From: Marinococcus sp. PL1-022
Lineage (GTDB): Bacteria > Bacillota > Bacilli > Bacillales > Marinococcaceae
Direction of reading: 5' to 3'
Length of the DNA stretch: 64,000 bases
NCBI RefSeq assembly: GCF_033845285.1
Contig: NZ_JAWXCX010000001.1
Location: forward strand, 883,495-947,494
The position numbers and the translations under genes are program-made. Shown one piece after another: positions 1-64,000 of this stretch. Position 1 is the stretch's first letter, and the number at the start of each line of letters is the position of its first letter. A model generated the notes under the pieces. It was not told where the DNA came from. It searched no databases and was given only the letters and a program-made list of their open reading frames with translations.

Positions 1-208
1 AGACCGCATCGATGTCCGGGTCTTCAAGCAGAGCATCGTAGCTTTGGTACACCTTTGGAATATGAAAGGCTTCGGCTAGTTCCTCTGCTTTGTCGCTGCC
101 GCTTGCGATCGCATACGCCTCGGCATTTTCCGTATGCTGCAGTGCAGGCAGCATCTTTCTTCTGGCAATATCGGCCGTGCCTAAAATTCCCCATCGAATA
201 GTTTTCAT
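1..208 (-). CDS. Gfo/Idh/MocA-family oxidoreductase, N-terminal part (cut by window start)
   Basis: The first 69 residues of an NAD(P)-dependent oxidoreductase; the rest lies before base 1. The protein opens MKTIRWGILGTADIARRKML, an N-terminal Rossmann strand with a glycine-rich GILGTADIA turn typical of the Gfo/Idh/MocA family, followed by a strand ending in IASGSD. These enzymes act on sugars, inositols or their derivatives in the cytoplasm; the substrate cannot be told from this fragment. The ATG at 208 is preceded by a GGAGGC ribosome site (211-220), which fixes the start. Family is confident, function is open. Confidence 0.85.
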   Translation of the reverse strand, partial: MKTIRWGILGTADIARRKMLPALQHTENAEAYAIASGSDKAEELAEAFHIPKVYQSYDALLEDPDIDAV

Positions 209-312
209 CAAAAAGCCTCCTAATTAATTACAAAATGCAGTCTCGTGCACACATTGTACACTATTGTGATAAAAGCTGCCTGCCAGTTAAAAACAGGCGT
301 ATGAACATGTGA

Positions 313-1239
313 CTAAAATATTCCCTGCAGCAGAAGAGCTGCTGCCAGGAAAAAACCACACAGGACGGTGCTTTTAATCGACGCCCCCATGAGCGGTCCG
401 TAGGATTCAGAAGGGTTGGCATCTTCAAGGGCATTATAGGCCTTTACGAGCGGCCAGGCAGAAACAATGGCAATCAGCGCGTACCACGGAAGTGCCCCGA
501 CGAGAATACCTAAGGGGATCGTAAGCATGGCAATCAGGGTGAAGGCTTTTGAAAGAAGCAGCCCCTTCCTTTCCCCGAGAACGACGACGAGCGTATTTTT
601 TCCGGAATCACGATCGGCCCTCCAGTGAAGAAAATGATGATTATAAAGCACCATCGTAGTTAATATGCCGATCGGAAGAGAAAGAAAAAATGCCCGAACG
701 TCAAAATATCCAGTCTGCACGTAGTAGCTGCCCATGACAGGAAGCACTCCGAATGAAAGCAGAATAGCGACTTCCCCGTATCCTTTACCCCGGTAACCGA
801 ACTTAAAGGGTGGGGCCACATAAAAATAAGCAAGCAGCCCGCCGGCAGCCGCAAGCATTAAAAGCGGCCACCCTTTGGCAATGCTCAAAATGACACCGCA
901 TAAAAGAGCCAGGGCCAAAAACGCCCACGTAACAAACGCGAATGTTTCTTCAGACACCCGGCCTCCTGTCAGCATGCCGGAATTGGTGGAAACGTCGTTT
1001 GCTGTATCCTGTGCCTTTGTATCAACACCGTTGCGGTAATCCCACAAATCATTCACCATGTTGGAAAACAGGTGGGCGCTGAATGCACCGATCAATGTAA
1101 TAACAAACCAGAGTGGCTCAAGGACTCCGTTCCATGCAAAAGCCCCAAGTGTCCCTAACAGGACAGGCATAAGCATGACAGACAAAAAGCTTGCCCGTGC
1201 GGCCTCCAGCCAGAAAGAAATTGTATGTTTCATAAGCAT
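313..1239 (-). CDS. UbiA-family prenyltransferase (MenA-like)
   Basis: An integral membrane prenyltransferase of 308 aa with about eight hydrophobic segments. The first aspartate motif is NDLWDYRNGVDT (around residues 62-73) and the second is the ADRDSGKNT segment (around 208-216); both bind the Mg-diphosphate of the isoprenoid donor in this family. Length is close to MenA (about 310 aa), which attaches a polyprenyl tail to 1,4-dihydroxy-2-naphthoate in menaquinone synthesis. The sequence departs from Bacillus MenA as I remember it, so a paralogue acting on another aromatic acceptor is possible. It is a lone gene, so context does not help. Confidence 0.8.
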   Translation of the reverse strand: MLMKHTISFWLEAARASFLSVMLMPVLLGTLGAFAWNGVLEPLWFVITLIGAFSAHLFSNMVNDLWDYRNGVDTKAQDTANDVSTNSGMLTGGRVSEETFAFVTWAFLALALLCGVILSIAKGWPLLMLAAAGGLLAYFYVAPPFKFGYRGKGYGEVAILLSFGVLPVMGSYYVQTGYFDVRAFFLSLPIGILTTMVLYNHHFLHWRADRDSGKNTLVVVLGERKGLLLSKAFTLIAMLTIPLGILVGALPWYALIAIVSAWPLVKAYNALEDANPSESYGPLMGASIKSTVLCGFFLAAALLLQGIF

Positions 1240-1356
1240 CGTCCTTTCTACGTGAAATAAACATAGAGAAATGAAATAAAACTGCTTATGAATTATATCA
1301 AAAAGAAAAACCGAACACCTGATCAGTGTTTTAAGGAGCCGCCAGAACCAGAAGTG

Positions 1357-2241
1357 TTACTGTTTAAAAGCCTCTTCTACAAACGCGATCCACGCCTGGG
1401 CGGCCTGGGTCTGATAGCTTTGCCTGCGCCAGATGAGCGCTAGCCTCCAGTGCAGTAAATCATCGTCCACTGCGAGCACAGAAACATTTCTTGTATCTGC
1501 TTTATGAACGACTGTTTCGGGGAGGAGGGCGAAACCAAGGCCCGCTACGGCACTCTCAAACAAAAAATCCCACTGGGAGCTTTCATAAAGAATATCAGGC
1601 TCAAAGCCGGCCTGGATGCATGACTCGAAGACCCGGTCGTACAGGGAAAACCCCTGCTGAAACATTAAAAAGGATTCATGCTTTAAATCCCGCATTTGTA
1701 TACTTTTGCGGCCGGCAAGCGGATGGTTCACCGAGGTGACGGCAAGGATTTTCCGGTCGATAATCTGGCGAACCTCAAACTGTTCGTCATCGACGGGAAG
1801 AATGGCTACACCTACATCGATATTTCCTTCAAGCAGGGACTGCTCCATAATTTTCGCGCCTTCTTCAACAATGTGTATGCCGGCTTCAGGGTAGGACCTG
1901 CGGAAGCCGGCAATAATTTCGGGGAAAAAGCTGGAGCCAATGACGGGAGGCAGCCCGAATGTAAAGCTGCCTTTTTTATGAAGCTTGATTTCTTCTGCTT
2001 CCTGCCACAAATCCTCTGCGCTGCGGAGCACCTTCCGGGCATGCTGGCGGATGATTTCCCCTTCCTTCGTTACAAAAAGATGACGGGTGGAGCGGTCGAG
2101 CAGACGGAGGCCGATTTCTTCCTCAAGCTGATGAATCGTTTTGCTTAAAGCGGGCTGGGAAATGTGAAGCTTCTCGCTGGCCCGGGAAAAGCTTAGTTCT
2201 TTGCATACCTCGAGGAAAAAACGAAGCTGTTTAATATCCAT
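1357..2241 (-). CDS. LysR-family transcriptional regulator
   Basis: A LysR-type regulator of 294 aa. The N-terminal winged helix-turn-helix (about residues 1-60) reads [20 protein letters not shown] followed by [20 protein letters not shown] residues. The rest is the periplasmic-binding-like effector domain, with a GLGFALLPE segment near residue 220. It is transcribed divergently from scoA with a 114-bp gap, the classical LysR arrangement, so it probably controls the scoA-scoB-thiolase operon in response to acetoacetate or a related acid. The target is inferred from position only. Confidence 0.88.
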
Positions 2242-2297
2242 GCGTCACCTCTTATTCTATTTAGTAATAAATTTATATTATTTATCTATTTTACTTA

Positions 2298-2311
2298 TGA
2301 AAGCGCTATTA
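2298..2311. promoter_or_regulatory. cre-like box (CcpA) upstream of scoA
   Basis: TGAAAGCGCTATTA resembles the catabolite response element TGWAANCGNTNWCA, with a mismatch at the terminal CA. It lies in the divergent lysR-scoA gap, 45 bp before the scoA start. Carbon catabolite control of ketone-body use would make sense. Binding is inferred. Confidence 0.45.
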
Positions 2312-2355
2312 GTAAAGTGGAAGTACCAATTAAAGAACTGAAAGGGGTTCATACA

Positions 2356-3051
2356 ATGACGAAGGTACAAACGTCTTTTGAAGAGAGCGTAGCCCGCATT
2401 CAGGACGGGGACACCCTGATCGTCGGGGGATTCGGCCTGTGCGGTATTCCGGAAAAAGCCATTCAGGCACTGGCTGAAAAGGGCACAAAAAATTTAACAG
2501 TAGTCAGTAATAATTGCGGCGTCAACGACTGGGGTCTTGGACTGCTGCTTGAAAATAAACAGATTGACAAAATGATGGCTTCCTACGTAGGGGAAAATAA
2601 GATTTTTGAAGAGCAGTACCTGAGCGGAGAGCTAGAAGTGGAGCTCGTTCCCCAGGGAACGCTTGCAGAGCGTATCCGGGCAGGCGGCGCCGGTATTCCC
2701 GGCTTTTACACGCCGACTGGTGTAGGAACCCCGATTGCTGAAGGAAAAGAGCATAAAGTGATCGGCGGCAGACAGTGCATTCTTGAAGAGGCCATTCAGG
2801 GGGATGCGGCTCTTGTGAAGGCATGGAAGGGCGATGCCTACGGGAATCTTATTTACCGGAAAACAGCCCGGAATTTTAATCCGCTGGCAGCAGCGGCAGG
2901 GAAATTTACGATCGCAGAGGTGGAAGAGCTGGTTGACGTCGGTGAACTCGACCCGGACTTTATCCATACACCGAGTTTGTACGTTCAGCATCTTCTTGTC
3001 GGCACCTCGTATGAAAAGCGCATCGAACGAAAAACGGTCCAGCAGGCATAA
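2356..3051 (+). CDS. scoA: 3-oxoacid CoA-transferase subunit A
   Basis: Alpha subunit (231 aa) of succinyl-CoA:acetoacetate CoA-transferase, which activates acetoacetate using a CoA donor. The N-terminus carries the [10 protein letters not shown] glycine-rich segment (about residues 25-34) of the CoA-transferase I fold, and the [13 protein letters not shown] and [16 protein letters not shown] stretches are typical of ScoA/AtoD. I place the start at ATG 2356 ([10 protein letters not shown]), preceded by GAAAGGGG; an in-frame upstream start at 2317 would add 13 residues with no ribosome site. scoB follows after 13 bp. Together with the thiolase it converts acetoacetate to two acetyl-CoA. Confidence 0.95.
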
Positions 3052-3064
3052 AAGGAGGAAAACA

Positions 3065-3727
3065 ATGAGCAGTCAAAGAGAAAACATTATCCAGCGGGCG
3101 GTCCAGGAAGTCGAAGACGGCACGATTGTGAATCTGGGCATTGGCATGCCGACAATGATTGCCAACTACATTCCGGCAGAGAAAAATATCTTTCTGCATT
3201 CCGAAAACGGTCTGCTCGGCATCGGTCCGTATCCGGAGGAGGAAGACGTGGATGCAGATCTGATTAATGCCGGTAAAGAGACAGTAACCGTGAAGCAGGG
3301 AGGTTCATTCTTTGATAACGCGGAATCCTTTGCCATGATTCGCGGTGGTCATATTGATCTTGCGATTCTCGGTGGCATGGAGGTGTCCGGGCAGGGAGAT
3401 CTTGCGAACTGGATGATTCCCGGAAAAATGGTTAAAGGCATGGGCGGTGCGATGGATATCGTGCAGGGAGCGCAAAAAGTAGTTATCATCATGACTCACA
3501 CGAATAAAGAAGGAGAATCGAAAATCCGTACCGAATGCGCTCTGCCACTGACCGGCGAAAGGGTAGTGGACCGGTTGATTACAGATATGGCCGTTTTTGA
3601 TTTCACGCCGTCTGGCATGGTACTAAGAGAAGTACTGAACGGAGCAGATGTAAAAACCGTGGAGCAGTATACAGAGGCTCCTTTTACAATTGATGAAGCA
3701 CTGACAGACCGGGAGGGGAAACAATGA
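3065..3727 (+). CDS. scoB: 3-oxoacid CoA-transferase subunit B
   Basis: Beta subunit (220 aa) of the acetoacetate CoA-transferase. The catalytic glutamate lies in the [10 protein letters not shown] motif (about residues 46-55), where the family forms a covalent glutamyl-CoA intermediate. [14 protein letters not shown] and [17 protein letters not shown] are further family signatures. The ATG at 3065 follows AAAGGAGGAAAAC. The stop codon overlaps the thiolase start by four bases (ATGA at 3724), so the two are translationally coupled. Confidence 0.95.
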
Positions 3728-4911
3728 AGATGGAAGAGGTTCTGCTAGGCGGAGCGGTACGGACGCCAGTCGGCGGCTTTATGGGCAGCTTAAAGGACGT
3801 ACCGGCAGTGGATCTGGGGGCGCTTGTGATTGAAGAAGCGCTTGAACGTGCCGGTGTCCCGAAGGAAGAAGTGGATGAAGTTATTATGGGAAACGTGCTG
3901 CAGGCGGGGCTTGGGCAGAATCCTGCCCGTGTAGCCTCTTTAAAGGCCGGTCTTTCTGAAAACGTACCTGCGATGACCATAAATAAAGTATGCGGCTCCG
4001 GCTTGAAGGCTGTCCACCTGGCGGCTCAGGCCGTACTAACGGGCGATGCGGAGATCGTCGTTGCCGGCGGGATGGAAAACATGAGCCAGGCTCCTTATCT
4101 GCAGATGAACGCTCGCAGCGGCTTTGGCATGGGAGACCAGAAGCTGGTCGACAGCATGCTCCATGACGGACTGATGTGTGCGGTGGAAAACTATCATATG
4201 GGTGTGACAGCTGAAAACATTAACCATGAGTACGGCTTTACACGCGAAGAACAGGATACATTCGCCGCAGCCAGTCAGCAGAAGGCCACGGCAGCACGGG
4301 ATAACGGGGTATTTAAAGAAGAAATCGTGGCTGTGCGCGTGCCTCAGCGAAAGGGAGATGCTCTTGAGGTATCGCAGGACGAACACATCCGAAGTGGCAC
4401 TACGGTGGAAAAGCTCAAAAAATTAAAGCCGGCGTTTCAAAAGGATGGAAGCGTGACCGCAGGCAACGCCTCCGGCATCAATGACGGGGCTGCAGCGGTT
4501 ATTGTCATGAGCGGGAAGAAAGCGAAGGAGCTGGGCATTACAGGTATGGCTCGTATTGCCGGCAACGCGAGTGCTGCCGTGGATCCGAGCGTGATGGGGC
4601 TGGGGCCGGTCCCGGCCATCCGAAAGGCTTTAGATAAAGCTTCTGTCTCGATGGAGGATATCGATCTGATTGAAGCAAACGAAGCGTTCGCCGCTCAGTC
4701 GCTTGCTGTACAGAGAGATTTGAATATTGATTCAGAAAAGCTGAACGTAAACGGGGGGGCAATCGCGTTAGGGCATCCTATCGGAGCAAGCGGCACAAGA
4801 ATTTTTGTGACCCTGCTTCATCAGATGAAGCGCCAGCAGGCAGATGTTGGACTGGCGGCGTTATGCATTGGAGGCGGCCAGGGCGTTGCCACCGTTGTAG
4901 AAAGAATTTAA
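3724..4911 (+). CDS. Acetyl-CoA C-acetyltransferase (thiolase)
   Basis: A 395-aa thiolase that cleaves acetoacetyl-CoA to two acetyl-CoA, or runs in reverse. All catalytic residues are visible: nucleophilic Cys90 in [11 protein letters not shown], His351 in [12 protein letters not shown] and Cys381 in LCIGGGQG; the NEAF motif is near residue 319. Length and motifs match biosynthetic-type thiolases (AtoB/ThlA/PhaA). It is the last gene of scoA-scoB-thiolase, ending in a strong hairpin. Degradative use fits the neighbouring 3-hydroxybutyrate genes; a role in polyhydroxybutyrate turnover is also possible. Confidence 0.94.
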
Positions 4912-4938
4912 GCAAGCGCTGAATATAAGTAAAGAGAA

Positions 4939-4988
4939 ACATCTCCGGGCCGTGACCGCTGAGCGGCTGCCGGAGGTGTTTTCTTTTG
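4939..4988 (+). terminator. Intrinsic terminator after the thiolase gene
   Basis: Arms ACATCTCCGG (4939-4948) and CCGGAGGTGT (4970-4979) form a 10-bp stem around a loop that can itself pair (CCGCTGAGCGG), followed by TTTTCTTTT. It separates the scoAB-thiolase operon from the activator gene. Confidence 0.85.
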
Positions 4989-5006
4989 ATAAAGGTTCCT
5001 GAACTA

Positions 5007-5047
5007 TTGAAAAAATCCGCGGGCGCGTTACTATTTAATCAGTAACG
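5007..5047 (+). promoter_or_regulatory. Candidate promoter and inverted repeat upstream of the PAS activator
   Basis: TTGAAA (5007-5012) and TACTAT (5029-5034) are 16 bp apart and could form a sigma-A promoter. The -10 lies inside an inverted repeat, CGTTACT (5026-5032) and AGTAACG (5041-5047), with an 8-bp spacer, which could be an operator. Both calls rest on pattern only. Confidence 0.35.
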
Positions 5048-5073
5048 TCAGCCGTAATAATGGGGTGGGAGTC

Positions 5074-6441
5074 ATGAAACATTTAGAGGGCATGGAGCAT
5101 ATTTGCAGCATATTGTTCGGCAGCCTGCATCATTGTGTGGTTATTGTCGATGAACAGGGGATCATCACGTATATGAATGAACGCTATTATGAATTTCTCG
5201 GCACCAGCGCTGCCAGAACGCTCGGGCGTCATGTGACAGAGGTGATAGAAAACACACGCATGCATCTTGTAGTGGCTTCAGGAGAAGCAGAAAAAGCGAA
5301 CATGCAGTACATCAGAGGCAGTTATATGATTGCCGACCGCGTACCTTTGTACAATAATGGGCATATAATTGGGGCGCTTGGACTGGTTATGTTTCGGGAC
5401 AGAAAAGAATGGGCGGAAATGAACCAGCACATTAAAACACTAATGCTGGAGCTTGAATCGTATCAAAAGCAGGTGGAGGAGCTGAACGGAACGTCTTATT
5501 CCCTGCACGATGCGCTCAGCGTGTCCCCGGAAATGGAAGAGGTAAAACGAAACGTGCGTAAAGTGGCTTCAAGTGACGTATCCGTACTTCTGCGCGGAGA
5601 AACGGGAACCGGGAAGGAATTATTTGCCCAGGGTCTGCATAAGCTGAGCGAGAGAAGCATGAAGCCTTTCGTAAAAGTGAACTGCGCTGCGATACCTGGT
5701 GATTTGCTGGAGTCTGAGCTGTTTGGCTACGAGGAAGGAGCATTTACCGGGGCGAAAAAGGGAGGAAAGCCGGGGAAATTCCAGCTGGCTGACCAGGGAA
5801 CCATTTTTCTGGATGAGATAGGCGATATGCCGCTGAACACCCAGGTGAAAATTCTGCGTGTACTCCAGGAGGACGAGATTGAGCCGCTCGGAGCCCGCGG
5901 TCCGAGACAGGTGGACGTCCGGGTAGTGGCGGCCACGAATCAGCCACTCGAGCAGTTGATGGGTACGCAGCAGTTCCGGGAGGATCTGTACTACCGGATT
6001 AACGTTATTTCCTTTACGATTCCTGCGCTGCGGAATCGCCCGGAGGATATCCCGCTGCTCAGCAGGTTCATGCTTCAAAAAGCTACGAAAAGACTGGGCA
6101 AACGAATTACGGCGTTCGATCAGCAGGTGCTTGACCACTTTTTGGGTTACTCCTGGCCGGGGAATGTACGGGAACTCGAAAATACAATTGAGGCCGCCGT
6201 GCATCTTACCGAAGGAGAAACAATTCAGCTGAGTGATCTTCCTGAACGCATGACGGATAAGAGAGTGACAGGCGGCGAACGGGAAACGAAGCCGTTAAAG
6301 CAGGTGTTGGCCGAAGCAGAGAAGCAAGCGGTGAAGCAGGCCCTAAAGGAAGCGGAGGGAGATAAGCGGACAGCCTGTGAGCTGCTCGGAATAGGAAAAT
6401 CCAATCTTTATAATAAAATCATGAAATACGGACTGGAATAA
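5074..6441 (+). CDS. Sigma-54-dependent PAS/AAA+ transcriptional activator
   Basis: A 455-aa enhancer-binding protein. Domains in order: a PAS sensor (about residues 10-115, with VVIVDEQGIITYMNERYYEF); the AAA+ sigma-54 interaction domain (about 145-390) with Walker A GETGTGKE, the GAFTGA loop that contacts sigma-54, and FLDEIGDM as Walker B; and a Fis-type helix-turn-helix at the C-terminus (ACELLGIGKSNLYNKI). An upstream GTG at 5065 is possible, but ATG 5074 follows the purine-rich GGGGTGGGA. It sits just upstream of a near-consensus -24/-12 promoter driving 3-hydroxybutyrate dehydrogenase and permease, its likely target. The PAS ligand is unknown. Confidence 0.93.
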   Translation: MKHLEGMEHICSILFGSLHHCVVIVDEQGIITYMNERYYEFLGTSAARTLGRHVTEVIENTRMHLVVASGEAEKANMQYIRGSYMIADRVPLYNNGHIIGALGLVMFRDRKEWAEMNQHIKTLMLELESYQKQVEELNGTSYSLHDALSVSPEMEEVKRNVRKVASSDVSVLLRGETGTGKELFAQGLHKLSERSMKPFVKVNCAAIPGDLLESELFGYEEGAFTGAKKGGKPGKFQLADQGTIFLDEIGDMPLNTQVKILRVLQEDEIEPLGARGPRQVDVRVVAATNQPLEQLMGTQQFREDLYYRINVISFTIPALRNRPEDIPLLSRFMLQKATKRLGKRITAFDQQVLDHFLGYSWPGNVRELENTIEAAVHLTEGETIQLSDLPERMTDKRVTGGERETKPLKQVLAEAEKQAVKQALKEAEGDKRTACELLGIGKSNLYNKIMKYGLE

Positions 6442-6468
6442 CATATAAATATTCCATGTTTACGGAAG

Positions 6469-6501
6469 CCATTCCATCACTTTGGAATGGTTTTCTTTTT
6501 T
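6469..6501 (+). terminator. Terminator after the PAS activator; possibly overlaps the activator's binding site
   Basis: CCATTCCA (6469-6476) and TGGAATGG (6483-6490) form an 8-bp stem with a 6-nt loop followed by TTTTCTTTTTTT. It lies 77-98 bp upstream of the -24 element, a distance normal for enhancer sites, and a partial TTCCAT repeat precedes it. It may therefore double as the activator's upstream binding site (inference). Confidence 0.75.
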
Positions 6502-6566
6502 TAAATTTATTTTCACGAAAAGGGGCAGTAACGGTGGGGTTCAAGGCAGGGACAGGAAAAATAATT

Positions 6567-6583
6567 TTGGCATGGTTCTTGCA
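6567..6583 (+). promoter_or_regulatory. SigL (sigma-54) -24/-12 promoter of the 3-hydroxybutyrate operon
   Basis: TTGGCATGGTTCTTGCA matches the sigma-54 consensus TTGGCAC-N5-TTGCA in all but one position, with GG (6569-6570) and GC (6581-6582) separated by exactly 10 bp. It lies 81 bp before the dehydrogenase start and directly downstream of a sigma-54 activator gene. Confidence 0.92.
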
Positions 6584-6599
6584 AATATATAAAAAGAGA

Positions 6600-6637
6600 A
6601 CGCTTTCAGCATATGTTCATTTTTGAAAGCGATTACT
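6600..6637. promoter_or_regulatory. Two cre-like boxes downstream of the SigL promoter
   Basis: AACGCTTTCA (6600-6609, reverse orientation TGAAAGCGTT) and TGAAAGCGATTACT (6624-6637) each match the core of the CcpA cre consensus. They lie just after the expected SigL start point, where CcpA could act as a roadblock. Binding is not shown by sequence alone. Confidence 0.45.
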
Positions 6638-6663
6638 TAAAATTTATCAGGAGTGATACGCAT

Positions 6664-7440
6664 ATGGTTCAAGGAAGAGTTGTATTCATCACAGGGGCAG
6701 CCAGCGGTATAGGGCTTGCCATTGGAAAAGCCTTTGCCCGTCAGCAGGCAAAGGTGGTACTGACAGATATTGATAAAGACAAAGTGCAGAAGGCCGCTGC
6801 TGAAATTGCTGATGAGGGCCTATCCTGCATCGGCCTGGCCTGCAACGTTACCAACGAAGATGCGGTGGACGAGGCTTTTGCAGAAACACTGCGAGTGTTC
6901 GGCCGGCTGGATATTCTCATTAATAACGCCGGGATGCAGTACGTGGCAAAGCTCGAAGATTTTCCTACAGAAACCTTTGAAAAAATGACCAGAATTATGC
7001 TGACAGCGCCTTTCTCCATGATCAAAAAAGCAGTTCCGATCATGAAGGAACAAAAGCACGGCCGCATCATTAACATGTCTTCGATCAATGGGGTGATCGG
7101 CTTTGCCGGAAAAGCGGGATACAACAGTGCCAAGCACGGATTAATCGGTCTCACAAAAGTAGCGGCTTTAGAGGGGGCAGAGCATGGAATCACGGTAAAT
7201 GCTCTCTGTCCGGGATACGTGGATACACCGCTCGTCCGTAATCAGCTGGAGGATCTGGCGGCAGACCGGGGTGTTACTTTGGAAAAAGTACTGGAGGAGG
7301 TTATCTATCCGCTCGTACCGCAGAAACGCCTGCTCGATCCCCAGGAAGTAGCAGACTATGCTTTATTTTTAGCCGGGGACCAGGCGAAAAGCGTAACCGG
7401 GCAGAGCGTATTAATTGATGGAGGCTATACGGCGCAGTAG
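6664..7440 (+). CDS. 3-hydroxybutyrate dehydrogenase (SDR family)
   Basis: A 258-aa NAD-dependent short-chain dehydrogenase, the usual size for 3-hydroxybutyrate dehydrogenase. It shows the TGAASGIG cofactor motif (residues 10-17), NNAG near residue 88, and the catalytic Ser-Tyr-Lys set (SSINGVIGFAGKAGYNSAKHG). The AGYNSAKHGLIGLTKVAALE and CPGYVDTPLV stretches are characteristic of this enzyme. The start at 6664 is set by AGGAG (6649-6653); a longer reading from 6613 would run through the promoter leader. Product acetoacetate is the substrate of ScoAB, whose genes lie 3.6 kb upstream. Confidence 0.92.
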   Translation: MVQGRVVFITGAASGIGLAIGKAFARQQAKVVLTDIDKDKVQKAAAEIADEGLSCIGLACNVTNEDAVDEAFAETLRVFGRLDILINNAGMQYVAKLEDFPTETFEKMTRIMLTAPFSMIKKAVPIMKEQKHGRIINMSSINGVIGFAGKAGYNSAKHGLIGLTKVAALEGAEHGITVNALCPGYVDTPLVRNQLEDLAADRGVTLEKVLEEVIYPLVPQKRLLDPQEVADYALFLAGDQAKSVTGQSVLIDGGYTAQ

Positions 7441-7476
7441 TCTGCGTTTATTTAAGATAGAAAAGGAGGAAAAATA

Positions 7477-8760
7477 ATGCTTGGAATATTGTTAGGCTTA
7501 ATAACATTAATGGTTCTCGCTTATTTAGGCTGGTCCATCATCTGGGTGGCACCGGTGGCAGCAGGCATTGTAGCGCTGACCGGAGGACTCAATCTGCTTG
7601 ATGCATATACAGGTACCTACATGAGCGGCTTCGTTGATTTCGCACAAAGCTGGTTTCCGGTATTTATGCTCGGCGCCATCTTCGGAAAGCTGATGGAGGA
7701 CACCGGGATGGCACGCTCTGTTGCTGGGGCACTGACAAAGCTGATTGGCACGAATCGTGCGATTTTGGGTGTCCTGGTGGCTTCTGCAGTGCTTACTTAC
7801 GGCGGTGTCAGTCTGTTTGTTGTTATTTTCGCTGTCTATCCACTTGCTCTTTCTTTATTCAGAGAAGCAGATATCAGCCGCCGGCTGCTTCCGCCGACAG
7901 TGGCATTAGGGGCGTTTACGTTTACAATGACGGCGCTGCCGGGGACGCCGCAGATTCAAAATCTGATCCCTATCGAGTATTTTCGTACAAGCGCCACAGC
8001 CGCACCGTTAATGGGCATCATTGCGGCCCTGGTGATGGCAGTGGGGGGCTACCTTTATTTGCGGTGGCGTGAAAGGCAGATGACAGCAAAGGGAGAGCAA
8101 TTTACTGAACCGAAGGACAAGAGCATGATGGAAAAAGAAGAACAGGTCCCGCCATTTATGCTCTCGATTCTGCCGTTGATTACAGTGCTTTTAACGCTGA
8201 ATCTTTTCGGATGGGATATTGTGGTGGCGCTTTTGACAGGCATCGTACTTATAATGCTTCTTAACCTGACTAAATTTAAAAAGTTCGTACCTGCCGTTAA
8301 TGGAGGAGCGAGCGGTTCCGTACTAGCCATCATTAATACGAGCGCTGCTGTAGGATTTGGGAGCGTAGTAAGGGAGGTGCCGGGGTTTGACCAGCTGACT
8401 TCATTATTAATGGGAGTCCGCGGCAATCCGTTAATTTCCGAAGCTATAGCCGTTAACATCCTGGCAGGGTCGACAGGGTCAGCTTCCGGTGGTATGGGAA
8501 TTGCGCTCGAAGCACTTGGTGAAGAATACTACCAGATAGCAATGAATACAGGAATTGACCCCGAGGCATTTCACCGTATTGCTTCGCTTTCTTCAGGGGG
8601 GCTCGATGCTCTTCCACACAACGGGGCGGTACTTACCTTGCTGACGATTACAGGCATGAGCCATAAAGACAGCTATAAGGATATTTTCGTTGTCGCTGTA
8701 TTGATTCCAATTATCTCCGTGATTATCGTTATTCTGCTGAACACGATCGGGATTCTGTAA
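7477..8760 (+). CDS. GntP-family permease, probably for 3-hydroxybutyrate or acetoacetate
   Basis: A 427-aa membrane transporter with about 12 hydrophobic segments and a hydrophilic central loop (about residues 200-225). Features shared with GntP-type H+ symporters include LTYGGVSLFVV (about 107-117) and a matching SGGLDALPHNG segment near the C-terminus. It follows the dehydrogenase by 36 bp with an AAGGAGGAAAAAT ribosome site, so it is in the SigL operon. Substrate is inferred from that pairing. It is clearly paralogous to the permease at 24384. Confidence 0.88.
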   Translation: MLGILLGLITLMVLAYLGWSIIWVAPVAAGIVALTGGLNLLDAYTGTYMSGFVDFAQSWFPVFMLGAIFGKLMEDTGMARSVAGALTKLIGTNRAILGVLVASAVLTYGGVSLFVVIFAVYPLALSLFREADISRRLLPPTVALGAFTFTMTALPGTPQIQNLIPIEYFRTSATAAPLMGIIAALVMAVGGYLYLRWRERQMTAKGEQFTEPKDKSMMEKEEQVPPFMLSILPLITVLLTLNLFGWDIVVALLTGIVLIMLLNLTKFKKFVPAVNGGASGSVLAIINTSAAVGFGSVVREVPGFDQLTSLLMGVRGNPLISEAIAVNILAGSTGSASGGMGIALEALGEEYYQIAMNTGIDPEAFHRIASLSSGGLDALPHNGAVLTLLTITGMSHKDSYKDIFVVAVLIPIISVIIVILLNTIGIL

Positions 8761-8878
8761 CCAAAGAAAAAATAATTTTTACGGAGAATTTAGACATTTA
8801 AATATATGTATATTGAAGATTTTAGGTTTCAAAATATTAGGCCGCTTGCCACTGCTGGATAAAAGGTTAAGTAAGCAT

Positions 8879-8913
8879 AAAATCCCTCTGTTTTTCGCGC
8901 AGAGGGATTTTTC
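8879..8913. terminator. Bidirectional terminator between convergent genes
   Basis: AAAATCCCTCTG (8879-8890) and CAGAGGGATTTTT (8900-8912) form a strong stem with A and T runs on either side, so it can serve both the permease operon and the flavoprotein gene. Confidence 0.88.
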
Positions 8914-8929
8914 TACCGTGCATTAATTT

Positions 8930-9559
8930 TTATGCCTTCATCGTATTTCCTTCCGGTGGGATAGGGTGGGCCTTGAAAAACGAAGCCAGATGCCATGTGT
9001 TGTAGGCAAGCATCTCCACGTGTTTTTTTGTAAAAGCGTTCTCTTTTCCGTGGCCATCCATATAGGAGGGACCCGGGCCGGCTTCACCCACCCAGTAAGC
9101 ATCCACGTTTGGAGGAATAGTGAAGCCAATGTGGGAGAGCCCGTATAAAATTGAAGCCGAGGCGTGCTTTGCACCGTCTTCATTTCCTGTAACGACAACG
9201 CCGCCAACTTTGTTGTAGTAAATGGCCTGGCCGGAAGCGTTGGTTTCACCGCTGCTGCCATAAAGACGTTCAATGGTAAGTGTGGCCAGACTGCTTTTTT
9301 CACCCAGCCATAGAGGTGTTCCGATAATAACAATGTCTGCCTTTTGCACTTCTTCAAAGATTTTCGGCCACTCGTCTCCATTTCCCATATTGCCGCTGAT
9401 GCCATACGGAATATAATAATCAGCAAGGCGAATGGTTTTTGTTTCCACACCTTTGCTTTTTAAAATACCTAGCACTTCATCCGAAAGAGCTTCAGTGTGG
9501 GACGGCTCCTGGGAACCCTTCAGGGAAGCGTTTAGCACCAGGGCATAAAGACGGCTCAT
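8930..9559 (-). CDS. NAD(P)H-dependent FMN reductase / flavodoxin-fold protein
   Basis: A 209-aa flavodoxin-fold protein of the multimeric flavodoxin (WrbA/NADPH-FMN reductase) type. It opens MSRLYALVLNASLKGSQEPS, the beta-1 strand and phosphate-binding loop for FMN, and has a second flavin segment, VIIGTPLWLGEKSS (about residues 71-84). Such proteins reduce FMN or quinones in the cytoplasm. The start at 9559 is chosen because a ribosome site (AGGAGAG) precedes it; an in-frame upstream ATG at 9586 has none. Single gene; partner unknown. Confidence 0.85.
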   Translation of the reverse strand: MSRLYALVLNASLKGSQEPSHTEALSDEVLGILKSKGVETKTIRLADYYIPYGISGNMGNGDEWPKIFEEVQKADIVIIGTPLWLGEKSSLATLTIERLYGSSGETNASGQAIYYNKVGGVVVTGNEDGAKHASASILYGLSHIGFTIPPNVDAYWVGEAGPGPSYMDGHGKENAFTKKHVEMLAYNTWHLASFFKAHPIPPEGNTMKA

Positions 9560-9660
9560 AAAACATCTCTCCTTATTATTCATCACGTGGATGAAATATA
9601 GGCCGGCAAATGAACGCTGCTTTTGAGGATTATGTATAGATTATACCCGTTATATAAGAA

Positions 9661-9703
9661 AAAATCCGCCCAGTTCGTGTTCGCTGCGAGCCGGGCGGAT
9701 TTT
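9661..9703 (-). terminator. Terminator after the haloacid dehalogenase gene
   Basis: AAAATCCGCCC (9661-9671) and GGGCGGATTTT (9693-9703) form an 11-bp stem. On the minus strand the stem ends in a T run, directly downstream of the dehalogenase stop. Confidence 0.85.
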
Positions 9704-9729
9704 GTGTGTTGATATTTGTTTAAAGCAAC

Positions 9730-10395
9730 TCAGCTTTCAATCAATGGAGTGAGCGTGGTGTAGTGATAATCAGGAGGCAGTTGCAGCTCTTCGGTTGGCT
9801 GCTCACTGCGATTGATCCAGGCTGTAGTGAATCCAAACGCTTTAGCACCGCTGATGTCCCACCCATTGCTCGATAGAAAGGTGATTTCATGACGCGGTAC
9901 GCGGGCGGTATCTAATACGAGCTGATACGATGCCGGAGAGGGTTTAAACTGTTTAATGTCATCGACACTGATGACGTGGTCGAGATAGTCGTTCAGCCCG
10001 GCCTGTTCCAGCAGTGGCTCGAGCATGTCTCTTGACCCGTTACTAAAAACGATCAGGGTGGCGGACTGCTCTTTTAACTTCTTCAAAACGTGCAGGCTTT
10101 CTTCAAATAGCGTTAAATGATTGTATGCCTTCATCAGCTTTTGTTCGGTTTCCTCTGTCCAGTCGGCGTGATGGGCAGCTAAAGAGAACCGCAGCGCGTC
10201 TTTTGTAACAGAGGAAAAGGGAACGTATTTCCCCATCGCCTGGCGGAGAAAGGAGTACTGGATCTGCTTTTGTCTCCAAAGCTGGCCAATGCTTTCTCCC
10301 TGACCGGGAAAATGCTCTTCACAAATAGCGTCGACCGACTGAATATTAAACAGTGTTCCATAAACATCAAAGGCAAAAATAGAATTGGAGGACAT
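9730..10395 (-). CDS. Haloacid dehalogenase, type II (HAD superfamily)
   Basis: A 221-aa HAD hydrolase of the L-2-haloacid dehalogenase type. The aspartate nucleophile is Asp10 in FAFDVYGTLFN; further family landmarks are LWRQKQIQYSFLR (about residues 39-51), VFSNGSRD (motif II), FKPSPASYQL (motif III lysine) and SSNGWDISGAKAFGF followed by WINR (motif IV). These match type II 2-haloacid dehalogenases, which release halide from short 2-haloacids. Many bacterial members have not been tested on haloacids, so physiological substrate is uncertain. Confidence 0.85.
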   Translation of the reverse strand: MSSNSIFAFDVYGTLFNIQSVDAICEEHFPGQGESIGQLWRQKQIQYSFLRQAMGKYVPFSSVTKDALRFSLAAHHADWTEETEQKLMKAYNHLTLFEESLHVLKKLKEQSATLIVFSNGSRDMLEPLLEQAGLNDYLDHVISVDDIKQFKPSPASYQLVLDTARVPRHEITFLSSNGWDISGAKAFGFTTAWINRSEQPTEELQLPPDYHYTTLTPLIES

Positions 10396-10457
10396 AGAAA
10401 AGCTCCTTTTTTAATTTATATTTTCGGCATAGACATATTTAAAAGCGTATGGACATG

Positions 10458-11231
10458 TCACAGCCCAAATGAAGTCATGCCGCCGTCAACGTAAATGTTT
10501 TGGCCGTTGACATAGCTTGATCCGGGAGCCGCTAGATACAGAACAGAGGTTTTGAGCTCATCGAGACGGCCGGTACGCTGGACCGGGGTGCGCTGTTCAA
10601 CGGCATGCCGGAAATCGTCGTCTTCAAGGGAGCCGGCATTAAAATCTGTTTTAAAGAACCATGGGCTGATCGCATTCACTGTAATTCCGTACGGGGCAAG
10701 CTCGCCCGACAATTGTTTGGTAAAGTGGATAAGGCCTGCCTTGCTTGGGCCATAAACAGAGCTGAAGAACAAGCTTACACCGCCGGCAACCGAAGCCGTA
10801 TTCACAATGCGGCCGTAATTAGCTTTTTTCATGTGGGGGACGACGGCCTTGGTCATGAGGAACGCAGACTTCAGATTCGTATTGAACACATGCTCCCAGT
10901 CCTCTTCGCTTATATCCTCTACTTTGCCATAAGCGGCGGTACCGGCGTTATTAACAAGCACATCGATCCGGCCAAAGTCGTTCATAATACGTGAAACCGT
11001 CTGGGAGACCTGGTCTTTGTCCGTCACGTCACAGACAAGCGGAGTCACTTCCGCGTTTGTTTCACTCCTGATGTCGCCAGCTGCATCTTCGATTTTGCTT
11101 TGGGTACGACCAAGAATAACCACGTGGGCTTCAGCGCCAGCCAGTGTTTCGGCCATTGTTTTTCCAATGCCGCTGCCTCCACCGGTTACAACTGCGACCT
11201 GTTGGGAAAGAGAAAATAAATTCATAGACAT
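10458..11231 (-). CDS. SDR-family oxidoreductase
   Basis: A 257-aa short-chain dehydrogenase with TGGGSGIG (residues 16-23), NNAGTA (about 93-98) and the catalytic YGPSK near residue 160. The opening MNLFSLSQQVAVVTGGGSGI and the C-terminal YVNGQNIYVDGGMTS resemble gluconate 5-dehydrogenase and 3-oxoacyl reductase-like members. The translated start could be either Met1 or Met3. It is flanked by unrelated genes, so the substrate cannot be assigned. Confidence 0.85.
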   Translation of the reverse strand: MSMNLFSLSQQVAVVTGGGSGIGKTMAETLAGAEAHVVILGRTQSKIEDAAGDIRSETNAEVTPLVCDVTDKDQVSQTVSRIMNDFGRIDVLVNNAGTAAYGKVEDISEEDWEHVFNTNLKSAFLMTKAVVPHMKKANYGRIVNTASVAGGVSLFFSSVYGPSKAGLIHFTKQLSGELAPYGITVNAISPWFFKTDFNAGSLEDDDFRHAVEQRTPVQRTGRLDELKTSVLYLAAPGSSYVNGQNIYVDGGMTSFGL

Positions 11232-11330
11232 ACTATCGATCCTTTCATTTTTGATTCTAAAGAAAATACTGAAAGAGAAAACAGGAATACCCTGTACGGA
11301 TACCTCTGTTGCTATTCATTCAATCATCCT

Positions 11331-11993
11331 TTAATGCTTGTCCGGAGAGAGGCCGAGCCATCGTTTGACGGGCTCCCGGAAGTAATATGTGATGCCGATT
11401 AACAGCAAAAATAAAGCTGCAGCAAGGATGAATATAAAAATATTGCCTGAAGCGATACTGGCTCCAAGAAAGCTGTAGGCAAATGTTCCAGGGATCATTC
11501 CAAGAATGGTGGCAAGAATAAATGAAGTAAAACGCACCCTGGCAATACCGCCTGCGTAACTGAGCAGATCAAAGCTCACAATGGGAATAAGACGCAGGAC
11601 GAAAATATATAAAAATCCGCGTTTTTCCATCTGATGGAACAGCTTTTCCGACCAGGAGAAGCTGTCCATTTTTAATACGGACCTGCCAAACAGCCTGGCC
11701 ATGACATAGCCTGTGGACGCGGCGCCAGTAGCCCCGATAATGATATAAAGGACACCGGGCCAGACGCCAAAGGCCAGGCCTGCTCCAAGCGACAGTACTG
11801 AAGTGGGAAAGAAGACAAACGGCCCGATCATGTAAATAATGAAGAAAATAACCGGCCCCCACCAGCCAAACGACAATATGAAGTCACGAATATCGGTTGG
11901 ACGGATCTCTAAATAAAAATGAGTAAAGTAAGAAATGGTGCCGAATGCTAATAAAACCAAAGTGATTTTTAACCAGCGGGGAAGTGGGAGCAC
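11331..11993 (-). CDS. TVP38/TMEM64-family membrane protein
   Basis: A 220-aa membrane protein of the TVP38/TMEM64 (DedA-like, SNARE-associated) family, with five to six hydrophobic segments. Recognisable family elements are GPFVFFPTSVLSLGAGLAFG (about residues 57-76), where the re-entrant loop lies, followed by GASTGYVMARLFG and LRLIPIVSFDLLSYAGG. Bacterial members are thought to act in lipid or ion homeostasis; a precise activity is not established from sequence. The start is followed by LPLPRWLKIT; a ribosome site is weak. Confidence 0.82.
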   Translation of the reverse strand: MLPLPRWLKITLVLLAFGTISYFTHFYLEIRPTDIRDFILSFGWWGPVIFFIIYMIGPFVFFPTSVLSLGAGLAFGVWPGVLYIIIGATGAASTGYVMARLFGRSVLKMDSFSWSEKLFHQMEKRGFLYIFVLRLIPIVSFDLLSYAGGIARVRFTSFILATILGMIPGTFAYSFLGASIASGNIFIFILAAALFLLLIGITYYFREPVKRWLGLSPDKH

Positions 11994-12249
11994 AAGTCTT
12001 CATTCCTTTCAAAACACAGGCGTACCAAGTGTTATCCGTTGTAAAAACATTTATACCGTTAGTGAGCCGGGCACACTATTGTTGGAACAATGTATCACGG
12101 GGGAAAGTAATTATTCAAAGCATACGTACCGCAGTATAAGGTAGCTTACATGTCGTTTGAAGATGGAGCAATATGTAGAGTAATCTGGATTACATTAATA
12201 TTTATACATAAGGAATACAATTGCAGTAACAAAAAAGGAGGGATTCGAA

Positions 12250-12479
12250 ATGGGAAGAACGGCTCTCTTTGGCAGTATCGGGGTATCGCGGGTGGAATTT
12301 TGTTTGGAATTATGATGCAGACAATGGGGCAAATGGAAATGCTGTCAGCAATGGTGGGTTCGTCAGGACTTCTAGCAGGCTGGAAAATTCATTTAATGGG
12401 AATCGCCACTCATTTCTTTTATACGGCTGTTGTAGCGGTGGTATATACACTTCTTGTAAAGACACTCAAAGAACAATAA
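12250..12479 (+). pseudogene. Small membrane protein gene interrupted by a frameshift in a G run
   Basis: ATG 12250 follows a strong AAAAAAGGAGGG ribosome site and encodes MGRTALFGSIG before the frame runs into a stop after about 20 codons. The continuation is in the next frame: GIAGGILFGIMMQTMGQMEM and on to HFFYTAVVAVVYTLLVKTLK, ending at 12479. Adding one G to the GGGG at 12280-12283 joins the two into one hydrophobic protein of about 76 aa. The glycine/methionine-rich opening resembles small Bacillaceae membrane proteins of unknown function. It may be a decayed gene, a sequencing error, or slippage-dependent expression. Confidence 0.65.
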
Positions 12480-12525
12480 TGAAAACGACTGCGAGTTCAA
12501 AATAACAGGTAGTCATAACGAGAAT

Positions 12526-12557
12526 GAAAAGAGCCCTGGCGGGGCCCCGCCAGGGCT
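12526..12557 (-). terminator. Terminator of the hexuronate operon
   Basis: A perfect 26-bp palindrome (12532-12557; arms AGCCCTGGCGGGG and CCCCGCCAGGGCT). On the minus strand it is followed by CTTTTC, so it ends the long minus-strand operon whose last gene is the KDPG aldolase. Confidence 0.8.
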
Positions 12558-12576
12558 TCTAGTGATGGATGCTGAG

Positions 12577-13209
12577 TTATGCAGAACTGTTTTTAAGTGT
12601 ATTGATTATATTAGCTGCGTTTTCCTTAATTTCCTCCAAATCATTTTTGTACAATATACTACCTACACTTAATGCAACTGCTCCTTGATCGATCCACTCT
12701 TTAGCATTTTTCTCCGTTACTCCTCCAGAAGGCATAAGGCTAGCTTGAGGAAGTGGTCCTTGAATGGACTTTAAAAAGGAGGGTGAAACCGTATTCCCAG
12801 GAAAAACCTTTATAATATCTGCTCCGTATTTCAAGGCAGTAACCATCTCGCTTACAGTGTAGCAACCTGGTAGGTAAGGAACCCTGTACAAATTACATAT
12901 TTTAGCGATAGCTTTATCAAAATGGGGAGAGACGATAAAAGAAGCACCATAGGAAATTGCTAAACTAGCAGTTGTGGCATCCAGGACAGTCCCTGCCCCT
13001 ATTAAGGCCCGTTCTCCGTATTCTTTGCTTAAAGATTCAATGAGACTTGAAGCCCTGGGCACTGTATAAGTGATTTCAAGACAAGTTATTCCACCTTCGA
13101 AGGCCCCAATAGCTACTTTTTCTGCCTGCTCATGTGTATCCCCCCGAATTACCGCTACAACTTGATAATCAAATATTTTGGACAAGATAGACCATTTTTG
13201 ATCTTCCAT
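12577..13209 (-). CDS. kdgA: 2-dehydro-3-deoxy-6-phosphogluconate aldolase
   Basis: A 210-aa class I KDPG/KHG aldolase that splits KDPG into pyruvate and glyceraldehyde-3-phosphate. The Schiff-base lysine is in ADIIKVFPGNTVSP (about residues 131-144). Other family marks are VIRGDTHEQA, the glutamate in CLEITYT, IGAGTVLD and SPHFD, and MPSGGVTEKN for phosphate binding. It is the last gene of the hexuronate operon, 57 bp after the KDG kinase, and completes the pathway to central metabolism. Confidence 0.94.
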   Translation of the reverse strand: MEDQKWSILSKIFDYQVVAVIRGDTHEQAEKVAIGAFEGGITCLEITYTVPRASSLIESLSKEYGERALIGAGTVLDATTASLAISYGASFIVSPHFDKAIAKICNLYRVPYLPGCYTVSEMVTALKYGADIIKVFPGNTVSPSFLKSIQGPLPQASLMPSGGVTEKNAKEWIDQGAVALSVGSILYKNDLEEIKENAANIINTLKNSSA

Positions 13210-13265
13210 AGCATGCTCCTTTAAGGCTAGACTGTTAGTAGTCTAATTAATTTAGATTCAAATAT

Positions 13266-14276
13266 TCACCGCTTCATATCGGTGCCGTATTGTTTTTCAA
13301 GGTATGCTTCTACATCCTCTTGCTTCAAAATAAAAGAGTCGCCTTTCAAAGTATGGGCTAAAACACCTGTAGCAGTTGCAAAATTAATTGTTTCCTGCAT
13401 CATAGTATGTTGTTGCAGGTTTATTTTGTGTAACACTCCCGCAGCAAAAGCATCACCGCCACCTATACGATCACAAACATGCACACAATAAGCAGGGGAC
13501 GAAAAAGCATCTCCGTCCTGATGGATTAATGAGCCCTGCAAGTAATGTAGTTCGTTTGTTTCTGCTTTTCGATTTGAGGAAGCAAACCACTTTATATTAT
13601 ATTCTTTCAAAAAACTAATGATTGTATCTCTCTCTTTAGTAGTTGGGGAATCTTGATATGCTTTTTTTAAAATATTTGTAAGGTCTGAAACATTTCCAAA
13701 ACAGATAGAAACGTAAGGGAGCACTTCTTCGAACGCTGCTCTTGCTTCATCAATACTCCAAAGTTTACTTCTATAATTAAAGTCAAAACTAATATTTATA
13801 TTGCGTTTTTTAGCTTCCTCCAAGATTATTTTCGTGTTATGACGGCAGTTTTCACCTAAAGCGAGAGTAATGCCTGTAATGTGTAGAATGTCTATGTCCT
13901 CTAATATAAAATCCCAATTTTTACTAGGGAGACTCCAGGTCGAAAAAGAAGAAAACATGCGGTCATAAGTGACATTGGAAGGTCTCTCAGCAGTACCACT
14001 TTCAACAAGATATGTACCGAGCCTCGCTCCCTGAATATCAATATAGGAGGTATCAATTCCTTCTTTATTCAAAAAAGCTGTAGCAGCTTCTCCGAATGGA
14101 TTATCGGGAAGAGCTGTTAATACTGTGCTCTGACTCCCCAAGTTACTTAATGCAACAGCTACATTTATCTCGGCACCGCCATAATAAAAATTCAAGTGGT
14201 CTGATTGCTTTATTGTCTTAATAGAAGGAGGGGAGAGGCGCATCAAGAGCTCTCCCACTGTAACTACTTTTTTCAT
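13266..14276 (-). CDS. kdgK: 2-dehydro-3-deoxygluconokinase (PfkB family)
   Basis: A 336-aa PfkB-family sugar kinase that phosphorylates 2-keto-3-deoxygluconate to KDPG. The N-terminal GELLMRLSPP and YYGGAEINVAVALSNLG (about residues 29-45) are typical of KdgK; the C-terminal DRIGGGDAFAAGVLH (about 267-281) holds the anion hole and the catalytic aspartate. It sits between uxuB and kdgA in the same operon. Codon use is AT-richer than in the flanking regions outside the operon. Confidence 0.93.
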   Translation of the reverse strand: MKKVVTVGELLMRLSPPSIKTIKQSDHLNFYYGGAEINVAVALSNLGSQSTVLTALPDNPFGEAATAFLNKEGIDTSYIDIQGARLGTYLVESGTAERPSNVTYDRMFSSFSTWSLPSKNWDFILEDIDILHITGITLALGENCRHNTKIILEEAKKRNINISFDFNYRSKLWSIDEARAAFEEVLPYVSICFGNVSDLTNILKKAYQDSPTTKERDTIISFLKEYNIKWFASSNRKAETNELHYLQGSLIHQDGDAFSSPAYCVHVCDRIGGGDAFAAGVLHKINLQQHTMMQETINFATATGVLAHTLKGDSFILKQEDVEAYLEKQYGTDMKR

Positions 14277-14312
14277 GTGAACACCCCACGTAGTTTTAAA
14301 CGAAACATATAT

Positions 14313-15161
14313 TTATACACCTGAATAAGCCATAAATCCGCCATCAACAGGAATAGTGATGCCTGTCACAAAACGGGACATAGAAGAGTCAACAAGCCAG
14401 ACTAACGGTCCTGTTAAATCTTCAGGTTTGCCAAAGCGTTCCATCGGGGTCTGGCTGATAATTTTTTCCGCCCGGTTTGTCATTTCTCCTTGAGCATCAA
14501 GCAGCATGTTTCGATTTTGGGACGTTAGAAAAAAGCCGGGAGCAATGGCATTACAGCGAATGTTTTCTTTAGCCATATGGACCGCGAGCCATTGAGTGAA
14601 ATTATCGATACCGGCTTTGGCAGCACTGTAGGAAATTACTTTAGTCATCGGAGTCGGTGCACTCATGGAGGAAATGTTGATAATGCTGGCATCTTCTTTT
14701 CCAAGCATATGTTTCATGAATACCTGAGTAGAGAGGACGGTACCTACGTAATTCAGGTCAAAAACATGTTTAATTCCTTCCTCAGTTAAGTCGAAAAATG
14801 TCTTAACATCTTCGTTATCTAAATGGCTGTTCCGGAAAAACTCTTCAGACGTTGCGGCGTCAGGATGATTGCCGCCAGCTCCGTTAACCAAAATATCATA
14901 GGATCCGTACTGCTGGTGGATAGCATGGTCCGCTGCTTCAATACTTTCTTTGTCCAGGACATCACAAGCAAGAGCGATGGCTTCCCCGCCGTCCCTGGTA
15001 ATATCATCAGCTACCTTTTGGGCATTGTCTTTCTTACGGCTGAGTACGGCCACTTTCACCCCCTGACGTGCCAGCTCTTTGGCCATTTCTCCGCACAAAA
15101 CGCCTCCTCCGCCTGTAATAACGGCCACTTTTCCTTTTAGATTCGAATGCAATGAAAGCAT
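14313..15161 (-). CDS. uxuB: D-mannonate oxidoreductase / fructuronate reductase (SDR type)
   Basis: A 282-aa short-chain dehydrogenase that reduces D-fructuronate to D-mannonate. It has TGGGGVLCGEMAKELARQ (cofactor loop), NGAGGNHPDAAT (around residue 96-107) and the catalytic YSAAKAGIDNFT. The NGAGGNHP stretch and an insertion after it are typical of Bacillus-type UxuB, unrelated to the long-chain enzyme of E. coli. Start 15161 follows AAGGAGG with 9-nt spacing; an in-frame upstream start at 15314 would lie inside uxuA. It begins one base after the uxuA stop. Confidence 0.92.
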   Translation of the reverse strand: MLSLHSNLKGKVAVITGGGGVLCGEMAKELARQGVKVAVLSRKKDNAQKVADDITRDGGEAIALACDVLDKESIEAADHAIHQQYGSYDILVNGAGGNHPDAATSEEFFRNSHLDNEDVKTFFDLTEEGIKHVFDLNYVGTVLSTQVFMKHMLGKEDASIINISSMSAPTPMTKVISYSAAKAGIDNFTQWLAVHMAKENIRCNAIAPGFFLTSQNRNMLLDAQGEMTNRAEKIISQTPMERFGKPEDLTGPLVWLVDSSMSRFVTGITIPVDGGFMAYSGV

Positions 15162-15162
15162 A

Positions 15163-16227
15163 TTATTTCTCCTCCTTGTGTAATGTGTCCCATATGCCAA
15201 GCAAATACATAATCCCGAGCGCCCGATCGTAAAGGCCATAGCCGGGACGACAGTTTTCGTTCCATATTTGTCTGCCGTGATCGGGGCGGATAGCTCCTTC
15301 AAATTGAATATCATGGTAAGCTTTCATAATTTCGCCAATATCAATAGAACCGTCGGAAGATCGATGGGAGGTTTCGATAAAATCCCCATTAGGAAAACGA
15401 TAAAGATTGCGTACATGTCCAAAAGCAATTCTATCTTTGAATTCCCGGATCATTGCCGGTATATTATTTGCTTCATTGGCCCCCAGGGACCCGCTGCAAA
15501 GAGCAATGCCATTGGAAGGACTGTCGACCAGATGTAATAGCTTCTGGATGTCTTCATGACTGGAGAGAATTCTCGGTAACCCAAAGACCGGCCATGGTGG
15601 ATCATCCGGGTGTGCAGCCATCTGAATGTCATACTTTTCGCACACAGGGATAATAGCGGATAAAAAATAATGCAAGTTTTCACGCAGAGTGTCGGCGGTA
15701 ATGCTTTCATATTGATGAATAATATGCTTGATATCTTTTAGACGTTCAGGCTCCCAGCCAGGCATAGTGAACTCCGGGTTGGATGTTATGGTGCGGACCA
15801 TTTCTTCAGGATCTACGTTATTGATAAGGTCGTATTGATAGAACATCGCATACGAATTATCATTTAATGGCCTATTCAAGTCCGTACGAATCCAGTCAAA
15901 GACAGGCATGAAATTATAACAGATAACTTTCACACCAGCCTCCGCCAGGTTTTCAATGGTGTTTTTGTAATTCTCAATATAACTATCGCGGGACGGAAGT
16001 CCAAGTTTAATATCCTCGTGGATATTAACGCTTTCCACTACGTCTGCACGAAAACCATGGGAAGTAATGGCAGAGGTGACCTCATCTATCTCGTGCTTCG
16101 GCCACACCTCTCCAGGCTGCCTTTGATGTAATGCCCATACGATGCTCTCGACTCCGGGAATTTGTTTTATTTGCTTCAAAGAAATTGTATCGTTATGTTC
16201 TCCGAACCAACGGAAGGCTATACGCAT
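15163..16227 (-). CDS. uxuA: Mannonate dehydratase
   Basis: A 354-aa mannonate dehydratase that removes water from D-mannonate to give 2-keto-3-deoxygluconate. It opens MRIAFRWFGEHNDTISLKQI, and contains PGVESIVWALHQ, AAHPDDPPWPVFGLPRI (about residues 200-216), CSGSLGA and FGHVRN, all conserved around the metal site of the UxuA TIM-barrel. The gene follows dctM by 33 bp and overlaps the translation signals of uxuB. Length matches the Bacillus family. Confidence 0.95.
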   Translation of the reverse strand: MRIAFRWFGEHNDTISLKQIKQIPGVESIVWALHQRQPGEVWPKHEIDEVTSAITSHGFRADVVESVNIHEDIKLGLPSRDSYIENYKNTIENLAEAGVKVICYNFMPVFDWIRTDLNRPLNDNSYAMFYQYDLINNVDPEEMVRTITSNPEFTMPGWEPERLKDIKHIIHQYESITADTLRENLHYFLSAIIPVCEKYDIQMAAHPDDPPWPVFGLPRILSSHEDIQKLLHLVDSPSNGIALCSGSLGANEANNIPAMIREFKDRIAFGHVRNLYRFPNGDFIETSHRSSDGSIDIGEIMKAYHDIQFEGAIRPDHGRQIWNENCRPGYGLYDRALGIMYLLGIWDTLHKEEK

Positions 16228-16260
16228 CGCTCCAACTCCATTCTAAAAATTTGGTATTTA

Positions 16261-17541
16261 TTAACGCATTAATACTTCTGGCAAAAATAATGATATTTGA
16301 GGGAAAAGAACTAAAATAATGATAAAAACCACAACCATGCAGATGTAAGGTATTGACTCTTTCATATAATCTGTGACAGAAATATTTGATAAAGAACAAA
16401 CGGTATACATGGTGACGCCTATTGGCGGTGTCATGCCACCCATGGTAACAATGGTCATCATTAAAATTCCAAAGTGTACAGGATCCATTCCGATGTTTGT
16501 CATAATTGGAAGAAGAATAGGAGTGAGTAAAAGCGTATTAACTGTACTCTCCATAAACATGCCCGCTACCAACAGGAAAACCAGAACAATAGTAATAATT
16601 AAAAAAGGATTTTCAGTCAAAGACAAAAGAAATGTTGTAGCGCTTTGTGGCAGCTGGGCAGACGTAATAGCATACCCTAAGATAGAAGCACAGGCAATGA
16701 TCAACATAATAATCGCATTGTCTTCAACAGTGTTTTTTAATACCAGATTTAATTTTTTCCAGTCGAGTTCTTTATAGATAAACCATCCGACTACAAGAGC
16801 ATACACTACAGCAAAGGCTCCGGCCTCAGAAGCTGTAAATACACCGAAACGAATACCTACAATTAAAATAACTGGGAATAGAAGGCCCCAAAAGCTAGCT
16901 TTAAAAGTGGAAACCACTTCTTTAAATGTGGCTCTCTTGATACGTGCGGGTTCATAGTGACGTTTTTTTGCAATAAGGCTTGAAGTAATCATAAGCATGA
17001 TGGTCATAAGAATGCCGGGTACGATGCCAGCCATAAATAACTGTCCTATAGAAACCTCGCCCACAAAGCCGTAAAGGATGAGGCCGATACTTGGGGGGAT
17101 GGTGGCAGTAATTAAAGCACTGAAAGCGATAACGGATCCAGTGAACCCTCCCGAATAGCCTTTGTTCATCATCTGTGGTGATAAGATTCTGCTCTGCATG
17201 GCAGCATCTGCGTTTGCTGAACCAGAAATCCCGCCCATCATGGCGCTTAAAATTATCGAGACATGAGCCAGTCCGCCAACCAAATGACCGGTCAAGGCGT
17301 TTGCAAAATCGATAAGCCTTTTTGTGATACCGGTTTCATTTAATAAATTACCAGCCAGTACAAAAAAAGGGACAGCTAGCAGTGGAAAAGACTGCGTTCC
17401 TTCAGCGAAACGCTGAATGGCTAGGTTTATAGGCAGGTTCGGTTCTGTAATAAAAAACACCAAACCCGAAATACCAATAGCAAAAGCAATGGGGACATTT
17501 ACGACAATTAATACTACAAATGAAATTAAAACCCAGATCAT
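16261..17541 (-). CDS. TRAP transporter large permease (DctM type), likely for hexuronate
   Basis: A 426-aa membrane protein with about 12 hydrophobic segments, the DctM subunit of a tripartite ATP-independent periplasmic transporter, which couples solute uptake to Na+. Family marks include FFVLAGNLLNETGITKRLID (about residues 60-79), GGISGSANADAAMQS, and TPPIGVTMYTVCSLSN near the C-terminus. Its start overlaps the DctQ stop by four bases. Placement inside a uronate operon suggests glucuronate or galacturonate as substrate. Confidence 0.93.
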   Translation of the reverse strand: MIWVLISFVVLIVVNVPIAFAIGISGLVFFITEPNLPINLAIQRFAEGTQSFPLLAVPFFVLAGNLLNETGITKRLIDFANALTGHLVGGLAHVSIILSAMMGGISGSANADAAMQSRILSPQMMNKGYSGGFTGSVIAFSALITATIPPSIGLILYGFVGEVSIGQLFMAGIVPGILMTIMLMITSSLIAKKRHYEPARIKRATFKEVVSTFKASFWGLLFPVILIVGIRFGVFTASEAGAFAVVYALVVGWFIYKELDWKKLNLVLKNTVEDNAIIMLIIACASILGYAITSAQLPQSATTFLLSLTENPFLIITIVLVFLLVAGMFMESTVNTLLLTPILLPIMTNIGMDPVHFGILMMTIVTMGGMTPPIGVTMYTVCSLSNISVTDYMKESIPYICMVVVFIIILVLFPQISLFLPEVLMR

Positions 17542-18059
17542 GGTTTTATCTCCTTTGCCGGACTCTCTTGAACAGATTCAGAATTAAGAGGTTTATCTTT
17601 GTTGGTAAAATATAGAACCCATTTAGAGATAAGAGTAATAAACATTAAACTACAGCCTATTGGTACAGAAGCTGTAATATAGGAATAACTAAACGGTAAA
17701 TTTTGAATACTTCTCAAGGTGAACTGACTGGTTTGAACAAATCCGAAATAAATACAGTAGAGAAGAAAGCCCCCAATTAAAATATTTGTAAATACTTGAA
17801 TGATAAGCTGCCCTTTTGGAGGTAATTTGGATGTAAAAAAGTCAACGCCAATGTGGCGGTTTTTACGGAGAGCTTGATTAGCTCCGATAAAAACGAGCCA
17901 GATAAAAAGCAGTTGAGCCATTTCCACGGACCAGGCGATAGGAAACCCAGCCCAGCGGACCATGGCAGAATAAAATACCAATAATACAATACTGGCTAAC
18001 AGCAATTTCGTAAGCGTTTCTTCGATCTTATTTAAAGCGAAAGCGAGCCTGCTCATCAC
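17538..18059 (-). CDS. TRAP transporter small permease (DctQ type)
   Basis: A 173-aa protein with four hydrophobic segments, the small membrane subunit of the TRAP transporter. The PIAWSVEMAQLLFIWLVFIG segment (about residues 36-55) and ALRKNRHIGVDFF are family signatures (DctQ). It lies 23 bp after the binding-protein gene and overlaps dctM by ATGA. It works only as a complex with the large subunit. Confidence 0.92.
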   Translation of the reverse strand: MMSRLAFALNKIEETLTKLLLASIVLLVFYSAMVRWAGFPIAWSVEMAQLLFIWLVFIGANQALRKNRHIGVDFFTSKLPPKGQLIIQVFTNILIGGFLLYCIYFGFVQTSQFTLRSIQNLPFSYSYITASVPIGCSLMFITLISKWVLYFTNKDKPLNSESVQESPAKEIKP

Positions 18060-18082
18060 GAGTGCCTCCTCAAAATCTTATG

Positions 18083-19129
18083 CTAAGATTCAATAATTTC
18101 CAAAATTTCTTCCCGAAGTTCTGGATAACCATCAAATTCTTCATATACATCTTCCGTGGCTTGTTGAAAAGGTTCCAGTTCAGGTTCCACAATTGTCATG
18201 CCTTCGTCTTCCATTTGGCTTTCATATTCCTCAGACGTATCGATTACCTGCTCAGAAGCATAAGTGCCTCCTTGCTTAGCTTCTTCGAGTACAATATCCT
18301 GATATTCCTCTGGTAAGCCTTCGAACCAGTCGGCGCTCACTACTAATCCGGTTATAAGCTGAATGTGCTTCGTTTTAGAATAATGATCGGAGACTTCATA
18401 GAGACTGGCCTCATAGGCAGCGGACTGTTGGGCCTCAGCCCCATCTATAGCTCCCTGTTGAATACCAGTATATACTTCAGCCCAGTCAAGTCCGGTAGGG
18501 TTGGCTCCCATCGCCTTCATTGTTTCTAAGAAAATATCTGATCCAATAGTACGTATGCTTTGCCCATTTAAATCTTCAGGAGTTTCAATTGCGTTGTCAG
18601 TTACCATATTGCGAGTCCCCTGATACCAGTTAAAGGACAAAATTTGCAAATTCTCATTTTCAGCCAGATCGTCAGACCATCCCTGAAACAAATCCGAGTT
18701 TGTCACTTTTTGAATCTCGTCATAATTTTCAAAAAGGTAGGGCCCCTGGAGAATTCCGATTTCCTCCTGGTAGTCACCGAGAATAGCCGCATCTGAGAGA
18801 GTGCCTACGTTAGATCCTGCTTTAGCTTGTTCCTGAATACCGGGTGTATCACCTAAAGAGGAATTCGGGAAAAGCTCAACTTCGAGATCACCGTCAGTTT
18901 CTTCTTCCACATTTTCTTTAAACTGCTCTAATCCTGCATACATTGGGTCATTCTCTGAAACGACAATTCCTACCTGCAACGTATAGGAAGCATCGCCTCC
19001 TCCTGAATTTGAACCAGAACCAGAATCAGAGTCTGAGTTCTCGTTTTCAGAACTTCCGTAGTTACCTCCACAGGCACTGAGAACCAATAAACTCGCCGCG
19101 CTTACAACAGTGAAACTTTTTTTCATCAT
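18083..19129 (-). CDS. TRAP transporter solute-binding lipoprotein (DctP type)
   Basis: A 348-aa extracytoplasmic binding protein. A signal peptide ends in the lipobox LSAC (Cys20), so it is anchored by lipid. A serine/glycine/acidic linker (residues 22-48) precedes the DctP domain. The domain shows IRTIGSDIFLETMKAMGANP and a GAIDGAEAQ segment, where family members place the carboxylate-binding arginine and selectivity region. ATG 19129 overlaps the isomerase stop by four bases, with AAGGAGTG six bases upstream; Met2 is an alternative start. The protein is strongly acidic, as in salt-adapted bacteria. Confidence 0.93.
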   Translation of the reverse strand: MMKKSFTVVSAASLLVLSACGGNYGSSENENSDSDSGSGSNSGGGDASYTLQVGIVVSENDPMYAGLEQFKENVEEETDGDLEVELFPNSSLGDTPGIQEQAKAGSNVGTLSDAAILGDYQEEIGILQGPYLFENYDEIQKVTNSDLFQGWSDDLAENENLQILSFNWYQGTRNMVTDNAIETPEDLNGQSIRTIGSDIFLETMKAMGANPTGLDWAEVYTGIQQGAIDGAEAQQSAAYEASLYEVSDHYSKTKHIQLITGLVVSADWFEGLPEEYQDIVLEEAKQGGTYASEQVIDTSEEYESQMEDEGMTIVEPELEPFQQATEDVYEEFDGYPELREEILEIIES

Positions 19130-20367
19130 ACTTCACTCCTTGATAGATTAGTAAAATTAATAAAATTCCCCTGAAATAACTGCTCCACATCGTTTTGTAT
19201 GGTTTCTTTCGTAATAATGACCCCCTGGTTTTCTAACCGTTGATAACGTTGGGCTAAAATGGGGGAGAATGTCTGGCGAAAATGGCTCCATTTATATAGC
19301 AATTGCTCAAAAACCCGGCAGTCCGAATGCTGCGGTATGAAGTGCAGGCCAAGCTGGTCCATTCTCATTGTGGTAATTTCTTCAATTAACTGGGGTGTAT
19401 TTAAAAACCACCAGCATCCAAAAAGCATGACGTTTTTAAATTTTTGGGCAATAACAGTTAATTCGTATTGATTTTCGCGTGCAAGTACAGTAATTAAAAA
19501 CTTTTGTTCTGGTAAGCGCATACATAATTGTTCTAAATAAGCAAACGATGTTTGGCCCACGCCATCACCAGCGATACCTAGATCTGGATTTAACTGTCGT
19601 TTCGTGCCAAGCATTAAAGACATAGGCAGATTGTATTCTTCACAGACAGGAAGGACACACTCTTCTAAAAGAAGGGTTTCATAATCTTTTTTTGGAAAAT
19701 CCCAAGGAAGAGAGGCTGCCATGTAAACTGGCTTCATTTTTTCCACCCAAAAGCGTAGAAATTGTTTTGTTTCTTCGATGGTGGAAGTATCGATTTCTTC
19801 AGAAATAGAATAACCATCCTGATGTATTGTTTTAGAGGCATTTTCCCAATCATTAATTAATGGGTCGACCCGTAAAGCAGGAATGAAATTTTTCGAAGAG
19901 AAGGAGACCCCCTGGTCCCAATATTTTCTTTCTTCTTCATCAAAAGGGTTATTAGTCATGACAAAAGAAGAAACATTGGCTTTGTTCATAATATAAGTAA
20001 CGTAATCATCGTTGTTGATTTTCGAAAAGTATTCGCGAATATCATTTAAATCTTTGGAAAAGGGAATATCGAGTTCCTTTAGAACCGTAAGTACGCCCAA
20101 TGAAGCTTCACTGATGGGGGAGCGTTTTACAAATAGCTCTTCCCATACAAATTCAGCCTGCGTTTTTTGGGGACGCATCAAAAATTTCTGGTAATCGATG
20201 TCAGCCCAAAGGGTCGCTTCCGAAATTAAATAGTGATAGGTTAATAATTCATCAATACCGTGTAAACATAGCTGGGAAAAAGAGTCAGGAAATAGGTGTG
20301 TATGCATATCAATGACCGGAATTTCGTTTATGGTATCGCTTACAATTTTTTCAATACTATTATTCAT
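19126..20367 (-). CDS. uxaC: Uronate isomerase, Bh0493-like branch of the amidohydrolase superfamily
   Basis: A 413-aa metal-dependent isomerase. The metal-binding HxH is His22-Thr-His24 in VIDMHTHLF. Much of the sequence agrees, as I remember it, with the Bacillus halodurans uronate isomerase Bh0493: IDELLTYHYL, WEELFVKRSPISEA, VMTNNPFD, LFGCWWFLN and GLHFIPQHSD all have clear counterparts. That branch is divergent from E. coli UxaC but converts glucuronate to fructuronate and galacturonate to tagaturonate. It is the first enzyme gene of the operon, directly after the GntR regulator. Confidence 0.9.
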   Translation of the reverse strand: MNNSIEKIVSDTINEIPVIDMHTHLFPDSFSQLCLHGIDELLTYHYLISEATLWADIDYQKFLMRPQKTQAEFVWEELFVKRSPISEASLGVLTVLKELDIPFSKDLNDIREYFSKINNDDYVTYIMNKANVSSFVMTNNPFDEEERKYWDQGVSFSSKNFIPALRVDPLINDWENASKTIHQDGYSISEEIDTSTIEETKQFLRFWVEKMKPVYMAASLPWDFPKKDYETLLLEECVLPVCEEYNLPMSLMLGTKRQLNPDLGIAGDGVGQTSFAYLEQLCMRLPEQKFLITVLARENQYELTVIAQKFKNVMLFGCWWFLNTPQLIEEITTMRMDQLGLHFIPQHSDCRVFEQLLYKWSHFRQTFSPILAQRYQRLENQGVIITKETIQNDVEQLFQGNFINFTNLSRSEV

Positions 20368-20384
20368 TATTTCACCTCCATGTG

Positions 20385-21053
20385 TTATTCAAAGTAATTG
20401 CTGTAATTTGTTTTTAAACTGGCCATATCAATGTTTACGAGGGCCATATGCTCCCGCATGATTCGCTCTGCTTCTGTTTCATTTTGGTTTTTAATAGCTT
20501 CTACGATTTCTTTGTGTTGAGTCACAATTTTTTCCCAATTAAGCTCGGAAGCCAGACTAAGCATCCTGGTACGATTTAGGTGGACCATCATGTTTTGTAC
20601 TGATTGCCACGTTCGTTCTTTATTACAGCCTATAAAGATCGTGTGGTGAAATTCTTCATCTAGCTGAAACAATCTTTGATGATTTTTTTCTGAAATACTA
20701 TTATCCTGCAACAGAAGATTTTCCGATAAATGTTGGAGAAAAGTACTGTTGATATTTTGGCAGGCGAGTTTTACTACAGCGATCTCCATATGTTCACGCA
20801 TAAAGCGTCCTTCTTCTACATCTTCTTCTTTAATAAGAGAAATAAAAGAACCACGCTGGGGGTATACGTCAATTAACCCCTCCTGAGATAGACGTACAAA
20901 TGATTCACGCACTGGCGTTCTGCTTACTTCGAGTGTTTCAGCAATCTTGTTTTCAGAGACTCGTTCTCCTGGTTTAAGCTCCAACTTAATAATTTTATCT
21001 TTAATAGTTTTATAAGTATTACTTCGCGCTGTTTGCTGCATCATTCTGAACAC
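20385..21053 (-). CDS. GntR-family (FCD) regulator of the hexuronate operon
   Basis: A 222-aa GntR regulator. The N-terminal winged helix (about residues 10-75) contains LELKPGERVSENKIAETLEV and SRTPVRESFVRLSQEGLI. The C-terminal all-helical FCD effector domain has the metal-coordinating pattern of histidines seen in this class (for example DEEFHHTI near residue 133). It is the first gene of the operon, and a perfect palindrome overlaps its promoter 13 bp upstream, so autoregulation with uronate or fructuronate as inducer is likely (inference). Confidence 0.9.
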   Translation of the reverse strand: MFRMMQQTARSNTYKTIKDKIIKLELKPGERVSENKIAETLEVSRTPVRESFVRLSQEGLIDVYPQRGSFISLIKEEDVEEGRFMREHMEIAVVKLACQNINSTFLQHLSENLLLQDNSISEKNHQRLFQLDEEFHHTIFIGCNKERTWQSVQNMMVHLNRTRMLSLASELNWEKIVTQHKEIVEAIKNQNETEAERIMREHMALVNIDMASLKTNYSNYFE

Positions 21054-21065
21054 CTCCTTGGTATT

Positions 21066-21107
21066 CTAGTATACAAGTATACTAGCATGGTAATTGTTGA
21101 AGTGCAA
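21066..21107 (-). promoter_or_regulatory. Hexuronate operon promoter with a perfect 20-bp operator
   Basis: On the minus strand TTGCAC (21102-21107) and TAGTAT (21079-21084) are exactly 17 bp apart. The perfect palindrome CTAGTATACAAGTATACTAG (21066-21085; 9-bp arms, 2-bp centre) covers the -10 box. Its TTGTATAC-type core is what FCD-GntR repressors usually bind. The gntR start is at 21053. Confidence 0.85.
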
Positions 21108-21241
21108 TAGTTTATCGGATTTAAAATACGCCAAAATCCTAGAAGAATGATTTAGATAAGACTAGAATGCCTTAGAAGAGGGATTTTGCTATATTAAATT
21201 TAAAGTTTGAAAAGTTTTAGTCGTGAAGGAGGAAGTGAAAA

Positions 21242-23038
21242 TTGAGTTCTAGCTTTGAACCACAAAGAAGAATAAAAGAATTGGAAGATAATTTTTTAGT
21301 ACAGGACTGGATGGACTCTGCGCCTTTGACCGCGCAGGCAGATAACAGTGTGCAGGAGCTGGCAGAATTGATGGCAGATTCCCAAAAAGAAAGTGCAGTC
21401 ATTGTAAGCAGTGATAATAAACCAATTGGACTCGTTACGCCGCGACTTATGCTGCCGTATCTCTTATCTGGTGCAGGAAGCAGTCCGGTTGCTGATTTTT
21501 TAGGTAAGGAAGATTTTATTATCATTCAGCAAAATGAGCCACTGCTGAATGTTTATAGAAGTAATGTGGCATGGTTTATCGTTAGAGACGAGAACAATAA
21601 ATTATTAGGTTTGCTAAATAGAAATAATATTTCGGATGGACTATCAGATTTATTGCAAAAAGCAGATAAACTCGAACATACAGCTGAAATTTTGGACATT
21701 GTCTTAGAAAGAGCTTACGAAGGGGTTGCAGTAGTAGATCATAATGGGATTATTATTCAATTTAATGATGCTTACAGCCGATTTATTGGGATTGATAAAC
21801 ATTATGCGTTAGGAAAACAAGTGGAAGAAATCATAGAGAATACAAAGTTACATCAAACGATCCGAACCGGCCTTCCAGAGCGCGGGGCTATTCAGTATAT
21901 TAATGGCCAGGCTATGGTTGTTCACCGGCTGCCACTATGGAAAAACGGCAAAGTGGTGGGTGCTGTGGGAATGCTTATCTTTGAAGGGTTAAACGAATTG
22001 TATAAAATTTATGAAAATATGCAGAAAAGCTATAGAAATGAGCAGTTAACAAACGAAACTGTGAATGTAAGTACAGAACGAAGTGCCCGGTTCACGCTCG
22101 ATGAAATTATTGGACAAAGTGAAAGTACCATGCATTCAAAATCGTTGTCACGGAAAGTGGCTAAAAAACATATAACTGTGCTTATAACTGGGGAAAGTGG
22201 AACTGGGAAGGAAATGTTTGCTCAAAGCATCCATGAATTAAGCCCTTTTTCAACTGGTCGGTTTGTAAGCGTCAATTGCGGCGCAGTACCAGAGCAGTTA
22301 ATTGAATCCGAGCTTTTTGGCTACGAGGAAGGGGCTTTTACTGGAGCGAAAAAAGGAGGAAAACCAGGGAAGTTTGAATTGGCTCAAAAGGGAACATTAT
22401 TTTTAGATGAAATTGGCGAGATGCCCTTATATATGCAGACGAAACTGCTCCGCGTGCTGCAGGAGAGAGAATTCGAACGGGTGGGCGGACTGGAGTCGAT
22501 TCAAACAGACGCCCGTATTATAGCTGCATCGAACCGGAATCTATATGACGAAGTGAAGAAGGGAAACTTCCGGGAGGATTTGTACTATAGAATTAACATC
22601 GTAGAAATTCCCGTTGCCCCTCTTCGGGAAAGAAAGGAAGATATCCCTTCTCTCGTTTCCCACTATTTAACGTCAATATGCAGTAAGCATAAGGTGCGGG
22701 AAAAATCTATTTCCTCCGAAGCCCTTCAAGTCTTTATTCAATATAAATGGGAAGGAAATATTCGGGAGTTAAGAAACGTCATAGAGAATCTGGTGATCTT
22801 ATTGGAGGAAGAAGTAATAGAAAAGAAACATATGCCTCCTTATTTATCGGTGGAGCCCGAGGACAGAAATATAAAGGGAGAACTTCCAATTCTGAAAGCC
22901 AATGATGAAGAAAAAGAAAAGCAGATTATTAATAATTCTCTTGAAAAAAATCAAGGTAATAAATTAAAAACGGCAAAAGAATTGGGCATTCATCGCACTA
23001 CTCTATATCAAAAGTTAAAAAAATATAACCTAAAGTAA
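21242..23038 (+). CDS. Sigma-54-dependent activator with CBS, PAS and AAA+ domains
   Basis: A 598-aa enhancer-binding protein. Order: a CBS-domain pair (about residues 15-130; QDWMDSAPLTAQADNSVQEL, then SPVADFLGKEDFIIIQ); a PAS domain (about 145-250); the AAA+ domain (about 285-520) with Walker A GESGTGKE, GAFTGA and FLDEIGEM; and a Fis-type helix-turn-helix (AKELGIHRTTLYQKL). The TTG at 21242 has AAGGAGGA 8 bp upstream and no better start nearby. The PAS and AAA+ parts resemble the activator at 5074, which lacks the CBS pair. The downstream SigL promoter is its likely target. CBS pairs often sense adenine nucleotides. Confidence 0.92.
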   Translation: MSSSFEPQRRIKELEDNFLVQDWMDSAPLTAQADNSVQELAELMADSQKESAVIVSSDNKPIGLVTPRLMLPYLLSGAGSSPVADFLGKEDFIIIQQNEPLLNVYRSNVAWFIVRDENNKLLGLLNRNNISDGLSDLLQKADKLEHTAEILDIVLERAYEGVAVVDHNGIIIQFNDAYSRFIGIDKHYALGKQVEEIIENTKLHQTIRTGLPERGAIQYINGQAMVVHRLPLWKNGKVVGAVGMLIFEGLNELYKIYENMQKSYRNEQLTNETVNVSTERSARFTLDEIIGQSESTMHSKSLSRKVAKKHITVLITGESGTGKEMFAQSIHELSPFSTGRFVSVNCGAVPEQLIESELFGYEEGAFTGAKKGGKPGKFELAQKGTLFLDEIGEMPLYMQTKLLRVLQEREFERVGGLESIQTDARIIAASNRNLYDEVKKGNFREDLYYRINIVEIPVAPLRERKEDIPSLVSHYLTSICSKHKVREKSISSEALQVFIQYKWEGNIRELRNVIENLVILLEEEVIEKKHMPPYLSVEPEDRNIKGELPILKANDEEKEKQIINNSLEKNQGNKLKTAKELGIHRTTLYQKLKKYNLK

Positions 23039-23059
23039 ATGTATAAATTAATAACACTT

Positions 23060-23097
23060 AAACTGTAGATTGTACAAACAACCTACAGTTTTTATTT
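23060..23097 (+). terminator. Terminator after the CBS-PAS activator
   Basis: AAACTGTAG (23060-23068) and CTACAGTTT (23083-23091) form a 9-bp stem followed by a T-rich stretch. The loop contains the palindrome TTGTACAA. As in the first SigL module, the hairpin is at a distance suited to an activator site (inference). Confidence 0.75.
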
Positions 23098-23111
23098 TGT
23101 AAGCGTTATTA
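23098..23111. promoter_or_regulatory. cre-like box upstream of the second SigL promoter
   Basis: TGTAAGCGTTATTA matches the CcpA cre consensus except near its 3' end. It shares the GCGYTATTA ending with the box at 2298 and lies 17 bp before the -24 element. Confidence 0.45.
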
Positions 23112-23127
23112 TAAAGGGATTTGAAAG

Positions 23128-23144
23128 TTGGCATGCTTTTTGCA
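23128..23144 (+). promoter_or_regulatory. SigL (sigma-54) -24/-12 promoter of the second module
   Basis: TTGGCATGCTTTTTGCA has GG (23130-23131) and GC (23142-23143) exactly 10 bp apart and is identical to the first module's promoter at all consensus positions. It lies 31 bp before the alcohol dehydrogenase start. Confidence 0.92.
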
Positions 23145-23174
23145 ATAAGAATAATATAAAGGAGGAGAAATTTA

Positions 23175-24368
23175 ATGAATATACCTACAGCTTTTCAATC
23201 ACCAGCAATTATTCACTATGGAAAAGGGTCCTTTCAACAGGTAGGAAAAGAAACCATCCGAAAAGGGAAAAAAGCACTTATTATCAGTGATCAAATGATG
23301 GAAAAATTAGGATACATTGAGAAGTGTCGTACTTATTTGCAGGAAGAAAACGTAGAGAGCTTCGTTTATAACGGAGTAGGATCAGAACCCACAGACAAGT
23401 TCGTGGAAGAAGCATTACATTTCTTCCACCGGGAGGAGTGTGATGTGATTTTATCCATAGGCGGGGGAAGCTGCATTGATACAGCTAAATCTGTAGCGGT
23501 GCTCAGCACCAATGGTGGATATATCGGTGATTATATGGGTGGAAAAAAGCAGGCTTCCCATTTGCCTTCGCCTCATATCGCCATTCCAACCACCGCCGGT
23601 ACTGGCTCGGAAGCTACAGACGTTACGATAATTACAAACACTGCTAATGAAGTGAAAATGATGATAAAACAGCCGGCATTTTTGCCCGAAGCAGCTATTA
23701 TCGACCCGGAGCTTTCTAAATCGGCTCCTGCAAAAGTCAAAGCTGCTACCGGAGTAGACGCTTTAAGTCACGCCATTGAAGCATATATTTCTCAAAAAGC
23801 ACATCCACTGTCAGATATGATGGCACTTTCGGCAATGAAATTAATCGTGCCCAACCTACAAAAAACGTATAACAATTCAGAAGACGTAGAGGCACAGGAA
23901 AAAATGGCTTTAGGTGCCCTTCAGGCAGGCTGGGCTTTTTCAAACTCGTCTGTATGCCTGGTTCACGGGATGTCGCGTCCTATTGGAGCTCTTTTTCATG
24001 TACCACATGGTTTTTCAAACGCTATGCTGCTGCCAGCTGTAATGGAGTTCAGCCGTGAAGCTGCCATTAAACGTTTAGCAGATTTAGGCAGGATCTTCGA
24101 GCCGGAAGCTGAAAAATATACAAATGAAGAAGCGGCGGATATTGCTATTAGTTCCGTGAAAGCACTTTGCCGAAATTTGCAAATACCTAATCTGCAGGAA
24201 TGGGGAATTGAACAAAAAGAATTTGAAAGCGCTATCGATAAAATGGCGAAGGATGCATTTGAAAGCGGAAGTCCTGAAAAAAACCCTAAAGTACCTTCTA
24301 AGGAAGAAATGAAAGAGTTATACCGGATTTGCTATAACTATAATTATGCTGAAGAAATCGTTAGGTAG
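23175..24368 (+). CDS. Iron-containing alcohol dehydrogenase
   Basis: A 397-aa group III (iron-dependent) alcohol dehydrogenase. The NAD(P)-binding GGGSCIDTAK is near residue 96-105, PTTAGTGSEATD near 139-150, and the metal ligands lie in GVDALSHAIEAY and the later HGMSRPIGALFHVPHGFSNA. These enzymes interconvert alcohols or hydroxy-acids and aldehydes. It is the first gene after the SigL promoter, with a GGAGGAG ribosome site, and is followed by a permease and a CoA-acylating semialdehyde dehydrogenase. An omega-hydroxy acid such as 3-hydroxypropionate would fit; this is inference. Confidence 0.9.
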   Translation: MNIPTAFQSPAIIHYGKGSFQQVGKETIRKGKKALIISDQMMEKLGYIEKCRTYLQEENVESFVYNGVGSEPTDKFVEEALHFFHREECDVILSIGGGSCIDTAKSVAVLSTNGGYIGDYMGGKKQASHLPSPHIAIPTTAGTGSEATDVTIITNTANEVKMMIKQPAFLPEAAIIDPELSKSAPAKVKAATGVDALSHAIEAYISQKAHPLSDMMALSAMKLIVPNLQKTYNNSEDVEAQEKMALGALQAGWAFSNSSVCLVHGMSRPIGALFHVPHGFSNAMLLPAVMEFSREAAIKRLADLGRIFEPEAEKYTNEEAADIAISSVKALCRNLQIPNLQEWGIEQKEFESAIDKMAKDAFESGSPEKNPKVPSKEEMKELYRICYNYNYAEEIVR

Positions 24369-24383
24369 CCGGGAGGGGAAAAA

Positions 24384-25748
24384 ATGAATATTGTCGGAAT
24401 GTTAGGGCTGATTGCTTCTCTTGCGCTGTTAATATATCTTACGATGAAAGGCATTAACATTATCGTAGCAGCGCTGCTTAGTTCTATTGTTGTTGCATTA
24501 ACAGGAGGGTTAAATCTTCAAAATGCCCTCTTGGATAACTATATGACCGGTTTTACTGATTACTTTGCTTCGTGGTTTTTAGTATTTCTTCTTGGAGCAA
24601 TTTTTGGGAAAATCATTCAGGAAACCAAAGCGGCAGACAGTATTGCCCATTGGACGAAAGAAAAGCTTGGAGCGAAACGGGCAGTTTTTGCAGTTGTAGC
24701 TGCTGCTGCGATTATGACATACGGTGGTGTTAGTTTATTTGTAGTCGGCTTTGCGGTTTATCCTATTGCTGTTTCATTGTTCCAGGCCGCAAATCTTCCC
24801 CATAGGTTTATCCCGGCAGCGTTAGTGTTTGGTTCTATTTCGTTTACGATGACAGCTCCGGGATCTCCGGAGATCCAAAATATTATACCAACAGAATTTT
24901 TTGACACGGCTCCTACAGCGGGAGGAGTCATAGGTGTACTCAGTGCTCTGCTGGTGATGGTAACCGGTGGTTGGTGGCTTGGGAGAATGGTTAAAAAGGC
25001 CAGCGATAATGGAGAGGAATTTTCTCTCCCTTATGGACCTTCTAACGAGGCTAAAGAGGAAACTGCTGCAGCAGTTGAAGCAGAAGAGAGCGAGCCGGAG
25101 CACGATCCGGACCCGGAGCATCAGCAAAAACTGCCGAATATTTTCCTGGCTTTCGCTCCTTTAGTGTTAGTAATTATTATCCTGAACGTGTTATCTCAGT
25201 TTATCGATCCTACATCTTCTTTGTTGATAGCTTTAACTGCAGGAATCGCATTAGCGTGTGTCAGTATGAGTAAATATCTGCAGGCTTTTTGGGATTACCT
25301 GGCTACCGGTACACAGAATGCTTTAGTAGCTTTAGCAAATACATGTGCTGTGGTTGGCTTTGGAAGCGTAGCAGCTCAAGTAGCAGCATTTGATACCGTA
25401 GTTGATGGACTGGTAAATATGCCAGGCCCGCCATTATTAGGTTTAGCTATAGGTGTAACAGTTATTTGTGGCATTACAGGCTCGGCCTCCGGAGGGTTGG
25501 GTATTGCACTCCCTATCCTGGCGCCTATTTACATGGCTCAAGGATTGAACCCGGGGGACATGCACAGAATTTCTGCGCTGGCTTCCGGGGGCATCGACTC
25601 CCTTCCGCATAATGGTTATGTTGTCACTACAATAAGGGTTATATCTGGAGAAACGCATAAAAGGTCTTATAAACCTATATTTTTTGTAAGCGTTATCGTG
25701 CCTTGTATTGTTCTATTCCTGGCTGTCATGGCTTATTCAATTTTTTAA
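24384..25748 (+). CDS. GntP-family permease of the second SigL module
   Basis: A 454-aa transporter with about 12 hydrophobic segments, paralogous along its length to the permease at 7477: both share LTGGLNL, LGAIFGK, TYGGVSLFVV, a PGxPxIQN segment and SGGxDxLPHNG. It has a longer, very acidic and proline-rich central loop (about residues 215-255). It starts 15 bp after the dehydrogenase stop and probably imports the substrate of that enzyme. Confidence 0.88.
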   Translation: MNIVGMLGLIASLALLIYLTMKGINIIVAALLSSIVVALTGGLNLQNALLDNYMTGFTDYFASWFLVFLLGAIFGKIIQETKAADSIAHWTKEKLGAKRAVFAVVAAAAIMTYGGVSLFVVGFAVYPIAVSLFQAANLPHRFIPAALVFGSISFTMTAPGSPEIQNIIPTEFFDTAPTAGGVIGVLSALLVMVTGGWWLGRMVKKASDNGEEFSLPYGPSNEAKEETAAAVEAEESEPEHDPDPEHQQKLPNIFLAFAPLVLVIIILNVLSQFIDPTSSLLIALTAGIALACVSMSKYLQAFWDYLATGTQNALVALANTCAVVGFGSVAAQVAAFDTVVDGLVNMPGPPLLGLAIGVTVICGITGSASGGLGIALPILAPIYMAQGLNPGDMHRISALASGGIDSLPHNGYVVTTIRVISGETHKRSYKPIFFVSVIVPCIVLFLAVMAYSIF

Positions 25749-25781
25749 AACAGTTTACTATATTAAAGGAGGAATTTTATT

Positions 25782-27233
25782 ATGAAGGAACAAGCAGTAA
25801 CAACCTTAAAGAATTTTATCGGCGGCGAATGGGTGGCGTCCCGGTCCGCCACCGACAAGGTATACAACCCGGCCACCAGTGAGGTGATCGCGCACGTGCC
25901 GCTCTCCTCGAAGGACGAAGTGGACGAGGCGGTGAAGGCGTCCAAAGCGGCGTACCGCGACTGGTCGAAAAAGCCCGTCCCGCAGCGCGCCCGTATCCTG
26001 TTTGCCTACCAGCAGCTGCTCATCAGCCACTGGGACGAGCTCGCCGGGATCATTACGCTTGAAAACGGCAAAAACCTGAAGGAGGCCAAAGGGGAAGTGC
26101 AGCGTGGCATCGAGTGCGTGGAATTTGCCGCCGGGGCCCCGACGCTCATGATGGGCGACCAGCTGCCGGACATTGCCACCAACATCGAGTCCGGGATGTA
26201 CCGCTACCCGATTGGCGTGGTCGGCGGGATCACCCCGTTCAACTTCCCGATGATGGTGCCGTGCTGGATGTTTCCGCTCGCGATTGCCTGCGGCAACACG
26301 TTCGTGATGAAGCCGTCCGAGCGGACCCCAATGCTCGCGAACCGGCTCGCGGAGCTGTTTGAGGAAGCGGGGCTTCCGAAGGGCGTATTGTCCGTGGTGC
26401 ACGGCGCGCACGACGTGGTGAACGGCCTGCTGGAGCACGACGATGTGCCGGCGATTTCCTTTGTCGGCTCCCAGCCGGTCGCGGACTATGTGTATAAAAA
26501 CGGCACGGCGCACGGCAAGCGCGTCCAGGCCCTCGCCGGGGCAAAAAACCATACCCTCGTGATGGAGGATGCGGATCTTGATAACGCGGCCTGGCAGATT
26601 TTAAACGCCGCCTTCGGCTCCGCCGGCGAACGGTGCATGGCCGCCTCCGTCGTCGCCGTGCAGGAAAGCGTCGCCGATCAGCTGGTGGCAAAGATCCAGG
26701 CGTATGCCGACGACGTCACTATCGGCAACGGCCGCGAAAAGGACGTGTTCCTCGGGCCGGTAATCCGCGAAGGCCACCTCGAGAAAACGAAGGCCTACAT
26801 TGACAAAGGCGTGGAAGAAGGCGCGACGCTCGTGCGCGACGGCCGCCAGGACGAGGTCGCCAAAGAGGGCTACTTTATCGGGCCGACGATCTTTGACCAC
26901 GTGCAGCAGACGATGACGATCTGGCAGGACGAAATCTTCGCGCCGGTGTTATCCATTGTCCGGGTGCCGGACCTCGCGGCCGGCATTGCCTGGGCGAACG
27001 AATCGCGGTTTGCGAACGGCGCCTGCCTGTTTACGAGCTCCGGGCACAGCGTCCGCGAATTCCGGGAAACGATTGACGCCGGGATGCTCGGCATCAACGT
27101 CGGCGTGCCGGCCCCGATGGCGTTCTTCCCGTTTTCCGGCTGGAAGGATTCCTTCTACGGCGACCTGCATGCGAACGGCAAGGACGGGGTGGAATTCTAC
27201 ACCCGCAAAAAAGTGGTGACTGCCCGCTGGTGA
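25782..27233 (+). CDS. CoA-acylating methylmalonate/malonate-semialdehyde dehydrogenase
   Basis: A 483-aa aldehyde dehydrogenase of the MmsA/IolA class, which converts malonate semialdehyde to acetyl-CoA or methylmalonate semialdehyde to propionyl-CoA, releasing CO2. The nucleophile is Cys285 in [11 protein letters not shown]. The general-base glutamate of hydrolytic ALDHs is absent: that region reads LAGAKNH, as in CoA-acylating members. The C-terminal [20 protein letters not shown] is diagnostic. From about codon 13 onward third positions are mostly G or C, in sharp contrast to the AT-rich permease just upstream, which suggests foreign origin or replacement. Confidence 0.93.
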
Positions 27234-27241
27234 CTGTATAT

Positions 27242-27286
27242 AAAAAGAGTAACCCCTTGTTAAATACGCGGGGTTACTCTTTTTTA
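27242..27286. terminator. Bidirectional terminator
   Basis: AAAAAGAGTAACCCC (27242-27256) and GGGGTTACTCTTTTTT (27270-27285) form a long stem with A and T runs on both sides. It ends the second SigL operon and probably also the Mn catalase gene on the other strand. Confidence 0.9.
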
Positions 27287-27354
27287 TTTCCTTATCGTTA
27301 TCGTTAAAAATTATAAAGCAGGAAGCTTCGGGTGTAAAAAATTGCCGCCTCTGT

Positions 27355-28182
27355 TTATTTCTTATCCATGTCTGGAAGGGTGTTGTGCATATAGTCAGGA
27401 GCAGGCTTCAGCTCGGGCTTGCCACCATGAGCCTTTGGTTCAGAGACATATTCAAAGGAGTGGCCGTCCGGTGCTTTATCCTTCAGCCAGCTGAGATCCG
27501 CGCTCTGCTCGCCTTCTGAGAAGTTCATCAGCTGATGGGAAAACTCGGTTGCTTCCCATTGCTCCGGTACGGTGGATGGTGCCGTGAAGCCTTCTTTTTG
27601 CTCGAGTTCTTTAATCGCTGCGGCCCACTGGTTCTGGTGCATCGTGTCCCGGGCGAGTAAGAAGGAAAGCATCTGGCGGACGCCTTTGTCTTCGGTCATT
27701 TCGTACAGGCGGGCCACCTGGAGGCGTCCCTGTGATTCCGCGTTAAGGTTGGCCCGGAAATCACTGAGAACATTGCCGCTCGCAATAATATAGCCGGCGT
27801 TCCAAGGGACACCGTTGCTGTCTTTAGGCACAGCACCAAGACCGGAAACAATCGCATGCTGCGGGTTCATGTCGCCCATGATGGATTCGACGATTGGATT
27901 TTTAGCTGCTTCTTCCTGTTCTTCCACAGGTGCGTCGTCAAGCAGCTGGGCGATCATGGTCGCGATCATTTCGATATGGCCGAATTCTTCCGTACCAGTA
28001 TCCATTAACATGTCTTTATACTGCTCGTTGCCACGGGTGTTCCAGCCCTGAAACATGTACTGCATCGCTACAGAGATTTCTCCGAACTGGCCGCCGAGAA
28101 TCTCCTGCAGCTTTTTGGCATAGACGGGATCCGGGCGATCTGGCTTCGCGTGAAATTGCAGCTCTTTACGGTGAAAAAACAT
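27355..28182 (-). CDS. Manganese catalase
   Basis: A 275-aa non-haem dimanganese catalase that breaks down hydrogen peroxide. The di-Mn ligands expected from the family are all present: Glu35 (GQFGEISVAMQY), Glu66 and His69 (GTEEFGHIEM), Glu149 (NAESQGR) and His182 (DTMHQNQW). The long C-terminal tail (about residues 225-275) is typical of Bacillus spore-coat and cytosolic members. The gene is preceded by a 390-bp region holding a minus-strand terminator-like hairpin inside an inverted repeat, so the transcript may be attenuated. Confidence 0.94.
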   Translation of the reverse strand: MFFHRKELQFHAKPDRPDPVYAKKLQEILGGQFGEISVAMQYMFQGWNTRGNEQYKDMLMDTGTEEFGHIEMIATMIAQLLDDAPVEEQEEAAKNPIVESIMGDMNPQHAIVSGLGAVPKDSNGVPWNAGYIIASGNVLSDFRANLNAESQGRLQVARLYEMTEDKGVRQMLSFLLARDTMHQNQWAAAIKELEQKEGFTAPSTVPEQWEATEFSHQLMNFSEGEQSADLSWLKDKAPDGHSFEYVSEPKAHGGKPELKPAPDYMHNTLPDMDKK

Positions 28183-28256
28183 AAATGAATAACCCCTTTT
28201 TGTAATAAATAGTTAGTTTATCTAGTTGAATTTGTATCGTCCATTTCGTAAATAAA

Positions 28257-28397
28257 ACAACATATCGCCCTGGCGTTCGGGTAAGCCGCCCTCCTTTCCA
28301 AAAATCATAAAAAAAGAGCCAGAAAAAGGAGGCATCTCCCTTCTCTGGCTCATAACTCAGCTTTTTATCTGGTTATTCCCGCCACGCAATATGTTGT
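28257..28397 (-). other. Structured element in the Mn catalase leader: inverted repeat enclosing a terminator
   Basis: The 391-bp gap between the catalase and MaoC genes holds this element. The outer arms ACAACATATCGC (28257-28268) and GCAATATGTTGT (28386-28397) pair over 12 positions with one G-U, then TGGCG (28271-28275) pairs with CGCCA (28380-28384). Inside is a stem GAGCCAGA/TCTGGCTC (28316-28351) that on the minus strand is followed by seven T residues (28309-28315). It could be a riboswitch-like attenuator of the catalase, a small RNA, or a MITE. I recognise no known riboswitch consensus in it. Confidence 0.55.
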
Positions 28398-28574
28398 ACT
28401 GCTTATGTTATAGCCAATAATTGAAATATTTAAACGTAGAGCCTCTATTATTTTAAAAGCTTGCAGCATTTTTAGGAATACGAAGATTTTTATAAGCCGG
28501 TTGAAAGTGTGCTAATATAAATATGCTGCTTTCGTACGTGATTTCACATGAAAGACAAGGGAGGAAGAAGCAAA

Positions 28575-29000
28575 ATGAAGCTTGATAGGTTTACTTTGGG
28601 ACAGGTATTTGAAACGAATACATACAGTGTAACAAAGGAGGATGTCCTGCGGTTCGCGCGCGAATTTGACCCGCAGTATATGCATATAGATGAAGAAAAA
28701 GCTGCTGCAGGAAGATTCAACGGTATTATTGCCTCGGGTATTCATACGATCAGCATCACGTTTAAGCTCTGGGTGGAAACAGGGATGTACGGCGACGATG
28801 TCATAGCAGGTACGGAAATGAATCATATTAAATTCATGAAGCCGGTGTACCCGGACGACGAGCTGCGGGCGTATGCTGAAGTAACAAGGATAGAAGCTAA
28901 AAAGGAAACGGAAGGAATTCTTACGGTTATGCTGAGAACATACAATCAGACGGATACAAAGGTATTTGAAAGCGAATTGTCGGCTCTGATTAAACGTTAA
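28575..29000 (+). CDS. MaoC-family dehydratase (hot-dog fold)
   Basis: A 141-aa MaoC-like protein. The hydratase 2 motif is visible as AREFDPQYMHID (about residues 27-38) followed by GRFNGIIASGIHT, holding the catalytic Asp and His. Such proteins hydrate enoyl-CoA or bind acyl-thioesters in the cytoplasm. The start at ATG 28575 is preceded by GGGAGGAAG; an earlier in-frame start at 28548 lacks one. It is a single gene ending in a bidirectional terminator. Confidence 0.88.
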   Translation: MKLDRFTLGQVFETNTYSVTKEDVLRFAREFDPQYMHIDEEKAAAGRFNGIIASGIHTISITFKLWVETGMYGDDVIAGTEMNHIKFMKPVYPDDELRAYAEVTRIEAKKETEGILTVMLRTYNQTDTKVFESELSALIKR

Positions 29001-29010
29001 TCTCATATAG

Positions 29011-29048
29011 AAAAAGCCAGCCGTGTATGAACAACGGGCTGGCTTTTT
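29011..29048. terminator. Bidirectional terminator between maoC-like and decarboxylase genes
   Basis: AAAAAGCCAGCC (29011-29022) and GGCTGGCTTTTT (29037-29048) form a perfect 12-bp stem flanked by A and T runs, between convergent genes. Confidence 0.9.
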
Positions 29049-29055
29049 CGTATTA

Positions 29056-30711
29056 TTATGAGCTGCCGCCTTCGGCAAATTCACGAAGCCGCTTCAGGTG
29101 AATTGGGGCGTCCATCTGGTCATCAACCTTCATTTCAATGAAATGAAGTGTCTCCTTCCGGTCGATCCGTGCAACAGCCTCCTCGAAGTCAGCAGAGGTG
29201 GAAACGCTTATCGTTTCAGCGTCCGGGTAAAAGCTTTTCACAAGCTGAATGTAATCCCAGCGTGGGATGTCATTGTAGCGGGCATGTGTATTTTCTGTAT
29301 TCAAATAACGCTCTACAGTGTAGCCGTCATTGTTTAAAAAGAAAATCACCGGCTTAAGATTCTGTTCGGCCATAGCGCTCAGCTCCTGGGCAGTCAGCTG
29401 AAATGACCCGTCACCGATAAATAAAAGCACACGCCGCTCCGGAGCTGCAAGCTGGGCCCCAAAGGCTGCCGGCAGGGCGTAACCAATACTCTGCCACGAG
29501 CCCTGGGAAATAAACAGCGTATTCTCCGGAAGACGTACATGCGGCAGACCGTAGGAAAAGGTGCCGGTTTCAGCGACAACAATATCCTCAGGACGGAGCA
29601 TTTTTTGGATAATAGGATAGTAGGTTTCCGCCAGCAGCCGTTCGGAATAGTTTTCAGATGGAAAATCATAGAAGGACGGAAAATATTCCGGCCCTTCAAA
29701 TGTACGGCATTCCATCAGAGTAAGAGCATCAATTACTTCATCGACCGCCGTATTGTAACGGGCTTTGTTTTGGATGGAAATATTCTGCGGCTGGATGTCA
29801 ATCCGCTTCTCCACGGGTAGATCGGCGGTGAATTTCGCCATATTAAAGTCGGATTCAAGCAGGCCGGCAGTGATAATTAAATCGGCGTTTTCTACATAAT
29901 CACGCACCTGCTGGCTGCCAAAGGCACCACCGTATATGCCGATATAGAGCGGGTGCTGCTCATTAAAACCGCTTTTTCCCTGCATCATCTGGGCTGTTGG
30001 AATATTTAAGTGTTCCGCCAGCTGTAAAATAGTGTTCTCCATATGGTAGCGGGACGTAAAAATATCCACTAGCAGCACTGCATTTTCTGCCTGATTGATT
30101 GTTTCTTTCATCAGCTGTGCTGTTTCCTGCACGACGAGCTCGTCGCTCGTATAGGAGAGCTCCTGCTGCACTCCAGGCATTTCGATGGAAGTCGCTGCCA
30201 CGTCCTGGGGGACGTCAATGTAGACCGGCTTTCGTTCGCGGACAGCGGAGGCGATCGCTTTCGGAATTTCAGCGGTGGCGTTTTCAGCGGTGATTTTTAC
30301 TGCATAGCACGTGATTTCCTGATGCATACGCAGAAATACCGAGTAGTCGCCGTCCATCAGGGTATGATGGGCTTTAACACCATTTTCCTGCATGGATGAG
30401 GCCGGAGATCCGACAATTTGGATTAACGGTATGTGTTCACTGTAGGCGCCGGCGACAGCGTTTGAAGCGCTCAATTCCCCGACACCAAATGTAGTGATTA
30501 AGGCGCTTAGCCCTTTGACATGGGCGTATCCATCAGCGGCGTAGCCGGCATTCAACTCATTCCGGTTATCGACAAAGCGTATGCCGCTGTAGCTTTCAAG
30601 TTCATCAAGCAGGGCGAAGTTATAGTCGCCCGGTACGCCGAATATTTCTGTGACGCCTTCTTTTTCAAGGCAGTCGTATAAAAAAGAACTGACTGTTTGT
30701 TGTGCTGCCAT
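29056..30711 (-). CDS. Thiamine-diphosphate-dependent 2-keto acid decarboxylase (PDC/IPDC family)
   Basis: A 551-aa ThDP enzyme of the pyruvate/indolepyruvate/branched-chain keto acid decarboxylase family. The activating glutamate is in DNRNELNAGYAADGYA (about residue 50), the paired active-site histidines in VKAHHTLMDGDY, and the ThDP-Mg motif runs from GDGSFQLTAQE to NNDGYTVER. The His-His pair distinguishes decarboxylases from acetolactate synthases. The start at 30711 (MAAQQTVSSF) has an AGGAGGT ribosome site; a longer reading from 30771 lacks one. Products would be aldehydes from branched or aromatic 2-keto acids. Confidence 0.92.
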   Translation of the reverse strand: MAAQQTVSSFLYDCLEKEGVTEIFGVPGDYNFALLDELESYSGIRFVDNRNELNAGYAADGYAHVKGLSALITTFGVGELSASNAVAGAYSEHIPLIQIVGSPASSMQENGVKAHHTLMDGDYSVFLRMHQEITCYAVKITAENATAEIPKAIASAVRERKPVYIDVPQDVAATSIEMPGVQQELSYTSDELVVQETAQLMKETINQAENAVLLVDIFTSRYHMENTILQLAEHLNIPTAQMMQGKSGFNEQHPLYIGIYGGAFGSQQVRDYVENADLIITAGLLESDFNMAKFTADLPVEKRIDIQPQNISIQNKARYNTAVDEVIDALTLMECRTFEGPEYFPSFYDFPSENYSERLLAETYYPIIQKMLRPEDIVVAETGTFSYGLPHVRLPENTLFISQGSWQSIGYALPAAFGAQLAAPERRVLLFIGDGSFQLTAQELSAMAEQNLKPVIFFLNNDGYTVERYLNTENTHARYNDIPRWDYIQLVKSFYPDAETISVSTSADFEEAVARIDRKETLHFIEMKVDDQMDAPIHLKRLREFAEGGSS

Positions 30712-30824
30712 AATGTACCTCCTGAACTGGATAATAGTAGGCTGTTCCCGTATTAGCAGGAATTTAGACATAAACCAGGAGGGGAATTGCCTGCAGCAGT
30801 AAATAATTACAAAAATACCTGTTC

Positions 30825-31565
30825 CTACAGGGTAGTAATAATCGGTCCGTCCTTAGTGAGAATAATAGTATGCTCATACTGAGCCACATAGCTGTCATCA
30901 GTCAAAAGGGTCCATTCGTCGTCAGACTGGAAAACCTCCTCTTCCGAAGTAGAGATAAACGGCTCAAAGGCAATGACCGTGCCATCCTTTAAAATTTCAT
31001 CGTCCCAGCGGGAGAAATAGCTGAAAATATGCTCCGGCGGCTCATGAATCGAGCGCCCAATACCGTGGCCGGTGAGATTTTTGATAACAGTTAATCCGTG
31101 CTTTTTAGCCACATTGTGCACAGCTTTTCCGAGCGCGCTTTTTTTCGCCCCGGGTTTAGCTTTCTCAAGGCCGACGTCAAACGCTTCTTTCGCAGCATCG
31201 CATATTTTCTGTAACACGGGGTCGGCTTTACCGACCACAAAGGAGACCCCGGTATCGGCGAAATAACCATTTTTCGAGCCGGAAACATCAATATTGACCA
31301 GGTCGCCCTCCTGAATGGTCCTCTCGCCCGGAATTCCGTGCGCGACTTCCTCATTGATGCTGATGCACGTCTGCCCGGGAAAATCGTACACGCCCTTTGG
31401 GGCAGACTGAGCCCCTGATTGGTTGAAAAGCTCTTCTGCCATGTCATCAAGTTCCTTTGTTGTGATCCCCGGTTCGGCTGCCTGGACTAATTTGTCGCGA
31501 ATCGTTCCGCAAATTTCGCCAATTTCCCGTAGCCCCTGAAAATCCTCTTCTGTTTTTGCAATCAT
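30825..31565 (-). CDS. map: Methionine aminopeptidase, type I
   Basis: A 246-aa type I methionyl aminopeptidase, which removes the initiator methionine from new proteins. The five metal ligands are evident: Asp in NIDVSG, Asp in FADTGVSF, His in TGHGIGRSIHEPP, Glu in AFEPFIS and Glu in QYEHTIIL. It is not in the ribosomal operon context of the housekeeping gene, so it is probably the second copy common in Bacillus (like YflG/MapB). Single gene. Confidence 0.93.
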   Translation of the reverse strand: MIAKTEEDFQGLREIGEICGTIRDKLVQAAEPGITTKELDDMAEELFNQSGAQSAPKGVYDFPGQTCISINEEVAHGIPGERTIQEGDLVNIDVSGSKNGYFADTGVSFVVGKADPVLQKICDAAKEAFDVGLEKAKPGAKKSALGKAVHNVAKKHGLTVIKNLTGHGIGRSIHEPPEHIFSYFSRWDDEILKDGTVIAFEPFISTSEEEVFQSDDEWTLLTDDSYVAQYEHTIILTKDGPIITTL

Positions 31566-31721
31566 TGTGTTTCCTCACTTTTTAAGCAGTTTATGTTGAT
31601 CATTTCATTTAGATTTTATCATAAAAAATTTAAGGGGAACTGCCTGGACGATGAAAATATCTTCCTTGTTTGGACGGCTTCTTTTTCGTGAATAAATATT
31701 AGTAAGAAAGGACGTGATTGG

Positions 31722-33743
31722 TTGAACCGTCTACAATACGAAAAATCGCCCTATCTCCAGCAGCATAAAAACAACCCAGTGGACTGGTATCCATGGGGAA
31801 CAGAGGCTTTTGAAAAGGCAGAGGCAGAAAACAAACCTTTAATGGTATCTATCGGCTACTCGACCTGTCACTGGTGCCATGTGATGGAACAGGAGAGCTT
31901 TGAAAATACTGAAGTGGCTGCGGTATTAAATGAAAAATTTGTACCGGTAAAGGTGGACCGGGAGGAGCGCCCGGATGTGGATGCCATCTACATGTCAGCA
32001 TGCCAGGCGATGAACGGTCACGGCGGCTGGCCGCTGAACGTGTTCATCACACCGGAACAGAAGCCTTTCTATGCGGCCACCTATATTCCCCGGAATCAAA
32101 TGGGCAGCATGCCTGGGATTATGGACGTCCTGAGCCAGCTTTCAGATATTTACCGGGACGATCCCGAGCGGGTGGCGCAGGTGGGCAGTGATATTTCCAA
32201 AGCGCTGGAGCCCCGGGCTGTGGAAACGAGACAGCTGAATATCAACAACGTGCATACAGCGTTCCGGGCCTTTACCCAGCAGTTTGATTCCTCCTACGGC
32301 GGATTCGGCTCTGCGCCGAAATTTCCAAGCCCGCATATTGTGATGTACCTGCTGCATTACTATCATCAGTTTGAAAGCGAGGGCGCGCTGTACATGGCCA
32401 CCTCCACGCTCGATGCGATGGCTTCTGGAGGCATCAGAGACCATATTGGCGGTGGTTTTTCCCGTTACGCGACAGATCAGGCGTGGCTGGTGCCCCATTT
32501 TGAAAAAATGCTGTACGATAACGCGCTGCTTTTAATGGCTTATACGGAGGCCTACCAGCTGACAGGTGAAACGAGATATAAGGAAGTGGTGGAGGAAATT
32601 ATTGAGTACGTCCACCGGGACCTTACGCATGAAGAAGGTGCGTTTTTTTGCGGAGAGGATGCTGACAGCGAAGGGGAAGAGGGCAAATTTTACGTCTGGA
32701 CCCCGGAGGAGATTGAAGACGTGCTCGGGGAGGTACGCGGTGAACAGTTCGCTATTGAGTATGGTATCGACCCCGCCGGAAACTTTGAAGGAAAAAGCAT
32801 TCCTAACCGGATCAACCGTCCGACTGCCGGATGGAGCGATGCTGAACGCCGCGGGGCGCTGCAGGCCTTGTACGAACACCGGGAAAAGCGGGTTCGTCCG
32901 TTCCGGGATGAAAAAATACTAACGTCCTGGAATGGCTGGATGATTGCCTCGATGGCTAAAGCAGGACGGGTGTTTCAGGAGGAAAAATGGACAGAATTTG
33001 CTGAGGAGGCGTACCGTTTTATTGAAAACCGGCTCCAGGATCAAAACGGCCGCTTTAAAGCCCGCTGGAAGGATGGCGACGTGCAGTACGATGCGTACGT
33101 GGATGACTATGCCAATATGATCTGGGCCAGCACCGAGCTGTATGCCTCGACGTGGAAGCCGGAGTATATTGAAAAGGCATCTGACTGGGCAGAAACGATG
33201 ATCAGCTACTACTACGACCGGGAAAACGGCGGGTTCTTTCTGACAGCATCCGACGGGGAATCCCTTTTGTTCCGGCCGAAGGAAGCATTTGACGGAGCCG
33301 CTCCTTCCGGCAACAGCGTAGCTGCGGTACAGCTGATGAGGCTCGCCCGTCTTGCCGGCAATATGGAATTTGAACGAACGGCTGAAAAAACGTGGGAAGC
33401 TTTTTCGGCTTCAATCGAACAGGCGCCGACTGCCTTTGGGCATCTTATGCAGGGACTGGTGCTTTTTCACGGAGACAGAAAGGAAGTAGTTATCCGGCCG
33501 TCGCAGGATGATGAGGCGTTTCGGGTGAAAACCTACATCCAGCGCGCCTTTCATCCAGAGGTGACAAGCCTGGTTGCCGAAGAGGATACTGATCTCAGCC
33601 GGGCGGCTCCATTTGCAGAGGATTATCCGGTGCAAAACGGAAAGACCACTATTTATGTCTGCCGGGACTTTTCCTGCCATGCCCCTGTGCACAGTACAGA
33701 AAGCATGAAATATTTATTTGACACCGGGCAGGATGAGCAATGA
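31722..33743 (+). CDS. Thioredoxin-domain protein of the YyaL/DUF255 family
   Basis: A 673-aa protein. The N-terminal DUF255 thioredoxin-like domain (about residues 1-165) carries a CHWCH motif in [18 protein letters not shown]. The rest is an (alpha/alpha)6 barrel resembling GlcNAc 2-epimerases, with [20 protein letters not shown] near residue 245. The family spans bacteria to human SPATA20; its function is not settled. TTG 31722 is used as start, with AAAGGA upstream. The next gene overlaps its stop by four bases. Confidence 0.9.
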
Positions 33744-34339
33744 CTATTATTACGGTGGAAGCAGAAAACAACGCGTGGATCCCGGATATGTCTGAAAGGC
33801 TTAAGCGTTATTTTCCCGAAGCCAGGCTGATCGGACGTCTTGCGGAAATTCCTGAGGATCCGTGGGAATGGGTTGAGGCCGAACGACAGCGGAACCGGGA
33901 GGCAAAGCAATGGGAAGAGGAAGGCGTGCCGGTGATCGTGGAAGGAGATGTGCTGGCCCCGTTTATGAAGGCCTGGATGCACTATTTCCGCAAGCCCTGG
34001 CCGGAGCTTTATGAGCTCGACGATTACTACCGCAAGCGTCTGCAGGATTTTCGCCTTCATCTGTCACAGAGGTGTGTATTCATCCAGCAGGAGGAAAAGA
34101 AAAAATGGCGGTGGCCGAAGCGGAAATCTCCGCTCGAAGAAGAAAAGGAAGCCAAATACCGTTATTACAACGGCATGAAGTCGCATACGCCGGAGCTTAT
34201 AGATCTGGTGGCGTACGACTGGATGGGGGCATATCCTGAATACCTTGAACAGCACTGGCCGGCAGAACATCCCAAACGGGAATGGCCGATGCAGCTGTAT
34301 GAGTTTATGATTTATTTTGTAGCGAATCAACGGGCGTGA
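33740..34339 (+). CDS. Hypothetical protein coupled to the YyaL-like gene
   Basis: A 199-aa soluble protein that I do not recognise. It is unusually rich in Trp, Tyr, Glu, Lys and Arg, with a charged segment near residue 113-135 and no signal peptide or membrane helix. It overlaps the upstream gene by ATGA and its stop lies inside the downstream terminator, so it is real and co-translated. No catalytic motif stands out. Confidence 0.75.
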
Positions 34340-34360
34340 CAAAAGTCGCTCCCGTTTTTT
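34331..34360 (+). terminator. Terminator overlapping the end of the hypothetical gene
   Basis: CGGGCGTGAC (34331-34340) pairs with GTCGCTCCCG (34345-34354) with one mismatch, then TTTTTT. The stop codon is inside the stem. Confidence 0.8.
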
Positions 34361-34419
34361 CTCTCTTTATTTAAAGCGTGATACAATAATAAAAGCATGT
34401 AATGAAGGGTTCTGACAAT

Positions 34420-35157
34420 ATGAGTGCCGTGGTGGAATTTGTTTTAATCGCTGTTATTATTTTTACCGGAAGCTTTATCCAGGGGGTCAGCGGCTTTGGT
34501 TTCGGACTGTTCGTGATGAGCTTTGTTCCGTTTTTCTTTACGCTGCAGTTCAGCTCACTTCTCGTTATTTCGCTTTCCGTGATTACCGCACTGAGCATAA
34601 TAAACAAGGTGTATAAGCATATCCAGTGGGCGCAGCTCGGATATTTGCTGGCAGCTACCGCAGCAGGAAGGTTTGCAGCTTTTTTTATACTACATAACTT
34701 TGGGGAAATGGACATTCTGAAAAAAGTACTCGGTCTCGTGCTTCTCGGCATGGTCGTGTATACCTTTGCCCAAAAGCCGGATAAAAAGCTGCGGCCGGTC
34801 CCAAAATGGGTTCCGCTCACGCTCGGCTTTTGTGGTGGGCTGGTAGGAGGCGTGTTTGGCGTGGGCGGTCCTTTTTTTGTTGTTTATTTTTTATTAACCA
34901 CAGCCAACAAGTATCATTACACAGCGAACCTGCAGATTACATTCTTAATCGGAAGTCTTTTTACCGTTCTTGCCCACGCAGGCGCCGGCGACTATTCAAA
35001 GGAGCTGCTGCTTTATATTCCAATAGGAATCGTGTGTGTGCTGCTTGGAACAAGAATTGGCATCCGCTATTTTGAAAAGCTGCCGCAAAAGCATATTCGT
35101 ACACTCACGGCCGTTATTATTGGAATAGCCGGTCTCAATATGCTGTTTTTTGCTTGA
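34420..35157 (+). CDS. TauE/SafE-family sulfite exporter-like membrane protein
   Basis: A 245-aa membrane protein with about eight hydrophobic segments in two repeats. The family signatures are FIQGVSGFGFGLFVMSF (near the N-terminus) and GFCGGLVGGVFGVGGPFFVVYF (about residues 139-160). Members export small sulfur-containing or organic anions. ATG 34420 follows GAAGGG; an earlier in-frame ATG at 34402 has no ribosome site. The tetR gene follows with a 28-bp gap, so they may share a transcript. Confidence 0.88.
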   Translation: MSAVVEFVLIAVIIFTGSFIQGVSGFGFGLFVMSFVPFFFTLQFSSLLVISLSVITALSIINKVYKHIQWAQLGYLLAATAAGRFAAFFILHNFGEMDILKKVLGLVLLGMVVYTFAQKPDKKLRPVPKWVPLTLGFCGGLVGGVFGVGGPFFVVYFLLTTANKYHYTANLQITFLIGSLFTVLAHAGAGDYSKELLLYIPIGIVCVLLGTRIGIRYFEKLPQKHIRTLTAVIIGIAGLNMLFFA

Positions 35158-35185
35158 AACTAAAATGGAGAGGAGGAGAAGCCTG

Positions 35186-35755
35186 ATGCCGAGGCAGCGA
35201 ACAATCGACCGAAGAACGCTTTTTCAGGAAACGGAAAGGCTAATCATGGACGAAGGCTACCATTCGTTTCATTTCAAAGCCCTATCGGAGCGACTCGGGG
35301 TGGCGAGAAGCACTATTTACAATTATTACGCTAAAAAGGAAGAATTAGTGACGGCCTATATGCTCGACAAGCTGGAGCATGTCTTTGCCCAGCTTGACGA
35401 AGCCGACCGGCAGCCGGATTTTTCCATACGGATGAAGGCCTATATCAGGGTGTGGGTGCAGCAGGCCTCGGTCCATCAGGCCTTTGACATTTTCCCGGTT
35501 ATGGACCACCATGCTTCGGCGCAGGTGGAAATAAACGTAGAACATCTCCAGCAGTACCTGGGCATGCTCGGGAGCCGTGCGTATACACTGATTGAAGCCG
35601 GCAAAAGAGAAGGAGCTATCCGCGGGGACCTCCCGACACATGGCATCACAAGGATGCTGATGGTGTCCGTACAGGCGCCGGATCCGTCCCTGAATGAGGA
35701 GGAGTGGGTGGAGACCATTTATAATATTTTTTTAAACGGTATCAGACATCCATAA
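35186..35755 (+). CDS. TetR-family regulator, probable repressor of the RND pump
   Basis: A 189-aa TetR regulator. The N-terminal helix-turn-helix (about residues 10-55) contains FKALSERLGVARSTIYNYYA followed by KKEELV. The C-terminal ligand domain is divergent, as usual. Start 35186 has a GAGGAGG ribosome site. A perfect 20-bp palindrome lies 16 bp after its stop and immediately before the RND pump gene, which makes that gene its obvious target. Confidence 0.9.
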   Translation: MPRQRTIDRRTLFQETERLIMDEGYHSFHFKALSERLGVARSTIYNYYAKKEELVTAYMLDKLEHVFAQLDEADRQPDFSIRMKAYIRVWVQQASVHQAFDIFPVMDHHASAQVEINVEHLQQYLGMLGSRAYTLIEAGKREGAIRGDLPTHGITRMLMVSVQAPDPSLNEEEWVETIYNIFLNGIRHP

Positions 35756-35770
35756 ATAATTTTTAAATTT

Positions 35771-35790
35771 AAATGACACTAGTGTCATTT
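35771..35790. promoter_or_regulatory. Perfect 20-bp palindromic operator between tetR and the RND pump
   Basis: AAATGACACTAGTGTCATTT is its own reverse complement. TetR proteins bind such symmetric sites. A possible -10 TATACT follows at about 35807, so repressor binding would overlap or precede the promoter. Confidence 0.85.
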
Positions 35791-35838
35791 TCGTTCAAAA
35801 CAAAGTATACTGGGGGTAATGATACTGGGGGGAAAAAC

Positions 35839-38800
35839 GTGAAAAAAATAATTGCAAAACCAAAGCTGATTTTATTATTTATTGCGATGTTGGTCATTGT
35901 CGGTACGCTGTCTTTTTTCCAGCTGCCGCAAAAAGAAATTCCATCAACGAATCCGCCGGTGGGGCAGGTGACGACGGTGTATCCAGGAGCCTCGGCCGAA
36001 GAAGTGGAAACGACGGTCACGAATCAGCTCGAGGAAGAGCTTGATAACGAATCGGCCACAGCGTCTATTTCTTCGGTCTCCTCACCCGGGCTGTCGTCCA
36101 TTACAGTAGAGCTTGATGAGAGCACGGAAAACCCGGAGCAGGTGTGGAACAGTCTCGAGCAGAGACTGTCGCAGGTAAGCGCCTCGTTTCCAGATGATGC
36201 CGAAGAGCCGTCCATCAACAGTGAGCTGAGCCAGCAGGGGCTTGCTATCTATCAGCTGACGGTGGAGGAGGAAGCGGTTCCGGAGGCGGTACAGTTAATT
36301 GAGAACTGGGAGCAGCGGTTCACCGGGCTACCTGATATCGACAGTCTGGAAATCACCGGCGACGTGGAGCGTGAGCTGCAGGTCCGTCTCGACAGTGAAG
36401 CACTGGAGGAGGAAGGGCTTCAGTCCGGCCAGGTTATCGGGGCGCTTTCTTCCGCTTCGGAAGTCATTCCGCCCGGCGAATGGCAGCTGGACGGAGAGCT
36501 GTACCAGGTAGAGCTTGAAGCGCTTGAAAATGTGGAAGACTGGGAAAACATTGAAATAAGTATGGGACAGCAGAGCAATGGGGAAAGCACTATGCTTGGC
36601 GATGTCGCCACTGTGGAAAACACCTATGCTCCGATTGAAGAACAGGTGGAGTATAATCAACAGTCGGCGCTGTCGGTAACATTCTTTCTCGCGGAAAATG
36701 CGAGTGTGCCACAGGCACAAGGCAATTTAGATGAAGTGATAGCGGATTTTAAGCAGCAGCTGCCTGAGGGGATGGAGCTGACCCAGCTATATACACAGGG
36801 CGATGTCGTGGATGATTTATTTTCAAGTCTGGCCATCTCCTTCGTGGTGGCATTTGTATCGGTATTAATTGTATGCTCCATCGGTCTGCGGCTGCGGACG
36901 GCGCTGTCGGTAGCCATATCGATCCCGGCGGCGCTTGCAATCGGGATGATTCCTCTTCCATTTACCGATGTAGGCCTGAATCAAATTTCTTTAATTGCTT
37001 TTATCATCTCACTCGGGATTCTTGTGGATGATGCGATTGTCGTAAACGACAACATTGACCGCCGGCTCCGGATGGGTGACAGCCCAATTGACGCAGCGAG
37101 CAACGGAGTGCGCGAAGTGCTTGTCTCCGTTATCGTGTCGACGCTTGCTGTCGTATTCACTTTTTTTCCGCTTTTATTCCTTCCAGGTGCGGCGGGTTCA
37201 TTTATCCGGCCGCTGCCTGTAGCGCTTATTACGGTATTGATTTCGTCTACACTGCTTGCCATCTTTTTTATCCCGATTTACCGTGGCATTGTGGAAAAAA
37301 GAAGAAAGAAGAAGGACAGGCGCCCCTCGCCGGGATTTCTGGGCTCCTTTCTTGACCGCTCAGCCAGATGGTACAGTAAACGCGTGCTGGCACGTGTCGT
37401 GAAAAGGCCGATTATTGTATCGCTTACCGGCCTGATACTCGGAACGTCGGCATTTGCGCTCGTACCTTACACACCGCTCGAATTTTTCCCGGACACGGAA
37501 CGGGAGGAAGTATTTATCGAAGCCTCTGTGCCGGAAAATACTCCGCTTGAAGAAACGGAAGCCGAGGCAGAAAAAGTCAGCGGCTGGCTTCAAGAACGAG
37601 AGGGAGTAACGTCGGTATCTTCATACGCAGGTACAGAAATTCCTACCGTATTTTCGGGGGGATCGGGAGGCGGCGCTGCCGGCCCGAATGATATGAATTT
37701 TCTCGTTTATGTAAACCCTGAAGAAATTCCTGCGAGAGAAGCAAGCGAAAGATGGCCGGGAGAGATCCGAAGCACCTTTGACAACGTTGAAGCTCAGGGA
37801 TCGATCGTCGAATCCGGCCCTCCGGTGGGAGCCCCGATTGCAGTCGAGCTCTCCGGAGAAGAAACGGATGAACTATTTTCTGCTGCAGCAGAGGTTGAAT
37901 CGTTGTTTGCAGAAACAGAAGGTGTTGACTTAGCGGTTTCAAACGCCAATCAGAACGTAAACCAGTGGCAGTTCGAGCGGGACGGAGAAGCTTTGGAAGA
38001 TACAGGTGTAACTAATGAGGCCATAAGTACAGAGCTTCGCCTGCTCGGGGAAGGGTTACCATTTGGGCAGTGGAACGAGAATAATGAGATTGCGCCAGTC
38101 CAAATAATGTATGATAACGGCGAGCAGGTGACAAACAGCGACCTGGACCAAATCGTTATGGCCAGGAACGAAGGCGGGGAAGCAGTTACTTTAAATGATC
38201 TGGGAGAGGGTGCAGAGGAGACAACGACCTCCGCTATCCCGCACGAAGACACGGAAAGGACCATTACGGTACGTGCCTATCCGGGAGATGCTTCTGAGGA
38301 TGAGATTTTAGAGGCGGCCGGGGATTCTCTTGACTCCATTGAAAATGAATACGGCGGCGTCAATGTCCAGGTGGGGGGAGAGACATCCGAACGAAACGAT
38401 GTATTTATTGATATCGGACAAATATTTATTGTAGTGGTTTTCCTGCTGCTCATATTATTTGCGCTGCAGTTCTATTCGCTGCGCATCCCGTTTATCGTTT
38501 TGAGTGCAGTGTATGTGGCAATCGCGGGGGTCATTCTCGGTTTGTTCCTTACACAGACAGGTCTCGGATTCATGTCGATGATGGGGGCAGTCAGCCTTGC
38601 CGGCATCGTCGTACGGAATGCGGTCGTTATGATAGAATTTATGGAACAGCGCATACGGAGCGGTGAAGGTGTTAAAGAAGCCGTGGTGGCAGCGGGGGAA
38701 GCACGATTCCGGCCAATTCTTTTGACAAGCCTGACATCCATCGCTGGTCTTCTTCCGATCGCTCTTGGAGACAACCCGTTGTTTCAGCCGCTGGGCACAG

Positions 38801-38916
38801 CTATTGTGACAGGGCTTGTCTTTTCCACCATCCTGACACTATTGCTGGTTCCGGCCCTGTACACCTGGAAAACGGAAAGCGACCAAAAACGACGTGCGCG
38901 AAAATCAAAGAAATAA
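35839..38916 (+). CDS. RND-family efflux transporter (AcrB/SwrC type)
   Basis: A 1025-aa HAE-type RND transporter with the duplicated layout: helix 1, large extracytoplasmic domain, six helices, then the same again. The proton-relay aspartates are in the helix 4 segment ISLGILVDDAIVVNDNID. It opens KKIIAKPKLILLF and continues with FFQLPQKEIPSTNPP. GTG 35839 follows TGGGGGG; an upstream in-frame ATG at 35773 lies within the operator. No membrane-fusion protein gene is adjacent. The extracytoplasmic parts are very acidic. Substrates are unknown; the Bacillus relative SwrC exports surfactin. Confidence 0.92.
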   Translation: MKKIIAKPKLILLFIAMLVIVGTLSFFQLPQKEIPSTNPPVGQVTTVYPGASAEEVETTVTNQLEEELDNESATASISSVSSPGLSSITVELDESTENPEQVWNSLEQRLSQVSASFPDDAEEPSINSELSQQGLAIYQLTVEEEAVPEAVQLIENWEQRFTGLPDIDSLEITGDVERELQVRLDSEALEEEGLQSGQVIGALSSASEVIPPGEWQLDGELYQVELEALENVEDWENIEISMGQQSNGESTMLGDVATVENTYAPIEEQVEYNQQSALSVTFFLAENASVPQAQGNLDEVIADFKQQLPEGMELTQLYTQGDVVDDLFSSLAISFVVAFVSVLIVCSIGLRLRTALSVAISIPAALAIGMIPLPFTDVGLNQISLIAFIISLGILVDDAIVVNDNIDRRLRMGDSPIDAASNGVREVLVSVIVSTLAVVFTFFPLLFLPGAAGSFIRPLPVALITVLISSTLLAIFFIPIYRGIVEKRRKKKDRRPSPGFLGSFLDRSARWYSKRVLARVVKRPIIVSLTGLILGTSAFALVPYTPLEFFPDTEREEVFIEASVPENTPLEETEAEAEKVSGWLQEREGVTSVSSYAGTEIPTVFSGGSGGGAAGPNDMNFLVYVNPEEIPAREASERWPGEIRSTFDNVEAQGSIVESGPPVGAPIAVELSGEETDELFSAAAEVESLFAETEGVDLAVSNANQNVNQWQFERDGEALEDTGVTNEAISTELRLLGEGLPFGQWNENNEIAPVQIMYDNGEQVTNSDLDQIVMARNEGGEAVTLNDLGEGAEETTTSAIPHEDTERTITVRAYPGDASEDEILEAAGDSLDSIENEYGGVNVQVGGETSERNDVFIDIGQIFIVVVFLLLILFALQFYSLRIPFIVLSAVYVAIAGVILGLFLTQTGLGFMSMMGAVSLAGIVVRNAVVMIEFMEQRIRSGEGVKEAVVAAGEARFRPILLTSLTSIAGLLPIALGDNPLFQPLGTAIVTGLVFSTILTLLLVPALYTWKTESDQKRRARKSKK

Positions 38917-38927
38917 GGTGAATGGTA

Positions 38928-39407
38928 TTGAAACAGCTCGCAATTATTCCCTGCGGGGCGAAAAAAGCCTGGGACACGGAGCCGGCTCTCGGGCCACTTC
39001 CTGTAAAACACGTGTACCAGAGTACGTTTCATCAGCTGTGCCGGGCTTACGCAGAGACATTCGCTGATCAGTGGGCCGTACTCTCCGGGAAACACGGGTT
39101 TATGTACCCACAGGAGCTCATTGATACAAATTACGATGTTACATTTGGAAAAGGACAGCAGGACGAGGTCTCACGGTCTTTCTGCACGCAGCAGTGGCAG
39201 GAAAAACAGATGAGTGAGTACGACCAATATGTCGTACTGCTCGGCAAAAAATACGATACGGTCGTGACAAGGATACTGCCTATGGGAAGAACTGTTTTTC
39301 CGCTCCGGGAATACCGCGGGATGGGGTACATGCAGCAGGCGCTAAAGCAGGCGGTAGCAAGCCATCGCCCGCTTCCCCTTCATGCCCGGGAAGAAGAGTC
39401 ATGGTAG
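38928..39407 (+). CDS. DUF6884-like protein
   Basis: A 159-aa soluble protein. It opens MKQLAIIPCGAKKAWDTEPA from a TTG start (38928) with AAGGTGA seven bases upstream. The IIPCGxxKxW opening, YxSxFHQLCRAYAExF and the LSGKHGFMYPQELI segment fit the DUF6884 domain, found near nucleotide-handling genes but without a proven function. An ATG at 38922 would add two residues. Its end overlaps the M50 peptidase start by seven bases. Confidence 0.72.
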   Translation: MKQLAIIPCGAKKAWDTEPALGPLPVKHVYQSTFHQLCRAYAETFADQWAVLSGKHGFMYPQELIDTNYDVTFGKGQQDEVSRSFCTQQWQEKQMSEYDQYVVLLGKKYDTVVTRILPMGRTVFPLREYRGMGYMQQALKQAVASHRPLPLHAREEESW

Positions 39408-40081
39408 AAACGATCCTGTTTTTTCTGACAGCAGCTGTCGTATTAATGGCGCTTACGTACATCCCTGTGCTCGGCACCTATCTATCGTTGTTTCAAACGA
39501 TGGTGCACGAAAACGGTCATGCTTTCATGGCGCTTGCCACCGGAGGGAGAGTGCGGTCGATTTCTTTATTTTATACGAGGGAGGGGATTGCTGAAACGGG
39601 CCATAAGGGCAAGCTTGGCCAGGCGCTTACAACGTTTGCAGGCTATCCGTTTGCAAGCGGAATGGCCGTTCTTTACAGCTGGATATTTACTTCGGGCTGG
39701 TACAGCGGACTCATGATTGGCCTCGTAGGCCTGCTCATTTGGAATACGCTTCTATGGGTTCGCAATCCTGCCGGGATTATCTGGGGGCTGGCAGCTTCGG
39801 GCGGGGGGCTGTATCTGCTTATCGAAAATATGATTATGCTTATGATGTGGATTATGTTCATTCTCGGCGTACTTCTGGTTATTCAGTCGGTTCGCTCGGC
39901 CTGGATCATTCTGCAGCGGAGTCTGCAGATGCCGGGGGATGCCGGAGATGCTACAGGGATGTACAGGGTGACCCGCATCCCCGCGCAGGTATGGGGTGTG
40001 CTCTTTTTTGCACTGGCGCTTGCAGCAGCATGGTTTTCAGCCGGCTTTTGGCTGCAGTGGGACAGTGCTGTACTTATTTAG
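39401..40081 (+). CDS. M50-family zinc metallopeptidase-like membrane protein
   Basis: A 226-aa membrane protein of the M50B-like group. The zinc site HExxH is present as HENGH (about residues 36-40) right after the first hydrophobic segment; further helices follow. Typical M50 enzymes cleave within membranes; this short group has no known substrate. It overlaps the DUF6884 gene, so the two are coupled. A weak hairpin with a T run (40083-40110) follows. Confidence 0.82.
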   Translation: MVETILFFLTAAVVLMALTYIPVLGTYLSLFQTMVHENGHAFMALATGGRVRSISLFYTREGIAETGHKGKLGQALTTFAGYPFASGMAVLYSWIFTSGWYSGLMIGLVGLLIWNTLLWVRNPAGIIWGLAASGGGLYLLIENMIMLMMWIMFILGVLLVIQSVRSAWIILQRSLQMPGDAGDATGMYRVTRIPAQVWGVLFFALALAAAWFSAGFWLQWDSAVLI

Positions 40082-40082
40082 G

Positions 40083-40110
40083 GAAAACGCTTAGTTGTTT
40101 TCTCTTTTTT
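40083..40110 (+). terminator. Weak terminator after the M50 gene
   Basis: GAAAAC (40083-40088) and GTTTTC (40097-40102) form a short stem followed by TCTTTTTTT. The stem is short and AT-rich, so efficiency is uncertain. Confidence 0.5.
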
Positions 40111-40247
40111 TATCCGGAAAAACAGACGGCGTTAACAAACCGAAGCTGTTTTATAAAAAGGAAGATTTTAAAGCTTGAAGAATACTTTAAAGCGAAAATG
40201 GGAAAAGCTGAAGTGAAAAAGAGATTTTCAGAAATGAGGGATAGCGA

Positions 40248-41555
40248 GTGACCGAAACCATCAATCCGAGTCAGAAAATATCAGCTTCAGTTGATAAGCT
40301 GTGGGAAGAGGAAATAGAGTTTTTGCAGACGATAGCCCGGTTTCCGAGTACGATCGAATATGAAGGTTCGCTTCAATTATACTTAAAGAATTTTTTCCAG
40401 AACGAGCTTCAGATGGACGTGGAGACAGTGGATGTCGATGAAAAAGAAATCAGTTCTCTTCCGGGGTACTCCCCGAGCGAGTGGTCCTACGCGGGCCGTC
40501 CGGTAGTAGTGGCAAAAGCGCCGGGCAGTTCGAGGGATTCCGGCGGGAAGAGTCTGCTGTTCCAGGGCCATGTGGACGTCGTAAGCCCAGAGCCAAAGCA
40601 CAAATGGAGCGTGGATCCATGGGGAGCCCATCGTATTGGGGACCGTATGTACGGACGCGGTGTACTCGATATGAAAAGCGGCGTTGCGGCAATGATTTAT
40701 GCCTATAAAGCCATACAGGATGCAGGCTATGAACCGTCAGCTGATTTTTCCATCAAAACGGTTATTGAAGAAGAAGCAACAGGCAACGGAACGCTCGCAG
40801 CAGCGAATGCCGGGCACCTGGCTGATGCCGTTCTCATTCCGGAGCCGTTTGGGCAGTGTCCATCCACCGCCCAGCTCGGAAGCATCTGGCTTCGCATTCA
40901 TATCGATACGAGCAGCAACCTCAAGTCGGATCAAACCGGTGTCGGAGCGAATGCCATCGAAAAAGCACAGAGCGTGATTGAAGCTCTGCAGAGCTACCGG
41001 GAATACGTCAACCGGGATGAACAAAAGCCGCCGGAATTTGCTCATATGACAGAACCGATCGACGTTGAGGTGGGAACGATGCACAGCGGAGACTTTGCCT
41101 CCAATATTCCTGTAGAAGCGACTCTTGAGGTGAGGTCTGCAATTTACCCGGGGAAGGACCCGGCCGAAGGCAAGCAGGATTTAATCGATTGGATTCTCGA
41201 TAAAACGAAAGACGATGAATGGCTCCGCGAATACCCGCCCTCTTTCGAATCCTTCGGCTTCCATGCTGAGGGGATGGTGATGCCTGAGGAAGACCCGCTA
41301 TTTGCCAAGCTCGATGAAGCCCACGAAATGGTGACCGGAAAACAATGTGGCAGACAGGCCATTCCAGTAACGACAGATGCACGGTATTACGGCCTTTATT
41401 ATAATACTCCGGTTACATGCTACGGTCCATCTGGGGCAAAGATGCACGAGCCGGATGAATGGGTGGACCTTGAAAGTATAAAAAACGTAACGAAGGTGTA
41501 CGCAGACTTTTTAATCCGGTGGTGCGGCATTCATAAAAAGGAAGGGGAAAGCTGA
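40248..41555 (+). CDS. M20-family peptidase/deacylase (ArgE/DapE type)
   Basis: A 435-aa M20 metallopeptidase of the acetylornithine deacetylase/succinyl-diaminopimelate desuccinylase group. The zinc histidine is in LLFQGHVDVVSPEPKH (about residues 103-118) and the bridging region follows as GRGVLDMKSGVAAM; the catalytic glutamate pair is VIEEEATGNG (about 175-184). GTG 40248 is set by GAGGG seven bases upstream. The stop overlaps the next start by one base. Substrate not assigned; an N-acyl amino acid is likely. Confidence 0.88.
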   Translation: MTETINPSQKISASVDKLWEEEIEFLQTIARFPSTIEYEGSLQLYLKNFFQNELQMDVETVDVDEKEISSLPGYSPSEWSYAGRPVVVAKAPGSSRDSGGKSLLFQGHVDVVSPEPKHKWSVDPWGAHRIGDRMYGRGVLDMKSGVAAMIYAYKAIQDAGYEPSADFSIKTVIEEEATGNGTLAAANAGHLADAVLIPEPFGQCPSTAQLGSIWLRIHIDTSSNLKSDQTGVGANAIEKAQSVIEALQSYREYVNRDEQKPPEFAHMTEPIDVEVGTMHSGDFASNIPVEATLEVRSAIYPGKDPAEGKQDLIDWILDKTKDDEWLREYPPSFESFGFHAEGMVMPEEDPLFAKLDEAHEMVTGKQCGRQAIPVTTDARYYGLYYNTPVTCYGPSGAKMHEPDEWVDLESIKNVTKVYADFLIRWCGIHKKEGES

Positions 41556-42109
41556 TGAGCTATTCGCGAGCCTTGATTGTGATTGATTACACGATGGACT
41601 TTGTGGCAGAGGAAGGTACACTCACCTGCGGAGAGCCGGGACAGAAAATCGAAGGCGCCATTTATCAATTAATCGAAACGTATCAGGCCGCAGGTGATTT
41701 TGTCGTATTCGCCCTCGACCGCCACGAAGAAGGAGATGATTATCATCCGGAAACGAAGCTGTTCCCTCCCCATAATATAGCTGGAACGAAGGGGAGGGAC
41801 CTTTATCGAAGCATTCAGAGCCTGTATGAATCTATACAACGCCAGCCGAATGTTTGGCAGGTGGACAAAACAAGGTATAGTGCATTTGCAGGAACAAACC
41901 TGGAGCTGAAGTTAAGGGAACGTGGCATTACCGAGCTTCATCTTGCGGGGGTCTGTACCGATATCTGCATTCTTCATACAGCAGTGGATGCCTACAATAA
42001 AGGATTTGATATCGTCATCCATCAGGATGCCGTGGCAAGCTTTGACGAGGAAGGGCACGCGTTTGCGCTGAAACACGCAGAAAACATTTTAGGGGCATCA
42101 GTCCAATAG
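41555..42109 (+). CDS. pncA: Isochorismatase-like hydrolase, probable nicotinamidase
   Basis: A 184-aa cysteine hydrolase. The catalytic triad of nicotinamidase is present: Asp11 (IVIDYTMDF), Lys105 (VDKTRYSAF) and Cys138 (GVCTDICIL). The metal-site residues Asp55, His57 and His64 (ALDRHEEGDDYHPET) are also there, which favours nicotinamidase over other isochorismatase-like enzymes. It deaminates nicotinamide to nicotinate in NAD salvage. Its start overlaps the M20 stop (TGATG). Confidence 0.85.
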   Translation: MSYSRALIVIDYTMDFVAEEGTLTCGEPGQKIEGAIYQLIETYQAAGDFVVFALDRHEEGDDYHPETKLFPPHNIAGTKGRDLYRSIQSLYESIQRQPNVWQVDKTRYSAFAGTNLELKLRERGITELHLAGVCTDICILHTAVDAYNKGFDIVIHQDAVASFDEEGHAFALKHAENILGASVQ

Positions 42110-42123
42110 AAAGGAAGAAACTC

Positions 42124-43380
42124 ATGACCGGACAAAACAACCAGGGGCCGCTCGGCGTGGTGCACCAGCAGATCGCTGAAGCGTCCCGGATTATTCAACT
42201 GCCAGACACTGTAGAAACAATACTGAAATACCCGAAAAGAAAAGTGGAGGTCCAGTTCCCAGTGGAAATGGACGACGGCCATACGCAGATGTTTACCGGC
42301 TACCGGACGCAGCACAATGATGTGCTCGGTCCGGTGAAGGGTGGACTCCGCTTTCATCCACAGACAGATGAAGAGGAAACAGGTGCGCTGGCTGCCTGGA
42401 TGACATTTAAGTGTGCGCTTGTGCAGATTCCGCATGGCGGAGCAAAGGGAGGCGTCGTCTGTGATCCTTCCATGCTGAGTGACCGGGAGCTTCGCCAGGT
42501 AAGCAGAGGGTACACGGAGGCCCTGTTTGATCTTTTGGGTCCCAATAAAGATGTTCCGGCCCCGGACGTGTATACGGATCCGAAAATCATGAGCGTCATG
42601 ATGGATACGTATTCGCGGATGGCCGGCGGTCATGAGCCTGGTGTTATTACTGGCAAACCGCCTCTTGTCGGCGGTTCAAAAGCGAGGGAATCGGCAACAG
42701 CCCGCGGCGCTGTGTATATTATCGAAAAAATGCTCGAGCAGGAAAACAAACGTGCCGAAGATGTACGTGTATCCGTGCAGGGCTTTGGAAACGCCGGCCA
42801 GATCGCCGCGAGACTGCTGTACGATTTAGGCTGTAAAGTTGTAAGCGTCAGCGATTCCAAAGCCGCCCTTTATGCACAGGACGGTCTTGATATTCCGCGA
42901 GCCCAGCAGGCAAAAGCAGGAAACAACGGCCTGCAGGATTACGGGCAAGACTATCTGCTCGAAAATACCATGGACATTCTTTATACGGATACGGATATTT
43001 TGATACCGGCTGCCATGGAAGGGGTCATTACAAAAGAAAACGCAGAACGGGTAAAGGCCCCGAAAATTATGGAGCTTGCAAACGGACCGACGACACCGGA
43101 AGCAGACCATATTTTAAAGGAGCAGGGACAGGCAGTCTATCCGGATATTTTAGTGAACGCCGGTGGTGTTATTGTGTCGTATCTGGAATCGGTTCAAAAC
43201 CACATGAATTACTATTGGTCCGAAGATGTAATTAATGAACGGATGAAGGCATTTATACTCGAAGCGTACGAACAAACGGAAAAATCGGCCTACGAACACA
43301 ACACAACCAACAGAAACGGTGCCATGATTTTTGCCATGAACCGGCTGCAGGAAGCAATGGAGTACCGGGGCTGGATATAA
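42124..43380 (+). CDS. Glutamate dehydrogenase
   Basis: A 418-aa hexameric glutamate dehydrogenase of the RocG/GudB type, interconverting glutamate and 2-oxoglutarate plus ammonia with NAD. The active-site lysine lies in PVKGGLRFHP and IPHGGAKGGVVCDPS (about residues 60-115), DVPAPDVYTD follows, and the Rossmann GFGNAGQIAA is near residue 222. AAAGGAAG precedes the ATG. It comes 14 bp after pncA and may share its transcript. Confidence 0.95.
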   Translation: MTGQNNQGPLGVVHQQIAEASRIIQLPDTVETILKYPKRKVEVQFPVEMDDGHTQMFTGYRTQHNDVLGPVKGGLRFHPQTDEEETGALAAWMTFKCALVQIPHGGAKGGVVCDPSMLSDRELRQVSRGYTEALFDLLGPNKDVPAPDVYTDPKIMSVMMDTYSRMAGGHEPGVITGKPPLVGGSKARESATARGAVYIIEKMLEQENKRAEDVRVSVQGFGNAGQIAARLLYDLGCKVVSVSDSKAALYAQDGLDIPRAQQAKAGNNGLQDYGQDYLLENTMDILYTDTDILIPAAMEGVITKENAERVKAPKIMELANGPTTPEADHILKEQGQAVYPDILVNAGGVIVSYLESVQNHMNYYWSEDVINERMKAFILEAYEQTEKSAYEHNTTNRNGAMIFAMNRLQEAMEYRGWI

Positions 43381-43497
43381 AAAATTAACAAATTCTGCAT
43401 GAAGCTATAGTCATAGGGGAGTCAACAAGATAAAATGCTAGTGTGAGCTTTTCCGGGAACGGGAAGGAAAACTGTTAAGAGTTCTAGGAGGGATTAG

Positions 43498-43965
43498 ATG
43501 GATTGGTCAAAAGAATTTGATTTTCATAAAAACGACACGGAAGACACGACAGCAGAAAAAATGAAGCGTATCAGTAAATGCATTGATAAGCTCTGGGGAG
43601 ATTTCGACGAAGTATTAACGGAAATTGTAGAACAGGGCGAGCTGGAAAAAGAAGACTACAGAAAACGGTTCAGGGACGAAACGTTCACCATTGAACTGCT
43701 GGAGTCTGAATTAAAAGGATCCGTCAGCGGTCACTTCGACCGTAACATCGACGTTATGGTTGATTTGACACTGGATGAACCGAAAAAGAAATCGCTCAGC
43801 CAGGTGTTCCTTCCAAACGATAAACTGTACCTGATCGACACGCGCAGCAACCAGTGGGTAATTGCCGAAGCCGGCAAAAAGCCAAAAGACTGCACAAAGC
43901 TTGAGAAAAAGCATATCGAGCAGGTATTCGCTCACATGCTGCGGGAATATAAAGTAACGAAATAG
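43498..43965 (+). CDS. Hypothetical protein
   Basis: A 155-aa soluble, highly charged protein that I do not recognise. It has no membrane helix or signal peptide; the N-terminal half looks helical and the C-terminal half alternates strands (KLYLIDTRSNQWVIAEAG). A CTAGGAGGG ribosome site and a following strong terminator support it as a single real gene. Confidence 0.75.
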   Translation: MDWSKEFDFHKNDTEDTTAEKMKRISKCIDKLWGDFDEVLTEIVEQGELEKEDYRKRFRDETFTIELLESELKGSVSGHFDRNIDVMVDLTLDEPKKKSLSQVFLPNDKLYLIDTRSNQWVIAEAGKKPKDCTKLEKKHIEQVFAHMLREYKVTK

Positions 43966-43968
43966 TAA

Positions 43969-44004
43969 AAAAGCATCCAACTTGATGGTTGGGTGCTTTC
44001 TTTT
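43969..44004 (+). terminator. Terminator after the hypothetical gene at 43498
   Basis: AAAGCATCCAA (43970-43980) and TTGGGTGCTTT (43989-43999) form a stem with one G-T pair, followed by CTTTT. Confidence 0.8.
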
Positions 44005-44028
44005 ATCATATGCTTTCGAAAGGGAATC

Positions 44029-44057
44029 TTGACAATAAGCGTATTTACACGTATTCT
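44029..44057 (+). promoter_or_regulatory. Sigma-A promoter of the tRNA-Arg gene
   Basis: A consensus TTGACA (44029-44034) and TATTCT (44052-44057) are separated by exactly 17 bp. Transcription would start about 50 bp before the tRNA. Confidence 0.8.
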
Positions 44058-44114
44058 TACATTTGTCTTTGTTTGTTGCAGCAAAGATCCGTGTATTTAT
44101 AGTAGTTCACATAA

Positions 44115-44189
44115 GCCCTAGTAGCTCAGGGGAAGAGCAACAGCCTCCTAAGCTGTAGGTCGCAGGTTCGAATCCTGCCTAGGGCGCCA
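44115..44189 (+). tRNA. tRNA-Arg (anticodon CCU)
   Basis: A 75-nt tRNA with encoded CCA. Acceptor stem GCCCTAG pairs with CTAGGGC; the D arm is GCTC...GAGC; the anticodon stem ACAGC/GCTGT holds the loop CTCCTAA, giving anticodon CCU (reads AGG); the T arm is GCAGG-TTCGAAT-CCTGC. A strong promoter and a strong terminator make it a single-gene transcript. Confidence 0.96.
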
Positions 44190-44203
44190 TAATATATAAG
44201 TAC

Positions 44204-44232
44204 CCCCCGGGCCTGGGCCCGGGGGTTTGTTG
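44204..44232 (+). terminator. Terminator after tRNA-Arg
   Basis: CCCCCGGGCC (44204-44213) and GGCCCGGGGG (44216-44225) form a very GC-rich 10-bp stem with a 2-nt centre, followed by TTTGTTGTTT. Confidence 0.85.
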
Positions 44233-44364
44233 TTTAATCCGTTTCTGGTATAAAAGTTGCCCTGGAGAAAATATGTGTCCAAAAGTGAAAAAGGTTTGAA
44301 ATGCGCGAATGCATGCATTAAAATTAAATTAAAGATTCTGACAAAAAGCTGGAAGGGAGTTAAC

Positions 44365-44532
44365 ATGATTATTATTGTTTTATCCCTGATGTTATTTACC
44401 GTGCTCACCTACCTGTTTTATGGCCTGTGGAACACGAATGCAGATACAAAAGAAACCCGGCAGCTGTGTTCCCTGTTATACGGAAGCTCGCTGCTTGCGC
44501 TTGTACTATTAAATACATGCATGCTTTTATAA
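44365..44532 (+). CDS. Small membrane protein
   Basis: A 55-aa protein with two hydrophobic segments (about residues 1-20 and 38-55) separated by a short polar loop with NTNADTKETRQ. GGAAGGGAG lies 7 bases before ATG 44365, and a terminator overlaps its end. I do not recognise a family; the ribosome site and terminator support it as a real gene. Confidence 0.65.
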   Translation: MIIIVLSLMLFTVLTYLFYGLWNTNADTKETRQLCSLLYGSSLLALVLLNTCMLL

Positions 44533-44557
44533 AACTTCGCCATGGCGGAGTTTTTTT
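44531..44557 (+). terminator. Terminator after the 55-aa membrane protein gene
   Basis: AAACTTCGCC and GGCGGAGTTT form a short stem around AT, followed by a run of seven T residues. Confidence 0.75.
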
Positions 44558-44732
44558 GTATTTTGTAGGGCTAAGCTCATAATTAACCGAAAAATGATTC
44601 AAGTTTGTATCATCTTTGGGGTATATAATATAGGGTAATAGCTAGAAGCTTATATAAAATGGATGGAGCTGCGGCAGGGGGGCTGCAGACCTATTATTAT
44701 TTATCAAACGAAACGCAATTGGAGTGGGGAGC

Positions 44733-44975
44733 ATGGGGAAATTTTATGCAATTATTACGGTAATCGGTCTGGGTATTGCCGGTCTGTTCGGATACCATTG
44801 GTATGATACAGAATCGAGCATTCAGACGATTCAGATGCACGAAGAGGTCAACAGCTTATCAAAAGAAGATGTGTCTTCGGAACCGTCTTCCGTTTCGTCT
44901 AACGGCAGGGGAGAATTACGTTTTTTGGGTATCAGTGAAAGGTATATTCTGTCTCAAAAAGCGAGGAATAATTAA
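44733..44975 (+). CDS. Small hypothetical membrane-anchored protein
   Basis: An 80-aa protein with one N-terminal hydrophobic helix (MGKFYAIITVIGLGIAGLFG) and a polar, serine-rich tail. GGAGTGGGG precedes ATG 44733; a GTG at 44724 is an alternative. The tail lacks recognisable motifs, and the last third is odd in composition, so a frameshift there cannot be excluded. No family recognised. Confidence 0.5.
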   Translation: MGKFYAIITVIGLGIAGLFGYHWYDTESSIQTIQMHEEVNSLSKEDVSSEPSSVSSNGRGELRFLGISERYILSQKARNN

Positions 44976-45244
44976 AAAGAATATGCTGTAACTGCAGCTT
45001 TCCATTCTGCGCCACCTAAAGAAAATCAGAAAAGGCGGGTCGACACAGTTCGTTTTTTAAAAGAAAAACCTTAATGGTTGATTTTGAATGCCCGTAATGT
45101 GAATATATAATTAAGAGCACCATAAGAATGCAGGCAAGATTTATAAAAATCGGGCGAAAAAGCTGAAAAGAACGATTATAACCGATAGGATGGCCTGCTG
45201 TCAAAAAGCAGGCTGCACGGTTGTGTGCAGGGAGGAAAGATATT

Positions 45245-46063
45245 TTGACTTCAATTATAGCGCACCGGGGAGCTTCAGACCGCCGCCCGGAAAACACCAT
45301 GTCGGCTTTCCGCCAGGCTGTCACAGACGGGGCAGACGCAATTGAAACAGATGTGCAGCTGTCAAAGGACGGGGTTCCGGTACTGATCCATGATACGCTG
45401 TTGAAAAGAACGACCGGCGCTTCCGGAAGTGTTCATGAATATACATACAAAGAGCTGCAGGATTTAAGCGCCGGGGCATGGATGCATAAACGATACCGCA
45501 AGGAAAAAATCGTCAGCCTGGAGCGACTGCTGCAGGAACCAAGCATTGAAAAGACCAGGCTTGTGCTTGAATTAAAAAATTCCAATATTGCCCATGAAGG
45601 GCTTGAAGAAGCTGTGATTAGCCTGCTGAATAACTATGAAAAAATAGAAACGGCTACGGTATCAAGCTTTAACCACAGGTCGATGGCCTACGCCCGGGAG
45701 CTGTCGGAAGAGGTCAATATCGCTATTCTTTACGCGGTACACCTGTACCGTCCTTGTGAATACGCTAAAATCGTCGGGGCTACAGAGCTTCATCCTCATT
45801 ACCGCACAATCGATAAATCCTGGATTGACGACGCTATTAACGAGGAGCTCGAAGTTGTTCCCTACACCATTGATAAAAAGAGCGGTTGGAAAAAAGCAAT
45901 AGATGCCGGCGTCACAGGGATTATTACAAATAAGCCAAAGGCACTCCAGCAGTATTTGTACCCCCCTGAGCAGGCACCGCCAAAGGAACCGGGGCCTTCC
46001 GAACAAACAGAACCATCAAAGCCATCAGAACCTGCGAATCAAAAGGAGCCTTCTAAAGAATGA
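45245..46063 (+). CDS. Glycerophosphodiester phosphodiesterase
   Basis: A 272-aa GDPD-family enzyme that hydrolyses glycerophosphodiesters to glycerol-3-phosphate and an alcohol. The catalytic His and metal ligands are in IIAHRGASDRRPENT, DAIETDVQLSKDGVPVLIHD (the second His) and the LVLELKNSN glutamate. Start TTG 45245 is set by GGAGGAAAG. The last 30 residues are a low-complexity Pro/Glu/Ser/Lys tail (KEPGPSEQTEPSKPSEP) not found in typical short GDPDs. No signal peptide is visible, so it is cytosolic. Confidence 0.9.
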   Translation: MTSIIAHRGASDRRPENTMSAFRQAVTDGADAIETDVQLSKDGVPVLIHDTLLKRTTGASGSVHEYTYKELQDLSAGAWMHKRYRKEKIVSLERLLQEPSIEKTRLVLELKNSNIAHEGLEEAVISLLNNYEKIETATVSSFNHRSMAYARELSEEVNIAILYAVHLYRPCEYAKIVGATELHPHYRTIDKSWIDDAINEELEVVPYTIDKKSGWKKAIDAGVTGIITNKPKALQQYLYPPEQAPPKEPGPSEQTEPSKPSEPANQKEPSKE

Positions 46064-46202
46064 AGACTCTTTTTTTCATCCGTTTTAAAATTTCGTTTAC
46101 CGAATTTGTATCACTATATATTAAATTATACAGAAAAAAACCGCCTTTTTTATAAAGGGGCTTCTTGATTATGCACTCTACTATGCGAAGAAAGCTGGTT
46201 CG

Positions 46203-46976
46203 CTAGAGCAGACCTACTTTTTCAAGACCGCGTGCAATACCGTCATTGCCCACGTCAGCCGTAATATGGCGGGCACAGCTTTTAACCTCGTCCGGAGCGT
46301 TGCCCATGGCAACACTGTTTGGCACATACTGAAGCATTTCCACATCGTTATAATTGTCACCAAAGGCATAGCAGTCCTCAAGCTCAATGCCTGCTTCGGC
46401 GATCAGGTTTTTGATCCCGTTTGCTTTGGAGCCCCCTGGAGGAATGACGTCGAGTGAATAAGGATGCCAGCGCACAAATCGCAGATCCTGCATCTTGTTT
46501 ATATAACGGTCTTCTTCATCCTCCCGGGCAAACAGAAGTGCCTGGTAAATATTGTTCTGCTCCGCGAACGAAGCATCAAATTCCGGATGTCCAACGCCGA
46601 GCGTGGTAATGCTGTCATGAATATCATGGTGAAATTCAATATTCGCTTTCATGTCATTGCTGCCCATAAATACAATCGGATGTTCTTTTTCAGCAGCGAA
46701 GGACTGCAGAGACTGAAGTGTTTCGGTAGGAATCGTATTTTGATAAATAGCAGTGCCGTTGTATTTTACAAATTGGCCGTTAAACGAAATAAACGTGTGA
46801 ATACCCAGCTCTTCCCGGAGATCGTCAAACAAATACGGTGCTCTTCCGGTGGAGATTGCGATGTCATGGCCTTTGTCCCGGAGCCTGTGAATAGCATCTC
46901 TCGTGGAAGCAGGAAGCTGTTTGTTTTCATCATACAGTGTGCCGTCAATATCGAAAAAAATCATTTTTTTACTCAT
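46203..46976 (-). CDS. Cof-type HAD-IIB phosphatase
   Basis: A 257-aa HAD hydrolase of subfamily IIB (Cof type). The nucleophile and general acid are in FFDIDGTLYDENKQ (Asp8 and Asp10), motif II is the threonine or serine in AISTGR, the motif III lysine is in PPGGSKANGIKNL, and motif IV is AFGDNYNDVEML. These act on sugar phosphates, pyridoxal phosphate or flavin precursors; specificity cannot be assigned. Single gene. Confidence 0.9.
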   Translation of the reverse strand: MSKKMIFFDIDGTLYDENKQLPASTRDAIHRLRDKGHDIAISTGRAPYLFDDLREELGIHTFISFNGQFVKYNGTAIYQNTIPTETLQSLQSFAAEKEHPIVFMGSNDMKANIEFHHDIHDSITTLGVGHPEFDASFAEQNNIYQALLFAREDEEDRYINKMQDLRFVRWHPYSLDVIPPGGSKANGIKNLIAEAGIELEDCYAFGDNYNDVEMLQYVPNSVAMGNAPDEVKSCARHITADVGNDGIARGLEKVGLL

Positions 46977-47058
46977 GTATGGGTTCTCCTTTTCTACACT
47001 TTTGCCCGTTTAGTATACTACAATCATTTGCGTTCTACCAATGCAGAGTCAAGGGAAG

Positions 47059-47910
47059 TTAATAGTAATCGTGAAGCAGGGGGGCTGGATGCATTCTTTG
47101 CCTTCGGCGATAAACGAGCGCATTAATTTCCCCGCCGATGACAAGAATCAGTCCAACCAAAAACAGCCACAGCATTAACACGATGACGCCGCCAAGACTG
47201 CCGTACGTGGAGGCATAGTTGGCAAAGTTGTTGACATAAAAGGAGAATCCCAGCGATATCACCTGCCAGAGCAGAGTCGCAGTCATCGCCCCCGGAAGAA
47301 CGGACCAAAACGGCATATTGTTGTTCGGGGCAAGGTGGTAGAGCATGGCGAGAATGACGGAGGTAATTGAAATAGTAATAAGCCAGCGCAGGAGCTGAAC
47401 AAGAAAAACAGTATCCTCCGGGACATAAATAAATGATTGGACCGATGATAAAATCAGGCTGCCAAAAACGGACAGTAAGAGTGCGATAATAACGGAAAGC
47501 ATTAACCCAAAGGTTAAACCGACAGATAACAGCCGCACCTTTAAAAAGGACCGTGTCTCCGGAACATCATAAGCCCCGTTCACCGCCTTGATAAAAGCAT
47601 TCAGTCCATTGGACGCTGTCCATATAGTGCCGATAATCCCGAGGGTAAGCAGGCCGTTGCTCGAACTGTTTATCGTTTCTTCAATCGTATCCTGAAACAG
47701 GGAAGCAGCCTCTGCAGGAACAAACTGGTATAAAAGCGTAACAGCCCGGTCGGCATCGATATTAAAATAGGGAAGAAGCGATAGAAACAATATAAGCAGC
47801 GGGAATATGGATAAAAGGTAATAAAAAGCCTGCTGTGCTGCGAGACCGGCAGCGTTATCCTTCATTAATTCTGAAAAAAGATTTTGAATAAAAGCAGTTA
47901 TGCTTTTGAT
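47059..47910 (-). CDS. YihY/BrkB-family membrane protein, apparently with an ATC start codon
   Basis: A membrane protein of about 283 aa with six hydrophobic segments, of the YihY/virulence factor BrkB family. GLAAQQAFYYLLSIFPLLIL near the N-terminus and LGVIVLMLWLF-type residues near the C-terminus are family features. The best ribosome site (AAGGAG, 47918-47923) is seven bases before ATC AAA AGC at 47910. There is no ATG, GTG or TTG there; the next in-frame ATG would delete the conserved N-terminal helix, and the upstream GTG at 47982 lies inside a neighbouring gene's terminator. Function in transport or lipid homeostasis is unproven. Confidence 0.8.
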   Translation of the reverse strand: MKSITAFIQNLFSELMKDNAAGLAAQQAFYYLLSIFPLLILFLSLLPYFNIDADRAVTLLYQFVPAEAASLFQDTIEETINSSSNGLLTLGIIGTIWTASNGLNAFIKAVNGAYDVPETRSFLKVRLLSVGLTFGLMLSVIIALLLSVFGSLILSSVQSFIYVPEDTVFLVQLLRWLITISITSVILAMLYHLAPNNNMPFWSVLPGAMTATLLWQVISLGFSFYVNNFANYASTYGSLGGVIVLMLWLFLVGLILVIGGEINALVYRRRQRMHPAPLLHDYY

Positions 47911-47940
47911 ACTATCACTCCTTCGGGCTGTTATTCTGTT

Positions 47941-47946
47941 ATTATA
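47941..47946 (-). promoter_or_regulatory. -10 box upstream of the YihY-family gene
   Basis: A perfect TATAAT on the minus strand, 18 bp before the AAGGAG ribosome site. No good -35 is seen at 16-18 bp. It indicates that translation starts downstream of here. Confidence 0.5.
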
Positions 47947-47968
47947 CAAGAGGTTAAAAAGAGCAAGG

Positions 47969-47998
47969 AAAAACCTGTGCACAGCTGCTGCACAGGTT
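47969..47998 (-). terminator. Terminator after the beta-helix lipoprotein gene
   Basis: CCTGTGCA (47974-47981) and TGCACAGG (47989-47996) form an 8-bp stem that on the minus strand is followed by TTTTT. Confidence 0.78.
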
Positions 47999-48030
47999 AT
48001 GATTACTGAACTCCCGCAGTGGCAGATCCT

Positions 48031-49296
48031 CTAATCAGTTTCTTCAGAAGAAGAGGCCGGGGCATCATGTTCGATATACTGTTGAAATGTAAAGTGATCC
48101 CGGAATTTACGCCCCTCCCATTTCCATTCGGCTTTGGCAGAAGAAGGGAAGGAATTATCCTTAAGAGTAACATAGGTGCTGATGTCTTCGGTGGCATCAA
48201 TGTAAAATCCATCAAACGCACTTCCTTTAAAATCGTTGTTAATGACGCTTAAATGCCGGATGGAGGACTGGATGCGCAGCTGTGCGGAGTCCCGGCTGCC
48301 ATGGGCATTTTGCCAGGTGTTCTTTGAAAAGGACACACGGCTGATAGGTCGTTCAGCAGGCCCCTGCACCAGTGCTGTACCAACCGACGTCTGGTTCCGC
48401 CATATGTTATTTTTGAACGAAAGATCCTCCGTTTCCGCAAAGGAAGTATTACGGATGAATGTGCCAATCGCCCCCCCACTGATAGTGTTATGGGAAAAAG
48501 CGATCGAATGGGCGCCGTCGACAGCGATGCCCGGGTCGGAGCTTGTACTCGAAGAATTAATGATATTGTTTTTTACGTTGCCGCCGGACGGGACGCGGCC
48601 GTTTACTTCTCCCGGAACTGCCTGAAGATCGAGAGACGTCCCGGAAGTCTTCTCAAAGCGGTTATGGGAGACCGTAAACGATGTTATATTGCCGATTAGT
48701 GAAAAGGCTGGGGAATACTTCCATCTTTCGACAGTGTTCCCGCTTATGACCGTGTCCTCATGAATGCTGTCTGCCTCTGAACTGGCTATATGGACTGCTG
48801 ATCCGGGCTCTTCTTCCTTTTTTTGAGACGATAAAAAGCGGTTGTCAAGTATTTGAAGGGCCCGGGTTTCTCCGGAGGAAACGATCACAGAGGCTGTGTT
48901 TTCCTGATGGAAGGTGAATTTTTTAATCGTTATGTATTCGGTATCCTCTAAAGCGAAAAACGGCTTTTCGCCAGCAGTTTTTAAATGGACGTTTTCCTTT
49001 TCAAATGGACGTATAGTGATGGGAAGCTGCTCTTCGCCCTGCTGGTTTACTTTTACATTTTCCCGATAGGTGCCTTCCCGTAAATATATAGTATCTCCGG
49101 CTTCTGCGGTATCAAAGGCCTGCTGCACCGATTGATACGGAGCATCGATGGTGCCATTTTGCTCATCACTTCCTGACGGGGAGACAAATATTCCCCCGTC
49201 ACTCTCGCCGGAATCAGCAGAAAAAGGGAGCATGCCGCAGCCGCTTATAAATAATAAGAAAAAAAGCATCATAATAACAGAATAAAAACGTGGCAT
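48031..49296 (-). CDS. Secreted lipoprotein with right-handed beta-helix repeats
   Basis: A 421-aa protein. A signal peptide (residues 1-18) ends in the lipobox FISGC, so it is lipid-anchored outside the membrane. The FVSPSGSDEQNGTIDAPYQS segment followed by AFDTAEAGDTIYLREGTY is the typical opening of DUF1565/pectate-lyase-like parallel beta-helix proteins, and multiple NxF/NxW repeats follow (for example FSHNTISGG, FKNNIWRN). No lyase catalytic residues could be assigned, so it may bind rather than cleave polysaccharide. Start 49296 has a GGAGGGA ribosome site. Confidence 0.82.
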   Translation of the reverse strand: MPRFYSVIMMLFFLLFISGCGMLPFSADSGESDGGIFVSPSGSDEQNGTIDAPYQSVQQAFDTAEAGDTIYLREGTYRENVKVNQQGEEQLPITIRPFEKENVHLKTAGEKPFFALEDTEYITIKKFTFHQENTASVIVSSGETRALQILDNRFLSSQKKEEEPGSAVHIASSEADSIHEDTVISGNTVERWKYSPAFSLIGNITSFTVSHNRFEKTSGTSLDLQAVPGEVNGRVPSGGNVKNNIINSSSTSSDPGIAVDGAHSIAFSHNTISGGAIGTFIRNTSFAETEDLSFKNNIWRNQTSVGTALVQGPAERPISRVSFSKNTWQNAHGSRDSAQLRIQSSIRHLSVINNDFKGSAFDGFYIDATEDISTYVTLKDNSFPSSAKAEWKWEGRKFRDHFTFQQYIEHDAPASSSEETD

Positions 49297-49397
49297 CTGA
49301 ATTCCCTCCCTGTGAACTGTTGAGACGTTAAGCGTAGGTGAATAAGCAGAAACTATCGTAGCACAATTGTAATAATTGCAACAGTTATAAATTGGAA

Positions 49398-49425
49398 GAA
49401 GACGCAAGGGGCAGCTTGCGCCTTC
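49398..49425 (-). terminator. Candidate terminator after the gene at 49434
   Basis: GAAGACGCAAG (49398-49408) and CTTGCGCCTTC (49415-49425) form a stem with one mismatch. The T run on the minus strand is weak (TTCC), so confidence is moderate. Confidence 0.5.
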
Positions 49426-49433
49426 AGTTTGTT

Positions 49434-50408
49434 TTACAGCGTTATCGCGGCTGAAGCAGAAGTTGAAGAATTCAGCGCCTGCAGGGCCACAGCCCGCTGC
49501 GTATCGACTACTGATGAAGAGAGGCTGGCGCCTTGTGCTGAAGCGTTATGAGCCACAGCAATCTGAATGGAGATATGAACTGCAAAATGCTGAAATCTCC
49601 GGAACTCACTCTGCTCAGCCAACAGGAAGTGAATGCTCCGGGCGTCATCAATAACAGAAGAAAAAGAAGCTGTAAATCCGAGCACTCCCAGCAGCGAATA
49701 ATAGAACGGGCGTACGTGCCACTGCTCGGACTCCCAGTGACGTAGAATTTCGTCAAAACGTTCAAAATATGCATTCTCGTTCATGCTCTCAAGATTCAGA
49801 GCAGCTAAAAAGGAAAGGTACTGGATCTGGGTACCTTTTTTAAAGTCCCGCTGCAACAGCTGATGATGAGCGTTGTTCATATGCTCAATCATCTGCTCCT
49901 TGTTTCCGGGAAACTGATAAATATAAAGCGCGTGGAGAGGATAATAGTCTGTACTCGTTAAGTCCGGAAAGGATCCCTGAAGGAACTCATACCAGGCAGT
50001 AAATGCCGGCACAGCTGAAAAGTCGTCCCGGAAGAATGTGTAATAAGACAAAGCGGCAGCGTACGTAGAAGTGCCGCGCCCCCACGGGCCTTTAACCAGC
50101 TGGCTGTACACCTGCTTAAAACCACTCCAGCTGTCTTCGGGGTTCTCAGCCAGACAGTCAAGCATTCCGGCGATTGGAAAGCGCTGGTGGGACCGAAGCG
50201 GAGAAAACCAGCTGTTTTTCTTTTTAATCGTCTGTTGGAGATAATCGAACTGTTCAATATCAAATGACTTCTGGTGCAGAGAGTACATTGATGCCATCAG
50301 CATGAACATACGGGCGTCCGAATGATGCCACGGATATTTTTTCTTTAATGCCTCATAGGTGTGCAAATACTGTTTTGTGATATCTGTAAGCTGATCCTGA
50401 GTTTCCAA
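49434..50408 (-). CDS. Uncharacterised protein, possibly DUF4003 family
   Basis: A 324-aa soluble, mostly helical protein. The N-terminal layout (KKYPWHHSDARMFMLMASMY near residue 25-45, then RSHQRFPIAGMLD) and length agree with what I recall of the DUF4003 family of Bacillaceae, but this is a weak recognition. TTG 50408 follows AAAGGAGGG by seven bases, so the longer reading from 50450 is unlikely. It lies beside HemAT on the same strand with a 57-bp gap; no function is known. Confidence 0.65.
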   Translation of the reverse strand: METQDQLTDITKQYLHTYEALKKKYPWHHSDARMFMLMASMYSLHQKSFDIEQFDYLQQTIKKKNSWFSPLRSHQRFPIAGMLDCLAENPEDSWSGFKQVYSQLVKGPWGRGTSTYAAALSYYTFFRDDFSAVPAFTAWYEFLQGSFPDLTSTDYYPLHALYIYQFPGNKEQMIEHMNNAHHQLLQRDFKKGTQIQYLSFLAALNLESMNENAYFERFDEILRHWESEQWHVRPFYYSLLGVLGFTASFSSVIDDARSIHFLLAEQSEFRRFQHFAVHISIQIAVAHNASAQGASLSSSVVDTQRAVALQALNSSTSASAAITL

Positions 50409-50465
50409 TCTGGGCCCTCCTTTTCTCTGGCTATATTGCAAGTATAGCATGAGAAGCGGGGAATA

Positions 50466-51761
50466 TTATTCCTGTGTTAAATCATGGAGGGAGGAAACAG
50501 AACTGCCTACCTGGGAAATAGCCTGCTCGACCTCGTGCAGCTCCCGGATGAGTGAATGTACTTCCGTTTCGGCGTCATTGCTCTGCTCTCGGCTTTTTGC
50601 CATTTCCTGCACGATACCGTCAAACATGCTGTTGATTTCATGAACCCGTTTTGTGCCGTCACTGATCTGATTGTCCGCGTTTTCAATGTGGTTGCTCACA
50701 AGCTGGATTTGGTCATTAGTTTTCCGGACAAGCTCAGATACCGTATGCACTGATTTTTTTGTTTCACCGGAAAGCTTGCGGACTTCTGTGGCTACAACCG
50801 CGAACCCCCGGCCGTGTTCACCGGCACGTGCAGATTCAATTGAAGCGTTCAGGGCCAAAAGATTCGTCTGTTCAGCAATCCCTGCGACGATGTTTGTGAT
50901 ATCATCAATTTTAGCTGCAATTGCTTTAAGTTCGCCTGTCTCGGTGCGCATAAAATCCATGAGCTCCTGAAGACTTTTCATATGCTTTCCGTGCTGTTCA
51001 AGCTCGTGCTTTCCCTCTTCGGAGCGGGAGGCAGCTTCTGAGCTGCTCTGAACGCTTTCCTTTGAAATGGCACCAACCCTGTTAGAGGTCGCAGTAAGCG
51101 AAGCCACAGAGGTATTTGTCTGGTTAAAAACCTCCAGGAGCGAGCGGGTGGTGAAAGAAATCTGTTCGTGCAGACGATCCTTCACAGTCTGCTGTTCTTT
51201 GTGGAGCGTAAGATGGGCCTCCTCATAGGCTTCAAGCACAAGCTGCTGCTCGAGATTAATAATTTTCGTAACTGCTCGAACCGCCGGCAGCATGTCAGCC
51301 CGGTTGATGAGATGCCGGTCAATAAAATACAGGATGGACTGCTCCATGTCCTGAAACGAGGACATATACCATTTAGGAAGCAGGCCGATATGCAGATGAA
51401 CCTGGGCAATTTTCAGCCGTTTTTGAATAAAGGCATCCTCCATCGTCCCTTGAAACATTTCCTGAACATGGACAGCGAGCGTACGGCTCAGCCGTTCGAC
51501 CGAGCTGTGCTCTTCAATAATAGCGCGCAGGCTGGGTTCATTCTTAAGGTTGCGGTAAAAAGCATCAACAATGGCCTCGATGTTTTCAGCAATGACTGGC
51601 TGGAGTTCGGACAGTATGTAGAGGTCATGGTCGGTCAGATGAATCAGCTGGAGCTGGCGGTGCAGGTCGCTCCCGGGGGAAAGCCTGATCCGGCTGCCGG
51701 AACGGGTGTCCCCTGGAAATTGTGAAGCAGGTGCAGATGATGATTTTGCTGAAAACAGCAT
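50466..51761 (-). CDS. hemAT: Haem-based aerotaxis transducer
   Basis: A 431-aa soluble globin-coupled chemoreceptor that senses oxygen. The N-terminal globin domain (about residues 30-185) has the proximal histidine His122 in [19 protein letters not shown] and Tyr69 in DAFYRNL. The C-terminal half is a methyl-accepting signalling coiled coil; the CheA/CheW tip is [20 protein letters not shown]. Length equals Bacillus subtilis HemAT (432 aa). Start 51761 follows AGGAGGC; the longer reading from 51839 is unlikely. No other chemotaxis genes are in the window. Confidence 0.95.
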
Positions 51762-51875
51762 ATTAATAGCCTCCTGATGCAATAATAGTTTGTGGAATTC
51801 AGTACTTCTTATATCGGCTGAAAAAATATTAGTATTCATGAAGAACTAAAAATTTTAGGAAGCGGGGAATGGAAC

Positions 51876-52097
51876 ATGAGGAACAAAAAGATGTGGATAG
51901 CGGGGCTGCTGTCGCTTTTTATTCCAGGAGCAGGGCAGGTGTATGTTAAAAAATACCTTTGGGCTGTGTTGTTTTTTGTGCTGTATGTAAGTCTGCTCGT
52001 TACGGTGTACGTTCCGTCTATTTTTGTGGCTGCAATTGCTGTTGTCCATGCGGTGCAGATTGCAGGCAGACAGGAGACAGAAAATATGGAGAAGTAG
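51876..52097 (+). CDS. Small TM2-like membrane protein
   Basis: A 73-aa protein with two hydrophobic helices. WIAGLLSLFIPGAGQVYVKK and the following AVLFFVLYVSLLV resemble the TM2-type domain, where a positively charged turn links two helices. Function unknown. A terminator follows directly. Confidence 0.65.
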   Translation: MRNKKMWIAGLLSLFIPGAGQVYVKKYLWAVLFFVLYVSLLVTVYVPSIFVAAIAVVHAVQIAGRQETENMEK

Positions 52098-52122
52098 AGG
52101 GGAAGATTGAAAAAATAATATG

Positions 52123-52156
52123 AAAAGCCCCGGAATTTTTTATCCCGGGGCTTTAA
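52123..52156. terminator. Terminator between convergent genes
   Basis: AAAGCCCCGGA (52124-52134) and CCCGGGGCTTT (52144-52154) form a stem with A and T residues on both sides; it can serve both the TM2-like gene and the macro-domain gene. Confidence 0.82.
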
Positions 52157-52162
52157 TCTGTG

Positions 52163-52648
52163 CTATTTTGCTTCGAGTGCCTGGATGAACGTTTCATCCA
52201 TATCGACAGCAATAAATTGAATTTCTCTTACATTGTGCAGCAGCTCCAGGTAGTAAATTGCGACGGTGTCGGGATCAAGACCACCGGTGGCCGTCCCAAG
52301 TGCCGGAAGGGCGACCCGGTAGATATGATTCTCCTGGCAGTAGCGTATTAACGACTGCAGACAGGAATAAACCACGTCGTAATTCGATTTTTCCTCCGGG
52401 CCCTCCATTGTCACTAAATGAAGGACGGCTTCATACGGAAGGCTGGCCGCCGTGGTCGTGTAAAGCTCTCCTCGCTTCGGTTCGTTCTTTTTGCAGTAGG
52501 CTGCTGCTTCCTGTTCAATAGCTTCTCCCCCGGCTTTTTTGATGGCAGCAGCTACGCCGCCACCCATCGTCCCCTGGCCGTTGGCAGCATTGCAAATATA
52601 ATCGACATTGGTGACAGTGGTAATATCTCCTTGTTTTGCACTAAGCAT
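52163..52648 (-). CDS. Macro-domain protein
   Basis: A 161-aa single macro domain, which binds ADP-ribose or removes it from targets. Ligand-site segments are visible: QGDITTVTNVDYICNAANGQ with the following GTMGGGVAAAIKKAGG (about residues 6-45), and LPALGTATGGLD (about 114-125) for the phosphate loop. Length corresponds to the domain alone. The neighbouring purine-type deaminase is a separate transcript. Substrate unknown. Confidence 0.9.
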   Translation of the reverse strand: MLSAKQGDITTVTNVDYICNAANGQGTMGGGVAAAIKKAGGEAIEQEAAAYCKKNEPKRGELYTTTAASLPYEAVLHLVTMEGPEEKSNYDVVYSCLQSLIRYCQENHIYRVALPALGTATGGLDPDTVAIYYLELLHNVREIQFIAVDMDETFIQALEAK

Positions 52649-52733
52649 ATCTTCTCTTCCTTTCCTTCTGCGCTATTATTCCGTCATCAGCATATCAGAA
52701 TTTCCAGCCGGCAGGGAGGAGATTGCTCATAAT

Positions 52734-54086
52734 TTATGCAAAAGAATTAGACATATACCGGGAAGCCCGGTGGAACAACTGCTTTACTTCTTTGTTTGCC
52801 TCGCTGAGCACGTCGTTTTTATTCATGGTCTGCATATTGCGGTCTTCCATGACAATCCGGCCATTCACGATGGTGGTTTCCACCTGATCTTTGGAGGCGG
52901 CGTACACAACACGGGAGTAAGGATCTGCGCCTTCACTCGGATACGTATGAAAATCGAAAAGATTCAGGATGGACAAATCTGCTTTTTTGCCAATTTCAAT
53001 GCTCCCAATTTCCTGGTCAAGGCCGACCGCTTTCGCGCCTTCGATGGTTGCCATGCGAAGAACCTGTCTGGCATTCATGGCTGTCGGGCCATAGGAGGGC
53101 TTATGAATGAGGGCAGCCATCCTCATTTCCTGAAACATGTCGAGTGTGTTGTTGCACGGGGAGCCGTCGGCGCCGAGACTGACATTGTGATGGTGATCCA
53201 GCAGGTCCGGGATCTCTGCGAATCCGGAAGCAAGCTTCATATTGGAGCTTGGGCAATGGCTGATATGAGCGCCCTTTTGTTTAATAATCTGCTTTTCATG
53301 GTCATCGAGCCAGACGCAGTGGGCGAGGATAAGGCGCGGGTGCACGAGGCCAAGATGATCCAGGTACGTTACGTTTCGCATGCCTGTATCAGCTTCAACA
53401 ATTTCTATTTCTCCCCGGCTCTCCGAAGCGTGGGTGTGCACGTACGCCCCGTAATGACTGGAGAGGCGGGAAACTTCGCGCAGCAGCGGTTCAGAGCAGG
53501 AGACAACAAACCGGGGGGAAAACGCGTAGCGTATTCTACCATTATCCCGGCCGTTCCATTTTTCATACAAATCGGCGCTTTCCTGGATGGACTGGTCCGT
53601 GGTTTCAAGCAGGGGGGCGGGAAGTTCATCCCCTTTATCCATCATAACTTTGCCGGATAAAGCCCGGATGCCGGAAGCTTCTATGGCTTCGAAGGCAGCG
53701 TTTGTATGGTGGACTGTTTCCATGTCGACGATCGTGGTTGTGCCGCTCCGGATTAACTCGCCGATGCCGAGCATTGCTGAGGCGTAGATAGAATCAGGAG
53801 TGTGGGCAGCTTCCATCGGCCATATGCGTTCCTTCAGCCAATCCATCAGTTCAAGATCATCCGCCTGACTGCGAAACAGCGCCTGGCACAGGTGAATATG
53901 GGTATGGATAAAACCGGGCAGCACGGTTCGTCCCTGCGCTTCAATCACTTTTTCACCCGCATGGGGAGTTAAAGAGGGACGGATTTCTTTAATGTATTCA
54001 TTCTCAATTCGTATGTCACCATACACAATGTCATTGTTTTCGTTCATCGTCATGATTTCTGCCTGCCGTATTAAAATTGATGTCAT
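52734..54086 (-). CDS. Amidohydrolase, probable purine/nucleoside deaminase (guanine-type riboswitch controlled)
   Basis: A 450-aa metal-dependent amidohydrolase of the TrzN/AtzB/MtaD/SsnA group. The metal site has HxH in LPGFIHTHIHLCQALFR (about residues 55-71), the later histidines in VHTHASE and LAHCVWL, and the aspartate in SLGADGSPCNN. These enzymes deaminate 5-methylthioadenosine/S-adenosylhomocysteine, guanine, 8-oxoguanine or related heterocycles. A guanine-type riboswitch immediately upstream points to a purine substrate. Start 54086 has AAGGAGTG. Assignment to guanine itself is inference. Confidence 0.85.
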   Translation of the reverse strand: MTSILIRQAEIMTMNENNDIVYGDIRIENEYIKEIRPSLTPHAGEKVIEAQGRTVLPGFIHTHIHLCQALFRSQADDLELMDWLKERIWPMEAAHTPDSIYASAMLGIGELIRSGTTTIVDMETVHHTNAAFEAIEASGIRALSGKVMMDKGDELPAPLLETTDQSIQESADLYEKWNGRDNGRIRYAFSPRFVVSCSEPLLREVSRLSSHYGAYVHTHASESRGEIEIVEADTGMRNVTYLDHLGLVHPRLILAHCVWLDDHEKQIIKQKGAHISHCPSSNMKLASGFAEIPDLLDHHHNVSLGADGSPCNNTLDMFQEMRMAALIHKPSYGPTAMNARQVLRMATIEGAKAVGLDQEIGSIEIGKKADLSILNLFDFHTYPSEGADPYSRVVYAASKDQVETTIVNGRIVMEDRNMQTMNKNDVLSEANKEVKQLFHRASRYMSNSFA

Positions 54087-54109
54087 TGTAAACACTCCTT
54101 TGTATGCAT

Positions 54110-54205
54110 AAAAAAACGAAGAACGCCCGCAAAAGGCGTTCTTCGTAGTTGGAAATTACGGTTCCCAGTAGAAACGTTCAACCCAATTGTTGAATATATA
54201 CGAAG
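54110..54205 (-). promoter_or_regulatory. Guanine-type purine riboswitch with overlapping terminator
   Basis: Read on the minus strand. Aptamer 54205-54141: P1 CTTCGTA/TACGAAG, P2 TTCAA/TTGAA with a loop AATTGGG, J2/3 GTTTCTACT, P3 GGGAA/TTTCC with loop CCGTAA, and J3/1 AACTA. The J2/3 and L3 sequences equal those of the xpt purine aptamer, and the C in AACTACG corresponds to C74, which specifies guanine or hypoxanthine. The terminator (54145-54110) has arms CGAAGAACGCC and GGGCGTTCTTCG, then seven T. Its 5' arm reuses CGAAG of P1, so ligand-stabilised P1 should weaken the terminator. Confidence 0.93.
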
Positions 54206-54436
54206 GGTAAGTGGTAATACCTGCATCGTACCGGGGAATCTGAAAAACTTCAATGGAATTGGGAGATAATGTGACAAAAGATTTACTGGACGGTATACGC
54301 TTGTCCTTCTAGTTTTTATTCCTGTTTATTCTAAAAGGAAACAGAATAATTTTCAGAAAATGTACATCACAAAGAGTGAAGAACTGAAGCAATGGGTATA
54401 GGAAAGTAACAATACTATTCCAGAGGAGAGCAAATT

Positions 54437-55326
54437 ATGGAGAAAACAGCCATTATTACCGGAGCAAATACCGGAATGGGATTCGAAACAGCGAAACAGC
54501 TTGCCGTGAAAGGATTCAATATCATTATGGCCGTCCGGGACGAAAAGCGCGGGGGGAAGCCATGAGGAGGATAAAGGCCAGTACCGGCGCTTCACGTGTT
54601 CGGGTGATGCGCTGCGATCTTTCCTCTCTTCAGGATATACATACCTTTGTGCGTCAGCTCGAACAGATCGTTCCCTGCGTGGACGTGCTGGTCAACAATG
54701 CCGGCGTTGTATCACTGAAAAGAGAGCTTACCGAAGACGGTTTTGAAAGTATGATCGGTGTGAATCATCTGGGGCACTTTGCCCTGACGCTACAGCTTCT
54801 TCCTCTTCTTGAATGTTCTGCAGAAGAGGCACGTATCGTGAACGTTTCGTCAGGAGCCCACAAATATGGCAGTATTCATTTTCCGGACCCGCATTTAACC
54901 AGGGGATATGGCACGTGGAAAGGGTACGCCCAGTCAAAGCTGGCGAACGTTTTATTTACATATGCCCTTGCTTCCCGTCTCGAAGGGACAAATATTCGTG
55001 TTAATGCCCTGCATCCCGGCGGGGTAAGTACTATGCTTGGCGTGGACCGGTCTACCGGGTTCGGGCGCCGTATCCACCAGACTATCCGCCCAATGCTGCG
55101 CACAGCTGCGGAAGGGGCGGAAACATCGGTGTACCTTGCCGCTTCCCCTGAAGTAAACGGTGTGCATGGCAGGTACTTTATTGATTCTTTTGAAGAAAAC
55201 ACCGCCCCACATGCTTACGATAAGGAGCTCCAGGAAAAGGTATGGGAATGGAGCATGAACCAGACGAATGTTGAACGACTCCTGGAGACAGAGTGGATCG
55301 ATAGGTTAAAACACGAAAATCAATAA
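54437..55326 (+). pseudogene. Short-chain dehydrogenase gene split by a frameshift in a G run
   Basis: The first part (ATG 54437, GCAAATT upstream, 42 codons) encodes MEKTAIITGANTGMGFETAK and stops at 54563 just after a run of six G (54551-54556). The remainder in the next frame runs to 55326 with CDLSSLQDIHTFV, VLVNNAGV, GVNHLGHFALTL, YAQSKLANVLFTYALA and LHPGGVSTMLG, an intact SDR of the retinol dehydrogenase-like type. One more G restores a single protein of about 296 aa. ATG 54562 overlaps the stop (ATGA), so a two-piece product is possible. True mutation or sequencing error cannot be told apart here. Confidence 0.8.
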
Positions 55327-55399
55327 GACAGCTTTATTTTTTTGATTATGTATTTTAAAATATATTAAATACAGGAAATGATAGAAAGGATTATTGGCG

Positions 55400-56227
55400 T
55401 TGAGTAAACAACTGTACAATTTCATGTTAAACCATGCTGAAGAGATCGTGACTACATGGATAGAAGATATTGAAGCGCAGTCAGAAGCCATTTACCCAGA
55501 CGATCCTGAACGCAGGGAGGCCTTTCGTGGACGGTTAAAGGGATTTATTGAGGAAACGGCTAAAGCAGTAATAGGGGAAGAACCGTCACTTACTGACTGG
55601 GCACAGCTCACGGCGATGGACGGGCTTGAAAATCAGGGCCCGAGATTTTACTCAGTAGAGTTTTTCAGAGTCGGGCGTGTTGACCTCTGGCATCGTCTGT
55701 CCACCTATTTCAAAGAACGTGAGGACGAGATTTCCCCGCTGCAGGTGGCCGAGTGGGCGGAGAGAATTCAGTCGGTATTTGAAAAGGGACTGGAGCTTGT
55801 GAACCAGTACTACTATCAGATGAATGAAGCCCAGCTGGAGGCACAGCAGCAGATGATGGTGGAGCTGAGCGTGCCGATCATTAAATTGATCGGGGATATT
55901 GGCGTCCTCCCACTTGTCGGAGATATTGATACGCACCGGGCAAAAATGATTGAAGATGTGACTCTTACAGAGGTGGCAAAGCTTGAACTCGATGTACTTA
56001 TTATTGACATGTCCGGGGTGCCGATTATCGATACAATGGTGGCCCAGCAGTTGTTCAACCTGCATCACGGTCTGAGTTTAATCGGAACGGAAATCATCAT
56101 TACCGGAATTCGTCCGGAAATCGCAGAAACGGCTGTTCGGCTCGGTATTGATTTCAGTAAAGTAAAAACCTTTGCTCATCTTCAGCAGGCCCTGGAACAG
56201 AAAATGAACATTCAGATCAAGGAATAA
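55400..56227 (+). CDS. RsbR-family stressosome protein (STAS domain)
   Basis: A 275-aa RsbR paralogue. The N-terminal domain (about residues 1-150) is the non-haem globin-like sensor fold; the C-terminal STAS domain (about 155-270) carries both conserved phosphoacceptor threonines, Thr178 (LVGDIDTHRAK) and Thr212 (VPIIDTMVA), the equivalents of RsbRA Thr171 and Thr205. It would join the stressosome that controls RsbT and SigB. No rsbS, rsbT or rsbX is adjacent. TTG 55400 is chosen over TTG 55394 for ribosome-site spacing. Confidence 0.92.
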   Translation: MSKQLYNFMLNHAEEIVTTWIEDIEAQSEAIYPDDPERREAFRGRLKGFIEETAKAVIGEEPSLTDWAQLTAMDGLENQGPRFYSVEFFRVGRVDLWHRLSTYFKEREDEISPLQVAEWAERIQSVFEKGLELVNQYYYQMNEAQLEAQQQMMVELSVPIIKLIGDIGVLPLVGDIDTHRAKMIEDVTLTEVAKLELDVLIIDMSGVPIIDTMVAQQLFNLHHGLSLIGTEIIITGIRPEIAETAVRLGIDFSKVKTFAHLQQALEQKMNIQIKE

Positions 56228-56244
56228 CAAGTCTACAGACATAG

Positions 56245-56281
56245 AAAAAGCCCTTTGCAGATTTATTGCAAAGGGCTTTTG
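56245..56281. terminator. Bidirectional terminator between rsbR-like and IDEAL genes
   Basis: AAAAGCCCTTTGCA (56246-56259) and TGCAAAGGGCTTTT (56267-56280) form a perfect 14-bp stem with a 7-nt loop. Confidence 0.92.
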
Positions 56282-56302
56282 TGCTTAAACATGCCGGGAT
56301 TC

Positions 56303-56668
56303 TTAGTACTCGCTGTAGTTCGAGAGCGCGTAGGAAGAATCGTTTGATGAACCGACATTTGTTTTATTATTCAATTCGGCAGTGAGCTCCAGGAACCACT
56401 GTTTGTCATTAGTGACAAGCGCAAGATCAATCAGATCATACAGTTCATCCTCTGAAACGGGCTGCACGGTATTCAGCTTGCTTACTTTGTGCAGCAGCAG
56501 TTCAGCTGATTTTTCCATAATATCCTGATTATCTGAAGAAATAACTTTAACTTTAATTGTTTGATAAGATTCTTCAATTGCTTCTACATAGCCTACAACC
56601 AATTCACCATAAATGGTGGTTCCTCGAACCCAATCTCCTACCGAAATAATATCGTTTGTTGGTAACAT
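56303..56668 (-). CDS. YkvS-like plus IDEAL-domain protein
   Basis: A 121-aa protein. The N-terminal half has a small beta-barrel pattern, VGDWVRGTTIYGELVVGYVE (about residues 10-29), resembling DUF2187/YkvS. The segment DLIDLALVTNDKQWFLELTAEL (about 84-105) fits the short IDEAL domain, a helical motif seen in several Bacillaceae adaptor proteins. A Ser/Asn/Tyr-rich tail ends the protein. Role unknown; the IDEAL assignment is from motif memory. Confidence 0.72.
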   Translation of the reverse strand: MLPTNDIISVGDWVRGTTIYGELVVGYVEAIEESYQTIKVKVISSDNQDIMEKSAELLLHKVSKLNTVQPVSEDELYDLIDLALVTNDKQWFLELTAELNNKTNVGSSNDSSYALSNYSEY

Positions 56669-56770
56669 TCGCGTAACCTCCTAAGGATTACCTATTAATT
56701 AATAGTGTTGTAATCTGAATTATCTATAACTATACATTTCCCTGTTTTTGAATGCAAAAACATTGCTCAG

Positions 56771-57181
56771 TTAATTTGTGATACATTTTTTCAGCATGTC
56801 AGCAATAGTGAACTGGTCCAGATGTTCTCCAAAGACGTTTTCCCCCTCTGAGAAAACTCCGCCTAACACCTGCTTCATGTTAGCCCCGACGGTACAGTCA
56901 GGATTTTCATCAGGGCATCGGGGCTGCAGAGTCCCTTTTGACGTAATCTGGTAGACGTCCCACAAGGTGACAGCCTCCGGCGGCCGTGAAAGAATAAAGC
57001 CACCACCTGCGCCTTCCTTGGAATGAATCAACTCATGCTGCTTTAACAGGCTTAACACTTTTCGTATCCTTACCGGGTGCACAGAGGCACTTTCAGCAAT
57101 GAAAGTACTTGAAGCGGTCTTCTCCGGCTGGAGGGCAAGAAGGGTTAAGCTGTGTACAGCTAAAGAAAAATGACTGTTCAT
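56771..57181 (-). CDS. Rrf2-family transcriptional regulator
   Basis: A 136-aa Rrf2 regulator. The N-terminal winged helix (about residues 1-80) has the wing SKEGAGGGFILSRPPEAVTL. Cys89 and Cys96 (PRCPDENPDC) and Cys133 are in the region where family members place an iron-sulfur or redox-sensing site, but the three-cysteine spacing differs from IscR. Length and layout are like Bacillus YwnA. A symmetric site is 39 bp upstream, suggesting autoregulation; other targets are unknown. Confidence 0.9.
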   Translation of the reverse strand: MNSHFSLAVHSLTLLALQPEKTASSTFIAESASVHPVRIRKVLSLLKQHELIHSKEGAGGGFILSRPPEAVTLWDVYQITSKGTLQPRCPDENPDCTVGANMKQVLGGVFSEGENVFGEHLDQFTIADMLKKCITN

Positions 57182-57219
57182 ACATATCTCTCCGGATGAA
57201 AAGTATTATTAATGTTTAT

Positions 57220-57242
57220 ACTGTAATTATAAATATTACAGT
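57220..57242. promoter_or_regulatory. Inverted-repeat operator upstream of the Rrf2 regulator
   Basis: ACTGTAAT (57220-57227) and ATTACAGT (57235-57242) are perfect 8-bp arms separated by 7 bp, directly upstream of the Rrf2 gene. Likely the regulator's own binding site. Confidence 0.75.
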
Positions 57243-57399
57243 TTTGTTTGTCAATCGCAATTGGCTTAAAACATTCTTAATTATTGAACAGCGATTTATT
57301 TCTTAATTTAATATACACATGTGATATTTTAAGAAACTAATGGATTAATAAAATGGAAATTAACGGAAATAGGGATGTGGGTTTTATATAAAATATTGA

Positions 57400-57893
57400 G
57401 GATATGATTCCGGCGCCACAGGTAACGGTGTATATGAAAAAGAACTGGTCAATGATGTGGCAGTACGTACAAAAGAAAGACTTGAGCAGGGAGGGGCGAA
57501 CGTAATTATGAACCGCTCCGGCGATAACTTTGTAGAACTGAAAGAACGAGCGAGGATTGCCAATGAGGCGGGAGCTGATGCTTTTGTCAACATTCATGCA
57601 AATTCAGCTTCCACAGCCTCCGCAGATGGTTCAGAGACATACTACTACCCGCAAAGCAGCGAGGGCAGTGAACTTGCCTCGGATCTTCAAACGAATATGG
57701 TAAATGAATTTAACAACAATGACCGCGGGATAAAGTCTGCAAATTTTAGCGTATTGAGAAATACGGCAATGCCGGCCGCGCTTGTAGAGCTTGGTTTTGT
57801 ATCAAATAAGAGGAGGCTGCTGACATGCAGACGAGTGCGTTTCGCAATGAAGCAGCTAATGCGATTTATTTGGGCTTGAGTGAATATCATTAA
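57400..57893 (+). pseudogene. N-acetylmuramoyl-L-alanine amidase (Amidase_3) remnant
   Basis: An in-frame coding block begins GYDSGATGNGVYEKELVNDV, immediately after an in-frame TGA; the upstream zinc-binding part (the DPGHGG region) is missing. It continues with RTKERLEQGGANVIMNRSGD, AGADAFVNIHANSA (metal and active-site region) and NTAMPAALVELGFVSN, where the frame shifts. In the next frame it ends NEAANAIYLGLSEYH at 57893. One missing G near 57810 would rejoin it. With both an N-terminal deletion and a frameshift, this is a decayed cell-wall hydrolase gene, possibly an old phage endolysin. Confidence 0.85.
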
Positions 57894-57931
57894 TGTTTTG
57901 AATTTCAAATTAGAAATAGCGCATCTTTTCA

Positions 57932-57940
57932 TGGTATAAT
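57932..57940 (+). promoter_or_regulatory. Extended -10 promoter element
   Basis: TGGTATAAT is a perfect extended -10 (TGnTATAAT), 62 bp before the start of the 88-aa gene. Extended -10 promoters can work without a good -35. Confidence 0.6.
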
Positions 57941-58001
57941 ATAATTCTATCCATGTATTGTACTTTTGCGTGTCATTGATCCTATGAAAAGGAGTGAAGA
58001 C

Positions 58002-58268
58002 ATGAAAACATTTGAAGAGGTGGTCCGTACTCTAGCGGACATTGAAATGCAGTCTGTTGCTCAAACGAGATCAAGACACGAATTCCAGAGCGAACGCGAA
58101 TACTATTCCCATTTTCTACGTAATAAAGATCTTTCCTTTTATTTGGATACTGTCGAAGAAATGTATCCATTAGAGGCAAAAAAATACGGAGCTGAGGAAA
58201 TTGTGCGTGGGATGGCTGAGTATATAGAAAAGGGAGCCATGCCTGCCAGGGAGCCGCTGACGGAGTAA
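58002..58268 (+). CDS. Small hypothetical protein
   Basis: An 88-aa soluble protein, mainly helical and charged (KTFEEVVRTLADIEMQSV; YYSHFLRNKDLSFYLDTVEE). ATG 58002 follows AAAAGGAGTG; a longer reading from 57966 has no ribosome site. An extended -10 promoter upstream and a terminator downstream frame it as its own transcript. No family recognised. Confidence 0.7.
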   Translation: MKTFEEVVRTLADIEMQSVAQTRSRHEFQSEREYYSHFLRNKDLSFYLDTVEEMYPLEAKKYGAEEIVRGMAEYIEKGAMPAREPLTE

Positions 58269-58315
58269 AGAGAAAGCGGATGACAAAAAAGCTGAATGAA
58301 TTGAATATTATATAC

Positions 58316-58346
58316 AAAGGGTCCGGTTACTCCGGGCCTTTTTTAT
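58316..58346 (+). terminator. Terminator after the 88-aa gene
   Basis: AAGGGTCCGG and CCGGGCCTT pair with one bulge or mismatch, followed by a T run (to about 58345). Confidence 0.7.
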
Positions 58347-58436
58347 TGTTTGAAAAGTTAATTGATCAGAATGGTTTAATAGCAGAAGTATATATGCCTT
58401 TTGTAAGGAGAATGAAAATTAAAGGGAGGCATAAAA

Positions 58437-58697
58437 ATGGAAGTGAGTGCAGAATTTCTGCTGTACATGTCATTCATCGGTACGGCAAGTACGGCGCTGA
58501 TGCAGCTGTTAAAGCAGGCGCTCCCGCTGCCGAAAAAGTATATTCCCCTTCTCACGCTCGGAATCGGGGCAGTCCTGGCACTTGTCCCTTTTCCGTACAC
58601 AAGCGCTGCGCTGGCAGAACGAGTATGGGCAGGAGTGCTTGCTGGACTGGGAGGCACCGGAATTTTTGAAAATGTGCAGAAAAGCAGAAAACAGTAA
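58437..58697 (+). CDS. Holin-like small membrane protein
   Basis: An 86-aa protein with two to three hydrophobic segments. The layout (helix, LLKQALPLPKKYIPLLTLGI, a second helix, then AGVLAGLGGTGIFENVQKS) resembles phage holins of the A118 (Hol118) type. GGGAGGC precedes the ATG by seven bases. It lies about 0.5 kb from an amidase remnant, which would be the usual lysis partner, but no other phage genes are nearby. A host role cannot be excluded. Confidence 0.68.
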   Translation: MEVSAEFLLYMSFIGTASTALMQLLKQALPLPKKYIPLLTLGIGAVLALVPFPYTSAALAERVWAGVLAGLGGTGIFENVQKSRKQ

Positions 58698-58793
58698 AAT
58701 ATGCTGCTGAAAACTAAGTGAAGATAGAGATAGAAAACAGATAGAAGAAGTATAAAAATCAATGTTTTCCTCTTGTTCAGAAAACTTTTTCGT

Positions 58794-58870
58794 TTGCCGG
58801 CACAGGAAAATTTTTATATAATGTGTCTGCGCACAACATGAAATCCCCGCTTTAGCAGCAGGGGATTTTT
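58794..58870 (+). ncRNA. Promoter immediately followed by a terminator: putative very short RNA
   Basis: TTGCCG (58794-58799) and a perfect TATAAT (58817-58822) are exactly 17 bp apart. The start would be near 58829. A terminator stem AAATCCCC (58841-58848) and GGGGATTT (58861-58868) followed by T residues comes at once, so the predicted RNA is only about 40 nt. It lies in a 339-bp gap with no gene. It could be a small RNA, or an attenuator ahead of the trhO gene 167 bp away. Confidence 0.5.
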
Positions 58871-59036
58871 ATTGAGGTTTTGTTATGCTTTTTTGAATTA
58901 CGTGGGTGCTGTGTGGGTATTTTACGCGGGATAACGAAAAGAAAAGTATAGAACCCTTGTGTGACAAGGCTTCCTGATTGCAAGACAGGGAGTCAGGAAT
59001 GTATCTTGCAAATATATTCCGGATAGGTGAGAACAA

Positions 59037-60011
59037 ATGACAGAAGAAAATCAATCGTACCGGGTGTTACTGTATTACAATTACACGTACGTGGAAGACC
59101 CTGAAACCTTTGCTGCGGAGCATCTGGCTTTCTGCAAGGAGGTTGGTCTGAAGGGGCGGATCATTGTGGCAGAGGAAGGCATCAATGGTACTGTTTCCGG
59201 CACTGTAGAGCAGACGGAAGCATACATGCAGGAGCTGACAGGGGATGAGCGTTTTAAAGACACCGAATTTAAGGTGGATTATGCTGAGGGACACGCATTC
59301 AAAAAAATGCATGTGCGTCCGCGTTCAGAGCTGGTGTCGCTGTACCTCGAGGATGACATTAATCCAAATGAACAGACTGGTGAACACCTGAGTCCGAAAG
59401 AGTTTTACGAGGCGCTTCAAAGCGATGAAACCATCGTTCTTGATGCCCGGAATGACTATGAATATGATCTCGGGCATTTCCGGGGAGCCATTCGCCCGGA
59501 TATTAACGCTTTCCGGGAGCTGCCGGACTGGGTGAGAGAAAACCGGGAACAGCTTGAAGGTAAAAAAATATTAACCTATTGTACCGGAGGCATCCGCTGT
59601 GAGAAGTTTTCCGGATTCTTGAAAGAAGAAGGATTTGACGATGTGGCGCAGCTTCATGGCGGCATTGTTTCCTACGGTAAGGATCCTGAAGTGAAGGGGG
59701 AGCTGTGGGACGGAAGATGCTATGTGTTTGACCAGCGCATCAGTGTGCCAATCAATCAGGTCGAGCATCGCGTAATAGGCAGGGACCACTTTGACGGGAA
59801 ACCGTGCGAACGGTACGTTAACTGTGCAGATCCTGACTGCAACAATCAAATCATCTGCTCTGAAGAAAATGAGCATAAATATATGAGAAGCTGCACGATA
59901 GAATGCATGACTCATCCGAGAAACCGTTATATGGAAGAGCAGGGACTGATGGCAGAAGACGTGCAGGAAAAAATCGAAGCGAGAAAAGCAGAACAGATGC
60001 AAAACGCATAA
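59037..60011 (+). CDS. trhO: tRNA uridine-34 hydroxylase, rhodanese type
   Basis: A 324-aa rhodanese-domain protein of the TrhO (YceA/YbfQ) family, which hydroxylates uridine 34 in some tRNAs. An acylphosphatase-like N-terminal domain (about residues 1-95, with [11 protein letters not shown]) precedes the rhodanese domain (about 125-220), whose catalytic cysteine is Cys182 in [12 protein letters not shown]. The C-terminal region has a cysteine-rich part ([20 protein letters not shown]) typical of the longer members. ATG 59037 has GGTGAG upstream. Confidence 0.92.
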
Positions 60012-60020
60012 ATACAAATA

Positions 60021-60057
60021 AATGAAGCCTCCGGCATCCTTTGCCGGGGGCTTCATT
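60021..60057. terminator. Bidirectional terminator between trhO and the PAP2 gene
   Basis: AATGAAGCC and GGCTTCATT (arms 60021-60029 and 60049-60057) with an inner CCGGC/GCCGG stem. It lies between convergent genes. Confidence 0.85.
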
Positions 60058-60752
60058 TAGGTCTGTCGGCGGTGTTTGTTCCAAAGCGTAAGCTCGAGGG
60101 CGATGATGCAGATGAGCAGCCAAAATAAGCCGGCTGAAATGCCTGCGAGTACGTCCGTAAAGTAATGAACATCCAGGAACATACGGCTGACAGCGACAAG
60201 AAGAGCAGCGAGCGACAGCAATACTCCGAATACCCACTTCCATACAGTCGCCAGTGTACTTCGGATAACGAGATAGGCGAGAAAGCCGTAAAATGTAACA
60301 GCGCCTGTAGAATGACCGCTCGGAAAGCTGTACCCGGTCCCATCATAGGCTGCGAGCACTTCCGGGCGCTGCCGGGAGAAAAAGTTTTTTAAAACAGTGG
60401 TGATGATACTGATGCCGATCATATTTACGGCAAAAAAAACAGCAGTCCATCTGCTGAAGGATGAAAAAAACAACAAATAGATCGTGGTAATTGCGGCACC
60501 GACTGTCAGCCATGTTACCGAGCCGCCCTCCGTAATCAATCCCATCATAGACTGCAGGATATCAGTGTTGAGCGCTGATACAATATTTTGAGCTGTTTGA
60601 TCGATCCTAAACGTTTCCTGTTCGAGTACTTTTTCACCCATTTCCAAAAACAGAAAAGCTGTCGTAAACAGCGTGAGCAGGCCGGCAATGATAAGTATCC
60701 ACGAACTTTTTGGTATATCGGACAGTTGAAGATCCTTGAAAGACAATGACAT
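60057..60752 (-). CDS. PAP2-family membrane phosphatase
   Basis: A 231-aa membrane protein with five to six hydrophobic helices. The three phosphatase motifs are complete: KNFFSRQRP (KX6RP), SFPSGHST (PSGH) and SRMFLDVHYFTDV (SRX5HX3D). Members dephosphorylate undecaprenyl pyrophosphate, phosphatidylglycerophosphate or phosphatidate at the outer face of the membrane. Which lipid is used here cannot be told from the sequence. Confidence 0.92.
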   Translation of the reverse strand: MSLSFKDLQLSDIPKSSWILIIAGLLTLFTTAFLFLEMGEKVLEQETFRIDQTAQNIVSALNTDILQSMMGLITEGGSVTWLTVGAAITTIYLLFFSSFSRWTAVFFAVNMIGISIITTVLKNFFSRQRPEVLAAYDGTGYSFPSGHSTGAVTFYGFLAYLVIRSTLATVWKWVFGVLLSLAALLVAVSRMFLDVHYFTDVLAGISAGLFWLLICIIALELTLWNKHRRQT

Positions 60753-60804
60753 TTACTCCCTTAGTTTATTTTTCAAAACTATTCCCTTGACAGCTTTGGG
60801 TTTA

Positions 60805-60836
60805 AACGAAAAACCAGGCTGCGTGGGGCAGCCTGG
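60805..60836 (-). terminator. Terminator after the DUF1641 gene
   Basis: CCAGGCTGC (60814-60822) and GCAGCCTGG (60828-60836) form a 9-bp stem that on the minus strand is followed by TTTTTCG. Confidence 0.82.
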
Positions 60837-60856
60837 AGTGTGTTGGGTAGTGATGG

Positions 60857-61393
60857 TTAAACTTTGGTGTTTGGTTTCTTGTTTTCCTGTTCTTTTTCCA
60901 TCTCGGGTTTGCCGGTTTCACCCATGCCGCGCATAAAAGCAATGCCGAGTGAGAGCGTATGATTTACTTCTGGGTCCCGGAGGAGTTTTAACAATTGGAA
61001 AATGTTCACGGTCTGCTTTTCCTGTTCCTTCTCTTCTTCAAGCTTTGCCACACGTTCAAGCCCTTTATTTAATTTCAGCAGGAGTGGCTGCATGCTTTCG
61101 ATATCGAGTTTGCCGGCTTCACCAGCGAGAAGAAGCAGGTTTTTGATCATATTAGTGCTTCCTTCGGTATTCATCGCGTTTACCGCCACGTTTAACACCT
61201 TATCGCCTTCGCTGAGAAGCCCATTTGCCATATCAAGCAGGCCGGATTCATCAAGAAGGTTTGCGGTGCGCATCATCTTTTCCAGGCTGTCTTTGTTATC
61301 AAGCAGCTGGGACTGGAGTTCTTCCATGTCCCGCTGTTTGATTTCTTCCTCGGAGAATTTCAGCTTTTCGATATGAGTTATGCGCTCAGCCAT
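60857..61393 (-). CDS. DUF1641 protein, formate dehydrogenase partner (YrhD-like)
   Basis: A 178-aa soluble helical protein with the DUF1641 segment in the C-terminal half (LLRDPEVNHTLSLGIAFMRGMG, about residues 136-157). In Bacillaceae this family is encoded next to the formate dehydrogenase large subunit, as here: its ATG shares one base with the upstream stop (TAATG). It is probably a subunit or assembly factor of that enzyme. The C-terminus is a short charged tail. Function is inferred from context. Confidence 0.86.
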   Translation of the reverse strand: MAERITHIEKLKFSEEEIKQRDMEELQSQLLDNKDSLEKMMRTANLLDESGLLDMANGLLSEGDKVLNVAVNAMNTEGSTNMIKNLLLLAGEAGKLDIESMQPLLLKLNKGLERVAKLEEEKEQEKQTVNIFQLLKLLRDPEVNHTLSLGIAFMRGMGETGKPEMEKEQENKKPNTKV

Positions 61394-64000
61394 TAGCGGT
61401 TCTCCTTTCTCACCATGTCGCCAGGGAAGATGTAATCGTTACGTTTCCATTTGCGTTCAACTTCCACACCGTTCTGCGGGTTAGGATTTCCGTAACGGAA
61501 ATTGTTTTTCGGCATCGGTGCTTCGCCGTCTGTGCTGAGTATTTCCATGAATACCTGTGTTTCTTTATAGGCCGGTGTATCCGTATCCTTATCCGCTTCG
61601 CTGCTCGTGAGGCGGTTGATTGCTGATTCGCCGGAATTATTCATCGGAATGTAAAGCTGTTTTTCTTTCACGCGGTCAGTGACAAGTGCCTGGATGCGTA
61701 AAGCTCCGTATGGTGATTTCAGCCGTACAAGTGCTCCGCTTTCAAGCCCTCGTTCCTCGGCGAGCTCCGGAGAAATCTCGACAAAGTTGTCAGGTGTTTT
61801 CAGCGTGATGCCTTCCGATTTATAAGTCATATTGCCTTCGTGGAAATGCTCAAGCATACGGCCGTTGTTCACGTGCAGATCATACTGTTCGCCAAAGGTC
61901 TGCGGCTCTGTCCAATGAACCGGGTAAAATCTCGCTTTTCCGTTCGGGAACTGGAAACGGGATTCGTAAAGAAGCGGCTCGTCCTGACCTTCTTTTGTCA
62001 CAGGCCATACGAGAGAGTCATATCCTTCAAGCCGTTCGTAGGAAACTCCTTCGAAGAATGGGCAGAGTGAAGCTGCTTCTGCCATGATTTCCGATGGGTG
62101 GCTGTAGTCCCAGTCCGCGCCCATACGGTTGGCCACAAGCTGAAGAATCTCCCAGTCCGGCTTAGAGTTACCCAGTGGATCAAGTGCTTTGTATAAACGC
62201 TGGAAGCGGCGCTCAGTGTTTACAAATGTTCCGTCTTTTTCCAGGCTCGGGCTCGCCGGGAGCACGACGTCAGCAAACTTGGCAGTCTCGGAGAGGAAAA
62301 TATCCTGAACCACGAAGAAATCAAGCTTTTCAAAGCCCTGCTGCACGTAGTTTATGTTGGAGTCCACAAGTGCCATTTCCTCGCCTTTCAGATACAGGCT
62401 TCGCAGGCGGCCTTCGTGCATTGCATCGACCATTTCATGGTTCGTCATGCCGACTTCACCGGAAAGCTCGGTGTTCCAGCCCTGTTCAAATTTGCGGCGG
62501 ATGTCTTCATCTTCTACAGACTGATAGCCTGGAAGAAGGTTCGGCGCACTGCCAAAGTCCGTCGCACCCTGGACATTATTATGTCCGCGAAGCGGATAGG
62601 CACCAGTGCCGTGACGGCCGTAGTTGCCGGAGACAAGGAGCAGGTTCGATATGGCCGTACTTGTATCGGCACCACCGGAGTGCTGGGTGACGCCCATCGC
62701 CCATAGGGCACAGGTAGTATCAGCTTCATGAATGCTTTCGGCAATGCCAATCAGTTCCTCACGGGAAAGCCCAGTCTGTTCCACGGCGTAATCGATTGTG
62801 TACATTTCGAGTTCTTTAACAAAATCGTCGTAGTAATCCACGCGTTCATTAATGAACTCTGTATCCTCCCAGCCCTGATCGATAATGTATTTCGCTACTG
62901 CGTTCAGCCATACAAGATCCGAGCCCGGCTTCGGCTGGATAAACATGTCCGAGCGCTCTGCCATTTCGTGCTTTCTGATGTCAGAGACGATCAGCTTCTG
63001 GTTGCGCAGCTTATGGGAGCTTTTAATACGAGTGGCAAGAACCGGGTGGGACTCTGATGTGTTTGTCCCGACGGTAATAATAAGCTCCGCGTTTTTAATA
63101 TCCTCTATTGTGCCGGTGTCACCGCCGTATCCCACTGTACGGAAGAGTCCCTGAGTCGCAGGGGTCTGACAGTAACGGGAGCAGTTATCAATATTGTTTG
63201 TTCCCATTACGGAACGGGAGAGCTTCTGCATAAGATAGGATTCTTCGTTCGTCGTTTTGGAAGAGCTGATAAACGCGAGAGCATCGTTGCCGCTCTCTTC
63301 CTTAATGGAAGTAAAGTTTTTCTGAATAACATCTAAAGCATTCTCCCACGTAGTTTCGACAAACTGGCCGTTTTCCCGGACAAGTGGATTCTGAAGGCGT
63401 TCTTCGCTGTTCACAAAGTCCCAGCCGAATTTGCCCTTCACACAGGTGGAAATACCGTTTGCCGGTGCTTCTGCCTGCGGCTCAATTTTCAGGATTTCGC
63501 GATCCTTCGTCCACACGTCAAAGCTGCAGCCGACGCCGCAATAAGTACAAACTGTTTTCGTTTTTTCAATACGGTCGTCACGCATTTTGGACTCCATATT
63601 GGATAGAGCCAAAATCGAGCTGTAGCCGGTTTCAACGTCCTTGGTGATGTCAATCATCGGACGGAGGGTATCTTCTTTCAGGCCAGTCATGTAGCCGGCT
63701 TCACCTTCCATGTTTGTTTCAATTAAAGCGTTACATGGGCATACGGTCGAGCAGTGACCACAGGAGACACAGGAGGATTCGCCGATAGGAACATCGTTGT
63801 CCCAGATAACGCGGGGACGTTCACGTTCCCAGTCGATGGAAAGGGTCTCGGTCACCTGGACGTCCTGACAGGCTTCCACACAGCGTCCGCAGAGGATGCA
63901 CTGATCAGGGTCGTAGCGATAGTGCGGGTTCGTATAGTCTTTTTCATACGGTTTAGTTTCAAAAGGAACGCTCTGGTGTTCGACACGCATCGCTTCCACC
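61393..64000 (-). CDS. fdhF: Formate dehydrogenase alpha subunit, molybdopterin/FeS (cut by window end)
   Basis: At least 868 residues of a cytoplasmic molybdopterin formate dehydrogenase; the N-terminus lies beyond 64000. From the visible start: two 4Fe-4S ferredoxin-type clusters ([24 protein letters not shown]), a further cluster site ([13 protein letters not shown]), the active-site cysteine in [11 protein letters not shown] (a Cys, not selenocysteine), and C-terminal molybdopterin-dinucleotide binding region ([15 protein letters not shown]). The layout corresponds to B. subtilis YrhE-type enzymes that probably carry an NuoG-like N-terminal 2Fe-2S part. It is translationally coupled to the DUF1641 gene. 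Confidence 0.95.

Follow-up and report, generated by a model that had tools for sequence, protein, structure and literature searches.

The minus strand of the window, as we call the whole 64,000-nucleotide stretch of the Marinococcus sp. PL1-022 genome analyzed here, carries a purine riboswitch aptamer followed by an intrinsic terminator and the gene for an amidohydrolase-superfamily deaminase (Table 1). A preliminary description, made from the letters alone, had proposed a purine riboswitch core with C at the specificity position, and a covariance-model search with the Rfam purine family agrees, placing the match above the gathering score with C74 in a guanine-type pocket. Guanine-I riboswitches serve as a model in studies of how riboswitches fold; the window has the features of their pocket: U22, U47, U51, and C74, an 8-nt J2/3, and a 2-nt J3/1. 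J1/2 reads UAU and J3/1 reads AC; the loop-loop contact between P2 and P3, for which both hairpins carry the bases, is a known feature of the purine riboswitch family. Membership in the 2'-dG, xanthine-II, and guanine-II classes was ruled out by the pocket and the junction lengths, J2/3 (GUUUCUAC) being without insertion. The genome has four RF00167 riboswitches. Ahead of the one described here, on the plus strand, a short-chain dehydrogenase gene (54437-55326) is apparently broken: from the ATG at 54437 the frame reaches a stop at 54563, immediately past six consecutive G, the remainder being open in another frame (54562-55326); this appears to be gene decay or a sequencing slip.

Table 1. 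Coordinates of the leader and deaminase features in the window
Feature	Position	Strand	Basis
Putative promoter-like pair TTGAAG (54253-54248) / 17 nt / TACGAT (54230-54225)	54225..54253	-	8/12 consensus matches by eye
RF00167 purine riboswitch aptamer match	54126..54223	-	Rfam cmscan, 60.8 bits (gathering score 37), E 4.6e-8
P1 5' strand CUUCGUA	54199..54205	-	Aptamer match, fold, sequence reading
P2 hairpin with GG for loop-loop contact	54176..54195	-	Aptamer match, fold
J2/3 GUUUCUAC, length and sequence of guanine-I (U47, U51)	54168..54175	-	
P3 hairpin with CC for loop-loop contact	54150..54167	-	Aptamer match, fold
J3/1: A73 (54149) and C74 (54148), C74 the specificity base	54148..54149	-	
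P1 3' strand UACGAAG, common to P1 and terminator 5' arm	54141..54147	-	
Intrinsic terminator: 5' arm 54146-54135, loop, 3' arm 54127-54116, U7 54116-54110	54110..54146	-	
Shine-Dalgarno-like AAAGGAG, 8 bases ahead of ATG	54095..54101	-	Sequence reading
Amidohydrolase-superfamily deaminase, 450 aa, ATG at 54086	52734..54086	-	NF005557 695.2 bits (cut-off 522); PF01979; motifs

The hexamers and spacing of the promoter-like pair are also kept in three related loci (L005 to L007); the promoter scan does not list the pair because its consensus matches put it below the scan's cut-off. The terminator hairpin (54146-54116) has 13 pairs, 7 of them G-C, followed by U7. CGAAG (54145-54141) had been assigned to both the 3' strand of P1 and the 5' arm of the terminator, and the minus strand reads the same way, the whole overlap being 54146-54141. 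The 3' arm of the terminator, CUUCGU, repeats six bases of the P1 5' strand, so P1 and the terminator compete for the same six bases, and because the P1 3' strand is the start of the terminator 5' arm the two are mutually exclusive, as in the ON layout of pbuE. We also recovered the absence of a separate antiterminator between aptamer and terminator: the best partner of the terminator 5' arm within the aptamer is the P1 5' strand, with six pairs, and a second stretch that could form seven pairs, partly G-U, is located ahead of where transcription probably starts, next to the promoter-like -35 hexamer. The expression platform thus has the pbuE-type layout. Terminator-like matches as such (3 found, 2.4 expected) are within chance, so the evidence is the overlap with P1 and its conservation.

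Folding and proposed switching

When the leader was folded as a growing chain, P1 had a probability of 0.98 until the terminator 3' arm emerged, 0.48 at length 95, and 0.00 at length 97. The ligand-free fold reaches -30.6 kcal/mol with the terminator and -24.3 kcal/mol with P1 forced; because the ligand-free balance favors the terminator over P1 by 6.3 kcal/mol, the switch presumably must act during transcription and not at equilibrium. Even with P1 forced, seven pairs of the upper terminator fold, no longer adjacent to the U tract, in the manner of a P4-like toehold. The observed architecture, comprising the aptamer, the shared strand, and mutual exclusion in the fold model, is confirmed.

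In the mechanism that we propose, P2, P3, and P1 would fold as RNA polymerase leaves the aptamer. Bound guanine, or a close 6-oxopurine, would lock P1, so that no more of the terminator than its upper part, away from the U tract, could form and transcription would continue; with no ligand, the terminator 3' arm would displace P1 and transcription would stop. The antiterminator would then be P1 itself. The adenine riboswitch of pbuE has U at the specificity position, where the window has C74. According to PMC7707468, this ON switch of Bacillus subtilis likewise has a terminator that invades P1 by strand exchange, starting from a P4 toehold that exists in both states, and is blocked by ligand. 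The guanine-I riboswitch of xpt-pbuX, an OFF switch, has the same pocket, J2/3, and J3/1 as the window, but its platform is the opposite one, with a separate antiterminator (PMC10907184).

The deaminase and its probable substrate

The protein encoded downstream, correctly anticipated as a purine-type deaminase, has active-site residues like those of guanine deaminases. The NCBIfam model whose cut-off it passes is named 5'-deoxyadenosine deaminase, a name that does not by itself imply a tested substrate for the group to which the window protein belongs. Its scores against the guanine deaminase model TIGR02967 (261.5 bits, cut-off 375.4) and the 8-oxoguanine deaminase model NF006055 (294.7 bits, cut-off 532) fall below the cut-offs. 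In a full-length phmmer search of the PDB, the MTA/SAH deaminase 4f0r (240 bits) ranks above the guanine deaminases 2uz9 (167) and 6ohb (155), whereas in a search with the 120-aa substrate segment around the PRF motif guanine deaminases come out best (6ohb at 7.1e-14), and proteins called guanine or cytosine/guanine deaminase make up five of the top six PDB matches. The window enzyme thus resembles Escherichia coli GuaD (6OHB) and human GDA (2UZ9) in the Gln after beta-strand 1 and in the aligned GKVxMD and PRF segments, but differs from them in being nearer overall to 4f0r and below the TIGR02967 cut-off.

The arginine of PRF, which presumably binds guanine, is present in 81/81 proteins, as are GKVMMD and the Gln after beta-strand 1 (HIHLCQ or HVHLCQ). 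That Gln holds the exocyclic oxygen of guanine and marks the GuaD cluster, according to PMC12828455. Since the cluster includes 8-oxoguanine deaminase, the Gln alone does not name guanine. Met and His take the places of the GuaD Gln and Arg in 4f0r and also in a second amidohydrolase of the window's genome, L369, which scores 349.8 bits against the MTA/SAH model, below the cut-off of 779. On these residues, guanine seems a more fitting substrate for the window enzyme than 8-oxoguanine or methylthioadenosine, and the database name 5'-deoxyadenosine deaminase is probably wrong for it. The same genome encodes a 139-aa protein with a cytidine-deaminase fold (L364, 1381-1800, minus strand) that falls below the TadA cut-off and could be a second guanine deaminase of Marinococcus.

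Paenibacillus provides a natural control. The 8-oxoguanine deaminase PRK08203 stands behind its own RF00167 riboswitch in four of the eight Paenibacillus genomes searched; these proteins score 585-600 bits against NF006055 and keep the Gln but have PCS in place of PRF. The active-site motifs of the two enzymes are HHHLYQ and PCSP for PRK08203 versus HIHLCQ and PRFV for the window type. In the four leaders linked to PRK08203, J2/3 is shortened to GCUCUAC and the layout is ON-type by eye; the same four genomes also carry the window-type enzyme behind an unaltered pocket, with GUCUCUAC in J2/3. We take the altered leaders to be the published 8-oxoguanine riboswitch, reportedly a guanine-family variant (PNAS 2023) that acts as an ON switch before 8-oxoguanine deaminase in Paenibacillaceae. 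That riboswitch is announced in PMC9295807 and cited in PMC11625349. Because pocket and enzyme change together in Paenibacillus, we argue that the unaltered pocket reads guanine.

Recurrence and covariation of the leader

We examined the best 80 of 299 confirmed loci by enzyme similarity (63-99% identity to the window's enzyme), the closest of which, at 99%, is L005 from an uncultured Marinococcus sp. With a purine model built for this analysis, whose training included ten of these leaders, matches were found at 73 of these best 80 of 299 loci, 72 of them upstream of the gene. Rfam confirmed all seven matches that were rechecked (six upstream and the one downstream) and returned no purine riboswitch at the seven loci without a model match. 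The downstream case is L055, where the purine riboswitch (4417-4514) follows the deaminase gene.

The ON layout was called for 70 of the 73 matches; the others are L023, one base short with four of five P1 bases, and L067 and L082, which have no terminator by script. In both of these the aptamer is present (L067, 2828-2927; L082, 2872-2974), and base pairing between a pyrimidine stretch and the Shine-Dalgarno region is conceivable in L082, where control may thus be translational. U22, U47, U51, and C74 occur in 73/73 relatives; the core finder admits only U at 22 and 51, yet it found the core in all 73. With the sequence behind P1 of these relatives shuffled, 48 of 700 trials came out as ON, versus 67 of the 70 distinct real leaders.

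For covariation, 29 leaders were picked for diversity from the 73 and the out-of-register L005, L007, and L048 set aside, leaving 26, with the structure taken from leader L054. The terminator scored 0.328, versus 0.228 for shuffles that ignore common descent (0 of 500 reach it) and at most 0.110 when slid. Seven terminator pairs are changed on both sides, a count reached by 8 of 500 shuffles and the weakest of the covariation measures; the count on all 29 leaders, including the three out of register, agrees with this outcome. Position 73 is paired in the terminator in 26/26 leaders (19 G-C, 5 A-U, 2 G-U), and so is C74; therefore the unliganded terminator includes J3/1 and the specificity base in most relatives. 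The pbuE terminator runs through J3/1 into P3, whereas that of Marinococcus ends at A76, short of J3/1.

The enzyme also occurs without the riboswitch. Of 299 Bacilli genomes drawn evenly, 43 had the enzyme at 1e-100 or better, and among 30 loci taken from these 43 and followed for 1500 bases upstream, a riboswitch was present at 10 and absent at 20; nine of the ten were called ON, and the tenth (L279) is ON by eye. The enzymes without a riboswitch share the active-site motifs (27/27 aligned), and on a tree from which one of the 28 riboswitch-less proteins was left out as too short, riboswitch presence changes at least 8 times. Directly behind the window's deaminase lies a macro-domain gene (52163-52648, minus strand), an arrangement found only in three Marinococcus loci among the 80. 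Gene neighborhood gives no conserved operon from which to read the function, since this gene occurs in 3/80 loci only and the first downstream genes form small groups; we therefore take the enzyme as stand-alone.

Purine riboswitches by gene across Bacilli

We classified 232 purine riboswitches: 102 from 29 genomes of the family, 100 from the even draw (all but the window genome's own four), and 30 of the 49 from eight Paenibacillus genomes. The classifier, which requires a regular P1 and a U tract, returned 35 as C74 ON, 137 as C74 OFF, 37 as C74 undecided, and 10 as U74 ON, with no core found in 13. Genes were grouped as blastp clusters and the representatives named. ON calls were made for 10 of 11 deaminases of the window type, a group of five near-identical Marinococcus copies, one locus from the even draw, and five loci from Paenibacillus genomes chosen for having the gene. 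All five leaders of a xanthine-dehydrogenase-like iron-sulfur subunit (L159, L162, L165, L147, and L355; best match of the representative pucE, below its cut-off) were C74 ON, as were five of seven before an FAD-dependent protein (L157, L205, L220, L350, and L353). PF21688 was found in the two FAD-dependent proteins that were scanned, and no NCBIfam model was matched at 1e-30; this protein may take part in the breakdown of purines. ON calls were made for 10 of 65 permeases, 1 of 57 purE, 1 of 30 xpt, and 3 of 27 guaA leaders.

For the deaminase, the xanthine-dehydrogenase-like subunit, and the FAD-dependent protein together, 20 of 23 leaders were C74 ON, versus 5 of 114 for purE, xpt, and guaA (Fisher test; kinship ignored); those five are long hairpins, perhaps chance, yet counted as ON. 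L221, which has a very long loop, was called OFF even though its terminator and P1 overlap. Among leaders of the family's genomes without such an overlap, 51 of 60 have a terminator that starts 16 to 82 nt past C74, versus 2 nt in the window; in the remaining nine, irregular calls put the start between -22 and +11 relative to C74. In the window's own genome, the leaders before purE and guaA are OFF. The pbuE-like ON architecture first proposed from the window thus recurs in other genera, covaries, and is the opposite of the layout before biosynthetic genes.

That guanine riboswitches normally repress, as the preliminary description put it, stands for guanine-I, described as OFF in PMC9295807, but not for the wider family, in which ON switches have been described or predicted. 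In the same source, guanine-II is predicted to be ON before phosphoribosyltransferase genes, and xanthine-II and 2'-dG-III are consistent with ON, so ON use of the purine aptamer family is not new. Like the window, guanine-II of Paenibacillus is a predicted guanine ON switch, but it has an insertion in J2-3 and most of the xanthine-II changes (PMC9295807), whereas the window has no insertion and other genes. In a literature search made mostly without full texts, we met no case of an unaltered guanine-I pocket serving in an ON switch, for breakdown of guanine or otherwise, and no guanine riboswitch before a guanine deaminase. The window's switch is well explained as a real and recurrent device with known parts in a new combination. 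We think it fairly probable that it is a transcriptional ON riboswitch with a guanine-I pocket that senses guanine and induces a stand-alone guanine deaminase; the ligand, the direction in the cell, and the substrate we infer from sequence and fold.

The same ON device could have xanthine or hypoxanthine as its working ligand, as a sensor of 6-oxopurines through which breakdown products or salvage substrates induce the gene. Guanine-I aptamers discriminate only about 10-fold against these two bases (PMC9295807), and the same ON type precedes all of the xanthine-dehydrogenase-like subunit genes; we nevertheless consider this unlikely, given the invariant guanine-I pocket bases, junctions J2/3 and J3/1 without insertion, unlike the xanthine-II description in that source, and a controlled enzyme that looks like a guanine deaminase. 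It is likewise doubtful that guanine is sensed as a proxy for an enzyme acting on 5'-deoxyadenosine, methylthioadenosine, 8-oxoguanine, or N2-alkylguanine. The NF005557 name and score and the best full-length PDB match point that way, and in PMC13054789 AtzB-cluster relatives prefer N2,N2-dimethylguanine over guanine, but the window protein has the GuaD Gln and Arg where 4f0r has Met and His, another amidohydrolase of the genome (L369) has Met and His there, and a separate PRK08203 enzyme coexists in four of the eight Paenibacillus genomes.

A switch that is OFF or constitutive, either because the terminator wins whatever the ligand or because another structure makes it repress, would agree with the description of guanine-I as OFF (PMC9295807) and with the greater stability of the terminator than of P1. 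We judge it quite improbable, because P1 is the best partner of the terminator 5' arm within the aptamer, the terminator starts far closer to C74 than in most non-overlapping leaders, and it covaries with J3/1. An 8-oxoguanine riboswitch would be alike in aptamer kind, ON layout, and downstream deaminase, and is scarcely credible here: the leaders taken for that class have an altered J2/3 and precede the PRK08203 family with its different active site, whereas J2/3 in the window and in window-type leaders is canonical and NF006055 scores below its cut-off.

Returning to a guanine-sensing ON switch before a guanine deaminase, we give about an even chance to the broader reading that Bacilli split their guanine-I riboswitches, OFF devices serving purine making and salvage and ON devices forming a guanine-inducible purine-breakdown regulon of guanine deaminase, xanthine dehydrogenase, some permeases, and the uncharacterized FAD protein, beside the ON switches of adenine and 8-oxoguanine deaminase. 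If the same pocket drives ON devices before catabolic genes, the expression platform would by itself determine direction, and nature would supply matched pairs for study, with one pocket and opposite outputs in one genome. A regulator of guanine breakdown would also be identified in bacteria with the window-type enzyme, and the name that this enzyme has in the database, probably wrong, would be corrected. Since adenine deaminase stands behind U74 ON leaders and 8-oxoguanine deaminase behind altered ON leaders, the data suggest a series in Bacilli, above all in Paenibacillus, of deaminases that would each be induced by their own base.

Leaders of adenine deaminase genes are of two kinds, U74 ON in three (L141, L211, and L333) versus C74 OFF in four (among them L086, L092, and L122). 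Of eight leaders before an MFS transporter, seven are U74 ON and one reads C74 and is undecided. A further leader of the window's genome (L004, G000:C1:2419696-2419793, with copies L178-L181) looks ON-type, with a mismatch in P1 and a terminator beginning at base 78, and precedes a PF00860 permease; this leader and its four Marinococcus copies were left undecided by the classifier for an irregular P1. In a separate fold of L004, terminator and P1 exclude each other. G at position 73 occurs in 22 of 35 C74 ON leaders versus 11 of 137 C74 OFF leaders; this G pairs in the terminator and could, in addition, affect the pocket.
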